Shown in pieces: positions 1 through 64,000 of a stretch of 64,000 nucleotides of DNA. Origin of the DNA: Bacteroidota bacterium (GTDB lineage: Bacteria; Bacteroidota; Bacteroidia; Bacteroidales; JACABE01). A program made the translations under genes and the position numbers. The notes under the pieces are model-generated. The model saw nothing but the letters and a program-made list of their open reading frames with translations, did no database searches and was not told the DNA's origin. The stretch covers positions 87,307-151,306 of the forward strand of contig JACABE010000001.1 in the NCBI GenBank assembly GCA_013377005.1. The letters run 5' to 3'. Within the stretch, counting starts at the first letter, position 1. Each line of letters opens with the position of its first letter.

Positions 1-2
1 AC

Positions 3-405
3 AATGGCAGCGTTCCAGTAACTGCAACCATAGTAGTAACCCCAACGTTTACCAATGAAGGAGTAAGCTGCAATGGAGCAGATTCAAGCTTTACGATTAC
101 CGTAAATCCGACAGGCGAAGTAAATCAACCACAAAGTCAGGTATTATGTAATGGTTCAACAACAACAGATGTAAACTTTGAAACGACCAATACAGGTGGT
201 ACCACAACTTATGCATGGACGAATAATCAGACGAGTATAGGATTAGCAGCGAATGGAACAGGCAATATATTAAGCTTTACAGCTATCAACAATGGCAGCG
301 TTCCAGTAACTGCAACCATAGTAGTAACCCCAACGTTTACCAACGAAGGAGTAAGCTGCACAGGTCCAGATTCAAGCTTTACGATAAGAGTTGAGCCATC
401 TGCAA
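3..405 (+). repeat. Tandem 288-bp (96-aa) PKD-like coding repeat
   Basis: The segment starting at 3 recurs at 291 in the same frame. The first ~68 bases of the two copies differ at a single position, then divergence rises. The period of exactly 96 codons keeps the frame. More units probably lie upstream of the window. Confidence 0.85.
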
Positions 406-2117
406 ATCCTATTATTAATGGAGACACAGTTGTTTGTTGTAATGTAAGTAAAACTTATTGTGATGTTGATAATACAACAGGAAGTTATTCTTATCAATGG
501 ACTATTTCAGGTGGTATTATTGAATCAGTAGCAAATACAAACTGTGTTACAGTTAAATGGAATTGTAATTGCACAATAGGTTGGTTAAGACTCACGAAAA
601 CGAATCTAAATACAGGATGTGCAACAACTACTGGTTATTATAATGTGATCATAAATCCATTACCTACTCCAACAATTAATGGTAATACTACTGTATATAC
701 CAATGCTACTGGCGAACTTTATTATGTAACACCATCTATACCGGGACATTTGTATTCATGGTCTATTATTGGAGGTAGTATTACAAGTGGTCAAGGTAAT
801 GATTCAGTTTACGTTTCTTGGGATTGGGCTGCATGCCAAGACTGTCAAGGATCTATATCTGTATCTGAAACAGCTCCTACTGGATGTACAGGAACAACGA
901 CAATAAATATTATACAACTTCCTGCACCAGGTGCATATAAACTAACAGGACAATTATCTTATGATAATACTAATAATACCCCATTAAATGGAGTAACTAT
1001 TGAGTTGATTAAAAATGGTAATGTAGTTGGAACAACTACAACTGCAACTGTAGTCAATCAATTTGGTAATTCTGTGTCAGGATATTATGAGTTTAATAAT
1101 ATTGCGTATGGAAATTATTCTATAAATGTAAGTTCTGTTAAACCATGGGGTGGTGTTACTGCTACTGATGCGTTATTAATTAAATTACATTCTGTTGGAT
1201 TAATAACCTTAGCAGATTTGCCTTTAGTTGCAGCAAATGTTAATTCAGCTTCTGGTGTTAATGCTACTGATGCTTTGTTAGTACAACTCCGTATTGTTGG
1301 CTTAGTAAATCAATTTGCTGCTGGTGACTGGAAGTTTAATAATGTTCCATTTACGTTTAGTGCTGTAGATTCTACGTATAATTTTAAAGGAATTTGTGTG
1401 GGAGATATTAATAAATCTTACAATACAACAAACTTGAAACAAGCAATATCCACTAATGATGGCATTGTGGATATACAACAAAACAAGTCCTTTACTTATA
1501 CTATTAAGGCTAACACATCAGCTAAATTGGGAGCAATGACATTGTTCATGAATTATGATCAGAATTCATTCGAAATCGAAAATGTAAATAATACGTTGGA
1601 TGGAATGAAATACAAGATTGAAAATGGACAAATAGCGCTTGCATGGGCAGATTTGAATTCTAGAAATATTGCTTCTGGAGAAATACTTATTTCTCTTCAG
1701 ATGAGAGCAAGAAAAGCTATTATGCACCCAACTCAGATTTTTAATTATGATGTAAGTAGCGAATTTGCAGATCCAAATGCAGTAGTATTAGATAACTTTG
1801 ACTTAAAGATGTCAGATGTTCAGACTGTAAATCAAGAAAAAGGATTTGATGTACAAAACTATCCAAATCCAGCAAAGGAAATTACGAATATAGTTTATAC
1901 AATACCAGAACAAGGTAAAGTTAAGATTATAATTACAAATATCCTTGGACAACCTATTCGCACAATTGTTGACGAAGAACAATCAGAAGGGACTTATAAG
2001 GTTATTGTAAGTGCATCTGATTTGAATTTGTTCTCAGGAGTGTATATGTATCAAATAGAAGTTAACGGAATAACAACTAATTATTCTAAATTAGGAAAAA
2101 TAGTTTTTGAACGTTAG
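3..2117 (+). CDS. C-terminal part of a large repeat-containing T9SS-secreted surface protein (5'-partial)
   Basis: The frame is open from the window edge to the stop at 2115-2117, so the internal GTG at 645 is not the true start; about 704 residues are visible. The N-terminal part carries PKD-like repeats of 96 aa (288 bp): the end of one unit at 3-117 and a complete unit up to about 400, nearly identical at DNA level over their shared start. Next come further Cys-containing Ig-like segments, a prealbumin-like domain near 940-1130, and two dockerin-like loops (GVTATDALLIKLHSVG and GVNATDALLVQLRIVG). A cohesin-like beta-sandwich follows at about 1490-1720 and a type A T9SS sorting domain at the end (NYPNPAKE...LGKIVF). 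Expected to cross the outer membrane by T9SS and be anchored or released at the surface, probably as an adhesin or matrix protein. The substrate is unknown. Confidence 0.88.
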   Translation, partial: NGSVPVTATIVVTPTFTNEGVSCNGADSSFTITVNPTGEVNQPQSQVLCNGSTTTDVNFETTNTGGTTTYAWTNNQTSIGLAANGTGNILSFTAINNGSVPVTATIVVTPTFTNEGVSCTGPDSSFTIRVEPSANPIINGDTVVCCNVSKTYCDVDNTTGSYSYQWTISGGIIESVANTNCVTVKWNCNCTIGWLRLTKTNLNTGCATTTGYYNVIINPLPTPTINGNTTVYTNATGELYYVTPSIPGHLYSWSIIGGSITSGQGNDSVYVSWDWAACQDCQGSISVSETAPTGCTGTTTINIIQLPAPGAYKLTGQLSYDNTNNTPLNGVTIELIKNGNVVGTTTTATVVNQFGNSVSGYYEFNNIAYGNYSINVSSVKPWGGVTATDALLIKLHSVGLITLADLPLVAANVNSASGVNATDALLVQLRIVGLVNQFAAGDWKFNNVPFTFSAVDSTYNFKGICVGDINKSYNTTNLKQAISTNDGIVDIQQNKSFTYTIKANTSAKLGAMTLFMNYDQNSFEIENVNNTLDGMKYKIENGQIALAWADLNSRNIASGEILISLQMRARKAIMHPTQIFNYDVSSEFADPNAVVLDNFDLKMSDVQTVNQEKGFDVQNYPNPAKEITNIVYTIPEQGKVKIIITNILGQPIRTIVDEEQSEGTYKVIVSASDLNLFSGVYMYQIEVNGITTNYSKLGKIVFER

Positions 2118-2149
2118 GAATGAAAAGAGAAAGGTATAATTTCTTTCTC

Positions 2150-2205
2150 ACTAGTTTTTTAAAAAGGAGAATCTAAATTTAGATTCTCCTTTTTAAAAAA
2201 CTAGT
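2150..2205. terminator. 56-bp perfect palindrome, probable bidirectional terminator
   Basis: Two 28-base arms (2150-2177 and 2178-2205) are exact reverse complements with no spacer. T-runs sit within both arms. It lies 33 bp after the T9SS gene and between convergent genes, so a bidirectional transcription terminator is the simplest reading. Confidence 0.7.
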
Positions 2206-2255
2206 CTTTGTTTTGGATCTAGAATAACAAGCGTGATATTTTTGGACATCCATAA

Positions 2256-2301
2256 AATAAAAAGAGTATATTGAACATTTTTTCAATATACTCTTTTTAT
2301 T
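2256..2301. terminator. Intrinsic terminator between convergent genes
   Basis: A 20-bp perfect stem (2256-2275 with 2282-2301) and a 6-base loop. A-rich and T-rich ends fit termination from both sides. It is the second hairpin in the gap between the T9SS gene and the Crp/Fnr gene. Confidence 0.75.
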
Positions 2302-2394
2302 TGCTTAATTTGCTCTATGATATGATGTTATTCGCACCATTTTTGAAAACATTAGCTTGTCGGATTTAAATAATAAGACGAGAGAAAATCTCTT

Positions 2395-3090
2395 TTACCC
2401 CCTCAAACTTATATTGGTTAGGCTTTCTATATTATTTAAAAGAATAATATTACCATCAACAGAAATTATATTCTCATCTTTGAGTTCTTTAATAATACGG
2501 ATGGCACTTTCTTTTGACATTGCTGTTAAATCGGCTAAATCTTGTCTTTTAATAATTATTTCACCGTTTTTTTCATTAAAAACTTCATTATGTAAATAGA
2601 GTAAAGCACCAGCTATACGACCATGCATACCTTTTTGAGTTAACTCAATAAATTTTTCATAATTTGACAAGGTATGCATATTAACCCATTTTAGAAGATT
2701 TATAGCAAAATCTTTATTAAGCATTACAAGATCCGTTAAGGTTTTTACGTCTATAAAACAGGCTGAGGATTCCTCAACTGCCATTGTTGTAACATGATTC
2801 TTAAAATCAGTAAACACACCAGGTCCACCAATAATAGTTAACGGACGGGCAAATCGAAGAATTAGATTGCGATTATCAATACCTTCCAGATATATTTTGA
2901 CAAGACCTTCGTTAAGAACAATAACATGAGTCAAGGCTGTCCCCTGTTTAAAAATAACTTCACCAGGACGAAATTTCACCCTGCAACGGACTTGATTGAT
3001 CAGTTCAAATTGTTCGTCTGTAAGCGAATTAAACATAGGTAAATTGGTTAAACAAGATCCGCAATGTTTAGTAATTTTTTTTTCATCCAT
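2395..3090 (-). CDS. Crp/Fnr-family transcriptional regulator
   Basis: A 231-aa protein with an N-terminal cyclic-nucleotide-binding-like beta-roll (about residues 20-130), a dimerisation helix, and a C-terminal winged HTH (about 165-215). The recognition helix SKESAIRIIKEL keeps the Glu (E194) and Arg (R198) that FNR-type proteins use to read the TTGA half-site; the intervening FNR Ser is replaced by Ile. Four cysteines are present: C10 and C13 as a CxxC at the N terminus, C36 and C111. This is the number FNR uses for its 4Fe-4S cluster, but the spacing is not the E. coli pattern. Divergent from the multihaem cytochrome cluster, with two FNR-like boxes in the shared upstream region, so it probably controls that cluster and perhaps itself. 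The signal sensed (oxygen, NO, or other) cannot be read from sequence. Confidence 0.9.
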   Translation of the reverse strand: MDEKKITKHCGSCLTNLPMFNSLTDEQFELINQVRCRVKFRPGEVIFKQGTALTHVIVLNEGLVKIYLEGIDNRNLILRFARPLTIIGGPGVFTDFKNHVTTMAVEESSACFIDVKTLTDLVMLNKDFAINLLKWVNMHTLSNYEKFIELTQKGMHGRIAGALLYLHNEVFNEKNGEIIIKRQDLADLTAMSKESAIRIIKELKDENIISVDGNIILLNNIESLTNISLRG

Positions 3091-3244
3091 TTTACTTCAC
3101 TTTTTAATTATAATGCAATTGACTTTTCGCTTTGGATTCATTAAAAAATAGTATAATCTTGTTCAAAAACAATAGATATTCGATAAAGTTTTGAATGCAA
3201 CAAAATATTTATTTTTAATAAAAAATACTACTCAAATCAGTTAA

Positions 3245-3258
3245 TTGACTTTTATCAA
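3245..3258. promoter_or_regulatory. FNR-like box TTGAC-TTTT-ATCAA
   Basis: Matches the TTGAT-N4-ATCAA consensus at 9 of 10 defined positions. It lies between the Crp/Fnr gene and the cytochrome cluster. The half-sites are identical to those of the site at 62320-62333 upstream of another multihaem cytochrome gene. Confidence 0.6.
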
Positions 3259-3392
3259 TTTAAAATTATTATTAGTCAATGCAAAGATATGTAAAAATCA
3301 TTCAAAACCAAATAAATCTCTTTATTTTTTCAAAAATGGATTGATTATTTTATTGATTGAAGTTCTATCATAGTTATTTTTCGTTATACCGA

Positions 3393-3406
3393 CTGATATA
3401 TATCAA
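3393..3406. promoter_or_regulatory. FNR-like box CTGAT-ATAT-ATCAA
   Basis: Matches TTGAT-N4-ATCAA at 9 of 10 defined positions. It is about 140 bp upstream of the candidate -7 element at 3532, further than the classical class II position, so another promoter or upstream activation would be needed. Confidence 0.55.
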
Positions 3407-3531
3407 TTTTTCCTTGATTCTTACTATTCTGTGATGTGTTATAAATCAGATTATAAGAGGTTTAATTTTTTTTATTATATACAAAAAGCCTTAGTAAAAG
3501 TAAGTTAAAATTAATATGTCAATTATTTCAT

Positions 3532-3539
3532 TATTTTTG
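3532..3539 (+). promoter_or_regulatory. Bacteroidota -7 element TATTTTTG
   Basis: Matches TAnnTTTG, 28 bp ahead of the ATG of the cytochrome lipoprotein gene. No clear -33 TTTG box at the expected spacing. Confidence 0.45.
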
Positions 3540-3567
3540 TATTCATTAATTTTAAAATGAAAATGAA

Positions 3568-3939
3568 ATGAAAATGAAAATTCTAATTTTAGGTGTATTT
3601 ATTATTGCAATATTAGGAAGCTGCAAAAAAGACACTATTCAACCTACTGTTATTCCTGTAAATACAACAGTAAAATTTTCAACAGATGTGTATCCGCTTA
3701 TTGCCACTCATAATTGTACAATGTGTCATGGTTCTGGTTCTTCGACAGGATTAGACTTATCAGGAAATTATTCTGCTGTGAGAACGAATTTATTAGTAAA
3801 TGCTGTCGTTGCAGGTAATTCTGCTACAAGTTTATTCTATACTAATTTTTCTGGTGCAGGCCATAAAGGTATATCTTTAACCACTGTTGAGCTTTCAAAT
3901 GTAAAAAGCTGGATTGATTTAGGTGCATTAGATAATTAA
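3568..3939 (+). CDS. Monohaem c-type cytochrome lipoprotein
   Basis: A 123-aa protein with an SPII signal peptide (lipobox LGSC, acylated Cys19) and one haem c site, CTMCH at residues 50-54. The sequence around it (YPLIATHNCTMCHG) resembles small Bacteroidota cytochrome c lipoproteins annotated with planctomycete-type cytochrome C domains. No Met follows the haem site at a position typical of a distal ligand; a His (GAGHKG) is available. An in-frame ATG two codons later is an equally good start. First gene of the cytochrome cluster, 32 bp before the beta-barrel gene. Likely membrane-anchored electron carrier; inner-face or surface location is not known. Confidence 0.85.
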   Translation: MKMKILILGVFIIAILGSCKKDTIQPTVIPVNTTVKFSTDVYPLIATHNCTMCHGSGSSTGLDLSGNYSAVRTNLLVNAVVAGNSATSLFYTNFSGAGHKGISLTTVELSNVKSWIDLGALDN

Positions 3940-3971
3940 TATTAAAATCATTAATCATAAAAAATAATATT

Positions 3972-4898
3972 ATGACAACAATAAAAAAAACATTAAAGAG
4001 CTTTTATTTACTTCGCATTTTATCAATAGTGCTTTTTGCAGTTCTTGCTATTAATTTTACTTATGCTCAAGAATCAACACCTGAGAAAAACACAGCAGTA
4101 ACCGGTGTTTTTAATAGTGGCACTTTTATTGAAAACCAAACAACTGTTGTTTTACCAAAACACACATTTGAATTTGTAGTTAATCATAGATTTGGCAAAA
4201 TAGGGGATGGGTTTAAAGAGCTTTTTGGTATATACTCTCCTTCAAATATTAGATTTGCATTAAATTATGGTATTACTGATAAATTTCAGATTGGTTTGGG
4301 TACAACAAAATATAACAAAATACAAGATTTGAATTATAAATATAGTATATTTGAACAAACTACCAATAACAAAATTCCAGTGTCAATAGTATACTTTGGT
4401 TCTATATCTTATGATGCAAGAGAAGAAGCCACTAGTTTTAGTTATGAAAACTATTCATTTTCTCATAGATTCTCTTATTTTAATGAAATTATGGCTTCAA
4501 GGAAGTTTTGTGATTTCTTTAGTATGCAGGTTGCCGCAACACATACTCATCTAAATATTGTTGAATCAGCCAGTGAAGTAAAAGCAGACCCTCTTTACAG
4601 AAATGATCAATTTGGTATGTCAGTATTAGGTAAATTAAATATTACGCCAACACTTGCATTTACATTTGAATACGATAAAAATTTCAGTTTGATTACAAAA
4701 AAGGTAACTGATAAATTTAAAGAAGTAAAACCAAATTTTTCTTTAGGAATTGAGAATTCAACAGCCGCTCATTCTTTTCAAGTATTTATTACAACAGCCG
4801 AAGCTATTGATTATTCAAGAAATATGGCTTATAACCAAAATACATTTACTTCTAAGGGTTTAATGATAGGATTTAATATTACTAGGGTATTTTATTAA
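3972..4898 (+). CDS. DUF5777-like outer-membrane beta-barrel protein
   Basis: A 308-aa protein with a signal peptide ending near residue 32 (NFTYAQ) and alternating amphipathic strands through to a C-terminal aromatic (RVFY), as in outer-membrane beta-barrels. The segment TTVVLPKHTFEFVVNHRFG followed by IRFALNYGITDKFQIGLG matches my recollection of the DUF5777 family, often found beside cytochrome c genes in Bacteroidota. It sits between two monohaem cytochrome genes with gaps of 32 and 48 bp, so it is probably co-transcribed. A role as the barrel of a porin-cytochrome conduit is inference from context only; no haem motif is present in it. Confidence 0.75.
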   Translation: MTTIKKTLKSFYLLRILSIVLFAVLAINFTYAQESTPEKNTAVTGVFNSGTFIENQTTVVLPKHTFEFVVNHRFGKIGDGFKELFGIYSPSNIRFALNYGITDKFQIGLGTTKYNKIQDLNYKYSIFEQTTNNKIPVSIVYFGSISYDAREEATSFSYENYSFSHRFSYFNEIMASRKFCDFFSMQVAATHTHLNIVESASEVKADPLYRNDQFGMSVLGKLNITPTLAFTFEYDKNFSLITKKVTDKFKEVKPNFSLGIENSTAAHSFQVFITTAEAIDYSRNMAYNQNTFTSKGLMIGFNITRVFY

Positions 4899-4946
4899 AA
4901 AATACATATATTCAGAAAATAAATAAAAACAATTAAAAAAACTAAA

Positions 4947-5330
4947 ATGAAAAAATCAAATGTAAGAAAAATTGTAGCATCTATCTCAATGTTTGCTATC
5001 GCATTATGTTTATTTTCATTTGTTGGTATCAACAAATGGGATGTTCCAGCATCAGATGCAGGTATTAAAAACCCAGTAAAAGCTGATGCAGCTTCTATTG
5101 CAGCGGGAAAAGCTGAATATACAAAAACTTGCAAAATGTGTCATGGCGAAAAAGGTGACAGCAAAGCTGGAGCACCATCTAATTTTACTTCAAAAGAATT
5201 TAAAGCACAATCTGATGGCGCAATTTATTACAAAATCAATACAGGTTTTGGTAAAATGCCTAAATATAAAGCTAAAATCAAAGCTGATAACGACAGATGG
5301 AATTTAGTTAATTACCTACGTACATTGTAA
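4947..5330 (+). CDS. Class I monohaem cytochrome c, exported
   Basis: A 127-aa protein with an N-terminal hydrophobic export signal (residues ~9-28), a CKMCH haem site at 62-66, and a distal Met candidate, M104 in GKMPKYK. The C-terminal helix DNDRWNLVNYLRTL is typical of class I cytochrome c (cytochrome_CBB3/C family). Likely a soluble or membrane-tethered periplasmic electron shuttle. It is followed by two consecutive hairpins that should end the first transcription unit of the cluster. Confidence 0.9.
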   Translation: MKKSNVRKIVASISMFAIALCLFSFVGINKWDVPASDAGIKNPVKADAASIAAGKAEYTKTCKMCHGEKGDSKAGAPSNFTSKEFKAQSDGAIYYKINTGFGKMPKYKAKIKADNDRWNLVNYLRTL

Positions 5331-5346
5331 TTAGCAAATTAAAATT

Positions 5347-5417
5347 TTTATTTGGGGGTAACCCAAATAAAGAAACATTAAAATTACTACGGTCTTCTAA
5401 TAGATCGTAGTAATTTT
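5347..5417 (+). terminator. Tandem hairpins, terminator after cytochrome c gene
   Basis: First hairpin: arms 5347-5356 and 5362-5371. Second hairpin: arms 5380-5391 and 5406-5417, followed by T-rich DNA. The second is a good intrinsic terminator, so the large cytochrome gene at 5486 may have its own promoter or rely on read-through. Confidence 0.7.
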
Positions 5418-5485
5418 TTAAATATAAGATATAGGACTTCCGCTTAAAAGCTAAAAATATACTAATTAATTTAATTAAAAAGAAA

Positions 5486-8272
5486 ATGTTGAATTTTGTT
5501 AAGTCAACTTCATTAATAATAATAACTGCATTACTCTTTTTTACAAGCAGTTTGTATTCTCAAAATACGAATGAAGATTGTTTGGCTTGCCATAGTGATA
5601 AAACTTTAATAAAGTCAAGAAAAGGGAAGTCAATTTCATTATATGTTGATAATGGGATTATTGGAAATTCAATTCATAAAAAAGTTAAATGCGTATCCTG
5701 CCATAAAGATGCCGATGTTAGCGAGTTCCCTCATCCAGAAAATCTCAAAGAAGTTGATTGTGGTGGATGTCATAAAAATGCACAAAATCAATTTGCGCTT
5801 AGTATTCATGGGCAGGCATTAAAATTTAACGCTCCTTATGCTCCGGATTGTAAAGAATGCCATGGAAAACATAATGTTTTACCACATACAGCCGTAAAAT
5901 CTACTACTTATAAGCTTAACATTCCCATTTTATGTGGTAAATGTCATAGAGAGGGAGCTCCTGTTGCTCGTTTATATAACATAACAATGAAGGATATTCT
6001 TACTAATTATAGCGAGAGTATTCATGGTAAGGGTTTATTCGAAAGTGGTCTGATTGTTTCTGCAACGTGTAACGATTGTCATAGTAATCATTCAATTTTA
6101 CCTCATACTAACCCTCAATCAACTACGTCAAGTGCTAAAATTGCAAGTACTTGTATGAAATGTCATGCAAATATTGAGCATGTTCATAAGAAGGTAATTA
6201 AAAAAGAATTATGGGAAAAAAAATCAGGTAGCATTCCCGCTTGTAATGATTGTCATTCCTCACATAAAATTAAGATACAAAAAACTGAAACTTCTATTTC
6301 AAATCAGATTTGTTTAAGATGCCATGAAACAGATAAGGCTTTTAAAATAATAAATAACAAAAAAGTTTCTTTAAAAATTCACAAAGAAGATTTTATAAAT
6401 ACAGCTCATAAAAATTTAGCATGTAATAAATGCCATACTGACGTAACAACTGGTAATAATTCTGTTCGACCATGTATAACCGTTAAGAAAGTGGATTGCT
6501 CTATTTGTCATGAAGAGGTTTCGAATGTATATATAAATAGTGGTCATGGTCAAGCTTATTTTAATAAAAAATCTAACGCACCTTATTGTACAGATTGTCA
6601 TGGCAAACATATAATTAAGAGCAGATATGATGAAACATCTGTAACCAGCAGGGCAAATATTCCTCAGCTTTGCGGTAATTGTCACACAAAAAATGGGAAG
6701 GCTGTTATAAATACAAAATTAAAAGAAATTGATGCATTTAGTGATTATTCAAAAAGTGTTCATGGCAAAGGATTGATGGAAAAAGGATTACTTGCCAGTG
6801 CTATTTGTACAGACTGTCATACTTCTCATAATGTTTTAAAAGAATCTGATATTAATTCAACAGTTAATCCACAAAATGTTCCAGCTACTTGTGGAAAATG
6901 TCATAAAAGCATTTACAACGAATATCTCGAAAGTGATCATTCAATATTGAGCAATACGAAAGAGAAAAAATATCCTACATGCGCCAGCTGTCATACAGCT
7001 CATACTATTACCGAAATTGATAAAGATAAATTTTTAACTCAGATTACGCTTCAATGTGGTTCTTGCCATAAAAAACTTTCCGAAACATATATGGAGACCT
7101 ACCATGGGAAAGCATATACATTGGGACATTTAAAAGCAGCTAGATGTTCTGACTGTCATGGTGCTCATAAAATTTTAAATCTAAACAACCCTGAATCAAG
7201 CGTTGGAGAAAAAAATATTGTGAAAACCTGTAAAAAATGTCATGAAAATGCCAATCTTAAATTTACAGGGTACTTATCTCATGCAACTCACAATGATAAT
7301 AAAGTTCTTTATTTTACATTTTGGGGAATGACATCTCTTCTTTTAGGTGTATTTGGATTTTTCGGTCTTCATACTCTTTTGTGGATTCCGCGTTCAATAG
7401 TGGAAGCACGGAAAAAGAAAAAACACCTTAAACCACTGGGCGAGTTAAAATATGTTAGACGCTTTACAAAAAGCCAAAGGATTACGCATATATTTGTTAT
7501 TCTTAGCTTTTTATCGTTAGCATTAACAGGTATGATGCTGAAATTTGCTCATATGGGATGGGCTAATAGTTTAGCAAAATTAATTGGAGGTGTTCACATA
7601 GCAGGAAATATTCATCGCTTTGCAGCTATAATAACTTTTGGATATTTTACCTTTCATGTTTTTTCTTTATTGAAATTAAAAAGAACACAAAATAAAGGTT
7701 TTGCATCTTTCATTTTTGGATCTAATACACTTATGTTTAACAAGCAGGATGTGAAAGATTTTATTGCTACAGTTAAATGGTTTTTGTGGTTGGGTGAACG
7801 CCCTAAATATGGAAGATGGACTTATTGGGAAAAATTTGATTACATGGCTGTATTTTGGGGGGTAGCCGTTATTGGTTTCTCTGGCTTAATTTTATGGTTC
7901 CCTGAATTTTTCACAAAGCTATTACCGGGATGGGCTATAAATGTTGCTCAGATTATACATAGCGATGAAGCTTTATTGGCAGTAATCTTTATTTTTACAA
8001 TCCATTTTTTCAATACACATCTTCGCCCGGAGGCATTTCCTATGGATACTGTAATTTTTACAGGACATGTAGAGGCAGAAGAATATAAAACCGATAGACC
8101 TAAAGAATGGGAAGAAATGGAAAAATCTGGAAATCTCGAAAAACTGATTGTTAAAAAGGAAATAACAGCATCTTGGTTGAAAATAATAAAATTCTTTGGT
8201 TTTATCTTCCTGTTTACAGGTTTTATCTTAGTAATTCTTATTATTTATTCCTTAATTGGTGGTAAATACTAA
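5486..8272 (+). CDS. 19-haem cytochrome c fused to membrane cytochrome b (CbcL-like quinol oxidoreductase)
   Basis: A 928-aa protein: signal peptide (to about residue 25), an exported region with 19 CxxCH motifs (first CLACH at 32-36, last CKKCH near 581-585), then a membrane domain from about 605. The membrane part has about five or six hydrophobic helices and conserved His in ITHIF, GNIHRF, TFHVF, IIHSDE and IHFFNTH, as expected for two b haems of the cytochrome b561/NarI-like type. The architecture matches Geobacter CbcL-type menaquinol oxidoreductases, though with more c haems. The region from SIHGQA (5803) recurs from SGHGQA (6538) as an internal duplication of about 245 aa. Likely oxidises menaquinol and delivers electrons along a haem wire in the periplasm. 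Followed by a homologous gene. Confidence 0.9.
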   Translation: MLNFVKSTSLIIITALLFFTSSLYSQNTNEDCLACHSDKTLIKSRKGKSISLYVDNGIIGNSIHKKVKCVSCHKDADVSEFPHPENLKEVDCGGCHKNAQNQFALSIHGQALKFNAPYAPDCKECHGKHNVLPHTAVKSTTYKLNIPILCGKCHREGAPVARLYNITMKDILTNYSESIHGKGLFESGLIVSATCNDCHSNHSILPHTNPQSTTSSAKIASTCMKCHANIEHVHKKVIKKELWEKKSGSIPACNDCHSSHKIKIQKTETSISNQICLRCHETDKAFKIINNKKVSLKIHKEDFINTAHKNLACNKCHTDVTTGNNSVRPCITVKKVDCSICHEEVSNVYINSGHGQAYFNKKSNAPYCTDCHGKHIIKSRYDETSVTSRANIPQLCGNCHTKNGKAVINTKLKEIDAFSDYSKSVHGKGLMEKGLLASAICTDCHTSHNVLKESDINSTVNPQNVPATCGKCHKSIYNEYLESDHSILSNTKEKKYPTCASCHTAHTITEIDKDKFLTQITLQCGSCHKKLSETYMETYHGKAYTLGHLKAARCSDCHGAHKILNLNNPESSVGEKNIVKTCKKCHENANLKFTGYLSHATHNDNKVLYFTFWGMTSLLLGVFGFFGLHTLLWIPRSIVEARKKKKHLKPLGELKYVRRFTKSQRITHIFVILSFLSLALTGMMLKFAHMGWANSLAKLIGGVHIAGNIHRFAAIITFGYFTFHVFSLLKLKRTQNKGFASFIFGSNTLMFNKQDVKDFIATVKWFLWLGERPKYGRWTYWEKFDYMAVFWGVAVIGFSGLILWFPEFFTKLLPGWAINVAQIIHSDEALLAVIFIFTIHFFNTHLRPEAFPMDTVIFTGHVEAEEYKTDRPKEWEEMEKSGNLEKLIVKKEITASWLKIIKFFGFIFLFTGFILVILIIYSLIGGKY

Positions 8273-8309
8273 TAAATTGAATTTATTTTAATGTTGTATA
8301 TTTAAAAAA

Positions 8310-8338
8310 GAAGCCATCGCCATAAAAAGCATGGCTTC
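8310..8338 (+). terminator. Weak hairpin between the two cytochrome b/c fusion genes
   Basis: Arms 8310-8317 and 8331-8338 (8-bp stem, 13-base loop) followed by a short T-rich stretch. It could be a weak terminator or attenuator. The in-frame ATG at 8331 is inside its right arm, which argues against that ATG as start of the next gene. Confidence 0.45.
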
Positions 8339-8381
8339 GTTTATTTCACTAAATTTAAATCATATAAAAATATTAATCTTT

Positions 8382-10769
8382 ATGAGAAAAGTAGGTTTTG
8401 GTTTTCTTTTTTTTATTGCCATGAATTTTTCTATGGGACTTTTTTTAAGTGCTCAAGAAATCAAATGTATTGATTGTCACGAAAATTTAATTTTAAATAC
8501 AGTTCATGATAAAATTATTAAATGTGGCGATTGTCATGATGATATTAGATCTGAAGAACATTCTAAAGCAAATATCAAAAAAGTAGATTGTAAAAAATGT
8601 CATGCAGCATTAAACACACAAATGAATAATGATGTACATCGCAAATTAAAGCATTTATCTGAAGCAAAATCGCCCAATTGTAAATCTTGCCATGGAACAC
8701 ATAATATAATTTCACCAACTACTATAAAAGACAAAGAAAAAACATATTGTGGTAAATGTCATAAAACTAATATTATGGCAACAGCTTATCATACGGTTAG
8801 TAATACAAACGAAAGTTGTGCTAAATGCCATAATAAAAAAGATCATAAGCTAGAATTGTCGAAATCTATTCATAAGAATTTATCCTGTGCTAATTGTCAT
8901 AGTTATGTGGTTAATAATATGGCAAATCACAAAAAAGCACCCAAAGATGGTGTTTTAGCCGATTGTTATTTATGCCACAGTGCAATTGCCAAGGAGCATA
9001 AAGAAAGTATCCATGGTTTATCGTTAACCGAAGGGATTAACGAAGCTGCTCAATGTTGGAATTGTCATGGTTCACACGATATTAGTCCTATAAATACAAT
9101 AGAAAGTAAAGTATATCCAATTAATCTACCTGCAACTTGTGGTAAGTGTCATGATGATACTACTTTTATCAAAAAGTATTCTTTATCAGCAAACAAGCCA
9201 GGTAAAACCTATTCAGAAAGTGTGCATGGTAAATTGGTGATGTCTGGAAAGAAAAATTCAGCAACATGTGTAACTTGTCATGGAAAGCACGATATTAAAA
9301 ATCGGGTTCAATATGCTTCTATGATATCCAGTGTTAATTTGCCTAACACGTGTGAAAAATGTCATAAAGAAATTACCGAAGATTATAAAAAATCAATTCA
9401 CTGGATAGCAGTTAAAAAGGGAATTCGAAGTGCTCCTTCTTGTAATGATTGTCATAGTGAACACAATATTCAAGCAATTAATACAATAAATAAAAGGGAT
9501 AAGATGAAAAAGATTCAGGATAATACCTGTCTTCAATGCCATCAAAACTTATTACTCTCTCAACGTTATGGAATGGAGAACATGAATGTAAAAAGCTATC
9601 AAGATAGTTATCATGGACTTGCTTCATCTCATGGTAATAAAAATGCAGCTATGTGTGTGGATTGCCATTCAGTACATAAAATTTTACCAAAAGACCATCC
9701 GGAATCTTCAACAAATAAAAACAATATTTTAAAAACTTGCAAAAAATGTCACACTGAAGCAACTGAAACTTTTGCAAACAGTTATTCTCATACTACTCAA
9801 GTAGGCTCTGCAGCTAATATTGAATCTATTGTCAGAAAAGTTTATTTCTGGTTAATTGTTGTTGTAATTGGCTGGATGTTTTTCCACAATCTTTTAATAT
9901 TAATTCACGAAATACGAAATAGATATAATAAATCAAAGAATGAAATACGAATTCCAAGATTTACAAAGAATGAACTTATTCAGCATACTATGCTATTAAG
10001 TTCTTTTATCTTATTAGCAATTACTGGATTTTTGTTAAAATTCCCTGATAGTATTCTTGGTGATTTATTTTACTCTTTAGGTTTAACAGAAATTATCCGT
10101 CAATGGATACATAGAATTTCTGCATTAGTAATGATAGTCTTATCTGTTTATCATGTTATTTATTTAATTTTTACTTCCAGAGGTCGTGATGTTTTATTTG
10201 GCTTATTCCCAAATTTTAGTGATCTTATTCAGATGAAAGATACGATGTTGTATTATTTACACTTGAGTAAAAAACATCCTGAATATGATAATTACAATTA
10301 TATTGAAAAGATGGAATATTGGGCATTAATTTGGGGTACTGTAATTATGGGATTAACAGGATTTGTTCTTTGGTTTCCAACTATAGTTGGAAATTGGGCC
10401 CCTGTTTGGTTTATTAAAGTAAGTGAAATTGTTCATTTCTACGAAGCAATATTAGCAACATTGGCAATTGTTGTCTGGCATTGGTTCTTTGTAATGTTCC
10501 GTCCAAATGAATATCCGGTAAGTTTTACGGTTTTTGATGGTAAAATGACAGTAAGTCATTATAAAGAAGAACATCGTTTGAAGTATTATAAAGTTATTCA
10601 AGAGTTTATGGAAATGGAAAAAGGAAATCTCAGTGCAAAGAAAGCAAGTCATTTCACGAAACTATTTATAGATACAATTGAAAAACAAGGAATAACCATG
10701 CAAGAGTTTGTGAATAATGAATTGATAAACGATGCAAAACTAAGAGAATTTATAAATAGTAATAACTAA
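8382..10769 (+). CDS. 16-haem cytochrome c fused to membrane cytochrome b (CbcL-like paralogue)
   Basis: Start set at ATG 8382 because it gives a proper signal peptide (MRKVGFGFLFF...LSAQE); the in-frame ATG at 8331 adds 17 residues inside a hairpin. The 795-aa product has 16 CxxCH motifs (CIDCH at 29-33 through CKKCH near 452), then a membrane cytochrome b domain from about residue 485 with conserved His in QHTMLL, WIHRIS, VYHVIY, EIVHFYEA and VWHWFF. It ends in a soluble tail of about 80 residues. Same order of domains and the same SxHG...CxDCHxxH modules as the preceding protein, but with a different haem number and without the complete 245-aa duplication. Probably a second menaquinol-linked multihaem oxidoreductase, tuned to another potential or partner. 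Confidence 0.9.
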   Translation: MRKVGFGFLFFIAMNFSMGLFLSAQEIKCIDCHENLILNTVHDKIIKCGDCHDDIRSEEHSKANIKKVDCKKCHAALNTQMNNDVHRKLKHLSEAKSPNCKSCHGTHNIISPTTIKDKEKTYCGKCHKTNIMATAYHTVSNTNESCAKCHNKKDHKLELSKSIHKNLSCANCHSYVVNNMANHKKAPKDGVLADCYLCHSAIAKEHKESIHGLSLTEGINEAAQCWNCHGSHDISPINTIESKVYPINLPATCGKCHDDTTFIKKYSLSANKPGKTYSESVHGKLVMSGKKNSATCVTCHGKHDIKNRVQYASMISSVNLPNTCEKCHKEITEDYKKSIHWIAVKKGIRSAPSCNDCHSEHNIQAINTINKRDKMKKIQDNTCLQCHQNLLLSQRYGMENMNVKSYQDSYHGLASSHGNKNAAMCVDCHSVHKILPKDHPESSTNKNNILKTCKKCHTEATETFANSYSHTTQVGSAANIESIVRKVYFWLIVVVIGWMFFHNLLILIHEIRNRYNKSKNEIRIPRFTKNELIQHTMLLSSFILLAITGFLLKFPDSILGDLFYSLGLTEIIRQWIHRISALVMIVLSVYHVIYLIFTSRGRDVLFGLFPNFSDLIQMKDTMLYYLHLSKKHPEYDNYNYIEKMEYWALIWGTVIMGLTGFVLWFPTIVGNWAPVWFIKVSEIVHFYEAILATLAIVVWHWFFVMFRPNEYPVSFTVFDGKMTVSHYKEEHRLKYYKVIQEFMEMEKGNLSAKKASHFTKLFIDTIEKQGITMQEFVNNELINDAKLREFINSNN

Positions 10770-10859
10770 GAATAGATAGATTTCTTTCAACTTACAGTCT
10801 GAATTTGAAAAATCAGCAATAATATTTTCAAAACAGATTTATAATGCGCTTTGGCTTTT

Positions 10860-10904
10860 AATCTTTTTTCATTCTCTGCTGTTTGCTTAGAATGAAAAAA
10901 GATT
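10860..10904. terminator. Bidirectional terminator between convergent redox operons
   Basis: A perfect 16-bp stem (10860-10875 with 10889-10904), with A/T-rich flanks on both sides. It separates the cytochrome cluster (+) from the Fe-S oxidoreductase pair (-). Confidence 0.7.
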
Positions 10905-11026
10905 CTGTTTAATTACCTCGTTAACTTGCGGCGAAGTGGATTGTTTTTGAATTAAAATTTGTATGAAAATGGTAATGTGGCAAAAATAGTTGGCAAAATA
11001 GCTGATGGGTTTTGTTTTAAATTACT

Positions 11027-11812
11027 TCATAATAAACTCTTTGCAATTAACTCAATTATGTCGTAATTAGAAATTTTCTCTTCCTCATTTTTGTATTTGA
11101 TACCGTCGCTTAACATTACCATACAATATGGGCAAGCGGTAGCAATAATGTCTGCTTTAATTTCTAAGACTTCTTCTATACGTTCAATAAAAATTTCTTT
11201 GTTGCCTTTTTCTGCTTCTTTAAACATTTGAGCACCACCAGCACCACAGCATAAAGCATAACTTCTGCAACGATTCATTTCGGTTCTGTTTCCTGTAAGT
11301 TTGTCGATTAAGTTTCGTGGTGTGTCGTAGATATTATTCGCTCTGCCCAAATAACAAGCATCGTGGTAAGTAATTATATTTTTATTAAAGATATCAGGAT
11401 TGATTTTTAATTTACCTTGCTCTACCAAGTTTTCTAAAAAAATTGTGCTATGAATCACTTCAAATTCTGCATCCAAATCAGGATATTCATTTTTGAATGT
11501 ATTAAAACAATGTGGGCAAAAAGTGACAATCTTCTTTACCTCATACATCTTTAGCATTTCTATTATAGTAAGTGCCTGCATCTGATACAGCATTTCGTTT
11601 CCGGCTCTTCTAACAGGGTCGCCACAACAGGTTTCTTCTTTACCCAGTATTGCATAATCAACTTCACAGGCAGAAAGAATCTGGCAAAATGCACGACTAA
11701 TCTTTTTGGCTCTGTCATCGATAGAACCCAAACAACCTACCCAAAATAAATATTCAGGTTTTTTCCCTTTTGCAAAACATTCCGAAAGTATCGGAACTTC
11801 TATATATTCCAT
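11027..11812 (-). CDS. HdrB-like CCG-domain Fe-S oxidoreductase subunit
   Basis: A 261-aa soluble protein made of two cysteine-rich CCG domains (PF02754 type): CCG at residues 62-64 and 188-190, with supporting cysteines in WVGCLG, TFCPHCFN, YHDACYLG and TACPYCMV. This is the composition of heterodisulfide reductase subunit B and of the C-terminal half of fused ETF:menaquinone oxidoreductase-type proteins. It follows the membrane Fe-S gene by 28 bp on the same strand, so the two products should form one complex. Substrate cannot be read directly; electron transfer with ETF is favoured because an acyl-CoA/ETF operon lies in the same window. Confidence 0.88.
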   Translation of the reverse strand: MEYIEVPILSECFAKGKKPEYLFWVGCLGSIDDRAKKISRAFCQILSACEVDYAILGKEETCCGDPVRRAGNEMLYQMQALTIIEMLKMYEVKKIVTFCPHCFNTFKNEYPDLDAEFEVIHSTIFLENLVEQGKLKINPDIFNKNIITYHDACYLGRANNIYDTPRNLIDKLTGNRTEMNRCRSYALCCGAGGAQMFKEAEKGNKEIFIERIEEVLEIKADIIATACPYCMVMLSDGIKYKNEEEKISNYDIIELIAKSLL

Positions 11813-11840
11813 AACTAATGATTTACTGAATAATTATATC

Positions 11841-13139
11841 TTACTGACTAATTTCTTTGGTCCATAACAATCTGTCTTCGGACGAAAACTGCCAAGGTGC
11901 TCCATTATTTTCTACATTGGAAAAGGCTGCCTTTATACCCGATGGTGCTTCGCCTTCTTCCATCACAAGATATCTTCGCATATCAACAATTAATGAAGGG
12001 TGATTGATATTTACCGGGCACTCCTGTGCACAAGCATTACAGGTGGTACAAGCCCATATTTCTTCATAAGAAAAGTATTCTTTGTTTAGCGATTTATTAT
12101 CAGCATAACTTTTGCCATTTTTTATCAATTCAGGACCTTTTTCTCTCATTCTGGCTCTTAAATCCATCATCAATTTTCTGGGCGAAAGCTTTTTGCCTGT
12201 TATGTTTGCCGGACAAACAGAAGTGCATCTACCGCATTGGGTGCAGGTAAGAGCGTCAAAATAGTTTTTCCAGCTAACATCTTCGGCATCTTTTACTCCA
12301 AATCTTTCGGGTACTGCATTGGGATCTCCTGCTGCATAAGCAGTTTCGGGGTTCATCATAATCTTTACTTCTTTAGTAACATTATCCATATTATATAGTT
12401 TTCCAAGAGGTTCTAATCGGCTCAAGAATACATTAGGCACAGATAAAAACACATGAAAATGCTTAGAATAGGGTAGTATATTAGCAAAAATAAATATCAA
12501 TAAAATATGTATCCACCAAAAAAACTGGTATAAATTAGCATCTTCTTCTCCGTTGCCTATTATCGTTGTCAAAAAATTACTAATGGGATAAAATCCTTTT
12601 ATTTCGGCAATGTTATTGTTAGAAGAAATATAGAATGTATTCATTCCCAATAATGAAAGCATTAATAGTAAAATCATGGTTAGTGCAATGTAGGCATCAA
12701 GATGCGTTTTGTGGGTCATTTCGATACCGTTAAATCGCTTGATTTTTAAGAAAACTCTTCTGCCAATAAAAAGAGTAATCATTACTAAAACAATAGCGGC
12801 AAATACATCTCCTGAAAACAGAATAATTTTGTAGATAATACCCAAAAAAGAAAGACTTTTTTCGCTACCACTTACACCATCTATTACCATTTCAATGCTT
12901 CCGACTGAAATTACACAAAACCCCCAGAAAACTAATGCATGCATTAAACCTAAAACAGGTTTGCGAAATATTTTGCTTTGCCCTAAAGCCACTTTAAGCA
13001 TTATTAAGAAGCGCTTTCCAAAATTTCTTATAGGAAAAGTTTTGGTAAGCTTGAATAAAGCTATAAGGTTGAAAATAGTGTAAGAAAAGATCCCAAGCGT
13101 GAGCAAAAGCGTGATAATAAAAATGATTTGCTTTATCAT
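11841..13139 (-). CDS. Membrane cytochrome b-like / 2[4Fe-4S] oxidoreductase subunit (HdrC/EMO-like)
   Basis: A 432-aa protein: five or so membrane helices in the first ~230 residues with His in GLMHAL and WWIHIL (NarI-like haem b candidates), then a dicluster ferredoxin domain. The two 4Fe-4S sites are CTQCGRCTSVCP (299-310) and CTTCNACAQECP (364-375). With the downstream CCG-domain gene it matches, split in two, the layout of membrane Fe-S oxidoreductases that link ETF to menaquinone in anaerobes. The alternative is a generic HdrC-type subunit using another donor. A -7 element is present at 13178-13185 on the minus strand. Confidence 0.88.
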   Translation of the reverse strand: MIKQIIFIITLLLTLGIFSYTIFNLIALFKLTKTFPIRNFGKRFLIMLKVALGQSKIFRKPVLGLMHALVFWGFCVISVGSIEMVIDGVSGSEKSLSFLGIIYKIILFSGDVFAAIVLVMITLFIGRRVFLKIKRFNGIEMTHKTHLDAYIALTMILLLMLSLLGMNTFYISSNNNIAEIKGFYPISNFLTTIIGNGEEDANLYQFFWWIHILLIFIFANILPYSKHFHVFLSVPNVFLSRLEPLGKLYNMDNVTKEVKIMMNPETAYAAGDPNAVPERFGVKDAEDVSWKNYFDALTCTQCGRCTSVCPANITGKKLSPRKLMMDLRARMREKGPELIKNGKSYADNKSLNKEYFSYEEIWACTTCNACAQECPVNINHPSLIVDMRRYLVMEEGEAPSGIKAAFSNVENNGAPWQFSSEDRLLWTKEISQ

Positions 13140-13696
13140 ATGTGTTTGTATCTGAATAATAAATTGTTTTACAAATACAAATATACAACAAATTACACAT
13201 TGATGTATGTTTCAGGTAATTTTTTATTTAAAAGTTTATGTAATTGAAAAACAAGCAGAATGAATTGGTGAAAATAAGAACATCCAAAAAATAACTTATT
13301 AATTCAATTTTTAATTTTACACTTCGACCCTAGCAGACATCACGCAATGCTATTATACCTCTTTCGTTTCGATTATTGGAAACTCAATAGGCAAAATTAA
13401 AAAGCAGCAAAAAAAATTATTTCTTGTAGTGTCGCTTTGTGCTAGTGTTTTGTCAAATAACCCTATAACTTCCAAAAAACAAATAGTAATATGTTTATTC
13501 TTGATGTTATTCGTTGTTATTTTATAATGAGACATATCATATAATGACAGTTCGCCTGCTAACTTCTTTTAAATTTAAATATTCATCAAAAAAATCTTTT
13601 TCATAAATCTTGATGAATAAATTATTTTGAGGTAGTGATATATTCTATGACTAATTTTTAATCAAAAACTTTTAATCCACTACATGAAGAATGATT
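13140..13696. other. 557-bp gap without a supported gene
   Basis: Contains the promoter of the Fe-S oxidoreductase pair at its left end. The rest is AT-rich; the 60-codon minus frame at 13353-13535 has no signal, motif or ribosome-binding context that would support it. No terminator-like hairpin or RNA gene was recognised. Confidence 0.5.
13178..13185 (-). promoter_or_regulatory. -7 element TATATTTG (minus strand)
   Basis: Matches TAnnTTTG read on the minus strand, 38 bp ahead of the start of the membrane Fe-S subunit gene. Confidence 0.45.
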
Positions 13697-14725
13697 TTAA
13701 ATTGCTCCTTCAAATTGCTTTAAAAAGCGTACATCATTTTCGAAGAATAATCGTAAGTCTTTAATGCCATAACGCAACATGGTAATGCGTTCGATACCCA
13801 TCCCAAAAGCAAATCCTGTATATAAATTACTGTCAATGCCACAATTGTCCAATACGTTAGGGTCAACCATGCCACAACCTAAAATTTCTACCCAACCGGT
13901 ATGTTTACAAATATTACAACCTTTGCCACCGCAAATACTGCATGAAATATCCATTTCGGCAGAAGGTTCCGTAAAGGGGAAGTAAGAAGGACGCAAACGA
14001 ATGCGGGTGCTTTCTCCAAACATTTCTTTGGCAAAATAAAGCAATGTTTGTTTTAAGTCGGCAAACGATACATTTTTATCAATATACAATCCTTCAACCT
14101 GATGAAAAATGCAATGTGCTCGAGCTGAGATAGCTTCATTTCGAAAAACTCTGCCAGGGAATATAGCTCTGATGGGTGGTTTGCTGTTTTCCATCATTCG
14201 AACCTGTACAGATGAAGTGTGGGTGCGCAAGGCAATATCTCCGGTTTCTAATGATTTTTCAATAAAAAAAGTATCCTGCATATCGCGGGCAGGATGTTCG
14301 GGCGGAAAATTTAAAGCTGAGAAATTATGCCAATCATCTTCTATTTCTGGGCCTTCGCTCACAACAAAACCAATACGAGAAAAGATGCTGATAATTTCGT
14401 TTCGCATTACTGATAGTGGGTGACGAGCACCTAATTCTAAAAAATCAGCAGACATACTGAGGTCAGATGCTTTTCTTTCTTCAGTAGAAGATAGAAAGCT
14501 ATCTTTAAATTCATCCAGTTTTTGTTGAGTATTGTTTTTTAAATCGTTGAGTAATACACCGATTTCTTTGCGAAACTCGGGAGCTACGTTTTTAAAATCG
14601 GCAAACAAATCTTGTATTTTACCTTTCTTTCCTAAAAATTGAATTCGGAATTGTTCCAGATGTTCTTGATTTTTTGGTAAAAAACTAAGTATTTCAGCGT
14701 TTAAAAGGGCAATTTTTTCCTTCAC
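13697..14725 (-). CDS. pheS: Phenylalanine--tRNA ligase alpha subunit
   Basis: A 342-aa class II aminoacyl-tRNA synthetase alpha chain, of normal length. It has an N-terminal coiled coil (about 1-85), then the catalytic core with GPEIEDDWHNFSALN, the substrate-pocket segment RPSYFPFTEPSAEMD and the C-terminal motif 3 GMGIERITMLRYGI. The Cys-rich loop CSICGGKGCNIC is usual in the family. Forms an alpha2-beta2 enzyme with PheT, which is not in this window. Its -7 element is at 14758-14765 on the minus strand, so it is probably transcribed alone. Confidence 0.97.
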   Translation of the reverse strand: MKEKIALLNAEILSFLPKNQEHLEQFRIQFLGKKGKIQDLFADFKNVAPEFRKEIGVLLNDLKNNTQQKLDEFKDSFLSSTEERKASDLSMSADFLELGARHPLSVMRNEIISIFSRIGFVVSEGPEIEDDWHNFSALNFPPEHPARDMQDTFFIEKSLETGDIALRTHTSSVQVRMMENSKPPIRAIFPGRVFRNEAISARAHCIFHQVEGLYIDKNVSFADLKQTLLYFAKEMFGESTRIRLRPSYFPFTEPSAEMDISCSICGGKGCNICKHTGWVEILGCGMVDPNVLDNCGIDSNLYTGFAFGMGIERITMLRYGIKDLRLFFENDVRFLKQFEGAI

Positions 14726-14757
14726 GGTATGATGATATTTATTATGTTTGTAAATGC

Positions 14758-14765
14758 AAAATTAC
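14758..14765 (-). promoter_or_regulatory. -7 element TAATTTTG for pheS
   Basis: Matches TAnnTTTG on the minus strand, 32 bp upstream of the pheS start codon. Confidence 0.45.
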
Positions 14766-14828
14766 AGAATATTCTTAATATTCATTCAATATTTGAATGT
14801 TGCAATAAAACAAATGATACTTATCGGT

Positions 14829-15512
14829 TTATTCTTCAATAATTGTAACGGTCATCGGAATGTCATTCAACGGACGGTTGTTTTTATCGGTAGTAACAGC
14901 AGCAATTTTGTCTATTACATTCAATCCATCAATTACTTCACCAAAAACAGTGTAATTATTATCTAAATGAGGAGTTCCTCCTATAGTAGTATAGGCTTTT
15001 ATTTGTTCAGGACTGAATGTTTTGCCCATTCGTTGAGCAAACATATTCAATTCTTCTGCAGTGAAAACTTTTCCTTGAACAATGTAAAATTGTGAACCCG
15101 ATGAGGCTTTTGTAGGATTTACTTGATCACCTTCGCGTGCAGCAGCTAAAGCTCCTTTTTTATGGAAAAGAGTATTGACAAACTCTGCAGGAATAGTATA
15201 AGTTGGACCTCCGTTTCCTAATAAACTACCTGCTGTTGCGTGTTTAGAATCAGGGTCACCACCTTGTATCATAAATTGATTGATTACCCTGTGAAATAAA
15301 GTGCTATCCAAATATTTTTCTTTCACTAATTTTATAAAATTATCTCTGTGTAAAGGAGTTTCATTGTATAGTTTAATTTTAATATCTCCATACTGAGTAA
15401 CTATTAGCACTATTTTATTTGAAGTTTGTATAGGTTTTTGAGCTTGAATCACATGACATAAAGTTAAGATAACGAAAGATGTAATAACAATTGATAAAAA
15501 TATTTTTTTCAT
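14829..15512 (-). CDS. Exported cyclophilin-type peptidyl-prolyl isomerase
   Basis: A 227-aa protein with an N-terminal signal peptide (to about residue 25) and a cyclophilin domain from about 30 to the end. Recognisable family segments are LFHRVINQFMIQGGDP, ASSGSQFYIVQG and YTVFGEVIDGLNVIDKIA. An insertion of about 30 residues (FTAEELNMFAQRMGKTF) is typical of Bacteroidota members. It should speed proline isomerisation in exported proteins, in the periplasm. Stands alone between pheS and a plus-strand lipoprotein gene. Confidence 0.95.
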   Translation of the reverse strand: MKKIFLSIVITSFVILTLCHVIQAQKPIQTSNKIVLIVTQYGDIKIKLYNETPLHRDNFIKLVKEKYLDSTLFHRVINQFMIQGGDPDSKHATAGSLLGNGGPTYTIPAEFVNTLFHKKGALAAAREGDQVNPTKASSGSQFYIVQGKVFTAEELNMFAQRMGKTFSPEQIKAYTTIGGTPHLDNNYTVFGEVIDGLNVIDKIAAVTTDKNNRPLNDIPMTVTIIEE

Positions 15513-15541
15513 GATTTTGCGATTATTAGTAAAAAAATATG

Positions 15542-15549
15542 TAGGTTTG
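15542..15549 (+). promoter_or_regulatory. -7 element TAGGTTTG
   Basis: Matches TAnnTTTG, 47 bp ahead of the small lipoprotein gene at 15597. Confidence 0.4.
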
Positions 15550-15596
15550 CTAAAAATTAAAATTCACTACAATATTAATAAAATATCAGTAAAAAG

Positions 15597-15971
15597 ATGA
15601 AATATTTTTCTAAAAAATTACTTTTTATTCCTCTTTTCGCAATAGCATTTTTGCTTAGTAATACTGCTTGTAAAGACGATACCGATTGTAAAATGGAAAT
15701 TGTAGCCAAGCTTTTTAGTGATACTACTATTGTTGTTCCTTATGCAAACGTATGGATTCATCAAAATGAGACAAATGTATATGGAACTACTGGTGCAACA
15801 GGTAAGTATGAACACACTTTTGCGTTAGAAGCTATTTTTAATATTACTGTTTCTGATAGTATATTAATAGATACCAGTACCAATCCTGATACTTATCTTC
15901 ATCGCATAGGAGAAGGAACTATTAGACTTAAACCAGGCGAAACGGTTAGAAAAAGTATTTTTATTAAATAA
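15597..15971 (+). CDS. Small hypothetical lipoprotein with transthyretin-like fold
   Basis: A 124-aa protein with an SPII signal peptide (lipobox SNTAC, Cys25). The remainder looks like a single beta-sandwich resembling carboxypeptidase-regulatory domains: VPYANVWIHQNET followed by GTTGATGKYEHTF. No catalytic motif. Single gene, followed by a strong bidirectional terminator. Function unknown. Confidence 0.75.
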   Translation: MKYFSKKLLFIPLFAIAFLLSNTACKDDTDCKMEIVAKLFSDTTIVVPYANVWIHQNETNVYGTTGATGKYEHTFALEAIFNITVSDSILIDTSTNPDTYLHRIGEGTIRLKPGETVRKSIFIK

Positions 15972-15986
15972 AATAAAAAATCTTTA

Positions 15987-16039
15987 AATAAAAGAAGAAG
16001 AGGTGAATCATACATTGACTCACCTCTTCTTCTTTTATT
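15987..16039. terminator. Strong bidirectional terminator
   Basis: A 20-bp perfect stem (15987-16006 with 16020-16039), extendable inward with one mismatch. Lies between convergent lipoprotein genes. Confidence 0.8.
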
Positions 16040-16053
16040 ACTATTTCAAATAG

Positions 16054-17109
16054 TTAAAGGTTTAAAATGAAGTATTGTAATATTTTCTGTACATCAGGAC
16101 TTACGCCAGATTGTGGTTCGTTATGAAAAGTAGTATAAAGAATATTACCACCTTGATTACAAGTGATTCCATAATGACACAGCACAGCCAAAGGACCATA
16201 ACTCGTTGCCAGATTATTATCCTGTAATAATACTGTAAACTGAGGACCCAGTTGCTGAATAACATACCATGCACCCAAATCGTAATGAATTGTCATTTTT
16301 GTTTTCCCTAATAATGTTTGAATTGCAGGAGAAATAATATCAATGCTATCGATATAGCCAGACTGACCGGTTTTCATTGCACATAGTATAGTGTCGTTAA
16401 TAAAACCACCGATTTTAGGAGCACATGTATTGGTTTGTTTTAGGCTTAAGTGTGCATTGTAATCTTTTGTGCGCTGAGAAAAGCTCTTATTATTACCATC
16501 GCCGATTAAATATTCTACAGCCCAGTCAGAAGCATAAATACTACCGCAGTTGGCTACAAAAGATGCAAGATTTGAATATTTTAAACTGTCGAGCAAATCT
16601 GATTTACCGCAATTGAGAAAAATAGCCTGATAACCACTGATATTTGAAAAACTATCCAGTGCAGATATCTGCAACTGAGTGGCAGAATAACCCAGCGAAT
16701 CAATAATAATGGTTTGGATTTTATCATAGTATCCTGCAACATAAGCCAGATTCCCTACCTGATTGAGGACTGTTTGCTGTGGTGTTAATAATACTGCTTG
16801 GTTTTCAGTAATATTTACGTTAATAACAGACATAAATATATGTCCGCTACCGGATTGAATAACTAATTTATGAGCGCCCACAGGAACTGCAAACGAAAAA
16901 TAACCATTCATATTTGAAACTGTTGCACAAGACGGATAGTCCTGAACAAATATTTTTACTGCACCTAATTTTATTCCTTTTTTAGAATAAACATAACCAG
17001 ATACAACACCTGTTTTTAAAGCTGGCGAAGAATCATCTTTTTTGCAGGAAAGCAAACCGATTGAAGCTACAAAAACTGTAACGAAGAAGAAAATCATTAA
17101 TTTTTTCAT
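16054..17109 (-). CDS. Lipoprotein with carboxypeptidase-regulatory domain and amidotransferase-like fold
   Basis: Start set at 17109: it gives a lipoprotein signal (lipobox LLSC, Cys22), whereas the upstream in-frame ATG at 17217 adds 36 residues across the promoter. The 351-aa product has a CarboxypepD-reg-like domain (about 35-110; GYVYSKKGIKLGAVKIFV) and then a Rossmann-like domain. The segments YQAIFLNCGKSD, CGSIYASDWAVEYLIG and GGNILYTTFHNEP recall class I glutamine amidotransferase-like (ThuA-like) folds. The nucleophile Cys and catalytic His of true amidotransferases are not evident, so a binding role is as likely as catalysis. Monocistronic. Confidence 0.75.
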   Translation of the reverse strand: MKKLMIFFFVTVFVASIGLLSCKKDDSSPALKTGVVSGYVYSKKGIKLGAVKIFVQDYPSCATVSNMNGYFSFAVPVGAHKLVIQSGSGHIFMSVINVNITENQAVLLTPQQTVLNQVGNLAYVAGYYDKIQTIIIDSLGYSATQLQISALDSFSNISGYQAIFLNCGKSDLLDSLKYSNLASFVANCGSIYASDWAVEYLIGDGNNKSFSQRTKDYNAHLSLKQTNTCAPKIGGFINDTILCAMKTGQSGYIDSIDIISPAIQTLLGKTKMTIHYDLGAWYVIQQLGPQFTVLLQDNNLATSYGPLAVLCHYGITCNQGGNILYTTFHNEPQSGVSPDVQKILQYFILNL

Positions 17110-17140
17110 AATATGATATTTAGATTGTTTTTTTATAAGA

Positions 17141-17148
17141 CAAAGGTA
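17141..17148 (-). promoter_or_regulatory. -7 element TACCTTTG (minus strand)
   Basis: Matches TAnnTTTG, 31 bp ahead of the start chosen for the lipoprotein gene. This supports the start at 17109 rather than 17217. Confidence 0.5.
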
Positions 17149-17233
17149 CAATGAAAAAGGTTGTCTGAAATATAAATATTTTTTAATATATAAATCAAAA
17201 GAAAGGGGAATTCCCAAATCATCAAATAATTAC

Positions 17234-17241
17234 TACCTTTG
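17234..17241 (+). promoter_or_regulatory. -7 element TACCTTTG for uvrA
   Basis: Matches TAnnTTTG, 26 bp ahead of the uvrA start codon. Confidence 0.5.
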
Positions 17242-17267
17242 CAGCCGTTTTTGAAAAACATAACTTA

Positions 17268-20102
17268 ATGTCAGATAACGAAAATAAAAACCTTGAAATT
17301 TACGGAGCAAGGTCACATAATTTAAAGAACATAGACGTTTCCATCCCACGTGATAAATTGGTAGTAATTACCGGTTTGAGCGGAAGTGGAAAATCTTCAC
17401 TGGCATTTGATACTATTTATGCTGAAGGGCAAAGACGTTATATGGAAACATTTTCCGCCTATGCCCGTCAGTTTATTGGCAACATGGAACGTCCCGATGT
17501 AGATGAAATTACAGGCTTAAGCCCTGTAATTTCCATCGAACAAAAGACTACAGGTAAAAATCCGCGTTCTACCGTTGGTACTATTACAGAAATTTATGAT
17601 TTTCTTCGATTACTTTATGCCCGTGTAGCAGATGCTTATTCTTATCTTAGTGGAGAGAAAATGGTTCGTTATACAGAAGTTCAGATTATTGATGCTATAA
17701 AAGAACGTTATTCCGGTAAAGGTATTATTATATTAGCTCCTTTTGTAAAAGGACGCAAAGGACATTACCGTGATTTGTTTGAGCAAGTGCGCAAACAAGG
17801 CTTTCTAAAAGTCCGTATTGATGGGGACGTTAAAGAAATCAGCTTTGGAATGCAAGTTGATCGTTATAAGGTTCACGATATTGAAGTTGTGATAGATAAA
17901 ATTAAAGTGAATGAAGAAGCCTCGCAACGCATTACACAAGCCGTACAAATAGCGTTGCGTCATGGCAAAGGAATGTTGATGGTAATGGAAAATGAAGGCA
18001 GTGAAGTGCGTCATTTCAGTCGTTTGCTGATGTGCCCCGTTACCGGAATAGCATACAGTGAACCAGAACCCAATTCATTTTCATTTAATTCTCCTTATGG
18101 TGCCTGTCCGCATTGCAATGGTCTGGGCGAAATTGCAGAAATGGATTTCAATAAAATTATTCCGGATAACAAAAAATCAATCAATCAGGGTGGAATTATA
18201 CCCATTGGTGCATACAAAACCAGCTGGATATTCAAGCAATTGGAAGCAATTGCCGAAAAACATAAGTTTAGTCTAGATGCGCCTATCGAAGATATACCTG
18301 AAGAGGCCATGAACAGTATTTTATATGGTTCTGATGAAGTACTGAAAGTTAAAAATGATTATTTAGGAGTTACTTCTTCTTATGCTATTACTTTTGAGGG
18401 TGTAATTAATTTTATTTCTAGCCAGAACACAGACAGTGCTCCTCAAGGTATTAAGAAATGGGCAAGTAATTTCATGAACAAAATTCATTGTCCTGAATGC
18501 AATGGTAGTCGTTTGAAAAAAGAATCACTTCATTTTAAAATTGGTGATAAAAACATATCGGAACTTTCTAATATGGATATGGTTATACTGAACGAATGGT
18601 TTGATCATATCAATGATGTGCTTGATGAAAGAAAGAAAACAATTGCTTATGAAATTGTACGGGAAATACAAACCCGTATTCATTTTTTATTGGATGTCGG
18701 TATTGATTATCTTACTTTAAACCGTCCTTCTAAAAGTTTGTCGGGTGGTGAATCGCAGCGTATCCGCTTGGCAACACAAATCGGATCTAAGCTTGTTGGT
18801 GTGCTTTATATTCTTGACGAACCCAGTATTGGGTTGCATCAAAGAGATAATCTGAGACTGATTAAAGCGTTGAAAGATCTTAGAGATATCGGCAATTCTG
18901 TAATTGTAGTAGAACATGATAAGGAAATGATACTAGCAGCAGATCATGTGATAGATATTGGTCCGGGAGCAGGAATTCATGGTGGAAAGATTGTAGCACA
19001 GGGAAATCCAAAAGAGATGTTGTGTTGCAATACGATTACTTGTGAATATTTGCGTGGTATTAAAGAAATTAAAGTATCTGCAAAACGACGAGAACCCAAT
19101 GGGAATTTTCTGATTCTTAAAGGTGCAACAGGTAATAATTTAAAAAATGTTACTATGAAATTGCCTTTGGGAATTTTTATCTGTATAACCGGCGTTTCAG
19201 GAAGTGGTAAATCCAGTCTTATCAACGAAACCTTACACCCTATTCTTAGCAAACATTTCTATCGATCTGATAAAAATCCTTTACCTTACAAATCTATAGA
19301 AGGCCTCAAAAATATTGACAAGGTAATTGAAATTGACCAGTCGCCCATTGGTAGAACGCCGAGATCCAATCCGGCAACCTATGTTGGCGTTTTTGATGAA
19401 ATCCGTAAGCTTTATGCTAATTTACCCGATTCTAAGATCAGAGGTTATTTACCCGGACGTTTTTCATTCAATGTAAAAGGAGGCAGATGCGAAACTTGTG
19501 GTGGTGCTGGTTTGCGTACCATTGAAATGAATTTTCTTCCCGATGTATATGTACCCTGCGAAACCTGTGGAGGTAAACGTTACAACCGTGAGACTCTTGA
19601 AATACGCTTCAAAGGAAAATCCATCAATGATGTGCTGAATATGGATATTGATCAGGCAGTTGAGTTTTTCGAAAACATTCCATCCATACTTATAAAAATC
19701 CAGACACTTAAAGATGTAGGATTGGGCTATATTACTTTAGGCCAGCAATCCACTACACTTTCGGGTGGTGAAGCGCAACGTATCAAGCTGGCAACAGAAC
19801 TTTCTAAAAAAGATACCGGGCAAACTCTTTATATTCTTGATGAGCCCACTACCGGTCTGCATTTTGAAGATATTCGCGTTTTGCTTGAAGTTCTTAATAA
19901 ACTGGTTGAAAAAGGCAATACAGTTTTGGTAATTGAACACAATCTGGATGTCATCAAAGTAGCTGATTATATTATTGACATTGGTCCCGAAGGTGGACAG
20001 AAAGGTGGAAACATCGTCGCGGAAGGTACTCCTGAGGAAATCGTAAAACAAAAGAAAGGTTATACTGCTCCTTATCTGAAGGAAGTTTTAGAAAATAAAT
20101 AA
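17268..20102 (+). CDS. uvrA: Excinuclease ABC subunit A
   Basis: A 944-aa protein of normal length with two ABC ATPase modules. First Walker [10 protein letters not shown] at 36-44, second GVSGSGKSS in the C-terminal half; signature motifs [12 protein letters not shown] and [12 protein letters not shown]. Zinc sites are visible as CPHC...CPEC in the first half and CETCGGAG...CETCGGKR in the second. It recognises bulky DNA damage and loads UvrB in nucleotide excision repair. Its own promoter lies just upstream. uvrB and uvrC are not in this window. Confidence 0.98.
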
Positions 20103-20124
20103 TATAAAGATTTACGCAAACCAT

Positions 20125-20152
20125 TAAAGCATTTGTTTTAAAAGATGCTTTA
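20125..20152 (+). terminator. Possible weak terminator after uvrA
   Basis: Arms 20125-20132 and 20145-20152 form an 8-bp stem, but no clear T-run follows. Confidence 0.3.
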
Positions 20153-20227
20153 TCGATATAATAGGTCTTTCTACCTATAAGTTAAGCTGGTTCATCTATT
20201 TCATTTATTCAGTTTTCAGTTTAAGTT

Positions 20228-20235
20228 TACTTTTG
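20228..20235 (+). promoter_or_regulatory. -7 element TACTTTTG
   Basis: Matches TAnnTTTG, 25 bp ahead of the TonB-dependent receptor gene. Confidence 0.5.
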
Positions 20236-20260
20236 GCGATCGTAAATAGCTAATTGTAAT

Positions 20261-23200
20261 ATGCTCAAAAAATTCGTTTCTTCATCTTTGTGTTTTCTTT
20301 TATTTCCGTCGGTTTTCTTAGTGTTAAATCTACAAATTGCTAAATCTCAGTATCATGAATTTGATTTTAATACAAAAGGGAATGTATGCTATTTTCAATA
20401 TCTGAAATATGCCCCCAATATTGAGTATAGCTCAATCAAACGACCTTTTCTTTTCATTATGGGAGCTCCCAATGAAAATGTTTATCAGATGTTTGATAAA
20501 GATACACTCAGAATGCAGCATCAGTTTAGTAATTATTTATTTGTGTATTTGCCTAACAGAGGAGGAAATACAAAAGAGAAATTACAGTGTCTCGATGGTC
20601 TTGGAAGTCTGCTTTCTTATAACTATATGTACGGACATGCTAATTTCTTTTTCCAAATCTATGACAATGAAATTACTGAAAGTGAAATTCATTCCTTAGG
20701 ATATGATTATCTTTTTAAAAGTGTTCGCATTAATAGAATTAATACCGGCTCCATATTACAGGATACTACTCACATATCGGCAATGGATGCTTTTAAGGAA
20801 ACAGTTATTAATTATGACCCTCTTCCTGATGATGATGATATTGGCACATTCTATCATGAAGAAGCGAATAATGAAGGTGCAGATGAAATAAAAGATAATA
20901 AGCCCATTAAAATCTATTTTGGCCCTCCCCAAAAATATAATTATATGCTTAACGGAATGGTTTACGATAAGTCAAGCGGCGAAGCCTTACCTTTTGCAAC
21001 AGTTTTGGTAAAAGGAACATTAATAGGCGCTTCAACAAATGCAGATGGATATTTTACGATCCCAAGAGTTCCTAATGATACCAGTGTATTAATAGTTCAA
21101 TACATTGGATATGAAAGAACAGAAATATATCTTACGCCTTTTGATCTTAAACAAAATTTTAAAATTGAAATAAGCCAAAATACTCAAAATTTAAGGCAGG
21201 TAATCATTACTGCAAAGAAAGGAGATGTTGTACTTGCTGAAAAAACAGAAGTGAATACTATTAAAATGTCGCCTCGCAAACTCGAACAAATTCCCAATTT
21301 GGGCGAACGGGATATTATGCGTTCGTTTCAGTTGATGCCGGGAATAAGTGCTGCTAATGAATCTTCTTCCGGTCTTTACGTAAGAGGTGGAACTCCTGAC
21401 CAGAATCTGGTATTGTATGATGGTTTAACGATTTATCATGTGGATCATTTGTATGGGTTTTTTAGTGCATTTAATTCCAATGCTATAAAAGATGTTCAGC
21501 TTTTCAAGGGCGGATTTGAATCTCGTTTTGGTGGTCGACTTTCAAGTGTAACAGAAATTACTGCCAAAGATGGAAATCAGAAAAAATTCAATATAGGAGG
21601 TGATCTTAGTTTGCTTAGCATGAACATGTTTGTTGAAATCCCTGTAGGTGAAAAATTCACTTCAATTATTACCTATCGCCGTTCTTACAAAGGACCTATT
21701 TATGATAAACTTTTCAGTAAATTTAATACATCCTCTGTCAAAACCACATTTTCAGGTGGAGGGGGACCTGAAGGTAGATTTATGGAACAAACTGAAGCCA
21801 CTTCCTATTTTTATGATTTAAATGGAAAATTCACTTATCGCCCCAATAATAAGGATATTCTTTCGCTAAGTATTTTTAGCGGAACAGATAAATTAGACAA
21901 CAGTTCATCTATTGATGCATCTTCATTTAGTTCTTCCGCCCAAAATATGGGGATGAACTCTACTGATTTAACCAAATATGGAAATTTTGGTACAAGTTTC
22001 AAGTGGTCGCGGAAATGCAATGCGAAATTGTATGGAAATACTGTACTAAGCTATTCAAACTATTTCAGCGAACGTAATCGAACGCAGGAACGTACCCTAA
22101 CCAATTCGAGCGGAGAATCTGTTACAACCAACGATGGTATTTTGGAAAACAACGACTTGCGAGATTATAGTCTGAGGTCTGATTATCAGTGGGATGTGTT
22201 GGGTTTTTACCAATTGCAATTTGGTGGGTTTGCAACCCATTACGATATTAAATATACTTATGCTCAAAGCGATACAGCAAATATTTTAGATCGTCGCAAT
22301 TACAGCATATTAGCTGGAGTATATATGCAAACTAAAGTAAAATTATTCAAAGATAAGTTGCAGCTTATTCCCGGGATAAGATACAGCTATTATAAAACTA
22401 CGTTAAAACCATACTTTGAACCCCGTACTTCTTTGGCTTACAATATTACTGATAAATTTACCATTAAAGCATCTACAGGAAAATATTATCAATTTGCCAA
22501 TCGTGTCACAAGAGAGGATATTATGTCGGGAAGTAAAGATTTTTGGGTGCTTTCAGGAGAGAAATCCATACCAGTAAGTTCATCCATTCATTATACCGCA
22601 GGTCTGGCTTATGAAACAACAGATTATCTTTTGAGTGCAGAAACGTATTACAAAAAGACAGACAATTTAACCGAGTATTCATTGCGTATTAATGCCAATC
22701 CTATGCAGGTTAATATTGATGAAAATTTCTATACAGGAAGTGGTTATTCTAAAGGAATAGAGCTACTGGTGCAAAAAAAAGAAGGGAAGTTTAATGGTTG
22801 GATGAGTTATACACTGGGTAAAGCCATGAATAAATTTGACGTTTATTCAGATACTTATTTTCCGGCCAATCAAGATGTAAATCATGAATTTAAAATCGTC
22901 GCACTTTATAAATACAAACGCTGGGATTTCTCAGCAACATGGATTTATGCCAGTGGAAAACCTTATACTGCACCTTCAGGAGCTTATACTATAACTTTAC
23001 TTGATGGCACTACCAAAGATTATTTTACAGTGACTTCCAAAAACGGAGTTCGCCTGCCTGCATATAATCGTTGTGATATTTCTGTAAATTTTAAACTGCT
23101 TAGAGGCGAAAAAGCAGATAAGAAGAGAAAAGAATTCGGATATATCGGATTTTCTATTTTTAATCTTTACAATCAAACCAATGTATGGTATAAGCAATTT

Positions 23201-23287
23201 AGTATTGTTGACAGCAAAATTCTTGAAACCAATGTTAATTATCTTGGAATCACTCCTAACATTACCCTTTCACTTAAATTACGATAA
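20261..23287 (+). CDS. TonB-dependent receptor with unusual N-terminal extension
   Basis: A 1008-aa outer-membrane protein. After a signal peptide (to about residue 30) there is a ~190-residue segment of unknown type with strands such as RPFLFIMGAP and YLFVYLPNRGG. A CarboxypepD-reg-like domain follows at about 225-310 (LNGMVYDKSSGEALPFATVL), a plug domain at about 325-440 (GLYVRGGTPDQNLVLYDGLT), and a 22-strand-type barrel to the C terminus. Uses TonB energy to import a ligand that cannot be predicted. A DUF4249 lipoprotein gene begins one base after its stop, the usual two-gene arrangement in Bacteroidota. Confidence 0.92.
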   Translation: MLKKFVSSSLCFLLFPSVFLVLNLQIAKSQYHEFDFNTKGNVCYFQYLKYAPNIEYSSIKRPFLFIMGAPNENVYQMFDKDTLRMQHQFSNYLFVYLPNRGGNTKEKLQCLDGLGSLLSYNYMYGHANFFFQIYDNEITESEIHSLGYDYLFKSVRINRINTGSILQDTTHISAMDAFKETVINYDPLPDDDDIGTFYHEEANNEGADEIKDNKPIKIYFGPPQKYNYMLNGMVYDKSSGEALPFATVLVKGTLIGASTNADGYFTIPRVPNDTSVLIVQYIGYERTEIYLTPFDLKQNFKIEISQNTQNLRQVIITAKKGDVVLAEKTEVNTIKMSPRKLEQIPNLGERDIMRSFQLMPGISAANESSSGLYVRGGTPDQNLVLYDGLTIYHVDHLYGFFSAFNSNAIKDVQLFKGGFESRFGGRLSSVTEITAKDGNQKKFNIGGDLSLLSMNMFVEIPVGEKFTSIITYRRSYKGPIYDKLFSKFNTSSVKTTFSGGGGPEGRFMEQTEATSYFYDLNGKFTYRPNNKDILSLSIFSGTDKLDNSSSIDASSFSSSAQNMGMNSTDLTKYGNFGTSFKWSRKCNAKLYGNTVLSYSNYFSERNRTQERTLTNSSGESVTTNDGILENNDLRDYSLRSDYQWDVLGFYQLQFGGFATHYDIKYTYAQSDTANILDRRNYSILAGVYMQTKVKLFKDKLQLIPGIRYSYYKTTLKPYFEPRTSLAYNITDKFTIKASTGKYYQFANRVTREDIMSGSKDFWVLSGEKSIPVSSSIHYTAGLAYETTDYLLSAETYYKKTDNLTEYSLRINANPMQVNIDENFYTGSGYSKGIELLVQKKEGKFNGWMSYTLGKAMNKFDVYSDTYFPANQDVNHEFKIVALYKYKRWDFSATWIYASGKPYTAPSGAYTITLLDGTTKDYFTVTSKNGVRLPAYNRCDISVNFKLLRGEKADKKRKEFGYIGFSIFNLYNQTNVWYKQFSIVDSKILETNVNYLGITPNITLSLKLR

Positions 23288-23288
23288 A

Positions 23289-24104
23289 ATGAAATCAAAC
23301 ATTATTATACTCTTAACCGTATTTACATTCGTGGTTTCTGCTTGTGAAAAAGAGAATACTATTCAGTTTACAGATACTCCTATTTTAGAAGCTTATTTAA
23401 AACCGGGAGATTATCTGAATTTAAAAATAAGCAGACAAATTCCTTTTGTTTCTGATATTGTTTATTCAGCTGACGATATTAATAAGCTTGAAATTACGGT
23501 TACTTCCGGTAATAAAACCGAGGTGTTGCAAGCATTGGGCTGTGGTTTATATATCGACAGCAATCTAATAGTTACAGAAAGAGCTTCCTACGAGTTACGG
23601 TTTATGTTTAACGGAAAACAGGTATATGCTTATACCTATGTTCCTGGCAAACCTGCTAATTTTACACAATCAGCAACCTCCATCAGTATTCCGAGAATGG
23701 ACAGCACATCAAGTCCACCAACAGGAGGTTTTTCTATGCCCGAACCCGTTGCACTCACATGGGATAATCCGGATAAATCTTATTACATCGTTGTGATAGA
23801 AAATATGGAAACAAGTCTGGATGCTATTCATGATTTTGGGGATAACGAAGCTCCCAAAAATATGTTTCGCGAAGCTCCTACAACATCTGCTGGTATTGAA
23901 ATACGGTCCATGCAATTTCAGTATTACGGAAAACACCGACTCATACTTTATCATGTATTGCCTGACTATGCTTCCTTATACAAAGAAAACAGCAATAGCT
24001 CGCAAAACCTTACAAATCCATCCACCAGCATTTCTAATGGCTATGGTATTTTTACAGGATTAAATACAGATACTTTGTATTTAAATGTAGTAGAAAGTAA
24101 GTAG
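23289..24104 (+). CDS. DUF4249-type lipoprotein paired with the TonB receptor
   Basis: Start set at ATG 23289, giving an SPII signal (lipobox VSAC, Cys19); the upstream in-frame ATG at 23181 lies inside the receptor gene. The 271-aa product begins with TPILEAYLKPGDYLNLKISRQIPF-like strands characteristic of DUF4249, a beta-rich family encoded next to TonB receptors. Probably sits on the receptor as a surface partner, as SusD does for SusC. Translationally coupled to the receptor (1-bp gap). Confidence 0.82.
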   Translation: MKSNIIILLTVFTFVVSACEKENTIQFTDTPILEAYLKPGDYLNLKISRQIPFVSDIVYSADDINKLEITVTSGNKTEVLQALGCGLYIDSNLIVTERASYELRFMFNGKQVYAYTYVPGKPANFTQSATSISIPRMDSTSSPPTGGFSMPEPVALTWDNPDKSYYIVVIENMETSLDAIHDFGDNEAPKNMFREAPTTSAGIEIRSMQFQYYGKHRLILYHVLPDYASLYKENSNSSQNLTNPSTSISNGYGIFTGLNTDTLYLNVVESK

Positions 24105-24272
24105 GTCTTAAAATAATTACTTAAATGAATAATTCATAATTATTTTTGATATTGCTAATAATTTTAAAATCAAAATATTAAAAATAACAGCTTCTTAAAA
24201 AGAATAAATAGTTGGAAAATATAATAAATAATCCATACTTTCGTAAACTATACTTATTACAAAGCTGATATA

Positions 24273-25343
24273 ATGAGGTTCTTAAAAACTATATTTTTTA
24301 TCATTTTATTGATTTTTCCTGCAAAAGCCTATCTGCAAGAAGATGCTTTTTTCAAAGATTTTGATGATGATATCCGTGGCAAATATGGATTACGTATTAT
24401 GTTCTATAATTTAGAGAACTTTTACGATACTCGAAACGATAGCATTACCCTCGATGATGACTTTACTTCTTTTGGAATGAAATACTGGGGAAAAGAAAAA
24501 TACAATACCAAACTAAACAATACATATAAAGTGATTGCCAGTGTGGGCGGTTGGGAACCTCCCGAAATTATTGGTGTTTGCGAAGTAGAAAACAAATGGG
24601 TGGTTAGTGAAATTGCGTCGGGAACACCATTACGAAAGTTTAATTACAAATACATTCATTATGACTCTCCTGATGCCAGAGGTATTGACGTTGCAATGTT
24701 ATATCGCCCTGATAAATTTACACCGGTTTTTCATAAGCCAATACGAATCACATTCCCATTTGATTCCATTTCCCGAACCAGAGATATTTTGTATGTGAAA
24801 GGTTTAACTATCACAAAAGATACACTCCATATTTTTGTAAATCATTTTCCTTCCAAATATGGCGGAGCAATGCTGACTATTCCGAAAAGAAATTATGTAG
24901 CTACAGTATTAAGAAGCAAAGTTGATAGTATTTTGGCAGTCAATCCTTATGCAAACATTGTAATCATGGGTGACTTTAATGACGAACCTATGGATGAAAG
25001 TATATTGAAATATCTAAATGCCAAATGCGATACCGGTGGTCTAAAAAATGCTGATTTATACAATCTTATGTGTAAGTTGAAAACTACAGAAAAAATAGGC
25101 ACTAATAAATTTCGTGAGCAATGGAGTTTGATCGACCAAATGATAGTTTCAACATCATTGGCTAAGAACGTTAAACAATGGCATGTGAAAAATTATCGCG
25201 CATATATTTTTAAAGCCGCCTATTTATTACAACCCGATGAAACATATATGGGCGTAAGAACATTTAGAACATATACAGGATCAAAATATACAGGTGGTTA
25301 CAGTGATCACTTGCCGGTGTATATGGATTTAATATATGAATAA
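24273..25343 (+). CDS. Exported endonuclease/exonuclease/phosphatase-family protein
   Basis: A 356-aa protein with an N-terminal signal peptide and an EEP (DNase I-like) fold. Metal-binding and catalytic motifs are visible: RIMFYNLENFYD near residue 40, FVNHFPSKYGG, IVIMGDFNDEP near 230 and the terminal YSDHLPV. Substrate could be DNA, a phosphoinositide-like compound or another phosphodiester; the Bacteroidota family is usually annotated only as endonuclease. Followed by the DUF192 gene after 64 bp. Confidence 0.88.
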   Translation: MRFLKTIFFIILLIFPAKAYLQEDAFFKDFDDDIRGKYGLRIMFYNLENFYDTRNDSITLDDDFTSFGMKYWGKEKYNTKLNNTYKVIASVGGWEPPEIIGVCEVENKWVVSEIASGTPLRKFNYKYIHYDSPDARGIDVAMLYRPDKFTPVFHKPIRITFPFDSISRTRDILYVKGLTITKDTLHIFVNHFPSKYGGAMLTIPKRNYVATVLRSKVDSILAVNPYANIVIMGDFNDEPMDESILKYLNAKCDTGGLKNADLYNLMCKLKTTEKIGTNKFREQWSLIDQMIVSTSLAKNVKQWHVKNYRAYIFKAAYLLQPDETYMGVRTFRTYTGSKYTGGYSDHLPVYMDLIYE

Positions 25344-25407
25344 TACAATTGTTTGCTTTACTTTCATAGATAGGCAAATAAATAAAAAACAACAATAATA
25401 ACTTAAA

Positions 25408-25917
25408 ATGAAAAAGAAACAAATAATGATTATCATCGCAATTATACTTGTGATAGTTGTAATTGCAATTCCATATTTAAAGAACAAACCTAAGGAAATT
25501 CCCAAAGAAACGTCCACACCCAAACAAGAAGAACCCGCTTTCACAAAACAAGGAGAGCTTTCTTTTATCAGCAGTACCGATAAAAAAATAATTAATACCA
25601 TTTCAATTGAGTTTGCCAAAGACGAATATTCACGCGAAAAAGGACTGATGTATCGCCGAAGTATGGAAGAAATGCAGGGAATGTTGTTTTTATTTGAAGA
25701 CAATGCTCCCCGTAATTTCTGGATGAAAAATACTTTTATTTCGCTGGACATTATTTATGTGGGTGCCGATAAAAAGATAGTTTCTATTCAAAAATCAGCC
25801 ATTCCATTATCTGAAGAATCCTTGCCATCCTATAAAGATGCTCAGTATGTTGTAGAGGTAAATGCTGGATTTACTGATAAATATAATATTAAAGAGGGCG
25901 ATGAAATTAAGTATTAA
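25408..25917 (+). CDS. DUF192 family protein, membrane-anchored
   Basis: A 169-aa protein with an N-terminal membrane segment (about 5-24), a Lys/Pro/Glu-rich linker, and a DUF192 domain from about 55 to the end. Typical DUF192 pieces are GLMYRRSMEEMQGMLF, RNFWMKNTFISLDIIY and YVVEVNAGFTDKYNIKEGD. Function of the family is unknown; it is small, exported and widespread. Probably co-transcribed with the upstream nuclease-like gene. Confidence 0.92.
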   Translation: MKKKQIMIIIAIILVIVVIAIPYLKNKPKEIPKETSTPKQEEPAFTKQGELSFISSTDKKIINTISIEFAKDEYSREKGLMYRRSMEEMQGMLFLFEDNAPRNFWMKNTFISLDIIYVGADKKIVSIQKSAIPLSEESLPSYKDAQYVVEVNAGFTDKYNIKEGDEIKY

Positions 25918-25990
25918 CCTATGCGTTTTTACTAAAACAAAAAAAATCGTTAATACAAAAACTTTAGTCTTTAAATTCTTAAATAATTCA

Positions 25991-25998
25991 TAGTTTTG
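25991..25998 (+). promoter_or_regulatory. -7 element TAGTTTTG for iorAB
   Basis: Matches TAnnTTTG, 56 bp ahead of iorA. Confidence 0.5.
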
Positions 25999-26054
25999 TA
26001 AACTATTTCATTTGTCAAAATTCAATTTCATAAACATATAAAATTTATCATAAC

Positions 26055-27677
26055 ATGCAAAAGTTATTGTTGTTAGGAGATGAGGCGATAGCTCAAGGGG
26101 CTATTGATGCCGGCATGTCCGGTATTTATGCTTACCCTGGAACACCATCTACCGAAATCACTGAATATGTTCAGCACTCGAAAGAGGCAAAGCAAAAAGG
26201 GATTCGCTGTAGTTGGTCAACCAACGAAAAAACAGCTATGGAAGCTGCTTTGGGTATGTCGTATGCTGGCAAAAGAACTATGGTTTGTATGAAACACGTT
26301 GGTTTAAATGTGGCTGCCGATCCTTTTATCAATTCATCTATTACAGGTGCCAATGGTGGTATCATAGTAGTTTCGGCTGACGATCCTTCTATGCACTCAT
26401 CGCAAAATGAACAGGATTCAAGATTTTTTGGAAAGTTTGCAATGATTCCTATTTTGGAACCTGCTAATCAACAAGAAGCTTACGATATGGTTGGGTACGG
26501 ATTTAATATGTCGGAAAAATACAAAGTTCCTGTTTTGATGAGAATTACTACACGTATGGCTCACTCAAGAGCTGGTGTAGCACGTGGCGAAACCAAAAAA
26601 CAAAACGAGATGAGCTTACCATCCGATTTACGTCAGTTTGTTTTATTGCCAGCTATTGCACGTCGTCGTTACAAAATGTTATTAAACAATCAACTGCCAT
26701 TTGAAAATGAGTCAGAACAATCATCATTCAATCAATATATTGACGGCGCCAATAAAAAAATGGGTATTATTACAACAGGTATTGCTTTCAACTATCTGAT
26801 GGAAAACTATCCTGAAAGAATATTACCTTTTCCAGTATTAAAAATCGGTCAATATCCATTGCCACGCAAATTAGTTGAAAAACTTTGCAACGAATGCGGT
26901 GAAATTTTGGTGTTAGAAGAAGGCTATCCAATTGTGGAAGAAATGTTGAAAGGCTATTTAGCTAATGGTATTAAGGTAAAAGGTCGTTTGGATGGAACGG
27001 TTCCTCGTGATGGCGAACTAAATCCCAATTTGGTAGCAGTAGCATTGGGCATGACTGATACCAAAGGTGCTGATGTTCCAACATTAGTAGAAGCACGTCC
27101 ACCGGCACTTTGTGCAGGTTGTCCGCATATTGATTCTTATCTTGCATTAAATGAAGCGCTATCAACTTTAGCGCCGGGCAGAGTTTTTTCTGATATCGGA
27201 TGTTATACTTTGGGAGCTTTAAAACCTTTTGAAGCTATTAATTCATGTGTTGACATGGGAGCTTCTATTACTATGGCTAAAGGTGCTGCCGATGCAGGCT
27301 TGGTTCCTGCAGTTGCTGTAATTGGCGACTCTACTTTTACCCATTCAGGAATTACAGGATTAATTGATGCAGTAATTGATAAATCGCCTATTACTGTGCT
27401 TATTCTTGACAATGGTACTACCGGTATGACGGGTGGCCAAGATTCGGCTGCACAAGGACGGATTGAAGCTATTTGCAAAGCTGTTGGTGTGGAAGAAGAC
27501 CATATTCATGTATTTAAACCTTTACGCAAAAATCACGAAGAAAATACACAGATATTGATAAAAGAGTTAGCATATCAAGGTGTATCTGTCATTATACCTC
27601 GCAGAGAGTGTATAGTTTCTATCGATAAAAGAATGAGAGCAAAAGAAAAAGCAAAGAGAGAAGAACAACAAGCATAA
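26055..27677 (+). CDS. iorA: Indolepyruvate ferredoxin oxidoreductase alpha subunit
   Basis: A 540-aa thiamine diphosphate enzyme. The N-terminal half is the pyrimidine-binding domain (GMSGIYAYPGTPSTEI near residue 20; KHVGLNVAADP near 80). The C-terminal half binds thiamine diphosphate and Mg (ALCAGCPH; GDSTFTHSG; ILDNGTTGMTGGQ). It decarboxylates aryl 2-oxoacids from aromatic amino acids to acyl-CoA and reduces ferredoxin. The C-terminal 2[4Fe-4S] domain found in archaeal IorA is absent: the protein ends in a charged Lys/Glu tail. iorB follows after 25 bp, forming an operon. Confidence 0.94.
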   Translation: MQKLLLLGDEAIAQGAIDAGMSGIYAYPGTPSTEITEYVQHSKEAKQKGIRCSWSTNEKTAMEAALGMSYAGKRTMVCMKHVGLNVAADPFINSSITGANGGIIVVSADDPSMHSSQNEQDSRFFGKFAMIPILEPANQQEAYDMVGYGFNMSEKYKVPVLMRITTRMAHSRAGVARGETKKQNEMSLPSDLRQFVLLPAIARRRYKMLLNNQLPFENESEQSSFNQYIDGANKKMGIITTGIAFNYLMENYPERILPFPVLKIGQYPLPRKLVEKLCNECGEILVLEEGYPIVEEMLKGYLANGIKVKGRLDGTVPRDGELNPNLVAVALGMTDTKGADVPTLVEARPPALCAGCPHIDSYLALNEALSTLAPGRVFSDIGCYTLGALKPFEAINSCVDMGASITMAKGAADAGLVPAVAVIGDSTFTHSGITGLIDAVIDKSPITVLILDNGTTGMTGGQDSAAQGRIEAICKAVGVEEDHIHVFKPLRKNHEENTQILIKELAYQGVSVIIPRRECIVSIDKRMRAKEKAKREEQQA

Positions 27678-27702
27678 TTATTCAAAATTTAAGACTAATA
27701 AA

Positions 27703-28290
27703 ATGAAAAAAGATATAATTTTGGCAGGTGTGGGCGGACAAGGAATTCTTTCTATTGCTGCCATCATAGGAACTGCTGCTTTAGATATGGGGCTTTATCT
27801 CAAGCAATCTGAAGTTCATGGTATGGCACAACGCGGAGGCGATGTTTCGTCTAATCTGCGTATTGGCGATAAAGAAATAGCTTCCGATTTAATTGCAATG
27901 GGCAAAGCCGATTTAGTGATTTCTGTAGAACCTATGGAAGGTTTGCGTTATTTACCTATGCTTTCGCCCGATGGTTGGTTGATTACCAATTCCAAACCAT
28001 TCGTTAATATACCCAATTACCCCGAAATAGAAAGCGTATATAGCGAAATAGCAAAAGTACACCGTCATGTAATACTGGATGCTGAAGAAATAGCCAAAAA
28101 TTTGGGTTCTGCCAAAGCTGCCAATGTAGTAATATTAGGTGCAGCTGCCGATCATATGGGAATTAATTTCGAAATTTTTGAGAAAGCTATTCGCACTATA
28201 TTTGGCAAAAAAGGCGAAGCTGTTGTTGAGTTAAATATCAATGCTCTAAGAGCCGGCAGAGATTTTTCTGCTAAAAACAGTCATTTATAA
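27703..28290 (+). CDS. iorB: Indolepyruvate oxidoreductase beta subunit
   Basis: A 195-aa protein of the 2-oxoacid oxidoreductase gamma/beta family, with the N-terminal GVGGQGILSIAAIIG motif and the segment EVHGMAQRGGDVSSNLRIG. Partners IorA in the same operon. Ends before a strong terminator. Confidence 0.94.
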   Translation: MKKDIILAGVGGQGILSIAAIIGTAALDMGLYLKQSEVHGMAQRGGDVSSNLRIGDKEIASDLIAMGKADLVISVEPMEGLRYLPMLSPDGWLITNSKPFVNIPNYPEIESVYSEIAKVHRHVILDAEEIAKNLGSAKAANVVILGAAADHMGINFEIFEKAIRTIFGKKGEAVVELNINALRAGRDFSAKNSHL

Positions 28291-28332
28291 TACATCCGAC
28301 TATACTTCCTACTTTATTTGGTGTATCAACAA

Positions 28333-28364
28333 AAACCCCAAGGTGTTTTACTGCCTTGGGGTTT
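28333..28364 (+). terminator. Terminator of the iorAB operon
   Basis: An 11-bp GC-containing stem (28333-28343 with 28354-28364). The remainder of the gap up to 28571 holds no supported gene. Confidence 0.75.
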
Positions 28365-28571
28365 GGTATTTAATATTTGAAGCAATAAGTGTTTAAATAA
28401 GCAATATCTCTACTTCGCCGGCATCTGATAGGTCGGTATTGTTAATTAACCCAACGGAAACTTTGTACCCGAAGGGTTTTATGATAAAATTAGTTATTTA
28501 CTTTGTAGTTTTTATCTTTTTGTTATTAAAACCTGTTTGAAGCAAGGTGCTGTTAGCATTAGTTGTTTTTT

Positions 28572-29075
28572 TTAATCTCCAGCAAAATAGGTGAAACTTG
28601 TCATCTTTGTGAAATTATTACCAATTTTCACCAATCCTTTCATCACAAAAGTTTTATCTTCTATAACATTGTCATTCATAGGCCCATTTTCCCCAAGAAA
28701 AGTTCCTTCAAAACTAAAAATTCCGATTTCAGGAATTGTTACCGATAAACTGATTTTTTTATTCTCAAATTTATATTCTTTTACTTTTAGTTCAATTTCT
28801 CGACCAGTTTTAGTATCTAATATATTCAAATATAATTTATTAATAATATTATAATTTGATTTATCAATTGTATCCTTGGTTGAAATTAAAATACTCAATA
28901 CTTTTATTTCTTTAAAAATAATTGTGTCATTTAGGAAGTAATAACCATCAATATCGAATGAAACTTTCTTTTCTTTCTTAATTAAAGGCTTTTCTTTTGT
29001 TTCAACATTCTGATTTTGGCAAGATAAAATAATAGTTATCAGCAGAATTGAAAATATCAAATAAATTTTGTTCAT
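28572..29075 (-). CDS. Hypothetical lipoprotein
   Basis: A 167-aa protein with an SPII signal (lipobox ILSC, Cys19), a Lys-rich spacer, then an all-beta domain of about 130 residues without recognisable motifs. More AT-rich than its neighbours and not in an operon. Function unknown. Confidence 0.7.
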   Translation of the reverse strand: MNKIYLIFSILLITIILSCQNQNVETKEKPLIKKEKKVSFDIDGYYFLNDTIIFKEIKVLSILISTKDTIDKSNYNIINKLYLNILDTKTGREIELKVKEYKFENKKISLSVTIPEIGIFSFEGTFLGENGPMNDNVIEDKTFVMKGLVKIGNNFTKMTSFTYFAGD

Positions 29076-29390
29076 AGTCTGTCCTTTTTACAATTAATGT
29101 TTGTATATATATAAGGAAAATTCCTAAAAGCATACCATTTTAGCTGGATTTATACAGCTTTTAACTTAAATATTCCTCCTCAAATGTACAACAATTTTAA
29201 TATCTTATGATTTTTTTAATAAAAAAATGGCATTCATAATCTTACACTAAGGCCAACACAATTTATTTTACACTCCATTACCCACATATTTACAAACTTT
29301 TGGGAATATTTTCAACCGTACACTTAATTTTTTTTATCATAATACAACGTTATCAACTAAATAATTGTCTACTAAAATTTAGGACTTAAA
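29076..29390. other. 315-bp divergent gap
   Basis: AT-rich intergenic DNA between two divergent exported-protein genes. No clear TAnnTTTG element, hairpin or short gene was identified; it should hold the promoters for both genes. Confidence 0.4.
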
Positions 29391-31385
29391 ATGAAGCGAA
29401 TCGTCTTTTTAATCTGTTTGTGTTGTACGTTGCAGGTATTAGGCCAGGAAAAGTGGCAAAACAAGATAAACAGTTTCAAAATTAATTATGGTGTTACATT
29501 GCAAAAAGCTGATAGCATGGGCTGGCTTGTGGTAACTAATACCAAATCTTTTTCTTTGGCCGAAAGCAAAAATCAGCTTGTGTTGCTGCGGTATGATAAA
29601 TGTGGCAACGTTCGTTGGGCATACAGCTATGAAACAGACACAGCAGCCATCACAGCAACCGATGCTTTATCCGATAACGAAGGAAATATTATTTTGGCAG
29701 GTAATTATGCACCCTCCGCCACTACACCGTACGATACCAAATTCTTTATAATGAAGATATCACCCGGTGGAAACGTAATTTGGGCAAAGGTTTCCAATCT
29801 ATCGGGTGTTGATTATGTTTATTCCATTGCACAAGCTAACAATGGAGCATATTTTGTCTTTTCAAATCATGATAATATGGGTGATGCACTTACGTATAAT
29901 GCAATTACTAAAATAAGCTCAGATGGAAATTTGCTTTGGTATAAATACTATGCCGATAATCCGATATGGGGTTCTGCTATTGCTACTTCCGATGATGGTC
30001 TTTTAATCAGAAGTGGTAATTTAATCTACAAATTAAATCAAAATGGCGTTGTTTTATGGGCCAACTCATATACTAATATTCGTTATACATGCGAACCTAC
30101 CGAAATCGACAATCAATATGTTTTTGCATCCTATCCTTTACAGGCAGATAGTATATGTTTTTTGTTTTCGCTTTCTGCAACAGGTAATTTAAATTGGATT
30201 TCGCCTTCTTTTAAATCAACAACCATTAAATCAATAAAAAGATTGAGCAACGGAAATTTAATGGTCACCGGAAGTATACAGTCCACGTCTTCATCAGCCT
30301 ATAAAATATGTTTTACGGAATTTAGCAGCAGTGGAAGCGTCATTCAGCAGCAAACCATAGATGCTTCGGATCAACAGCTGCCTACCTATGGTTCCGACTT
30401 TATTGAGTTGGATAATCAATCATTGGTTTATGCTGCCTACGAGCGTTCAGCAATTAATAGCGATTACTTAATACTGATTAAAAGCAGAAAATTAACTGAT
30501 TTTTCCTGTTCTCAAACCAACACCAACATTACAACTTTGCCTCAGCAACAAATTAACGTTACACCCTATTCAATTTATCCCATCAACAACCCTAATCAAC
30601 TTATCAGTACAGCCATTACAAAATCTGCTGTTAATATCAACATGACCATGAAATGTTTTGTACCCGATAACAATACCATTAATTTAGGCAACGATACGCT
30701 ATTGTGTCCGAATCAAAGTTTGGTTTTAAACACAGGCTTGGGATCTTCTTATCAATATCTTTGGTCAACCGGAGCTACCTCTCCATCTATAAACATTCAT
30801 CAAGCCGGTACATATTGGGTAAAAGCTTTTGTTTGTGATACTATTTGTGATACTATTGTGGTTAGTTATGTAACTCCTTTGTTTTTAAATTATACCATAT
30901 CACCACTGGTAACAAATCCTTACATCTTGGTTAATTTCAAGAATTTTACATTCCCTTATTCGCAATTATCATGGCAAACAGGTGACGGGTATACTTATAA
31001 TTCCGATAATTTCCAACATCAATACCAAAATGGAGGAATTTATTACCCTCTATTAACTATTACCGATAATTATGGTTGTGTTTATAGTGCTCATTCAAAA
31101 GTAATTGTTGATGAAGTTACTTTTTATGTTCCCAATAGTTTTTCACCCAATGGTGATAACTGCAATGATTTGTTTATTCCTAAATGCACCGGAGTTGACC
31201 GTTATGAAATGTTTATCTATAACCGTTGGGGCGAAGAAATTTTCACTGTCGTCAATCAGGGTTGGAATGGAAAACTAAAAGGAAACCAAGATGCAATGCA
31301 AGGAACATATAACTATAAAATTATAGTTAAAGATATTTTTGGCAAAGAAAGTATTCGAAGCGGTTCTATTACTTTATTCAGATAA
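29391..31385 (+). CDS. T9SS type B (gliding-motility C-terminal domain) secreted protein
   Basis: A 664-aa protein with a signal peptide (to about residue 19), a repeat-rich region with WAxxY/ISxxGNLLW-type blades at about 25-400 that resembles a beta-propeller, an Ig-like domain near 440-500, and a PKD-like domain near 500-575. It ends in a C-terminal CHU_C/type B sorting domain (FYVPNSFSPNGDNCNDLFIP; YNRWGEEIF). Exported through the T9SS. Role at the surface unknown. Single gene. Confidence 0.9.
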   Translation: MKRIVFLICLCCTLQVLGQEKWQNKINSFKINYGVTLQKADSMGWLVVTNTKSFSLAESKNQLVLLRYDKCGNVRWAYSYETDTAAITATDALSDNEGNIILAGNYAPSATTPYDTKFFIMKISPGGNVIWAKVSNLSGVDYVYSIAQANNGAYFVFSNHDNMGDALTYNAITKISSDGNLLWYKYYADNPIWGSAIATSDDGLLIRSGNLIYKLNQNGVVLWANSYTNIRYTCEPTEIDNQYVFASYPLQADSICFLFSLSATGNLNWISPSFKSTTIKSIKRLSNGNLMVTGSIQSTSSSAYKICFTEFSSSGSVIQQQTIDASDQQLPTYGSDFIELDNQSLVYAAYERSAINSDYLILIKSRKLTDFSCSQTNTNITTLPQQQINVTPYSIYPINNPNQLISTAITKSAVNINMTMKCFVPDNNTINLGNDTLLCPNQSLVLNTGLGSSYQYLWSTGATSPSINIHQAGTYWVKAFVCDTICDTIVVSYVTPLFLNYTISPLVTNPYILVNFKNFTFPYSQLSWQTGDGYTYNSDNFQHQYQNGGIYYPLLTITDNYGCVYSAHSKVIVDEVTFYVPNSFSPNGDNCNDLFIPKCTGVDRYEMFIYNRWGEEIFTVVNQGWNGKLKGNQDAMQGTYNYKIIVKDIFGKESIRSGSITLFR

Positions 31386-31462
31386 ATCAAAGTTTGAATT
31401 ATATATAAGCCATCTAAAAAATAATTAATCAAATATATACCACCTATTTGAATTTTTTTTCT

Positions 31463-31470
31463 TACTTTTG
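31463..31470 (+). promoter_or_regulatory. -7 element TACTTTTG for rpsF operon
   Basis: Matches TAnnTTTG, 49 bp ahead of rpsF. The leader between them is A/T-rich and I see no S6:S18-binding RNA motif in it. Confidence 0.55.
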
Positions 31471-31519
31471 CACTCCATTTTTAAAATCAATTTAATAATC
31501 ATTTAAAAATTAAAACACA

Positions 31520-31894
31520 ATGTTAAACAATTACGAAACAGTTTTCATTATGACTCCCGTTTTGTCTGATGATCAGATGAAGGAAACTGTAAAAAAATTC
31601 CAGTCTTTTTTGAAAGAAAAAGGAGCTGAGATTGTTTATGAAAACAATTGGGGATTAAAAAAATTGGCTTACCCTATTCAAAAAAAATCAACAGGATTTT
31701 ATTATCTTATTGAATTTAAAGCCGAAGGAACTCTTGTAGCTGAATTAGAAACTGTTTACAAACGTGATGAGCGTTTATTAAGGTTCTTAACTGTAAAACT
31801 TGATAAACACGCTATTGCTTATAGCGAAAAAAGACGCAATATCAACGTTGACAAAAAAGCAGAAGTAAAAGTTGACTTAATTGAAACAATTTAA
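31520..31894 (+). CDS. rpsF: 30S ribosomal protein S6
   Basis: A 124-aa protein starting [15 protein letters not shown], with the S6 fold and segments [17 protein letters not shown] and [17 protein letters not shown]. Binds 16S rRNA with S18 in the platform. First gene of an S6-S18-L9 operon. Confidence 0.97.
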
Positions 31895-31918
31895 TCTAAA
31901 TTAAAAAAATTAAAACCA

Positions 31919-32188
31919 ATGGCAGACAATAGTTCAGAAATCAAATATTTAACCCCGATAGCGGTTGAAACCAAAAAGAAAAAGTATTGCCGTTTCAAAA
32001 AGAGCGGAATCAAATACATTGATTACAAAGATGCTGATTTCTTATTGAAATTTATCAACGAACAAGGTAAAATTCTTCCAAGAAGATTAACCGGTACTTC
32101 TAATAAATATCAGAAAAAAGTATCACAGGCTGTAAAAAGAGCAAGACATCTTGCTTTATTACCTTACGTAGCAGATTTATTAAAATAA
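31919..32188 (+). CDS. rpsR: 30S ribosomal protein S18
   Basis: An 89-aa protein with the S18 core ([40 protein letters not shown]). No ssb gene lies between rpsF and rpsR, as expected in Bacteroidota. 24 bp after rpsF. Confidence 0.97.
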
Positions 32189-32193
32189 GGAGG
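32187..32193 (+). promoter_or_regulatory. Strong Shine-Dalgarno AAGGAGG before rplI
   Basis: A full anti-16S-complementary sequence 8 bases before the rplI ATG, overlapping the rpsR stop. Notable because most genes in this window lack any such site. Confidence 0.7.
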
Positions 32194-32201
32194 GAAAAAA
32201 C

Positions 32202-32651
32202 ATGGAAGTAATTTTAAAACAAGATGTAGAAAACTTAGGTTACAAAGATGACCAAGTTAAAGTAAAAGACGGGTATGCACGTAATTTCCTTATCCCTCAG
32301 GATATTGCCGTTATGGCAACCGCTACCAATAAAAAAATCCACGCTGAAAATTTAAAACAACGTGCATTTAAATTGGAAAAAATTAAAACAGAAGCAGAAA
32401 CCCTTTGCAAAGCACTCGAAAATGTAGTGGTAAAAATTGGGGCAAAAGCAGGCGAAACCGGTAAAATTTATGGTTCTGTGAATTCTATTCAGATTGCAGA
32501 AGCATTAAAAGAACAATTCAATTACGAAATTGACCGCAAAAAAATTCATATCGAAGGCGAATCAATTAAAGAACTAGGTAGCTACAAAGCAAAAGTTAAC
32601 TTACACAAAGAAATCAAAGCTGAAATCAGTTTTGAAGTAATTGCGGAATAG
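32202..32651 (+). CDS. rplI: 50S ribosomal protein L9
   Basis: A 149-aa protein with the N-terminal L9 domain (MEVILKQDVENLGYKDDQVK; VKDGYARNFLIPQ), the long connecting helix and the C-terminal domain. Last gene of the operon, before a GC-rich terminator. Confidence 0.97.
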   Translation: MEVILKQDVENLGYKDDQVKVKDGYARNFLIPQDIAVMATATNKKIHAENLKQRAFKLEKIKTEAETLCKALENVVVKIGAKAGETGKIYGSVNSIQIAEALKEQFNYEIDRKKIHIEGESIKELGSYKAKVNLHKEIKAEISFEVIAE

Positions 32652-32673
32652 TTTTCTTTTTTAATATTATTAT

Positions 32674-32704
32674 AAAAAACCCGGGTTTTTCGCCGGGTTT
32701 TTTT
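32674..32704 (+). terminator. Intrinsic terminator after rplI
   Basis: Stem 32674-32684 with 32693-32703 containing a CCCGG core, followed by a T-run. Confidence 0.88.
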
Positions 32705-32711
32705 ATTTTTG
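32704..32711 (+). promoter_or_regulatory. -7 element TATTTTTG immediately before the methyltransferase start
   Basis: Matches TAnnTTTG and overlaps the T-run of the rplI terminator. It ends only 4 bases before the ATG at 32716, so a transcript from it would have almost no leader. Confidence 0.4.
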
Positions 32712-32715
32712 TACT

Positions 32716-33483
32716 ATGCTTTCAAAAAACACCATTAAATATATTACTTCCCTTAAACAAAAAAAATTCAGGGATGAGTTTCGGCAATTTGTTGCAGAAG
32801 GCGATAAACTGGTAAGCGAATTATTACTAAGCTATTTAAAAATCGTTGAAATTTTTGCAGTAAAAGAATGGTTTTCTGCTCATAATATAGCCGGAAATAT
32901 TAAAGTTACTGAAGTTACAGCCTTCGAACTGGAAAGAATCAGTGGACTTACAACGCCCAATTTGGTGATTGCTTTACTGGAAATACCAGATAACGAAAAG
33001 TTTGAAACAATAAATTTTGATAATCTTATTCTAGTTTTGGATGAAATTAAGGATCCCGGCAATTTGGGAACTATCATCAGAATTGCTGACTGGTTTGGCA
33101 TTAAAGACATTATTTGTTCTAATCATACCGTTGATATCTACAATCCCAAAGTAGTGCAGGCAACGATGGGTTCCATTGCAAGGGTTATTGTTCATTATAC
33201 CGAATTGACAACTTTTTTAAAGGAAATCCCTAAGAATATTCCTGTTTACGGCACTTTACTTAGTGGGGAGAATATTTATACACAAGATTTAACTAAAAAT
33301 GGGATGATAATCATAGGAAATGAATCCAAAGGTATTTCCGGGGAACTTCTTCCTTTAATAAAAACTAAGCTATTGATACCATCGTTCCCCGAAAATAATG
33401 AAAGCCGGGCAGAATCTTTAAATGCTTCCATTGCATGTGCTATTGTTTGTGCTGAGTTTAAAAGGAGGGTTTTTTCCTGTTAG
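32716..33483 (+). CDS. SpoU/TrmH-family RNA 2'-O-methyltransferase
   Basis: A 255-aa protein with an N-terminal substrate-binding domain (1-90; KKFRDEFRQFVAEGDKLV) and a C-terminal SPOUT knot domain. The SPOUT motifs are DEIKDPGNLGTIIRIADW (motif 1), IIIGNESKGIS (motif 2) and SLNASIACAI (motif 3). Methylates a ribose in rRNA or tRNA using S-adenosylmethionine; the exact site is not predictable. The start is supported by the conserved N terminus even though it is very close to a -7 element. Confidence 0.93.
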   Translation: MLSKNTIKYITSLKQKKFRDEFRQFVAEGDKLVSELLLSYLKIVEIFAVKEWFSAHNIAGNIKVTEVTAFELERISGLTTPNLVIALLEIPDNEKFETINFDNLILVLDEIKDPGNLGTIIRIADWFGIKDIICSNHTVDIYNPKVVQATMGSIARVIVHYTELTTFLKEIPKNIPVYGTLLSGENIYTQDLTKNGMIIIGNESKGISGELLPLIKTKLLIPSFPENNESRAESLNASIACAIVCAEFKRRVFSC

Positions 33484-33488
33484 AGTCT

Positions 33489-33539
33489 ATATAAAAGAGC
33501 GGTTGAACAAATAATATTTATTCAACCGCTCTTTTATAT
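33489..33539. terminator. Bidirectional terminator between convergent genes
   Basis: A 19-bp perfect stem (33489-33507 with 33521-33539), T- and A-rich at the two ends. Serves the methyltransferase gene and the Asn-rich protein gene. Confidence 0.82.
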
Positions 33540-33544
33540 TTGTA

Positions 33545-34825
33545 TTAATTCCGTTTTTCACTTTGTTTTTCTGCATTTTTTGAATTTCGATTTTCTCCTT
33601 TTGAAGCAGGTTGAGTAGAATTCTGCCTATTTACGGGCGGATTTTGTTTGTAATTATTATTAGGCCTGTTAGAAGATGGATTCACATTATTATTCGGATT
33701 ATTCCTTACATCAGTAGCATTATTGGATGGTTTCCTGCCATTATTTTGCTTTATAATGGCCTGGTTGTTACCTTCAGGTCTCCTGTAATCTGGTTTCACA
33801 ACGTTCTGATTATTGATTGATGGCTTTCTGTTATAATAGGAGTTGTTAATATTTTGATTATTATCTATCGATCTTTTGTTTTCATAAGGGTTTAATATGC
33901 TTTTATTTTCAGGTTTTTGTAAATTAGGTAATTGGACTTTGGCTGAAGGTGAATTTGGATATTTTTGACGGTAAACTTCTGACCCTTTTTCAGCCATTTC
34001 AGGTCTGGAATAAGTTACTTTATAATCACCTCTTTCTTTACTTGCATTAAAAGTAGAGGAAGCAGATCTTCTTTGTCTATAATAGAAATCGTTCCATCTT
34101 TGGTATCTGTGATGATTCCAATGCCTGTAATGGCTTTGGTAATAATAATTCCAATGGTATTGATACCCCCAGTAATAATGCCAATAAAATGGATTCCACG
34201 AATGCCAGTAAGTTGGATAATATCCCCAATACCATGGTGAACTCCATGGTTTGTAAATAGGAGCATAAATATACACAACCATTGGCCAGTTTGCAATTTC
34301 CGAATTATTATAATTATTTATTACAGTTGTTCCTCTATTTGAGTAACTAATATTTCCGCCTGTATAGCCAGGATTTGGAGTTCCTCCTGAATAATTATCA
34401 GCAGCTATGTTTGGTTCAATGATATAATCTTTACCATATAGTGCTTCATCGCCAATTAATTGTATATGAATTCTGTCATTATCTTTTTGAACAACGATAA
34501 CAGCAACATCCTGATTTTCTGTATTATTAATAGCAACTTGAAGTGTAATAAGATGGACGTTGTTATCAACATTGTCAATTACACGAATGTAATCAATCTG
34601 GTTGTCGCCATTTAAATCAAGATTATTGATTCTTGTTTCCTGATCATTTAAATTTTTCTCAAATAATTCAAGTGTTTCAGATTCCTGAAATAACTTTAAA
34701 GTGGCATAAAGATTAAGGTTGTCTCCCGGCAATCCCAATGATTCATTTTCTCCATTATTTTGACTATATCCAAAATTTGCAATTAGCATAAAGGAAAAAA
34801 CTAAAATTATTATCTTGTTTTTCAT
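33545..34825 (-). CDS. Exported Asn-rich and Trp/Tyr/His-rich hypothetical protein
   Basis: A 426-aa protein: signal peptide (to about 22), a compact domain at about 35-145 with NLDLNGDNQIDYIRVIDN and VVQKDNDRIHIQLIGDEALY, then a striking W/Y/H-rich stretch (about 180-255; for example YYWGYQYHWNYYYQSHYRH). The last ~150 residues are low-complexity Asn/Pro/Arg/Lys. I recall this kind of N-terminal domain in unannotated Bacteroidota envelope proteins. It has no catalytic motif. The disordered basic tail suggests interaction with the cell wall or with nucleic acid or polysaccharide, which is inference. Confidence 0.72.
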   Translation of the reverse strand: MKNKIIILVFSFMLIANFGYSQNNGENESLGLPGDNLNLYATLKLFQESETLELFEKNLNDQETRINNLDLNGDNQIDYIRVIDNVDNNVHLITLQVAINNTENQDVAVIVVQKDNDRIHIQLIGDEALYGKDYIIEPNIAADNYSGGTPNPGYTGGNISYSNRGTTVINNYNNSEIANWPMVVYIYAPIYKPWSSPWYWGYYPTYWHSWNPFYWHYYWGYQYHWNYYYQSHYRHWNHHRYQRWNDFYYRQRRSASSTFNASKERGDYKVTYSRPEMAEKGSEVYRQKYPNSPSAKVQLPNLQKPENKSILNPYENKRSIDNNQNINNSYYNRKPSINNQNVVKPDYRRPEGNNQAIIKQNNGRKPSNNATDVRNNPNNNVNPSSNRPNNNYKQNPPVNRQNSTQPASKGENRNSKNAEKQSEKRN

Positions 34826-34961
34826 TATTTTATATAATTTTCATTGATTAATTTTGCAATATAACGAATTGTGGTAATCGTATTAATAAATTAATTTTAT
34901 TATTATATTGCAATTTCCGTGCCTAACACTTATTTGTTTTTTTATATAAATTTTCGATAGT

Positions 34962-35783
34962 TCACTTTTTACATAGTTCTTGTAAATCTTCCATATTGCC
35001 ATTAAATACATTAAAGTCAACTTCCCCTTTTATACCATTTACTTTACCTTTGTCGTTATGTTGCCAGAAATACCAGATTTGGTTTAAACGTACTTTTTCT
35101 TGGTAATAATGTGCAATCCAAAGGGGATAATCACCCAAACCTTCATCCGTAAGATAATTATTATAAAAATCAATATTTGTGTATATGATTGGCTTTACAT
35201 GATATGCTTTTTCAATTACTTTCAACCAGTTTTTGATTCCTCTAATTGTATTATCCACTTGATAACCAGTAACTAAAGTTTCGATATCTAAAACAGGCGG
35301 CAAATCTCCTTTTTCAAGTTTTACATTGCTTATAAAATTTTCGGCTTGTAATTTTGAACTTACCTGTGGACGATAAAAATGATAAGCTCCTCTTATTATT
35401 TGATTTTTTTTTGCATTTTCCCAATTAATACTAAAAAAGCGGTCAATTCTGCACTTTCCTTCAGTAGCCTTTATAAAAGCAAATGAAATTTTGATGCTAT
35501 CAACTTTCATTTTTTTGACTTCCTTCCAGTCAATATAATCTTGATAACGAGATACATCTATACCATGAACAGCATATTTCCCAGGAATAGGAATTCCGAA
35601 ATGTTTTAAGTTTTTACTCTGATTGGCATTATTTTTATAAATCTGATTTTCTACAAAATAAAACAACCGAATTGCAATACGACTGATTTGAATATGATAA
35701 CAGAAAGAAAAAATAATAAGTAAAAGCCCAATAATAAGCAAATATTTATTTTTGCCATTTCTTGTTCTTTTCTTTTTGTACAT
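34962..35783 (-). CDS. GH25 family lysozyme, membrane-anchored
   Basis: A 273-aa protein with a basic N terminus and a single membrane segment (about 14-33), then a GH25 (Chalaropsis-type) muramidase domain from about 70. The active-site Asp and the D-x-E pair are visible: D76 in GIDVSRYQ, and D166/E168 in PVLDIETL; further motifs are GAYHFYRP and WFWQHN-like YFWQHN near the end. Cleaves the N-acetylmuramic acid to N-acetylglucosamine bond of peptidoglycan. Cell-wall remodelling is the likely role. Confidence 0.92.
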   Translation of the reverse strand: MYKKKRTRNGKNKYLLIIGLLLIIFSFCYHIQISRIAIRLFYFVENQIYKNNANQSKNLKHFGIPIPGKYAVHGIDVSRYQDYIDWKEVKKMKVDSIKISFAFIKATEGKCRIDRFFSINWENAKKNQIIRGAYHFYRPQVSSKLQAENFISNVKLEKGDLPPVLDIETLVTGYQVDNTIRGIKNWLKVIEKAYHVKPIIYTNIDFYNNYLTDEGLGDYPLWIAHYYQEKVRLNQIWYFWQHNDKGKVNGIKGEVDFNVFNGNMEDLQELCKK

Positions 35784-35894
35784 TCTGAAAATAGAATTTT
35801 AATAAAATATTCTTAGTTTTTAACAGGAATCTTGTTGCTTAGTAACACAAAATTATTAAGGTTATAAAATAATAAATTCATGTTTTTTACACAA

Positions 35895-35925
35895 AAAAAA
35901 GGAGTTCATGTGGAACTCCTTTTTT
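35895..35925. terminator. Terminator with GGAGTTC stem
   Basis: A 13-bp perfect stem (35895-35907 with 35913-35925) between A- and T-runs, after the porin-like gene on the minus strand. Its arms are the same as those of the hairpin at 36647-36679 on the other side of that gene. Confidence 0.8.
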
Positions 35926-35943
35926 ATATAAGGTTTTTAAATT

Positions 35944-36534
35944 TTATTCACCCAAAGGGTAAAGAATTCCAATGTTTATACCAATATAAGATGCATCGGA
36001 AAAAGTAATATTGTATGTAACGTTCGCACCATATTTAAGTCCATCACCTAACCAAAAACCTACTGTAGGTGAAACTCCAAACTTTTTTACATTAGATGAA
36101 TGCTCTTGTTGAGGTGTTGCTGTCATTAAGAGAAGACCACCAATTCTTTGTTCGGGTACAGCAAGAGTAGTGTAAGTATTATTAACCATATAAACACCAA
36201 CTCCTGTTCCAACATAAGGTCTAAAACCATCGGTATTAAAAAAGTACTTGAAGTCAGCAAAAATGGGGATGATTCGTGTTGATGGTTTACTTCCGGCAGG
36301 AAAATCAGTTCCTTTAAATGCATAAAATCCCATATTGAAGCCAATTGACATTTTATCATTTAATGAGTATGCAGCAGATGCATAGCCACCGAATCCCATA
36401 TTATAGTTTTGTTCAAAACTACCTGTAGGCATAGCCACTCCTGCATTTGCACCCACACTAATCTGAGCTTTAGTAGCGGAAGTAAAGCCAACAATAAGCA
36501 AAACAACGAATGCAATTGATATTATTTTTTTCAT
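35944..36534 (-). CDS. Small outer-membrane beta-barrel protein
   Basis: A 196-aa protein with a signal peptide (cleavage near KAQ, residue 24) and an eight-strand-type barrel: SVGANAGVAMPTGSF, YASAAYSLNDKMSIG, FRPYVGTGVGVYMV and the C-terminal GINIGILYPLGE. Resembles Bacteroidota porin-family/OmpA-barrel proteins without the peptidoglycan-binding domain. Single gene, flanked by two near-identical terminators. Ligand unknown. Confidence 0.85.
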   Translation of the reverse strand: MKKIISIAFVVLLIVGFTSATKAQISVGANAGVAMPTGSFEQNYNMGFGGYASAAYSLNDKMSIGFNMGFYAFKGTDFPAGSKPSTRIIPIFADFKYFFNTDGFRPYVGTGVGVYMVNNTYTTLAVPEQRIGGLLLMTATPQQEHSSNVKKFGVSPTVGFWLGDGLKYGANVTYNITFSDASYIGINIGILYPLGE

Positions 36535-36646
36535 AATTCCCTAAAATTAATAATTATAATTCACGATACAATAATACTACTTTTTTTACAAATTATTCGA
36601 AATTTCTCTAAAAAGAATTACAAAAGTATTGAAAAAAATGAAATAA

Positions 36647-36679
36647 AAAAAAAGGAGTTCAATTTGAACTCCTTTTTTT
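36647..36679. terminator. Terminator with GGAGTTC stem (second copy)
   Basis: A 14-bp perfect stem (36647-36660 with 36666-36679) ending the small-lipoprotein operon on the minus strand. Confidence 0.8.
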
Positions 36680-36733
36680 GCCAATAGCTTTGCCTAAAAA
36701 CAATAGATTTTAAAAATCGACTGGCTGATTTAA

Positions 36734-37075
36734 TTATTTGGTGAACTTGATAATATCAGCAGAGATTGTTACTTTAGATGTTTTTACGAAAAAGATAAAA
36801 GAATTCTTCCAATCTACCGAGGTGTTGGCATACGCTTCTCCTTCTCGTAAAGGAAAATTATACATCATGTCTTTTTTGGCTTCAGCCACCATAGCTGTTC
36901 TGTCTAAGCCGCCTAAACCAAAAATATAGGTAGCAGTGGCAGCTCCACTAGCTTGTCCTTTAATAATATAATTATTAGAACTTAATGCTACACTGTTATT
37001 AATATATCCATTATGCATTGCACAACCTGATAAAATAGTGGTTAAAACCACAAATAATAAATAAACTTTTTTCAT
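36734..37075 (-). CDS. DUF6567-like small lipoprotein
   Basis: A 113-aa protein with an SPII signal (lipobox LSGC, Cys18) and the segments YINNSVALSSNNYIIKGQ, TATYIFGLGGLDRTAMVAEAKKDMM and LREGEAYANTSVDWK. I associate this pattern with the DUF6567/TRL-like lipoprotein families. Begins 11 bp after the beta-barrel gene upstream, so it is in the same operon. Function unknown. Confidence 0.78.
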   Translation of the reverse strand: MKKVYLLFVVLTTILSGCAMHNGYINNSVALSSNNYIIKGQASGAATATYIFGLGGLDRTAMVAEAKKDMMYNFPLREGEAYANTSVDWKNSFIFFVKTSKVTISADIIKFTK

Positions 37076-37086
37076 AATTTTAACTT

Positions 37087-37935
37087 TTAATTAAATGTAT
37101 ATACTATTCCTATCTGTAGATAATTAGGTATTTTTTCTTCTTTTAAATATGAATAAAAATAAACACCATTATAAATATTACTCACCCATGTTTTATAATT
37201 CATACTATTGATATAATAACTTAAACATAAACCTATTGAGCTATTATTTTTTAATAAATAATCAAAGTCTATTCTAGGCTTAAAAAAGAAACCTGCTTTT
37301 TTATTTTCATCGTTCCATCTTGAAGTTAATTTAAAATCGTACCCAAAATTTAAGGACGGACGAATTAAAAACTTATTAATAGGCTTATAATTATAAGCTA
37401 TATTAAGATACAAAGGTATGTTGATTTGATAAGGTTTAAATACAGATGATCCATCAAAATCATTAAAATAAGAAATACCTGCCCCTAAGCCTAATAAAAA
37501 ATTTTCAAATAATTTATTATCGAGACCTATGTCTTTGGGCTTAACTTGTCCTAATGCATCAAAATATATATTATTAAGACTACTGCTACCACCGTACCAA
37601 TAATAGTAAGAGTTTTCATCACCTAAACTTATACTTGAATATTGTATTGCAAAAGAAAGGCTGAATTTGTTTTTGCTACTCTTTTTTTTGTTGGGAGCAT
37701 TTTTTTCTTCGGCTTTAGCATCAATTTCTTTAAATTCTTCAACATCTTTTTTATCAATACTTATACTTTCGCCATCCAAGGTTTTTATGAGGAGCATATT
37801 ATCAACCTTATCTGTTAAATATCCCCTTATGGCTTTGCCATCTTTCATGTAAAAAATATAGGCTTTATTGGTTTCTTGAGAATAAATAGCATAACTCCAA
37901 AAAAACACTATCAATAACAATACTATTTTTTTCAT
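37087..37935 (-). CDS. Outer-membrane beta-barrel protein with N-terminal small beta domain
   Basis: A 282-aa protein: signal peptide (to about 19), a small all-beta module (YIFYMKDGKAIRGYLTDKV then DGESISIDKKDVEEF, about 25-70), a Lys-rich linker, and a beta-barrel (about 90-282) ending in QIGIVYTFN. The N-terminal module resembles those in Bacteroidota proteins that carry KDG-x-x-x-G repeats. First gene of a two-gene operon with the DUF6567-like lipoprotein. Its 80-bp upstream leader is duplicated ahead of the gene at 38098-38931. Confidence 0.75.
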   Translation of the reverse strand: MKKIVLLLIVFFWSYAIYSQETNKAYIFYMKDGKAIRGYLTDKVDNMLLIKTLDGESISIDKKDVEEFKEIDAKAEEKNAPNKKKSSKNKFSLSFAIQYSSISLGDENSYYYWYGGSSSLNNIYFDALGQVKPKDIGLDNKLFENFLLGLGAGISYFNDFDGSSVFKPYQINIPLYLNIAYNYKPINKFLIRPSLNFGYDFKLTSRWNDENKKAGFFFKPRIDFDYLLKNNSSIGLCLSYYINSMNYKTWVSNIYNGVYFYSYLKEEKIPNYLQIGIVYTFN

Positions 37936-38016
37936 ATTAGTTGTATTAAATTTTCCTACTCATTTGGCTTTTCAGATTCGCCCCGTTTATTAAAGTGGGT
38001 GCTGGACTCCACTTTT
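37936..38016 (-). repeat. Duplicated leader element, copy 1
   Basis: About 81 bp directly upstream of the gene at 37087-37935, nearly identical to 38932-39014. Contains a short stem (AAAGTGG...CCACTTT). Both copies begin right at the start codons, so they probably form the 5' untranslated regions. Confidence 0.8.
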
Positions 38017-38097
38017 AATTTCAAAACAAGACTTCTTAATTAGCAAATTATACAGTTTGAAGTCTTATTTTAAAGAAAATTGTATTAGAATTTTTAC

Positions 38098-38931
38098 TTA
38101 TAAAATAAATTTTAACGCTATTTTAAATCCTAATGAAGAATTATGATATGGTAGAGTTGCATTTGGGCTATTATTATTACTACCCTGCCAAAATAATTCC
38201 GCATTACTTGAATTGCTTTGTGTAAATTGTGAAGCTTGGTTTTTAACATCGCTAAATCCAATTTGATAATTTAACAATATGGGTAAAAATATTTTATCTG
38301 TCAATTTAAACTGAAGCCCAGCTGCTAAAATTCCACCAAAATCAAATGAATTAAATGGATTACCATTAACAAAGGCTGCACTTTCTGTCGTTGTTCCAGA
38401 ATTATCTGTTGAAGTTTGAGTACAAGTGGTTCCATTCGCAGTTGAAGTAATATTAGATCCATCTGATGCAGAAATTATATTTTCATCTGTATAGCTCATT
38501 AAAAACCCTAAATAAAAACCAGTTGAGAACATAAAAGATATATTTTGAACAGGAGTTGAAATATAATTAAATTGAATAGGTATTTTCAAATAATTTAAGG
38601 ATACAGATCTACCCCAGCTAACAGTTTCATTACCGATAGTCCAAGAGTAGTCAGAAAATTTTTGCCCTTGATGAGAATATAATAACCCAAGGCTAACTCC
38701 CATATTATCAGTAAAATTATACCCTAATTCAGCACCCATATTCATATTTATAGTTAGTGACTTATCCATTGCAACCCATGTATCAGTTGATGTTAAAATT
38801 TTAGTAACATCAAATTCCCCACCAAATGAAATTCCAGGTTGTGCTATAATTTGTAGATTTAATCCTTTTTGTGCATAAATATTATCAGCTCCAAAGGCTA
38901 ATAATAGAATAAAAAATAATAATCTTTTCAT
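38098..38931 (-). CDS. PorT-like outer-membrane beta-barrel protein
   Basis: A 277-aa protein with a signal peptide (to about 20) and an outer-membrane beta-barrel domain: AQPGISFGGEF, AELGYNFTDNMGVSLGLLY, LKIPIQFNYIS, FSTGFYLGFLM and the C-terminal SLGFKIALKFIL. A Ser/Thr-rich extracellular-type loop with two Cys lies in the middle. Belongs to the broad PorT/OMP_b-brl_2 group. Single gene with the duplicated leader upstream. Function unknown. Confidence 0.82.
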   Translation of the reverse strand: MKRLLFFILLLAFGADNIYAQKGLNLQIIAQPGISFGGEFDVTKILTSTDTWVAMDKSLTINMNMGAELGYNFTDNMGVSLGLLYSHQGQKFSDYSWTIGNETVSWGRSVSLNYLKIPIQFNYISTPVQNISFMFSTGFYLGFLMSYTDENIISASDGSNITSTANGTTCTQTSTDNSGTTTESAAFVNGNPFNSFDFGGILAAGLQFKLTDKIFLPILLNYQIGFSDVKNQASQFTQSNSSNAELFWQGSNNNSPNATLPYHNSSLGFKIALKFIL

Positions 38932-39014
38932 ATTAGTTGTATTTAATTTCCCTACTCGTATGGCTTTTCAGTATCGCCCCGTTTATTAGAGTGGGTGCTG
39001 GACTCCACTTTTTT
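38932..39014 (-). repeat. Duplicated leader element, copy 2
   Basis: About 83 bp directly upstream of the gene at 38098-38931, aligning base for base with 37936-38016 except for a handful of substitutions. The GC-rich core (GCCCCGTTTATT, then GTGGGTGCTGGACTCCAC) is the best-conserved part. Confidence 0.8.
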
Positions 39015-39037
39015 GTTTTTATTATTGTCACTTAGGG

Positions 39038-39065
39038 TGGTCAGCCCGTTGGCTTTCGCAGACCA
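39038..39065. other. GC-rich nested hairpin upstream of the duplicated leader
   Basis: TGGTC (39038-39042) pairs with GACCA (39061-39065) and encloses an AGCC-CGTT-GGCT hairpin. It stands out in a 440-bp AT-rich divergent gap (38932-39372). No other gene was found in that gap. Confidence 0.4.
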
Positions 39066-39333
39066 TAGTTATTTAAATAAATTATTAATAAATATAAACT
39101 GTTGTAAAAGTATATATTTTTTTAATATTAATCAATATATTTCATATTATTTTGTTAAATTTTTGGATGTGATCCAGATACTTTTTAAATAAAAATTTAA
39201 TTAGCTGATAATTAATATGTATGATTTTTTAATGATAGATTAAAAGTTTCTTTGCTCCTAAATAAATAGGATAACATTAGTTTAAATTACTTAGGTTGTA
39301 ATTTTTATACTTCTACCCTCTCAAAAAATTACT

Positions 39334-39341
39334 TACTTTTG
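39334..39341 (+). promoter_or_regulatory. -7 element TACTTTTG for S46 peptidase
   Basis: Matches TAnnTTTG, 31 bp ahead of the ATG at 39373. Confidence 0.5.
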
Positions 39342-39372
39342 CAATTAATTGTAATGTTTGAATATATAGATT

Positions 39373-41544
39373 ATGAAGAAATTGTCATTGGTTTTCTGTT
39401 TGTTGTTCTCTTTAAATTTAATATCAATCTCTTTAAAAGCAGATGGGGGAATGTGGATTCCTATGCTGTTGGAGCAACTGAATCAAAAAGAAATGCAAAC
39501 CATGGGTATGAAAATTACGGCTGAGGATATTTATAGTATCAATCACTCGAGTTTGAAAGATGCTATTTTGCTTTTTGGTGGTGGTTGTACTGCTGAGTTT
39601 GTGAGTAATCAGGGTTTAATTTTTACAAACCATCATTGTGGTTACAGCACAATACAATCGCATAGTTCTTTAGACCATGATTATTTAACCAATGGTTTTT
39701 GGGCTATGAAACCATCCGAAGAATTAACAAATCCGGGATTAACTGTAACTTTATTGATTAGAATGGAAGATGTTACTGCTAAAGTTTTGGCTGTTATTAA
39801 TAAAAAGATGACAGAGGTACAACGCGATGAAGCTATTGAAAAAATAAGTAAAGAAATTGCCAAAGAAGCAGTTATAGGAACTCTTTATGCAGCAAGTGTT
39901 AAACCTTTTTATTATGGCAATCAATATTATTTGTTCGTGAGTGAAGTATTTAAAGATGTTCGTTTGGTAGGAGCTCCTCCTTCAAATATAGGCAAGTTTG
40001 GTGGCGATACTGATAACTGGATGTGGCCCCGTCATACGGGCGATTTCTCTGTTTTTAGAGTTTACGTGGGAAAAGATGGCAAACCTGCTGAATATTCGCC
40101 CGATAATGTTCCTTATCAACCTAAAAAGCATTTAGAAATATCATTAAAAGGTGTTGAAAAGAACGATTTTACTTTTGTTTTCGGCTATCCCGGCCGTACA
40201 CAAGAATATCTTACTTCTTATGCAGTTGATTTATTATCGAACTTCGATAATCCTGCCCGTATAAAAATGAGAGATAAACGTTTGGAGATAATTGGCGGCG
40301 ATATGAACAATAGTAAATTAGTTCGTATTCAATATTCGGCTAAGTATGCCAGCATAGCCAACGGATGGAAAAAATGGATGGGAGAGGATAACGGTATTCA
40401 ACGCTTGCAAGCTATTTCTAAAAAACAGGAATTTGAAACAGCATTCAATAAATGGGTGCTGCAAGATGATAAACGCAAGGCTGAATATGGCAATTTAATA
40501 AACGATTTTGAGCATACTTATCATGATTTAAAACCTTATACCATGGCTTATGTGTATTTTTCGGAAGCAGGCTTAGCACCCGAAATTGTTCGCTTTGCTT
40601 ATGGGTTTAAGAAGTTGGTGGAGCAAAGTAAAGATAAATCGGTTAAACCTGAAGATTTACAAAAAACATTAGAACCATTTCAAAAAGGATTGACAGGATA
40701 TTTTAAAAACTATAATATTAATACAGATCAAAAGATTTTTGCAGATTTAATTAAGTTGTATTATCAGGATTGCGATAAAGCATTTCATCCGAAAATATTC
40801 AGTGATATTCAAAAGAAATACAAGGGTGATTTTAATCGATATGCAGTGGATGTATTCAATAAATCGATGATGGTATCGAGCGAAAAACTAAGCGGTGTAT
40901 TAAAAGATTACAAAGCAAAAGATTTTCGTAAAATAGAAAAAGATCCGGCTTACCAATTGGCATTGAGTATTTATGATAATTATACCAGTAATGTCCAGAA
41001 TTCTATCATTTCGCTGAATGACAAGATAGATAGCTTATACCGCATTTATATGAAAGCAATGATGGAAATGCAGCCCGATAAACGTTTTTTCCCTGATGCC
41101 AATTCTACCTTGAGGGTAGCTTACGGAAAGGTGAATGATTATTATCCTCGCGATGGCGTTCATTATTTGTATTACACCACCATCGAAGGCATTATGCAAA
41201 AAGAAGACAGCAGTATTTATGATTATGTAGTAGAACCTAAACTAAAAGCCCTTTATAAAGCAAAAGATTATGGACGCTATGCCAATAAATCGGGCGAAAT
41301 GCCGGTGGCCTTTACAGCTACCAATCACACTACCGGAGGTAATTCGGGTAGTCCGGTTCTAAATGCTTATGGTGAATTGATCGGACTTAATTTCGACCGC
41401 AACTGGGAAGGCACAATGAGTGATGTTATTTACGACCCTAATCAATGCCGGAATATAACCCTGGACATTCGTTATTGCTTATTTATTATTGATAAATATG
41501 CAGGTGCTAAAAATTTAATCAACGAAATGACGATTAAAGAATAA
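39373..41544 (+). CDS. S46 family dipeptidyl-peptidase, DPP11-like
   Basis: A 723-aa exported protein of normal S46 length with a signal peptide (to about 24). Catalytic elements: His in GLIFTNHHCGYS (near residue 86), Asp in the DTDNWMWPRHTGDF region, and Ser658 in TGGNSGSPV. The residue 18 after the serine is Arg676 (GLNFDRNWEG), the position where Porphyromonas DPP11 has Arg673 for Asp/Glu at P1 and DPP7 has Gly. It therefore probably removes dipeptides with acidic P1 residues in the periplasm, feeding amino-acid catabolism. Monocistronic. Confidence 0.93.
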   Translation: MKKLSLVFCLLFSLNLISISLKADGGMWIPMLLEQLNQKEMQTMGMKITAEDIYSINHSSLKDAILLFGGGCTAEFVSNQGLIFTNHHCGYSTIQSHSSLDHDYLTNGFWAMKPSEELTNPGLTVTLLIRMEDVTAKVLAVINKKMTEVQRDEAIEKISKEIAKEAVIGTLYAASVKPFYYGNQYYLFVSEVFKDVRLVGAPPSNIGKFGGDTDNWMWPRHTGDFSVFRVYVGKDGKPAEYSPDNVPYQPKKHLEISLKGVEKNDFTFVFGYPGRTQEYLTSYAVDLLSNFDNPARIKMRDKRLEIIGGDMNNSKLVRIQYSAKYASIANGWKKWMGEDNGIQRLQAISKKQEFETAFNKWVLQDDKRKAEYGNLINDFEHTYHDLKPYTMAYVYFSEAGLAPEIVRFAYGFKKLVEQSKDKSVKPEDLQKTLEPFQKGLTGYFKNYNINTDQKIFADLIKLYYQDCDKAFHPKIFSDIQKKYKGDFNRYAVDVFNKSMMVSSEKLSGVLKDYKAKDFRKIEKDPAYQLALSIYDNYTSNVQNSIISLNDKIDSLYRIYMKAMMEMQPDKRFFPDANSTLRVAYGKVNDYYPRDGVHYLYYTTIEGIMQKEDSSIYDYVVEPKLKALYKAKDYGRYANKSGEMPVAFTATNHTTGGNSGSPVLNAYGELIGLNFDRNWEGTMSDVIYDPNQCRNITLDIRYCLFIIDKYAGAKNLINEMTIKE

Positions 41545-41736
41545 ACAAAAAGTGCATTGACTACCCGAATACTTAATGTTGAATTAGTATTTCTTTTAAT
41601 AACTCTTTTTAAACCAATGTTATACTGAGTATAAAAGAACTAATTGAGTGTTTTTTTCAGAATTATTTCTTAGGCTTTCACTTTGGGTATGCTTTGCTTA
41701 TTTTTTCTTTGCATTATAGTTTTTTTCTTAATTGCT

Positions 41737-42708
41737 TTACATTCCTTTCATTTCTTTTACAGCAGAAATCATTTCGGGAAGTATTTTCATTACATCTCCA
41801 ACAATTCCATAATCTGCAGCTTCAAAAATAGGTGCTTCAGGATCTTTGTTAATGGCAACAATGCATTTTGAACTGCTGATACCACCTAAATGCTGAATAG
41901 CGCCTGAAATCCCACAAGCAATATATAAAGAAGGGGCAATCACCTTGCCCGTTTGTCCAACATGTTCTTCATGTGTACGCCAATGTTCATCAGAAACTGG
42001 TCTTGAACAGGCAGTACCTGCTCCTAATAATGCAGCAAGTTCTTCAATTGCTCCCCAATTTTCGGGTCCTTTCATACCTCTTCCACCGGAAACTACAATA
42101 TCTGCATCTGTTAGCAAAATCTTTCCACTTATTTTGTTTACATCCATCACTTTAGTTTTAATTTCTGCTTCATTGATAGCTACATCAAAGTTTTCTAAAA
42201 CAAATGATTCGGGATGTTCGTGCAAACCATAAGCATTCTGCATTAAAGTAAGTATTTTAACCGGAGTTTTAATTACAACTTTAGCAAATGCTTTGGAAGT
42301 AAATACTTTCTTTGAAACTACAAATGGTTCTATAGATAATGGTGGAGCTAATACAGCTGTAACCAAACCTGCTTTTAATCTGACGGATAAACGCGGAGCA
42401 ATAGCTTTTCCTGTATTATTATGAGCTAAAACAAGCACATTTGCATTCTCTTTTACTGCAACTTCTGCAATAACAGAAGTATAAGCCTGATTATCTATAA
42501 TATACAATTTGTTATTGATTATGGTAACTATTTTATTTGCACCATAATTGCTTAATTTATTCAATTCAGATTCATCAACATTTCCGATAGATAAAGCTGT
42601 TAATGAAGTATTTAGTTTGCTGGCAACTTCTTTGGCATACGAAACCAATTCAAAGGATAGTTTTTTGAATTTTCCATCCCAATTTTCTGTATATACGAGT
42701 ACTGACAT
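41737..42708 (-). CDS. etfA: Electron transfer flavoprotein alpha subunit
   Basis: A 323-aa protein with the N-terminal ETF domain (MSVLVYTENWDGKFKKLS) and the C-terminal FAD-binding domain: ADIVVSGGRGMKGPENW, GTACSRPVSDEHW, GQTGKVIAPSLYIACGISGA and INKDPEAPIFEAADYGIVGD. Takes electrons from acyl-CoA dehydrogenase together with EtfB. Last gene of the acyl-CoA operon. Whether this ETF bifurcates electrons cannot be settled by eye. Confidence 0.96.
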   Translation of the reverse strand: MSVLVYTENWDGKFKKLSFELVSYAKEVASKLNTSLTALSIGNVDESELNKLSNYGANKIVTIINNKLYIIDNQAYTSVIAEVAVKENANVLVLAHNNTGKAIAPRLSVRLKAGLVTAVLAPPLSIEPFVVSKKVFTSKAFAKVVIKTPVKILTLMQNAYGLHEHPESFVLENFDVAINEAEIKTKVMDVNKISGKILLTDADIVVSGGRGMKGPENWGAIEELAALLGAGTACSRPVSDEHWRTHEEHVGQTGKVIAPSLYIACGISGAIQHLGGISSSKCIVAINKDPEAPIFEAADYGIVGDVMKILPEMISAVKEMKGM

Positions 42709-42751
42709 ATTTCTTTGTTTTAATTATTGTTAATATTTTAGATTTTAGATT

Positions 42752-43114
42752 TTAGGATTTAGGATTTCGAAAAGTCCTTATTAATGAAGCTAATACTTTT
42801 TCAGCTTCATTAAACTTTTGAACATTAATTTCGTTCTTAATTTCTTTAACAAACCCTAACCTGAAAGCTAAAGTATATTGATAATGTAATTCTTTTAAAG
42901 AACCAAATGCTATTTCAAGAAATCTAACATATTCGGATTGACTTTCGCGAGCACAACCCTCAACAATATTTGATGCAACTGATACAGCAGCTCTTCTCAT
43001 TTGAGATGTTAAACCAAAAAGTTCCTCTTTAGGAAAATGATTTGTAATTTGATAAATCTCAATTGCCAATTCATCTGCAAGTTGAAAAGCTATAAGTTTG
43101 TTGTGATCTCTCAT
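42752..43114 (-). CDS. Four-helix bundle protein (23S rRNA-intervening-sequence type)
   Basis: A 120-aa protein with the S23/TIGR02436 signature: LTSQMRRAAVSVASNIVEG and YVRFLEIAFGSLKELHYQ. The family was named after proteins encoded in 23S rRNA intervening sequences, but copies are common between ordinary genes in Bacteroidota. Here it sits between etfB and etfA, with gaps of 25 and 43 bp, on the same strand. Function unknown. Confidence 0.9.
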   Translation of the reverse strand: MRDHNKLIAFQLADELAIEIYQITNHFPKEELFGLTSQMRRAAVSVASNIVEGCARESQSEYVRFLEIAFGSLKELHYQYTLAFRLGFVKEIKNEINVQKFNEAEKVLASLIRTFRNPKS

Positions 43115-43139
43115 ATTCTAAAGTCTAATGCCTAAATAC

Positions 43140-43889
43140 CTAATAAATTACTTTAGCCTCGTTGTGTAAAAGCTGAACTAATTCTCTTACATTTTCGGAA
43201 TCTATTTTCTTACAAGCTGCTTTTGGTTTTGGCAATTCATATTCGATAAACTCAGTAAAAATTTCACATGCAGAAGCACCCAAAACCTGAAGTTGTTTGG
43301 TGCGTGCAGTCATAATTCCACGCATAGAAGGAATTTTAGGTTCAATTGCTATACCTTTCTGAACAATTCCTACAAAAGGGGTATGCACTGAAATACTTTC
43401 CTGTCCACCATCTATTTCACGTTTTAAAATTACTTTACCATCTATAATATCCAAATAAGAGACCGATGAAACTGAAGGTAAGCCAATTATTTCACTTAAC
43501 ATTCCACCTACATTTGCACCATTGTAATCACTCGATTCTGTGCCACATAATATAATGTCGTAATTTTCTTTTTTAATATATTCAGCTAATTGAAAAGCAA
43601 CCGAAAAAGAATCTTGTGCATTATAATTGATACGAACACCATTATCAGCACCAATTGCCAATGCTTTTCTTATCGTAGCTTCAGATTCAGCCAAACCAAC
43701 ATTAATAACTGTTATTGTTTCAACTGCCCCGGGCTGAGCTTCTTTTATTTCAATTGTTCTTGTCAATGCAAGCTCATCCCACGGATTAATAATCCATTGA
43801 ACTCCACTAGAATCAAAACCTTTATTATCTACAAATTTAATTTTTGTAGTTGTATCAGGTACATTGTTTATACAAACTAATATTTTCAT
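43140..43889 (-). CDS. etfB: Electron transfer flavoprotein beta subunit
   Basis: Start set at 43889 because it yields MKILVCINNVPDTTTKIKF, the conserved EtfB N terminus; the ATG at 43916 adds nine atypical residues. The 249-aa product has the nucleotide-binding fold with INPWDELALTRTIEIKE, ILCGTESSDYNGANVGGM and PSMRGIMTARTKQL. Partner of EtfA, 63 bp downstream of the acyl-CoA dehydrogenase gene, an order like bcd-etfB-etfA. Confidence 0.95.
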   Translation of the reverse strand: MKILVCINNVPDTTTKIKFVDNKGFDSSGVQWIINPWDELALTRTIEIKEAQPGAVETITVINVGLAESEATIRKALAIGADNGVRINYNAQDSFSVAFQLAEYIKKENYDIILCGTESSDYNGANVGGMLSEIIGLPSVSSVSYLDIIDGKVILKREIDGGQESISVHTPFVGIVQKGIAIEPKIPSMRGIMTARTKQLQVLGASACEIFTEFIEYELPKPKAACKKIDSENVRELVQLLHNEAKVIY

Positions 43890-43952
43890 GTTTAAGTTTT
43901 TAAAGTTAGAAGTCATAAATATTCAAAATTCATAACTCATAATTCATAATTT

Positions 43953-45092
43953 CTATTTCAAAAGGCTTCTGGATATAATTATTTTTTGAACTTCAGAAGT
44001 TCCTTCATAAATCTGCGTAAGCTTAGCTTCACGCATCAAACGTTCTACATGATATTCTTTTACATAACCATAACCTCCGTGTATTTGAACTGCCTCTGTA
44101 GTAACCTCCATAGCAATATCAGCACAATATTGTTTAGCCATTGCACTTGCATTACCATAAGGTAAATGTTGGTCTTTAAGCCATGCAGCTTTTAAACAAA
44201 GATTACGGGCATTTTCAATTTTAACAGCCATATCTGATAATTTGAATGCAACAGACTGATGATTGAATATTTCAGTACCAAATGCTTTACGTTCACGTGA
44301 ATATTTCAATGCACGTTCAAAAGCACCTGATGCTATTCCCAAAGCTTGTGATGCTATTCCAATTCTACCACCATCTAATGTTTTCATAGCAAATGTAAAA
44401 CCAAATCCATCCTCTCCTATTCTGTTTTCTTTTGGAACTTTTACATCATTAAACATCACAGAATGTGTATCGGATGCTCGCATTCCCATTTTATTTTCAT
44501 GTGGTCCGAGAGTAATACCCGGAGTATCTTTATCAACTATAAAAGCATTGATTCCTTTGTGTTTTTTATCTGGATATGTTTGGGCTATAACCAGATAAGT
44601 TGATGCCAAACTTGCATTGGTTATCCAATTTTTAGTACCATTCAAAAGATAGTAATCACCTTTTTCTTCAGCAGTTGTACGCTGAGAAGTTGCATCCGAA
44701 CCTGCTTCGGGCTCTGAAAGCAGAAACGCACCAATCTTTTCCCCTCTAGCCAATGGCTTTAAATATTTTTCCTTTTGAAATTCATTTCCAAAATTTTCTA
44801 AACCCCAATTAACAAGTGAATTGCAAACAGACATCAAAACGCTTATTGATGCATCTACTTTTGAGATTTCTTCCATTGCCAATACATAAGAAACTGTATC
44901 CATTCCACCTCCATCGTATTTGGGATCAGTCATCATTCCTAAAAAGCCTAATTCGGCAAGCTTTTTAATGTGAGATGCAGATTGTTCTGCTTTATCGTCT
45001 CTTTCAATAACATCAAGCAGTAATTCTCTTTCTGCAAAATCCTTTGCAGCTTGCTGAATCATTAATTGTTCTTCTGTTAATTTAAAATCCAT
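43953..45092 (-). CDS. Acyl-CoA dehydrogenase
   Basis: A 379-aa FAD enzyme of standard length: N-terminal helical domain, beta domain with LLSEPEAGSDATSQRTTA and NGTKNWITNA, C-terminal domain ending YEGTSEVQ. The catalytic base is E363 in YEGTSEVQ, the short/butyryl-CoA dehydrogenase position. Oxidises an acyl-CoA to the 2-enoyl-CoA and passes electrons to the ETF encoded next door. Chain-length preference cannot be read. Confidence 0.96.
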   Translation of the reverse strand: MDFKLTEEQLMIQQAAKDFAERELLLDVIERDDKAEQSASHIKKLAELGFLGMMTDPKYDGGGMDTVSYVLAMEEISKVDASISVLMSVCNSLVNWGLENFGNEFQKEKYLKPLARGEKIGAFLLSEPEAGSDATSQRTTAEEKGDYYLLNGTKNWITNASLASTYLVIAQTYPDKKHKGINAFIVDKDTPGITLGPHENKMGMRASDTHSVMFNDVKVPKENRIGEDGFGFTFAMKTLDGGRIGIASQALGIASGAFERALKYSRERKAFGTEIFNHQSVAFKLSDMAVKIENARNLCLKAAWLKDQHLPYGNASAMAKQYCADIAMEVTTEAVQIHGGYGYVKEYHVERLMREAKLTQIYEGTSEVQKIIISRSLLK

Positions 45093-45135
45093 AATTGTAT
45101 TTGTTTAATTGTTTGTTCATTTATGTAATATAAAC

Positions 45136-45927
45136 CTAGAAGGTTTTAGTTTTTTTTATAGTTTCAATAAATTCTTTTATCAACATTCTAACTTCCTTTT
45201 CTTTTTCAAAATGAGGTACATGCTTACAATCAGATAAGAAATGAAGTATAACTTCAGATTTAGTATTATTTTTTATAGTTTCCAATTGTTTAAAACTACC
45301 GAAAAAATCCTCAACTCCTTGAATTACCAAAACAGGAGATGTTATGTTTTTTAATTCATTCTCAATATTCCATTCTTTAATTTCCGTTGTAAGCCACAAA
45401 TCAGTCCATTCTGTAAATAATTTTTCTGTTTTTGCACCTTGATGTTTTTTCAGTCCTTTCATAAAAGCTTGACTATTATAAAATTCAGCTTTTAGATTTT
45501 TAATTCCATTAACTGTTATTTCTTCCACAATAACATGAGCGGCTTCAGAAACAACTCCAATCACCTTATCAGGGAAAAAAGATGCAAAAAGCAGAGATAT
45601 TGTTGCTCCATCACTATGTCCCACCAAAATCACCTTATTTTTAACATTCAGATTATTAAGTAATTCAGGTAAAAAAATAAATGCCTCATCGTGTAAATAA
45701 TCAGCATATAATGTATGTTTTCTATCTGAAGACAATCCATATCCTATTCTATCATAAACAATACCGCTAAGATTAACTTCATCACAGATTTTTTGAGGGA
45801 TATCTTTCCATTGTGAAATACTACCCAATCCTTCATGTAGATATACCAAAACAGGTTTTCCATCATCAAGCAATTGCTTATTTATAAAATTATAGTTAAT
45901 AATATGGTCGCTTACTTCAATCTGCAT
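45136..45927 (-). CDS. Alpha/beta hydrolase in the acyl-CoA operon
   Basis: A 263-aa alpha/beta-hydrolase fold protein: oxyanion strand VYLHEGLGSISQW, nucleophile Ser105 in GHSDG, acid in QGVEDFFG and His in CKHVPHFEKE. Its start overlaps the stop of the nitronate monooxygenase-like gene by one base (TAATG), so the two are translationally coupled. May be a thioesterase or an ester hydrolase acting on an intermediate of the pathway; the substrate is unknown. Confidence 0.88.
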   Translation of the reverse strand: MQIEVSDHIINYNFINKQLLDDGKPVLVYLHEGLGSISQWKDIPQKICDEVNLSGIVYDRIGYGLSSDRKHTLYADYLHDEAFIFLPELLNNLNVKNKVILVGHSDGATISLLFASFFPDKVIGVVSEAAHVIVEEITVNGIKNLKAEFYNSQAFMKGLKKHQGAKTEKLFTEWTDLWLTTEIKEWNIENELKNITSPVLVIQGVEDFFGSFKQLETIKNNTKSEVILHFLSDCKHVPHFEKEKEVRMLIKEFIETIKKTKTF

Positions 45928-46871
45928 TAGAAGGAAATTTTTGAAAGTTCTTTTTTTGCAAAATTGTATTCGTGCATAATTTCTTCAATAACTTTGGCTG
46001 CAGGCTTTATTGTATTAATTATTGCTGCAATCTGTCCTATTTCAAGTTCACCTTCATCCAGTTCACCTTCAAACATACCTCTTCTAGAACGTCCTTTACC
46101 CAATAATTCAGATATTTGTTCTGATGATGCTCCTGTATTTTCAATATATTCCACATCATTGAAAAATTTATTTTTAATCAACCTAACAGGCATAAGTTTT
46201 TTCATCGAAAGCATGGTTCCACCATCTCCTGTTTCGAGTATTGATTTTTTAAAGTTTTCATGAGCTGATGATTCTGTTGTAGCAACAAAACGACTGCCTA
46301 TCTGAACACCTTCAGCTCCTAAAGCAAAAGCCGCAAGCATTCCTCTTCCTGTTGCAATACCTCCAGCTGCAATCAAAGGTATTTTAATTTGCTTTTCAAT
46401 TATAGGAATTAAAACCATAGTAGTTGTTTCTTCCCTACCATTATGCCCACCTGCCTCAAATCCCTCAGCAACAATTGCATCAACACCTGATTCTTCACAT
46501 TTCAAAGCAGATTTTACATTGGCAACTACATGTACAACTGTAAGTCCTTTTTCTTTCAGAAATGGAGTCCATTTTGCAGGATTACCGGCTGATGTGAATA
46601 CTATTTTAACACCTTCGGCAATAAGCATTTTAAAAAGATCTTCATTGCCATGGAAAAGCAAAGGTACATTTATACCAAAAGGTTTATCTGTAGCAGCTTT
46701 GCACTTTCTTATTTGTTCCTGAATCACATCAGGTTTCATTGAACCAGAACCGATTAATCCTAACCCTCCGGCATTGCTTACTGCAGAAGCTAATTCCCAG
46801 CCGCTGCACCAAATCATTCCCCCTTGAATAATTGGATATTGTATGTTAAATAATTCGCAAATCCGGTTCAT
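45927..46871 (-). CDS. Nitronate monooxygenase / FabK-like FMN oxidoreductase
   Basis: A 314-aa TIM-barrel flavoprotein of the 2-nitropropane dioxygenase family. FMN-site segments are IIQGGMIWCSGWELASAVSNAG at the N terminus (first half shown by residues 14-35), EGFEAGGHNGREE with H143, AAGGIATGRGMLAAFALGAEG and IGSRFVATTES. True nitronate oxidation is not implied: family members in acyl-CoA clusters may be enoyl reductases or of unknown role. Coupled to the hydrolase gene. Confidence 0.88.
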   Translation of the reverse strand: MNRICELFNIQYPIIQGGMIWCSGWELASAVSNAGGLGLIGSGSMKPDVIQEQIRKCKAATDKPFGINVPLLFHGNEDLFKMLIAEGVKIVFTSAGNPAKWTPFLKEKGLTVVHVVANVKSALKCEESGVDAIVAEGFEAGGHNGREETTTMVLIPIIEKQIKIPLIAAGGIATGRGMLAAFALGAEGVQIGSRFVATTESSAHENFKKSILETGDGGTMLSMKKLMPVRLIKNKFFNDVEYIENTGASSEQISELLGKGRSRRGMFEGELDEGELEIGQIAAIINTIKPAAKVIEEIMHEYNFAKKELSKISF

Positions 46872-46888
46872 AATGAGAAATTCAGATA

Positions 46889-48133
46889 CTATTCTGCTAA
46901 TTTATAAACGATAGAAACCAGACTTTTATCATCACCACCCATATTAACAGTCAAACCATAAGGTCTTTCAGGATAAATTTCAATTTGGTTATCACCTGCA
47001 TTTCCTGTTAATTGTTCCCATATTGTAATTGCCTGATGTACGCCGGTTGCTCCAGTAGGATGCCCCCAACCTATTAAACCACCAGTTGTGTTAAATGGAA
47101 TTTTTCCGGTACGAGAAGTATGACCTTCGAGTACAAAATCAGGTCCTTTGCCATGCTCAGCAAAACCAATGGCTTCGGTAGCCATTACTCCGGCAATTGT
47201 AAAACAATCGTGACATTCAACTGTTGCCAATTGTTCCTTAGTAATTCCAGCGTTTCCAAAAGCTTTTTGAACTGCGGCTTTTGTTGTTGATAATACAGTA
47301 TAATCATCAGGTGCTTTGGTTATATCTTCTTCTGCCTGACCAAAACCTATAATTTCAACAGCTTGATTTTTGGGAATTCCACATCTTTTTAAGCCTATTT
47401 CCGATACAATAGCAATAGCAGATGCACCATCAGAAACCTTAGAACAATCATAAACATTGATACTATCTAAAAAGCTTCTGCCGTTTGGTTCCATCATACC
47501 CAATGCATTAAGATCTTTGGCTGTATTTTGATATTCCTGAGCTGTAGGACAAAGACGAGCATTTTCGATAGCATTTACAAACCATTTTGCCATTGCCATA
47601 CGAGTTTTTTCTTTACCAAATTTTTCGTAATATACTTTGGCTCTATCACTGAATTTACCTGGGAAAAAATAAGCATGTCCATCTTTACGCTCTTTAGCCC
47701 ATCCAGCAGCTGCCAGATAATCGGCACAATAAATAGCCTTTACAGTATTCTGAACTTCAACGCCCATTACTAAGACTACATCCGCAGTTTCGGCAAGTAT
47801 CGATCTCATACCTGTAACCAAAGCAAGAGCTCCTGTAGCACATGCTCCTTCTACCCTTATTGCGGGTTTGTGGCGTAAACCTTCATCAATAAATGGGAAA
47901 AATGCCCCCATATTTGCCTGACGATTGAAACGGGAAGCAATAAAATTACCTATAACTGCCTCATCCACATTCTGAGCACCACCGATTTTTTGCAAAACGG
48001 CTTGTCCTGCTTCTTTCATATATTCTTCCAACCCGGGACGTTCTTTTTTCGGATTAAATTCTTTTCTTCCAGTTCCCATCGAAATGGTATTATAACCAGC
48101 AACCATATATATTTTTTTTCTTAATTTCTGCAT
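46889..48133 (-). CDS. Thiolase, SCP2-type
   Basis: A 414-aa thiolase-fold protein. Catalytic Cys98 is in VEGACATGALAL; further motifs are ATVECHDCFTIAG and GGLIGWGHPTGATG. The HDCF form and the Gly-His-Pro motif mark the sterol-carrier-protein-type/nondecarboxylating thiolase group rather than FadA. Cleaves 3-oxoacyl-CoA with CoA, or runs the reverse. The start is supported by an AAGGAG site 9 bases upstream. Follows the 3-hydroxyacyl-CoA dehydrogenase gene by 19 bp. Confidence 0.92.
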   Translation of the reverse strand: MQKLRKKIYMVAGYNTISMGTGRKEFNPKKERPGLEEYMKEAGQAVLQKIGGAQNVDEAVIGNFIASRFNRQANMGAFFPFIDEGLRHKPAIRVEGACATGALALVTGMRSILAETADVVLVMGVEVQNTVKAIYCADYLAAAGWAKERKDGHAYFFPGKFSDRAKVYYEKFGKEKTRMAMAKWFVNAIENARLCPTAQEYQNTAKDLNALGMMEPNGRSFLDSINVYDCSKVSDGASAIAIVSEIGLKRCGIPKNQAVEIIGFGQAEEDITKAPDDYTVLSTTKAAVQKAFGNAGITKEQLATVECHDCFTIAGVMATEAIGFAEHGKGPDFVLEGHTSRTGKIPFNTTGGLIGWGHPTGATGVHQAITIWEQLTGNAGDNQIEIYPERPYGLTVNMGGDDKSLVSIVYKLAE

Positions 48134-48142
48134 GATAATTTT

Positions 48143-48148
48143 CTCCTT
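48143..48148 (-). promoter_or_regulatory. Ribosome-binding site AAGGAG for the thiolase gene
   Basis: Read on the minus strand, 9 bases ahead of the ATG at 48133. It decides between this start and an in-frame ATG nine codons later. Confidence 0.65.
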
Positions 48149-48152
48149 AATA

Positions 48153-49487
48153 TTATTTCATATAATCATTGATTGGACCATAAGCATGGAAAAATCCGGT
48201 TTTTAAAACAGTATTTACATCTTCGTACGTAAATGCTACATTATCTTCAACCAATTTTTCGGATATTTCTTTAGAACGGATAAAATATTTAACAGCAAGT
48301 TCAGCACCCATTGTTTTCATTCCTTTTAATTCGGAGAAATAGGATTTAAAATATTCATCCATAGGTTTACCAACAACAGCTTTCCATGGTTTTATCGTAA
48401 CATGCAAACCGCCTAACAGATTGTCGCAATTTGTTTGTATTGCAGCTATTTCAACATATTCTTTTTTATTTATATCATAAATGGCAACTACTTTTCCTTT
48501 TTCATATTTAATGAAACCGTCTTTTTGAGAACCATCAGAATTTTGTCCGCCTTTTACACCCAATTCCAACATTTTATCCAATAAATTACTATGTAAATCT
48601 TCATTTGGTAAATAAGGATTCATTACGCTCATGATATAGCTGCATACATCTATACCCACATAATCTATAAGTTGGAAAATCCCCATAGGTCTGATTAAAA
48701 ATTCCTGACTTACTTTGTTTATCATATAAACAGCTTCGGCAAAAGAATAATCTTTGGTGAGTTTTTCAGCTTCGGTAATACCATGTAAGGCATCACGCAT
48801 AAAATGTCCGTTACCGATAAATCCTGCAAAATCTTTTGAAGGAACCACTGTTTTTCTTAAATTCTTTGAAAATTGAACTGCAAAATCATGTAATTCGGGC
48901 AGAGTATATTCACCTTTTATTATTTCAACAAGTTTTTGAACAGCTGGTGGGTTATAAAAATGAACTCCTAATACCCTTCCATTTAACCCTGCTTTTTTAT
49001 CTAATTCACTTATAGGAATAGATGATGTGTTGGTAAAAAACCAAGGTTGAAACTTATTATTTTCATTGATTTGTGAAAATATTTTAGCTTTAAGTGCAGG
49101 ATCTTCTTTAATTGCTTCAAATATCAATGTTGAATTATAGGTAACTTCCAAACTTGTGCTCGGACGAATAATCAACATTACATCGTTGATATATTCATTG
49201 ATTATTTCACTGTTTTCAATTAAATCGGCACGTTTTGCATAAATGCTACGTAACTGATTTACTTTTTTCTCGGCAGCTTTTAATACCTGACTTCTAATAT
49301 ATTTCATAAGACCGAATAAAGCTTCGCTTGAAACATCCACAGCATTTAATACAAAGCTTTGTCCTTTATTTTCGGGTTGCATGCTAATTTCAGCCATTTC
49401 GAGAGCTGTAAGTAGTAATATACCACTACCCATTTTACCGGCAGCTCCTAAAACTGATACATTTTTTAATCGTTCTGAATAACTCAT
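48153..49487 (-). CDS. 3-hydroxyacyl-CoA dehydrogenase
   Basis: A 444-aa protein, longer than the ~290 aa of single-function enzymes and similar to the dehydrogenase part of FadB. NAD-binding GAAGKMGSG at 14-22, catalytic-region LGVHFYNPPAV with H176, then two C-terminal helical domains (about 205-300 and 380-444). Oxidises 3-hydroxyacyl-CoA with NAD. The hydratase is encoded separately by the gene upstream. Confidence 0.93.
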   Translation of the reverse strand: MSYSERLKNVSVLGAAGKMGSGILLLTALEMAEISMQPENKGQSFVLNAVDVSSEALFGLMKYIRSQVLKAAEKKVNQLRSIYAKRADLIENSEIINEYINDVMLIIRPSTSLEVTYNSTLIFEAIKEDPALKAKIFSQINENNKFQPWFFTNTSSIPISELDKKAGLNGRVLGVHFYNPPAVQKLVEIIKGEYTLPELHDFAVQFSKNLRKTVVPSKDFAGFIGNGHFMRDALHGITEAEKLTKDYSFAEAVYMINKVSQEFLIRPMGIFQLIDYVGIDVCSYIMSVMNPYLPNEDLHSNLLDKMLELGVKGGQNSDGSQKDGFIKYEKGKVVAIYDINKKEYVEIAAIQTNCDNLLGGLHVTIKPWKAVVGKPMDEYFKSYFSELKGMKTMGAELAVKYFIRSKEISEKLVEDNVAFTYEDVNTVLKTGFFHAYGPINDYMK

Positions 49488-49548
49488 TTTCCTTGTTTAA
49501 TTAATTGTTTATTAAATTCTTCGTCAATTAATGACTTTTTAAAATATT

Positions 49549-50319
49549 TTACCAATTGGGTTTACGTTTTTCAAGAAATGCATTCATGCCTTCACCCGAC
49601 TCACCATTCCCAAAACTATTACCAAAAACCTCTGCTTCAAGTTTACATGCCTCATTAAAAGGCATATTATATCCCTCTCTGGTAACTTGTTTCACATTTT
49701 GAACAGATAGTTTCCCCTTTTCGGAGATTTTCTTAGCAATTTCCATAACTACGTTCATTAATTCTTCTGCTTCAACCACTTTCTGAACCAATCCTATTCT
49801 TAATGCTTCCTCCGCAGAAATAACTTCTGCAGTTGTGAGCAAATACAATGCATTCCCCATGCCTGTTAATCTTGAAAGTCTTTGAGTGCCAGCATATCCG
49901 GGAATTAATCCAAGATTTACTTCTGGTTGTCCGAATTTTGCTTTATTACTTGCAATTCTGAAATCACAAGACATAGCTAATTCGCAACCACCCCCCAATG
50001 CAAATCCATTTACAGCAGCTATTACAGGAATATGTAATGATTCAAGCCGATTAAAAACATTCTGACCCTTGATTGAAAAAACTGAACCTTGTTCCTGATT
50101 CATGTTTGCCATTTCAGCAATATCAGCACCAGCTACAAAAGATTTTCCTTCGCCAGTTATTACAAGAATCCTTACTTCAGGTTGCTTTGTCAAAACAGTT
50201 AGAAACTCATCAATTTCGTCAAACACTTTAGAATTTAAGGCATTGAGAGCTTCCGGTCTGGAAATTGTAAGAACAGCAATCTTTTCAGATATATTAACTT
50301 TAATTGTTTTGTAGCTCAT
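49549..50319 (-). CDS. Enoyl-CoA hydratase (crotonase family)
   Basis: A 256-aa crotonase-fold protein with oxyanion-hole segments FVAGADIAEM and NGFALGGGCELAMSCDF. The two catalytic glutamates of true hydratases are present, E113 and E133 (FGQPEVNLGLIPG). Hydrates 2-enoyl-CoA. First gene of the nine-gene acyl-CoA operon. A perfect FNR-like palindrome lies 86 bp upstream of its start. Confidence 0.95.
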   Translation of the reverse strand: MSYKTIKVNISEKIAVLTISRPEALNALNSKVFDEIDEFLTVLTKQPEVRILVITGEGKSFVAGADIAEMANMNQEQGSVFSIKGQNVFNRLESLHIPVIAAVNGFALGGGCELAMSCDFRIASNKAKFGQPEVNLGLIPGYAGTQRLSRLTGMGNALYLLTTAEVISAEEALRIGLVQKVVEAEELMNVVMEIAKKISEKGKLSVQNVKQVTREGYNMPFNEACKLEAEVFGNSFGNGESGEGMNAFLEKRKPNW

Positions 50320-50404
50320 GGAAAAAATTTGTAATTATTTAAATAACATATTGTTTAATAAAATATCTAAACAATGAAATATTAAAATAGTTGAACAAAT
50401 CTTA

Positions 50405-50418
50405 TTGATATAAATCAA
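50405..50418. promoter_or_regulatory. Perfect FNR-like box TTGAT-ATAA-ATCAA
   Basis: All ten defined positions of TTGAT-N4-ATCAA match. It is centred about 92 bp before the enoyl-CoA hydratase start, a plausible promoter-proximal location. The presumed regulator is the Crp/Fnr protein at 2395-3090 or a relative elsewhere. Confidence 0.65.
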
Positions 50419-50571
50419 TATTTTTAACTACTTTAGTTCAAAAAATGATTCATTAATCTTTATAGATTGAATGGAGTGTGGAAAATATAAAAAATCATTT
50501 TGAAAATAAGATACAACCAAAATAAATAAAATCTTGTCATATTATTAATACCCATAATTATTTGATTACTA

Positions 50572-50606
50572 AAGAGCTCCCTCGATATACTATTGAGGTG
50601 GCTCTT
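50572..50606. other. Imperfect hairpin
   Basis: Arms around 50572-50583 and 50595-50606 pair with one mismatch and a possible G-U. No clear T-run follows. Role unclear; may be part of a terminator or leader. Confidence 0.3.
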
Positions 50607-50696
50607 ATAGTTTAAAATCCGGTATTTATTTAGTGGCTATATAAAATACAGATAGTTAATAATAAAATAAATAAGAAGTGATTTCTTAAAATACAA

Positions 50697-50727
50697 AAAG
50701 GTCTGTATCATTATGATACAGACCTTT
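50697..50727 (-). terminator. Terminator of the SusC/D locus
   Basis: A 14-bp perfect stem (50697-50710 with 50714-50727) with a T-rich tail on the minus strand, just after the last lipoprotein gene. Confidence 0.82.
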
Positions 50728-50746
50728 CTTAATTAATAGAAATTTA

Positions 50747-51187
50747 TTATTGTTCAAAACCTGTCTGACGTTTACCTTGGCAGACATATATTTTACCGGG
50801 ATCAGAAACCCACTCAAGCTCCATATAAATATTATCACCACTAACAGATCCATTTTTAATTGTAGTAGAATCATTAAGGAGTATATCAATACCTTTCGTA
50901 ACAGAGAATGTATTTCCGCTTAGATTAGCTTTAACTTTAAAAGTCCAAAATTGCTTGTTATCATCAATCCAAATTCCATCGTGATTTGCAGAATTATAAA
51001 CAGTGAGGATTGTTGGATCTGGTAAAGCAAGACTTCCTCCTTGTGTCCATGTAACTACATAGGTTCCGCATACAGGATAAGAGGAATCAAAAGTTTGAGA
51101 ATCTTTCCATTTATCATCTTTTTCACAGGAGAGTGCAATTACCAGTGTGAAAATAAACAGTATTCCAAAAATTATTTTATTTTTCAT
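50747..51187 (-). CDS. Lipoprotein of the SusC/D locus, PF12888-like
   Basis: A 146-aa protein with an SPII signal (lipobox ALSC, Cys21) and a single beta-rich domain with SYPVCGTYVVTWTQGG and FWTFKVKANLSGNTFSV. This looks like the lipid-binding putative hydrolase family seen in SusC/D loci, but no catalytic motif is evident. Fourth and last gene of the locus. Likely a surface lipoprotein helping substrate capture. Confidence 0.72.
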   Translation of the reverse strand: MKNKIIFGILFIFTLVIALSCEKDDKWKDSQTFDSSYPVCGTYVVTWTQGGSLALPDPTILTVYNSANHDGIWIDDNKQFWTFKVKANLSGNTFSVTKGIDILLNDSTTIKNGSVSGDNIYMELEWVSDPGKIYVCQGKRQTGFEQ

Positions 51188-51229
51188 TTTTATATATTTT
51201 AAATTTAAAAATAGAATTAATTATAAAAA

Positions 51230-51919
51230 TTAAGGTTTTGGTTCAAGGAAGAATGCAGCAGCAACAGCTGATCCACCCAAAGTCAATTTGTAGGTAAACT
51301 TACCTGCAACACTAACAGTACCCGTGCTGGCTGTCATAAAACATGCACCCCAGGGAGATGTAAAGTCTACACTTGCATTGTCAATGGTTTTGTCAGAATT
51401 CACACGAATAATTCCAGGACAATGGTAAGCAACGCCATAACCTCTCCATACTTCGTAATATCTGGCAAACATATCCGTACAAAAATAAACACCAGGTATA
51501 GATGTTTTAACTAAATAAACAGTTCCATCCCCCAATTCATTGGAATAACTTGTTCCACGTCCTCCTTCGTAAGCACCTGCATAATTGGTAGTTCCGTCAC
51601 CGGTAACTCCAACTACCCATACAACTCTACTGGCGATTGATGGAAATCCATCCGAATTAACGGCTTTATAGGACAATTCATATCTGCCGGCAACAGCAGT
51701 ATTCACTGTACCTGAAATTGTATAAGGGTCGCCTGTACTTACTGTTACACCCGGATCAACCCATATAGATCCAGTTGCAATCACTGTATCTATGAGGCCT
51801 TTCATGCTTAAAACTGCATAAGTAGTAACTTTTGATACATCTTTGGAATCCTTTTTACAGCTCATAATAGATACTGACAGCAAAAGGATGACTATTAATA
51901 TTATATTATTTTTTTTCAT
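51230..51919 (-). CDS. DUF5011/DUF5012-type lipoprotein of the SusC/D locus
   Basis: A 229-aa protein with an SPII signal (lipobox IMSC, Cys21). It has an Ig-like DUF5011 domain (about 35-110; TGSIWVDPGVTVSTGDPY then GRYELSYKAVNSDG) followed by a beta-barrel-like DUF5012 domain (about 115-229; GTVYLVKTSIPGVYFCTDMF). In other loci these proteins are encoded next to SusD and bind ligands at the surface. Gap of 26 bp to the susD-like gene. Confidence 0.8.
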   Translation of the reverse strand: MKKNNIILIVILLLSVSIMSCKKDSKDVSKVTTYAVLSMKGLIDTVIATGSIWVDPGVTVSTGDPYTISGTVNTAVAGRYELSYKAVNSDGFPSIASRVVWVVGVTGDGTTNYAGAYEGGRGTSYSNELGDGTVYLVKTSIPGVYFCTDMFARYYEVWRGYGVAYHCPGIIRVNSDKTIDNASVDFTSPWGACFMTASTGTVSVAGKFTYKLTLGGSAVAAAFFLEPKP

Positions 51920-51945
51920 ATTAATTTTTTTTTAAGGTTTAATAA

Positions 51946-53475
51946 TTACGGTTTAGCATCCCACCACACTCTTTTGTTGATAGATTCCAAAGCAGGAGTA
52001 TTAGGATTTCTTCTGCGTTCAGATTCCGTAAACAATAATCGTTTTGGGAAAAGACTTCCGGTAGCACTGTTAACAGAAATTGTAAACTGACCTTCTACAT
52101 GTACATAACCTACGCTTCCTGGTTTGTTAGCATTTTCTACAGGATAATGTGTACGGTTGTGTTCAAGGAAAGCTTCCAGACCCTGATTATTGGTCATGGC
52201 TATCCATTTCTGAACAATAATGCTTTGCAATTTGTTTTCAAAATTACCAGCTGTAGGATAAGCGTATCTTCCGCCCACTGCATAAAGAGGTGCTGCCCCA
52301 GTTGCGCCAAGTCTTGTAAACGAAGCTTCAATTCCTGCTTCATACTTTGCTTTTGCATTTCCGCTTAAGCCATATCTTTCGATAGCTTCAGCCTGTAAGA
52401 AATAACTTTCTGCTTCACTCATAAAATAAACAGCATCCAAAGCACCTAATACCGGAGTAGATAGATTGGCAATATTTGCACCGGTCGGGAAAGTTGTATT
52501 GAAATAATCTCCCTGAACCAAACAATTATATACTGCAGGTGATTTTGTGTTTTTATTTATTAATAAAGGCATACGTGGGTCTGCAACACTATCCAGAATT
52601 GAAAAAATAGTATTACTCATCGAAATATTTCCTGATAATCTGTCAATAAATGTTTCATAACATGGATTGCGTTTGTTTTGTTGGCTAGCAAAAATTGCAA
52701 TCTTTGCATCGGCAGTCAAAAAAGGTGCATTAGCTGTAAACATAGATTGAATACCTGCTGAAGCAATAGCAGGGCGAACATAACATTGACGTAAATAAAT
52801 TTTTAATTTCAATGTATTAACAAACTGCTCCCATTTATCCATATCTCCGCCAAAAATAATATCATCAGTGCCAGGTTTTACAGCAGTAGCTGTTGGATTT
52901 GCACTGCTTTTAAACGTTTTGTAGTCATAGCTTAATGCTTCGTTTAAAGATGTAATCAGACCATCATATACAGCAGAACCGTTGTCGTATTTAGGGGTAA
53001 GGTTTCCTGTTGCGCCTTGCAATGCTTCTGTGTAAGGAATTTTGTCGTATAAATCGGCAAGTACCTGATAGGTATATGCCTGCATAGCTGTTGCCATTAA
53101 ATAATAGCTCCAGTTTCCATTGCTTTTAGCCAAATTTCTGACATATTGATAATCATTTAAAGCACCTGAGTACAATTCACCCCATTGGCGTTCATCAAAA
53201 TCGCTGGTTTGAAGATTGTAAGAATCAATTTCTCTCCATTGAGGAGCTCCTATTGCTTGAGTCCAGTGTTGCGACCAAAACCCGCCTAATAATTGATAAT
53301 AACCACCTATTACATAAGCAGAAGAGCCCACTGCAGCAGGAAATGTTAACTGAACAGTAGATTCTGCAGAACGGCTGGGATCATGGTTTACATCCATAAA
53401 ATCTTTCTCACAACTTGCAAAAACAAAAAGCAATATGAGAAGCATCCATTTATTATATTTTAATATATTTTTCAT
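51946..53475 (-). CDS. SusD/RagB-family nutrient-binding lipoprotein
   Basis: A 509-aa protein with an SPII signal (lipobox FASC, Cys22) and a SusD-like_2-type TPR helical fold: VNHDPSRSAESTVQL near the N terminus, YFMSEAESYFLQAEAIERYG in the TPR region, and LLFTESERRRNPNTP near the C terminus. Forms the lid of the SusC transporter encoded 20 bp upstream. No glycosidase, protease, sensor or ECF-sigma gene accompanies it, so the imported nutrient cannot be named. Confidence 0.92.
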   Translation of the reverse strand: MKNILKYNKWMLLILLFVFASCEKDFMDVNHDPSRSAESTVQLTFPAAVGSSAYVIGGYYQLLGGFWSQHWTQAIGAPQWREIDSYNLQTSDFDERQWGELYSGALNDYQYVRNLAKSNGNWSYYLMATAMQAYTYQVLADLYDKIPYTEALQGATGNLTPKYDNGSAVYDGLITSLNEALSYDYKTFKSSANPTATAVKPGTDDIIFGGDMDKWEQFVNTLKLKIYLRQCYVRPAIASAGIQSMFTANAPFLTADAKIAIFASQQNKRNPCYETFIDRLSGNISMSNTIFSILDSVADPRMPLLINKNTKSPAVYNCLVQGDYFNTTFPTGANIANLSTPVLGALDAVYFMSEAESYFLQAEAIERYGLSGNAKAKYEAGIEASFTRLGATGAAPLYAVGGRYAYPTAGNFENKLQSIIVQKWIAMTNNQGLEAFLEHNRTHYPVENANKPGSVGYVHVEGQFTISVNSATGSLFPKRLLFTESERRRNPNTPALESINKRVWWDAKP

Positions 53476-53495
53476 TTTTATATATTTTTAAATTA

Positions 53496-56400
53496 TTAAA
53501 AAGTAAAACGTAAACTTGCACCAATGCTTCTTGTAGTAGGTGCTGCACTATATTCACCATAATCAGCATTCAAATCGTTACCAAATGTAGTTAATTCAGG
53601 ATCAATGAATTTATTATCTTCTGGAGTAAATAATAATAAATTACGTCCAATAATACTAAATGAAGCATCACCAAATGGTGTTTTTGCTAACCATTTTTTG
53701 GGGAAAGTGTAGGTTAATACAACTTCACGGAGTTTAATAAACGATTTATCAATTAACCATTCGCGAGAAAAGTTTCCTGCACCTCTTTTTTGATCGTAAT
53801 ATTGATACAATGTTGCTGATTCGTGAGAAATTGCAACAGTATTTTCTGTATATCCTGTAATAGCACCATTTGCATCATAAATTGCTTGAACAGAATTAGG
53901 AATAATAAAAGGTTGGCGATCATTATATGTTGTTGCTGGAGCAGTTCCAGCGAAATACATCATTTCTTTGGTACGTGAATACATTAAACCACCTTGTCGG
54001 ATATCAAATGAGAAAGACAATGATAAATTTTTGTAAGAAAGATTGTTAGAAATACCTGCCATCCAATCATACTGAGAGCTTCCTAAAATTTGATTTACAG
54101 GATTTGCAACAGGCAAACCACTTCCATCAACTACAATATGCCCCTGAGGATCTGTTAAAGCTACAGCTCCTTCATACATTCCTAAAGGTTGTCCCGGTAC
54201 TGCTACAAAACCGATACTACTTGTTCCTCCTAAATCTACTTTTGTAAGCTCAGCATTTAATTCTTCAAGTTTGTTGTAGTTTTTTGAGAAATTTACAGAA
54301 ATTTCCCATTTGAAATTTGCATTTTTTAATGGAGTTCCCTTGATTAAGATTTCTACACCTTTATTTGAAATTTTACCTAAATTCATCGTTTGGTATTTGT
54401 ATCCACTTGAATAAGCCAAAGGAACCGGATAGATTAAATCTGTAGTGATTTTATTATAATACGTAAAATCAATCCCTATTCTGTTGTTTAAGAAACGTAA
54501 ATCAGTTCCAATTTCAAATTCTGATGTGATTTCTGGTTTTAAATTAGGATTTCCAATTGTATTTCCGACTGTTAATGCATTTATTCCACCCAATGGCCAA
54601 TCTAAACCACGATAACCATCAGCATAATTTGCCTGTGTAAAGGAATTAAAAATCAGATAAGGATTAGCATCATTGCCCACTTGTGCCCATCCCATTCTTA
54701 CTTTTCCAAACGGAATTATATTTGTAATTTCAGGATAAAATTCTGTGAAAACAAAGGATGCATTTACACCAGGGTAGAAAAATGAACGGTTTGCTTCAGG
54801 TAATGTGGATGACCAATCGTTTCTTGCATTTAACTGTAAGTTTAAATATTTTTTATAATTAAAATCAGCACTTAAATAAATACCGTAAAGCCTTCTCATC
54901 ATTGTAGCTTCTGCAACAGATGGTGTAGCTGAACTATTAGATAAATTATAAAAATAAGGGATATTTAAACCAATGACTTCGGTTGACAATGTTTTTGTAT
55001 TTCTTTGATTTACATTCCAACCTAACAATCCGCTAAATTCAATATCCTGATTGATACTATGGTTAACATTTAAAATTAAATCACTATTGAATTCACGGTT
55101 ATAATAGGTTTGTTCTGTAACCCTACCAGGATCATCACTATAGTCATTTCTTACGTAGTTAGTAATTGCTCTCCATTCTTTTAACTGTGAGTTGGCAACA
55201 TCAGAACCTACTTTCCAGCTTGCATTCATCCAGTCATTGAATTTATAGTCCAACCCAATGTTTCCAAAAACACGGTCTTCATTAAAATCGTTTCCATGTT
55301 CATTTAAAACATAATATGGATTAGCGGCATAACCATTATAATAATTGTCTAAATTATACCATTTATTATTGTAATCTTCCTGATCTACAATGCTAATATC
55401 TCTAGGTGTTTGCATGATATTATCATAAACTGATTGATCCTGGCCGGTTGGAACAAATTTGCTTTTTTTCTTCACATAAGAAATAGAACCTGAACTTGTA
55501 AAATTATTGTCTAATTTAGCTGTTCCTCTTAATGATAGTGTATTTCTTTTGTAACTGTCAGCATCTGTCGGAAAAATTCCATCAGCATTTATATTAGAAT
55601 AAGAAAAGAAATAACTTGATTTTTCACTTGAATTGGCAATAGAAATTGAATTATCAAATGAAGTACCTACATCAAAGAAATCTCTTACATTGTTTGGTAA
55701 TGCAACATAAGGTTTGATTTGTTGTTGATTGTTAACAACATGCCCCCATACCCTGTTAACGCCATCAAACTTTGGACCCCAACTGGTATTTTCAATTACA
55801 TCAGGTTTTCCATTAAAACCTTCTCCGAATTCATTTTGATAAGTTGGTAAACGCAAGGGTGTTTCTGTAAAAAATGTAGATGTAAATGTAACATCAGCTC
55901 CTTTTTTCTTAGTTGTTCTTACTTGGTCTTTCCCTTTTTTAGTTGTTATTACAATTACTCCATTAGCAGCTCTTGATCCATAAAGAATAGTTGCAGAAGA
56001 GCCTTTTAAGAAAGAAATACTTTCGATATCATCAGGATTGATATCATTACCTCTGTTACCGAAGTCAGTACCACCATTTAAATCTGTACTTCCAATAGAT
56101 GAGTTATTAATAGGCACACCATCCACAACATATAGAGCTTGATTGCTACCTGTTAATGAAGAAAAACCTCTGGAAATAACTCTGGTTGAAGCACCTGGAC
56201 TTGAAGAAGCTGTAGAAATATTTACACCGGCAACTTTTCCTTGTAAAGCATTCATAGGAGATCTGTCGCGAGATTTCATAATTTCATCAGAATTAATCTG
56301 AGTGGCTGAATAACCAAGATTTTTTTCTGCTTTTTTTATACCAATTGCCGTAACAACAACAGCATCAAGATTCATAACATCTGAAACCATTACTACGTCA

Positions 56401-56672
56401 ATGATATTTTTACCTCCGATTTTTACTTCCTGGGATTTCATTCCAACAAAAGTAAATACCAAAATATCCGATTTTTCAGGAACAGTTAAACGGTATTTCC
56501 CATCAATATCTGAGGTAGTACCATGTAAAGTTCCTTTCACAACAATCTGGACTCCGGGAATCCCGGTTCCATCGTCAGCACCTGTTACCTTTCCTGTGAT
56601 AACTTTTTGTGCTTGAATTACTTGAAATCCCATTAGTAACAGGGATACAAGTAGAAATGTAATTTTTCTCAT
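53496..56672 (-). CDS. SusC/RagA-family TonB-linked outer-membrane transporter
   Basis: A 1058-aa protein: signal peptide (to about 21), CarboxypepD-reg-like domain (about 25-100; ITGKVTGADDGTGIPGVQIV), plug with VVDGVPINNSSIG and the SusC-type DPDDIESISFLKGSSATILYG segment, and a large barrel ending in SIGASLRFTF. Imports oligomeric nutrients or peptides with its SusD partner, driven by TonB. First gene of the four-gene locus; its promoter must lie in the long gap upstream. Confidence 0.95.
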   Translation of the reverse strand: MRKITFLLVSLLLMGFQVIQAQKVITGKVTGADDGTGIPGVQIVVKGTLHGTTSDIDGKYRLTVPEKSDILVFTFVGMKSQEVKIGGKNIIDVVMVSDVMNLDAVVVTAIGIKKAEKNLGYSATQINSDEIMKSRDRSPMNALQGKVAGVNISTASSSPGASTRVISRGFSSLTGSNQALYVVDGVPINNSSIGSTDLNGGTDFGNRGNDINPDDIESISFLKGSSATILYGSRAANGVIVITTKKGKDQVRTTKKKGADVTFTSTFFTETPLRLPTYQNEFGEGFNGKPDVIENTSWGPKFDGVNRVWGHVVNNQQQIKPYVALPNNVRDFFDVGTSFDNSISIANSSEKSSYFFSYSNINADGIFPTDADSYKRNTLSLRGTAKLDNNFTSSGSISYVKKKSKFVPTGQDQSVYDNIMQTPRDISIVDQEDYNNKWYNLDNYYNGYAANPYYVLNEHGNDFNEDRVFGNIGLDYKFNDWMNASWKVGSDVANSQLKEWRAITNYVRNDYSDDPGRVTEQTYYNREFNSDLILNVNHSINQDIEFSGLLGWNVNQRNTKTLSTEVIGLNIPYFYNLSNSSATPSVAEATMMRRLYGIYLSADFNYKKYLNLQLNARNDWSSTLPEANRSFFYPGVNASFVFTEFYPEITNIIPFGKVRMGWAQVGNDANPYLIFNSFTQANYADGYRGLDWPLGGINALTVGNTIGNPNLKPEITSEFEIGTDLRFLNNRIGIDFTYYNKITTDLIYPVPLAYSSGYKYQTMNLGKISNKGVEILIKGTPLKNANFKWEISVNFSKNYNKLEELNAELTKVDLGGTSSIGFVAVPGQPLGMYEGAVALTDPQGHIVVDGSGLPVANPVNQILGSSQYDWMAGISNNLSYKNLSLSFSFDIRQGGLMYSRTKEMMYFAGTAPATTYNDRQPFIIPNSVQAIYDANGAITGYTENTVAISHESATLYQYYDQKRGAGNFSREWLIDKSFIKLREVVLTYTFPKKWLAKTPFGDASFSIIGRNLLLFTPEDNKFIDPELTTFGNDLNADYGEYSAAPTTRSIGASLRFTF

Positions 56673-58583
<1,911 letters not shown>

Positions 58584-58599
58584 GTTTTGTCAAGAACAT

Positions 58600-58637
58600 A
58601 AAAGAGAGGCTGCTACTTAGGTTTCAGCCTCTCTTTT
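58600..58637 (+). terminator. Terminator after gapA
   Basis: A 13-bp perfect stem (58600-58612 with 58625-58637) ending in a T-run. Confidence 0.85.
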
Positions 58638-58715
58638 CATATAGTATAACTTTTTTTTCATAAAGCTATACAATAACAAAAAACCATTATCGTTTAAAAT
58701 TACCGAAATAATAAG

Positions 58716-58723
58716 TAAATTTG
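58716..58723 (+). promoter_or_regulatory. -7 element TAAATTTG for dxs
   Basis: Matches TAnnTTTG, 27 bp ahead of the dxs start. Confidence 0.5.
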
Positions 58724-58750
58724 CATTCTTGTTTCATATTTTTATAAAAA

Positions 58751-60658
58751 ATGGTTGCTGAACCCGGGAAACTATTATCACTAATAAATTACCCTTCTGA
58801 TTTAAAAAAATTAGATAAAGATCAATTGCCTCAACTTTGCGAAGAGTTAAGGCGGTTTATCATTGATTCGGTATCCTATAATCCGGGTCATTTAGGATCA
58901 AGCCTTGGAACCGTTGAATTAACGGTTGCCCTGCATTATATTTTCAATACGCCTTATGATAAACTTATTTGGGATGTAGGACATCAGGCTTATCCTCATA
59001 AAATACTTACGGGAAGGAAAGATATTTTTAATACCAATCGCATGTATCAAGGTATTAGTGGTTTTCCAAAAATGAGTGAAAGTGAATACGATTCTTTTGG
59101 AGTTGGGCATTCATCTACATCTATTTCAGCAGCCTTAGGTATGGCAGTGGCATCTGCGCTTAAAAATGAAAACAACAGACAACATGTAGCTATTATAGGA
59201 GATGGCTCAATGACTGCAGGAATGTCGTTTGAAGCTCTGAATCATGCTGGTGTAGCGAAAAGCAATTTACTTGTGATTTTAAACGATAATGGTATCGCCA
59301 TTGATAAGAATGTGGGAGCTTTGAGTGAGTATCTTACAAAAATAACCACCTCAAAATCATATAATCGTTTTAAAGAGAAGATATGGTATTTCATGGGTGG
59401 GGGTAGTCCTTATGGTAAAAGTTCACGAGCAGTTGTAAGACAATTAGGAAGTGCAGTAAAATCAACATTATTACGAAAAAGCAATCTATTTGAATCATTA
59501 AATTTCAGATATTTTGGTCCGGTTGATGGACATGATGTAATAAGACTTGCCAAATTATTGAAAGACCTAAAAGAAATTCCAGGTCCTAAAATATTGCATA
59601 TAATTACAAAGAAAGGGAAAGGACTTGAAAAAGCAGAACAAGATCCTATTAAATACCATGCTCCTGGAACTTTCGACAGAAAAACAGGTGAAATTATTAA
59701 AACAGAATGTACTGATAGATTGGCTCCCAAATACCAGACTGTTTTTGGCAGAACAATTATTGAATTGGCTCAAGCTAATGATAAGATAATAGGAATAACT
59801 CCTGCTATGCCAACGGGTTGTTCCTTAAATCTGATGATGGAAAAGATGCCGGATAGGGCGTTTGATGTTGGTATTGCCGAACAGCATGCTGTTACTTTTT
59901 CTGCAGGAATGGCTGTGCAAGGAATGATTCCTTTTTGTAATATTTATTCATCGTTTATGCAACGTGCTTTTGACCAAGTAATACATGATGTTGCTCTTCA
60001 AAAGCTGAATGTTGTTTTTTGCCTTGATAGAGGTGGTTTGGTGGGAGAAGATGGCGCAACGCATCATGGCGTATTTGATTTGGCTTATTTCAGAAGTATT
60101 CCCAATATTACAATTGTTTCACCGCTCAATGAGCAAGAATTACGAAATATGATGTTTACTGCCCAGTTAGAGAATGCAGGATGTTATGTAATTCGTTATC
60201 CAAGAGGCAGAGGTGTTATGTTTGATTGGAAAACTCCATTTGAAAAACTCCAGGTTGGAAAAGCTCAAGTAATAAGAGAAGGAAATGATATTGCTATTAT
60301 TTCTATTGGACATATCGGCAATTCTGCGATTAAGGCAGCAGAATTACTGATAGATGAAAATATTGAAGTAGCAGTTTATGATATGCGTTTTTTAAAACCT
60401 ATTGATGAAGATATGTTGCATCAGATTTTTAAAAAACATTCAAAAATTATTACGTTAGAGGATGGAGTAATCATTGGTGGGCTTGGTAGTGCCGTGATGG
60501 AATTTGCAGCCGACCATCATTATTCCAATACTGCAATTAAAAGATTAGGCGTTCCTGATAAGTTTATTGAACAAGGCAGTATTGCTGAATTACAAGCCGA
60601 ATGTGGCTTTGATTTAAATAGCATTATTAAAACTATTAAGGAAATGCTTACTAAATAA
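58751..60658 (+). CDS. dxs: 1-deoxy-D-xylulose-5-phosphate synthase
   Basis: A 635-aa thiamine diphosphate enzyme. N-terminal domain with WDVGHQAYPHKILTGR and the cofactor motif GDGSMTAGMSFEALNHAG; middle transketolase domain with DVGIAEQHAVTFSAG and GLVGEDGATHHG; C-terminal domain ending LGVPDKFIEQG. Condenses pyruvate and glyceraldehyde 3-phosphate, the first step of the MEP isoprenoid pathway. Own promoter and terminator. Confidence 0.97.
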   Translation: MVAEPGKLLSLINYPSDLKKLDKDQLPQLCEELRRFIIDSVSYNPGHLGSSLGTVELTVALHYIFNTPYDKLIWDVGHQAYPHKILTGRKDIFNTNRMYQGISGFPKMSESEYDSFGVGHSSTSISAALGMAVASALKNENNRQHVAIIGDGSMTAGMSFEALNHAGVAKSNLLVILNDNGIAIDKNVGALSEYLTKITTSKSYNRFKEKIWYFMGGGSPYGKSSRAVVRQLGSAVKSTLLRKSNLFESLNFRYFGPVDGHDVIRLAKLLKDLKEIPGPKILHIITKKGKGLEKAEQDPIKYHAPGTFDRKTGEIIKTECTDRLAPKYQTVFGRTIIELAQANDKIIGITPAMPTGCSLNLMMEKMPDRAFDVGIAEQHAVTFSAGMAVQGMIPFCNIYSSFMQRAFDQVIHDVALQKLNVVFCLDRGGLVGEDGATHHGVFDLAYFRSIPNITIVSPLNEQELRNMMFTAQLENAGCYVIRYPRGRGVMFDWKTPFEKLQVGKAQVIREGNDIAIISIGHIGNSAIKAAELLIDENIEVAVYDMRFLKPIDEDMLHQIFKKHSKIITLEDGVIIGGLGSAVMEFAADHHYSNTAIKRLGVPDKFIEQGSIAELQAECGFDLNSIIKTIKEMLTK

Positions 60659-60760
60659 AACTGAGGGGATTTTTTTATTAATTTGAAATATTTCTAATTT
60701 TATCCTTATTAAAACTTTACAAAACCAATTCCAAATTTAAATAAAAGAACTCTTAAAAGC

Positions 60761-60797
60761 ATAAAAAAAGCTTCAGTAATACTGAAGCTTTTTTTAT
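60761..60797. terminator. Bidirectional terminator between dxs and the cytochrome gene
   Basis: A 17-bp perfect stem (60761-60777 with 60781-60797), A-rich on the left and T-rich on the right, between convergent genes. Confidence 0.85.
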
Positions 60798-60825
60798 TAA
60801 AAGACTGTATTTTAATCTCTATGAA

Positions 60826-62169
60826 CTATTTTTTGGAAACAGGATGAGCGTTTAACCAATCAATAGAAGATTGTAGAAGTTTTAAAGCATATTTATAATT
60901 GTGAACGCCTATCGATAACTCACTGTTAATGTAACCATAGTTATATGCAGCACCTAATTCTCCGTAGGTCCATGGACGACCAATCCTTAATGCCCAATCA
61001 GCATCTTTTGCATATTTAAGTATGTTGCCATAAACTACTAAGCCTGTGGAAGTACTAACTGTATTCATGCTTGAACTTGCTGCATAGGTTTTGGTAGAGT
61101 CACTTGGTAAAGGAGTAATGTAAAGTTTACCATTGAAATCGTGAGTATTTAATGCACTATAAGATACAACGCCTGTACCACTAGTGGTTTTCTTAAATAC
61201 TTTTCTTGCTGTAAGTAAATTACCCAATTCAACAAGTTTTGCTGATATTGAAGTCTGAACAGGAGTTAATTTATCGCCACCATGGCAAGCAGTACATTGA
61301 GCTTTGTTAACAATCAAAGTATGACCACCGGTTTTGTCAGTAGCATTATAAGTGTTCATGTGACATGTTGTACATGAAAAACCAGTATGAGCCCATGTTC
61401 TTACATAAGTTACACCAGCATATTCATAACCATTGATACCTGCAAATAAGTTTGATTGGTTTCCATCATGTACAGCAAAACTTCTGCCTGCACGATATTG
61501 AACTGTATCTAAATCATTGTTAGTACTGAGTGTAAATGGGAAATATGGAAGTTGGTCAAATGCAGCATTAAGAACTTTAGGTGTTAATGTAGTATCAGAA
61601 TAAACCAAAGCAGTTTTGCCACGAATTTGGTGACAGTTTACACATAAGTTACTCATTTTCCCAAAATCTGTTGCAGTAAGATTTTTGTTATAATTTAAAT
61701 ATACTGGTTTATTTGTAAACAATACCTGAGATAATGTGTCACCAGATTCAAAATCAAAACCTGTATGTTTATGACAAGTTTGGCAATTAATTCTTGTAGC
61801 ATTCGGCATGTCATTTGTTACAGTAAATTGTCCGCTACCTTGAATTTCTTGAAATCCTTCGCTTGTGTGGCATCTGGCACAAAACTTAGTATTACGGCTA
61901 CTTGAAGTACCCAAGTAATGTTTTGATAAATGGTATTCGGCTATTTTTGTATCGAAATTAGCTACAGTATGACAAACACGACAAGATGAATTAGCATCTT
62001 TACCATTTAAACCATCAACACCGTTTACTCCGTTCAAACCATTTACTCCGTCTTTGCCATTTGCACCGGCAGGACCTACTGCTCCTTCTTTAGTACAGGA
62101 AACAAAAACTAAACATACTGCTGCAATCATCAATGTAGCAGTAAAAAAGATTTTTTGTAATTTTTTCAT
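60826..62169 (-). CDS. Hexahaem cytochrome c lipoprotein with collagen-like stalk
   Basis: A 447-aa protein. SPII signal with lipobox FVSC (Cys25), then ten uninterrupted Gly-X-Y triplets at residues 29-58 (GAV GPA GAN GKD GVN GLN and so on), then a domain with six CxxCH motifs: CRVCH (63-67), CARCH, CQTCH, CVNCH, CTTCH and CTACH. The haem-free C-terminal part ends in helices with IGVHNYKYALKLL. Collagen-like stretches after a lipobox suggest a trimeric rigid stalk holding the cytochrome away from the membrane, probably at the cell surface. An FNR-like box lies 151 bp upstream. A role in electron transfer to or from outside the cell is inference. Confidence 0.88.
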   Translation of the reverse strand: MKKLQKIFFTATLMIAAVCLVFVSCTKEGAVGPAGANGKDGVNGLNGVNGVDGLNGKDANSSCRVCHTVANFDTKIAEYHLSKHYLGTSSSRNTKFCARCHTSEGFQEIQGSGQFTVTNDMPNATRINCQTCHKHTGFDFESGDTLSQVLFTNKPVYLNYNKNLTATDFGKMSNLCVNCHQIRGKTALVYSDTTLTPKVLNAAFDQLPYFPFTLSTNNDLDTVQYRAGRSFAVHDGNQSNLFAGINGYEYAGVTYVRTWAHTGFSCTTCHMNTYNATDKTGGHTLIVNKAQCTACHGGDKLTPVQTSISAKLVELGNLLTARKVFKKTTSGTGVVSYSALNTHDFNGKLYITPLPSDSTKTYAASSSMNTVSTSTGLVVYGNILKYAKDADWALRIGRPWTYGELGAAYNYGYINSELSIGVHNYKYALKLLQSSIDWLNAHPVSKK

Positions 62170-62528
62170 ACATTCATTTTTTTGTTAAAAATATTTTTTA
62201 TTATCACAAGTTTTACAACTTCAATAAATCAAAACAAATGTAGAAAATATATGAATATGATTGTCTGTGCTTAAAGCTGATTTAAATTGACAATACAGTG
62301 TAAATTAATCATATTGGCATTGACAAATATCAACGCAAATACTTTAAAAGCATTAATATCAGCAATTTAAAAATTAATTAAAAACATCTTTAAATTTATC
62401 ACAATTATTTCTTATAAGGAAAACACGAAGCGAAGCCTTACAAACCCCCTTTGTGTTCGTGAAAAAATCATAAAAAATCATAAAAATATTTAATCAATTT
62501 AGGAGGTAATTTGTGCGTAAGCTTTTTA
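62170..62528. promoter_or_regulatory. Regulatory gap upstream of the collagen-stalk cytochrome gene
   Basis: A 359-bp AT-rich gap between two minus-strand genes. It contains the FNR-like box at 62320-62333 and a short direct repeat of AAAATCATAA units near 62463-62490. No gene and no clear terminator for the upstream gene were seen. Confidence 0.5.
62320..62333. promoter_or_regulatory. FNR-like box TTGAC-AAAT-ATCAA
   Basis: Matches TTGAT-N4-ATCAA at 9 of 10 defined positions, with the same half-sites as the box at 3245-3258. It is 151 bp upstream of the hexahaem lipoprotein start. Confidence 0.58.
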
Positions 62529-63533
62529 TTAAAAAAGATAACTAACCCCTAATACAAAATCAATACCAGATCCATTGGGGCTATAAAGAGCATTGCCAGA
62601 TCCTGGATACTTAATATCACTTGATTTGAATTTATAAGTGACATTATAATATTTAAAACCGTAATTCATTAAAATCTTTTTACTCATATTCATTTCAAAA
62701 TTCAGACAAGCATGAAACCCAGAAACGTTTTCATATTTCCAGGTATCATCCCAGCCCTCAGAAATCTTACTGCTTTTAATTTGCAATATCGGACTCCAAT
62801 AGTAACTATAACCGCCTCCAATTTTAAAACGCATCGTTTCGCCTTTTTTAAAAGGAATTATTAATGAGGGGGTTATAGAAATATAATATCTCTGAAAGGA
62901 TGAGCTCGCATTATCCAGATATGGTATTAACATACTATACTGGTAATTTGCATCTATTGCAATATCTAATAATTTATTAACTTCATATCCATATTTAAGA
63001 CCAATACCATAGCCTCCTCCAAAACTTATACATGATTCGTCGCCATTAGCCATTGCAAACATAATAATTTTTGTAAAACCACCACCTATATTAAAATTTA
63101 AACCGATTCTGTGTTGAGGACGGGAAAAGGAAATTTTATTTTCGCTGATTTCTTTCATTGTACTTTTTTTAATTCTTGAACTTGCCATAGCATTATCAAC
63201 CATTAATATTTCCGGTGAATTAGACCAAAATCCTGTGTTAATTCCTAAGCGTATATAATAAGTCTTAGCTGCTTCTGTATTTATTACAATTCTGTTATTT
63301 GTATCATTGTTGACCGAAATTGAATATTTCCCTGGCAAACAATTATATTGGAAATATGAATTATTCATTAATCTTACAATTAAACTATCGTTTGCATAAA
63401 TCTTATAATTGATTAAAGATCCATAATAACTATTTTCACGAAAAATAATTATTTTACTTGTAAGGGTATCGTTACTAAATGAATAATGAGCACAGCCCAA
63501 AAATAAAAAGAGAATGATAAAAATTTTCTTCAT
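62529..63533 (-). CDS. Exported protein with small N-terminal beta domain and outer-membrane barrel
   Basis: A 334-aa protein: signal peptide (to about 20), an N-terminal domain of about 90 residues resembling DUF2846-like modules (IYANDSLIVRLMNNSYFQY; PGKYSISVNNDTNNRIVIN), then a beta-barrel from about 135 with LNFNIGGGFTKI, GIGLKYGYEVNKLLDIAID and the C-terminal GIDFVLGVSYLF. Lies between two related cytochrome-type genes on the same strand, so it could be a partner barrel for them. That is inference from position only. Confidence 0.78.
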   Translation of the reverse strand: MKKIFIILFLFLGCAHYSFSNDTLTSKIIIFRENSYYGSLINYKIYANDSLIVRLMNNSYFQYNCLPGKYSISVNNDTNNRIVINTEAAKTYYIRLGINTGFWSNSPEILMVDNAMASSRIKKSTMKEISENKISFSRPQHRIGLNFNIGGGFTKIIMFAMANGDESCISFGGGYGIGLKYGYEVNKLLDIAIDANYQYSMLIPYLDNASSSFQRYYISITPSLIIPFKKGETMRFKIGGGYSYYWSPILQIKSSKISEGWDDTWKYENVSGFHACLNFEMNMSKKILMNYGFKYYNVTYKFKSSDIKYPGSGNALYSPNGSGIDFVLGVSYLF

Positions 63534-63618
63534 TTTTATTGATTTAATAAATTGTGTTACAAAATTAAAGATATTTCAATAACAGCAGTTGTTAATTACT
63601 ATATTATGAATTAAATTG

Positions 63619-63652
63619 AAAAAAGGCTGCCTCTTATGAGGCAGCCTTTTTT
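63619..63652 (-). terminator. Terminator after the partial gene at the window end
   Basis: A 15-bp perfect stem (63619-63633 with 63638-63652), GC-rich in the middle and flanked by A- and T-runs, 28 bp after the stop of the minus-strand gene. Confidence 0.85.
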
Positions 63653-63679
63653 ATTAATAAACAATTTCATTAAGCTATA

Positions 63680-64000
63680 TTAAGGTAATATAGCTAATGT
63701 ATTTGTAAGTAATGCATTTGTATATTTATAATTATGAACACCCAAACTATATTCTCTCAAGCATAATTGGAAATTGATAATAGCTCCCATTTGTGCATTG
63801 GTTAAAGAAATTGCAGGTAATGAGTTATTAGTTGTAATTTGAGCAGCAGTGAAGCCAGTAGTTGATGGGTTTTTGAACATAGTTGTATTATATGTACTAC
63901 CAGTAGGATTATTGACTGGATCATAAATATTCAGGTAACCATCATAATGATTAGCTGTAAGACTGTACCATAAATTAGTTGTGGCATCACCATTTCTGTT
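63680..64000 (-). CDS. C-terminal end of a protein related to the hexahaem cytochrome lipoprotein (5'-partial)
   Basis: The minus frame is open from the window edge to the stop at 63680-63682, so the internal ATG at 63880 is not the start. The visible 106 residues end in YSLGVHNYKYTNALLTNTL, matching LSIGVHNYKYALKLLQSSI at the end of the hexahaem lipoprotein. The preceding INFQLCLREY replaces NYGYINSELS. No CxxCH is within the visible part, which is also true of the same region of the related protein. Probably a second multihaem cytochrome. Confidence 0.72.
   Translation of the reverse strand, partial: NRNGDATTNLWYSLTANHYDGYLNIYDPVNNPTGSTYNTTMFKNPSTTGFTAAQITTNNSLPAISLTNAQMGAIINFQLCLREYSLGVHNYKYTNALLTNTLAILP

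Follow-up and report, generated by a model that had tools for sequence, protein, structure and literature searches.

Background

In Escherichia coli, FNR occupies a single site in 89% of its peaks, and at most of the activated ones this site is located at -41.5 (PMC3688515). Repeated in-phase sites are known from tandem CRP promoters of class III or tandem class I (Tebbutt 2002, as cited in PMC4417206), and in Shewanella, CRP directly activates omcA and mtrC, which are genes for surface multihaem cytochromes (PMC4417206). Three tandem operators between a divergent regulator and its target have been described for NorR, and HcpR2 of Bacteroides and clostridia has the motif GTAAC-N4-GTTAC and the target hcp (both PMC1274295). 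In the open-access literature, we found no description of DUF5777 cytochrome clusters or of three-element FNR-type arrays.

The window, meaning the whole 64,000-nucleotide stretch of DNA that was analysed, is part of contig C1 of a draft genome (3.69 Mb, 92 contigs, about 97% complete). Genes were called with a simple open-frame caller, and some starts are off by tens of bases. A preliminary description of the window had singled out two FNR-like palindromes. Comparative sequence evidence indicates that these are real regulatory sites, the lead elements of arrays at cytochrome promoters, and that such arrays also stand at the promoters of the same gene cluster across Bacteroidales. The main feature, which that description had missed, is the phased array; the predicted functional unit is an array of three elements and not an isolated palindrome.

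Results

Locus structure

The palindromes lie inside a divergent intergenic region (3091-3567; 477 bp, 19.5% G+C) between the following genes:

2395..3090, minus strand: Crp/Fnr-family regulator, 231 aa (Pfam cNMP_binding and HTH_Crp_2)
3568..10769, plus strand: cytochrome operon (monohaem lipoprotein, DUF5777 beta-barrel, monohaem cytochrome c, 19-haem and 16-haem cytochromes)

The two large cytochromes of this operon carry 19 and 16 CxxCH motifs and b561-type membrane domains. TTGAC-TTTT-ATCAA (3245-3258) and CTGAT-ATAT-ATCAA (3393-3406) are located between the Crp/Fnr gene and the operon, as had been reported, and each agrees with TTGAT-N4-ATCAA at 9 of 10 positions, i.e. with one mismatch. 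Elsewhere at this end of the window, positions 3-2117 encode a surface protein of repetitive sequence that carries a sorting domain for type IX secretion (Por_Secre_tail). Adjoining the cytochromes on the minus strand (11027-13139) is a pair comprising a CCG-domain protein and a 4Fe-4S protein, which resembles subunits of the lactate-utilization or heterodisulphide-reductase type.

Taken alone, the two palindromes are only mildly unusual and barely beyond chance. Dinucleotide shuffles of the divergent region contain 0.18 sites on average and at least two sites in 1.4% of cases, and the window holds 15 sites with at most one mismatch where 9.5 are expected. The genome has 682 14-mers with at most one mismatch and 33 exact copies (reversed pattern, 9). 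Inspection of 32 of the 33 exact copies placed 28 inside genes and found none within a three-element phased array; the exact core of the fourth array described below, C1:152481, is one of the 33 and lies just outside the stretches inspected for gene position. With these counts, the exact 14-mer was rejected as a genome-wide predictor of the regulon. It had been proposed that the palindromes be judged against the genome background of the motif, and since 28 of the 32 inspected exact copies are intragenic, such a comparison would not favour the 14-mer. One exact intergenic copy, TTGATATAAATCAA at 50405-50418, is upstream of 49549-50319 (minus strand), and no phased partners of it were found. The 1.4% of shuffles, the mainly intragenic exact copies and the choice of the motif after the sequence had been seen would all suit a reading of the palindromes as chance matches in AT-rich intergenic DNA. 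This reading is rendered vanishingly improbable by the phasing, the order-wide conservation and the recurrence of arrays at two remote cytochrome promoters outside the discovery set.

Phased arrays

Each palindrome leads an array with elements at 0, +21 and +43 bp:

3245..3258, plus strand: array 1 element 1, TTGACTTTTATCAA, the first palindrome
3266..3279, plus strand: array 1 element 2 (+21 bp), TTATTATTAGTCAA, right half-site GTCAA
3288..3301, plus strand: array 1 element 3 (+43 bp), TATGTAAAAATCAT, right half-site ATCA
3393..3406, plus strand: array 2 element 1, CTGATATATATCAA, the second palindrome
3414..3427, plus strand: array 2 element 2 (+21 bp), left half-site TTGAT
3436..3449, plus strand: array 2 element 3 (+43 bp), right half-site ATCAG

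Not one of 3000 shuffles of the divergent region gave even a single such array. Because half-sites at +21 and +43 accompany both palindromes, the sites of the window stand far above chance. Array 1 element 1 aligns with TTGATTTATATCAA and TTGATTTTTGTCAA at the loci of a 79% and a 74% orthologue, respectively, and array 2 element 1 is one of nine genome-wide matches to TGATN4RTCA-N39/40-RTCA.

Comparison across Bacteroidales

Homologues of the regulator were collected first from 98 genomes of the order and then from 393, many of them assemblies from metagenomes, and their neighbourhoods were retrieved. Many homologues adjoin a cluster encoding a 5- or 6-haem lipoprotein, a monohaem protein, DUF5777, a monohaem cytochrome, a 7-haem cytochrome and a b561-type protein, to which some loci add an iron-sulphur protein and NrfD. 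A site with at most one mismatch occurs upstream of the regulator at 46 of 75 cytochrome-linked loci (3.7 expected from shuffles; 2 for the reversed pattern), and an exact site at 21 of the 75 (0.1 expected; 0 reversed). Near homologues away from cytochromes, the site was found in only 6 of 37 cases (Fisher p=6e-6 against the cytochrome-linked loci). When 61 divergent regions were searched for palindromes with any 5-bp arm and a spacer of 0-12, TTGAT-N4-ATCAA came out on top (19 loci). Shifted versions of it took the next places (17, 16 and 9 loci), and the palindromes after these occurred at five loci or fewer. An HcpR2-type motif was rejected on this ranking, and the HcpR2 target hcp does not fit this locus either. 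The consensus across loci is about ATTGAT-WTAW-ATCAAT, and since CTGAT and TTGAC are recurrent variants, both sites of the window are ordinary members of this set.

Reading from the best site toward the cytochromes revealed extra G and C peaks at fixed distances. Further elements that match the palindrome or one half of it occur repeatedly at -21, +21/22 and +43/44 bp. The half-site ATCA was seen at +43/+44 in 26 of 49 loci and at +44 alone in 19 of 49, which is 31-fold over background. A partner at a phased offset was found at 47 of 51 loci, whereas control offsets, displaced by at least two bases, gave 1-11; with one locus counted per family, the figures are 24.5 of 28 and 0.5-5.6. The anchor site was picked by a matrix built from the same loci, and the phasing is not circular because the control offsets share that anchor. 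The second and third elements frequently consist of one half-site only, and a dimer need therefore not be bound at each of them.

The array goes with the cytochromes, as is evident where the regulator and cytochrome genes run in the same direction. At 12 of 15 such loci, the site lies on the cytochrome side, between the regulator and the first cytochrome gene, usually with phased partners; a clear site is absent at the other 3. At one locus (L057), arrays precede both cytochrome units.

Two elements alone are unspecific across genomes, given that a scan of the 393 genomes with TTGATN4ATCAA-N38/39-ATCA returned mostly background. One genus (G122, G219, G300, G363) has additional TTGATATATATCAA sites with a +43/44 element away from the regulator locus, for example G300:C49:411-466 and G363:C187:10295-10350, which may mark further regulon members. 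Genome G208 contains dozens of dispersed tandem repeats of 22-bp period and TTGATAATTATCAACA type (e.g. C1:179423-179501); they probably form an unrelated family, because the reversed control pattern has still more matches in them.

Remote arrays and extent of the proposed regulon

Of the 13 remaining near-matches in the window, the array rule singled out one, at 62320-62333, which has two phased partners. It lies upstream of a gene whose product is a homologue of the cyt6 gene adjoining the regulator in other Bacteroidales:

62320..62333, minus strand: array 3 element 1, TTGATATTTGTCAA
62299..62312, minus strand: array 3 element 2 (+21 bp), left half-site TGAT
62277..62290, minus strand: array 3 element 3 (+43 bp), right half-site ATCAG
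60826..62169, minus strand: hexahaem lipoprotein downstream of array 3, with a collagen-like GPAG linker
C1:152439-152494 (L249), 1.1 kb past the window end: fourth array, upstream of the pentahaem gene C1:150986-152335

The pentahaem gene encodes a lipoprotein of 449 aa, and its 3' part is the window ORF 63680-64000. Two genome-wide searches with two-element patterns gave 12 matches, and the +21 element was also present in only four: arrays 1 and 2, the array at the hexahaem promoter (60826-62169) and the array at the pentahaem promoter. Four is a minimum: the patterns require an element at +43/44, and arrays of another form would escape them. The two remote cytochrome promoters are 58-62 kb from the regulator locus, and neither was used in finding the array rule. 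The order-wide conservation of the site, its tracking of the cytochrome promoter and its recurrence at two further cytochrome promoters thus support, at the level of sequence, the local control of the cytochromes that had been proposed. The support had been called strong circumstantial evidence when it consisted of the palindromes and the recognition helix; these alone are insufficient, and it is the comparative data and the phasing that uphold local control.

Promoter elements

At other loci, a TTG/TTTG peak occurs at +88 from the site toward the cytochromes. Candidate -7 elements in the window are:

62235..62242, minus strand: TACATTTG, with TTTG at +88 from the centre of array 3 element 1
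3532..3539, plus strand: TATTTTTG, candidate -7 element of the 3568-10769 operon
3282..3289, minus strand: TATCTTTG, -7 element toward the regulator, between array 1 elements 2 and 3

The element at 3532-3539 is the only TAnnTTTG toward the cytochromes at the divergent promoter of the window. It is +132 from the second site, and the conserved +88 spacing is not seen at this promoter. A common spacing for perfect TAnnTTTG toward the cytochromes was also considered and dropped, as the looser TTG/TTTG peak at +88 was the only one seen. The last array element on the cytochrome side lies about 45 bp before the TTG of the -7-like element and does not cover that element. Its implied position, estimated from this TTG, is about -50, compared with a centre of -41.5 for class II FNR sites. 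TATCTTTG fits the Bacteroidota -7 consensus (PMC7366714) and is conserved in this species group, at -38, -39 and -29 from the site in L057, L055 and L056, respectively.

These positions bear on the direction of control. A regulator that binds the arrays as a repressor would shut the cytochromes off until a signal releases it, and a row of dimers could indeed block transcription. At six loci (e.g. L138, L142, L143 and L068), a perfect TAnnTTTG toward the regulator starts at the palindrome edge (+7). This contact makes repression of the regulator's own gene plausible and suggests a direct block of its promoter. On the cytochrome side, however, the array ends some 40 bp upstream of the -7-like element and leaves it uncovered; moreover, few perfect TAnnTTTG elements point toward the cytochromes and more of them toward the regulator, a distribution that promoters depending on an activator would be expected to show. 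We therefore consider repression of the cytochromes unlikely. The regulator is probably an activator that probably represses itself.

The regulator

The domains of the regulator (cNMP_binding PF00027, 1.1e-15; HTH_Crp_2 PF13545, 3.2e-11) place it in the Crp/Fnr superfamily. Its conserved columns include C10, C13, D95 and C111, and its recognition helix is S192-KESAIR-198. C10, C13 and C111 align with FNR C20, C23 and C122, and in the alignment with FNR there is no equivalent of C29, so that the protein departs from the four-cysteine pattern of FNR. The triad is kept in 70-72 of 75 cytochrome-linked regulators, and D95 in 64 of 75. The cluster of Bacillus subtilis Fnr is held by three cysteines and an acidic residue. 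By analogy, three cysteines and an acidic residue could hold an iron-sulphur cluster in the regulator.

The preliminary description had also relied on E194 and R198 of the FNR recognition helix. Both residues are present, but they are not specific to FNR: aligned sequences of solved CRP structures agree that CRP has equivalents of both, and FNR Ser212 is replaced by Ile197, which together weaken the helix argument. FNR V208 corresponds to K193, and the FNR pattern E209..S212-R213 is not reproduced. K193 occurs in 70 of 75 cytochrome-linked proteins and in 17 of 37 others, and R198 in all 75 and in 26 of 37, respectively. As these residues are near-invariant only in the cytochrome-linked regulators, the recognition helix travels with the site.

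The arrays could be real and yet be bound by another Crp/Fnr paralogue acting as a global anaerobic regulator, with the adjacent gene serving other targets. The genome encodes at least five other Crp/Fnr proteins (one a partial frame), several of which share the cysteine triad, and TTGAT-N4-ATCAA specificity is common in the superfamily. Yet the site is absent upstream of the genome's own paralogues and of 31 of 37 non-cytochrome homologues, and the arrays are confined genome-wide to this cytochrome system, which is unlike a global regulon. The regulator gene is also linked to the cytochrome cluster in many families, and no site is present at a cyt7-DUF5777-cyt1-cyt6 cluster (L276) that lacks a neighbouring regulator gene; this is a single case, most other DUF5777 loci checked being of different cluster types or cut by contig ends. 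On balance, binding by a paralogue appears quite improbable.

Discussion

We propose, with good though not full confidence, that each of the two palindromes is the element farthest from the promoter in a phased array, and that both arrays are bound by the product of the adjacent regulator gene and activate a cytochrome regulon of three promoters. Since steps of 21-22 bp correspond to two helical turns, neighbouring dimers of the regulator would all sit on the same side of the helix and form a row upstream of the cytochrome promoters. The bound array would then activate the divergent DUF5777 operon, the hexahaem gene and the pentahaem gene; an activator fits better than a repressor here, since the last element appears to sit upstream of the core promoter. 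Occupancy of array 1 would probably also repress the regulator gene, as suggested by the location of its -7 element between array 1 elements 2 and 3. The signal would be sensed via an iron-sulphur cluster on C10, C13, C111 and perhaps D95. A broader generalization is offered tentatively, as we hold it to be somewhat short of an even chance: these regulators may form an order-wide Bacteroidales class of FNR-like proteins with a cluster on three cysteines (perhaps plus an aspartate) that function solely as cooperatively bound rows of dimers on helically phased operators of three elements and serve one electron-transfer cytochrome system.

On this proposal, an uncultured Bacteroidales cytochrome system gains a defined regulator, an operator and a regulon of three promoters, and the array can serve as a pattern with which to look for this regulon in other members of the order. 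A lone 14-mer match in AT-rich DNA is not trustworthy, whereas the spacing is. Three FNR-type elements placed every two helical turns constitute an operator architecture that contrasts with the single-site norm of Escherichia coli, and cooperative binding by Crp/Fnr proteins therefore becomes testable on short synthetic DNAs.

The TTGAT-N4-ATCAA half-sites of Escherichia coli FNR recur at the cytochrome promoters described here, and FNR resembles the regulator in its cNMP-type sensor with a Crp-type HTH and its cysteines C20, C23 and C122, and differs from it in having C29 and Ser212. Relative to FNR promoters, the sites described here form a three-element array that appears to lie about one helical turn further upstream and would serve a small, dedicated regulon. 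The CRP of Shewanella is the global cAMP-CRP acting at a single site or half-site, whereas an array and a putative local regulator are found here. HcpR2 is comparable as a Crp/Fnr gene beside its target in Bacteroidota. The nearest analogues are the tandem CRP promoters and the triple sites of NorR. Tandem CRP promoters likewise have in-phase Crp-family sites upstream of one promoter; the present arrays are distinguished by FNR-type sites, three elements of which the second and third are often half-sites, fixed steps of 21-22 bp and an order-wide distribution. NorR differs in being an unrelated sigma54 activator with GT-N7-AC sites.
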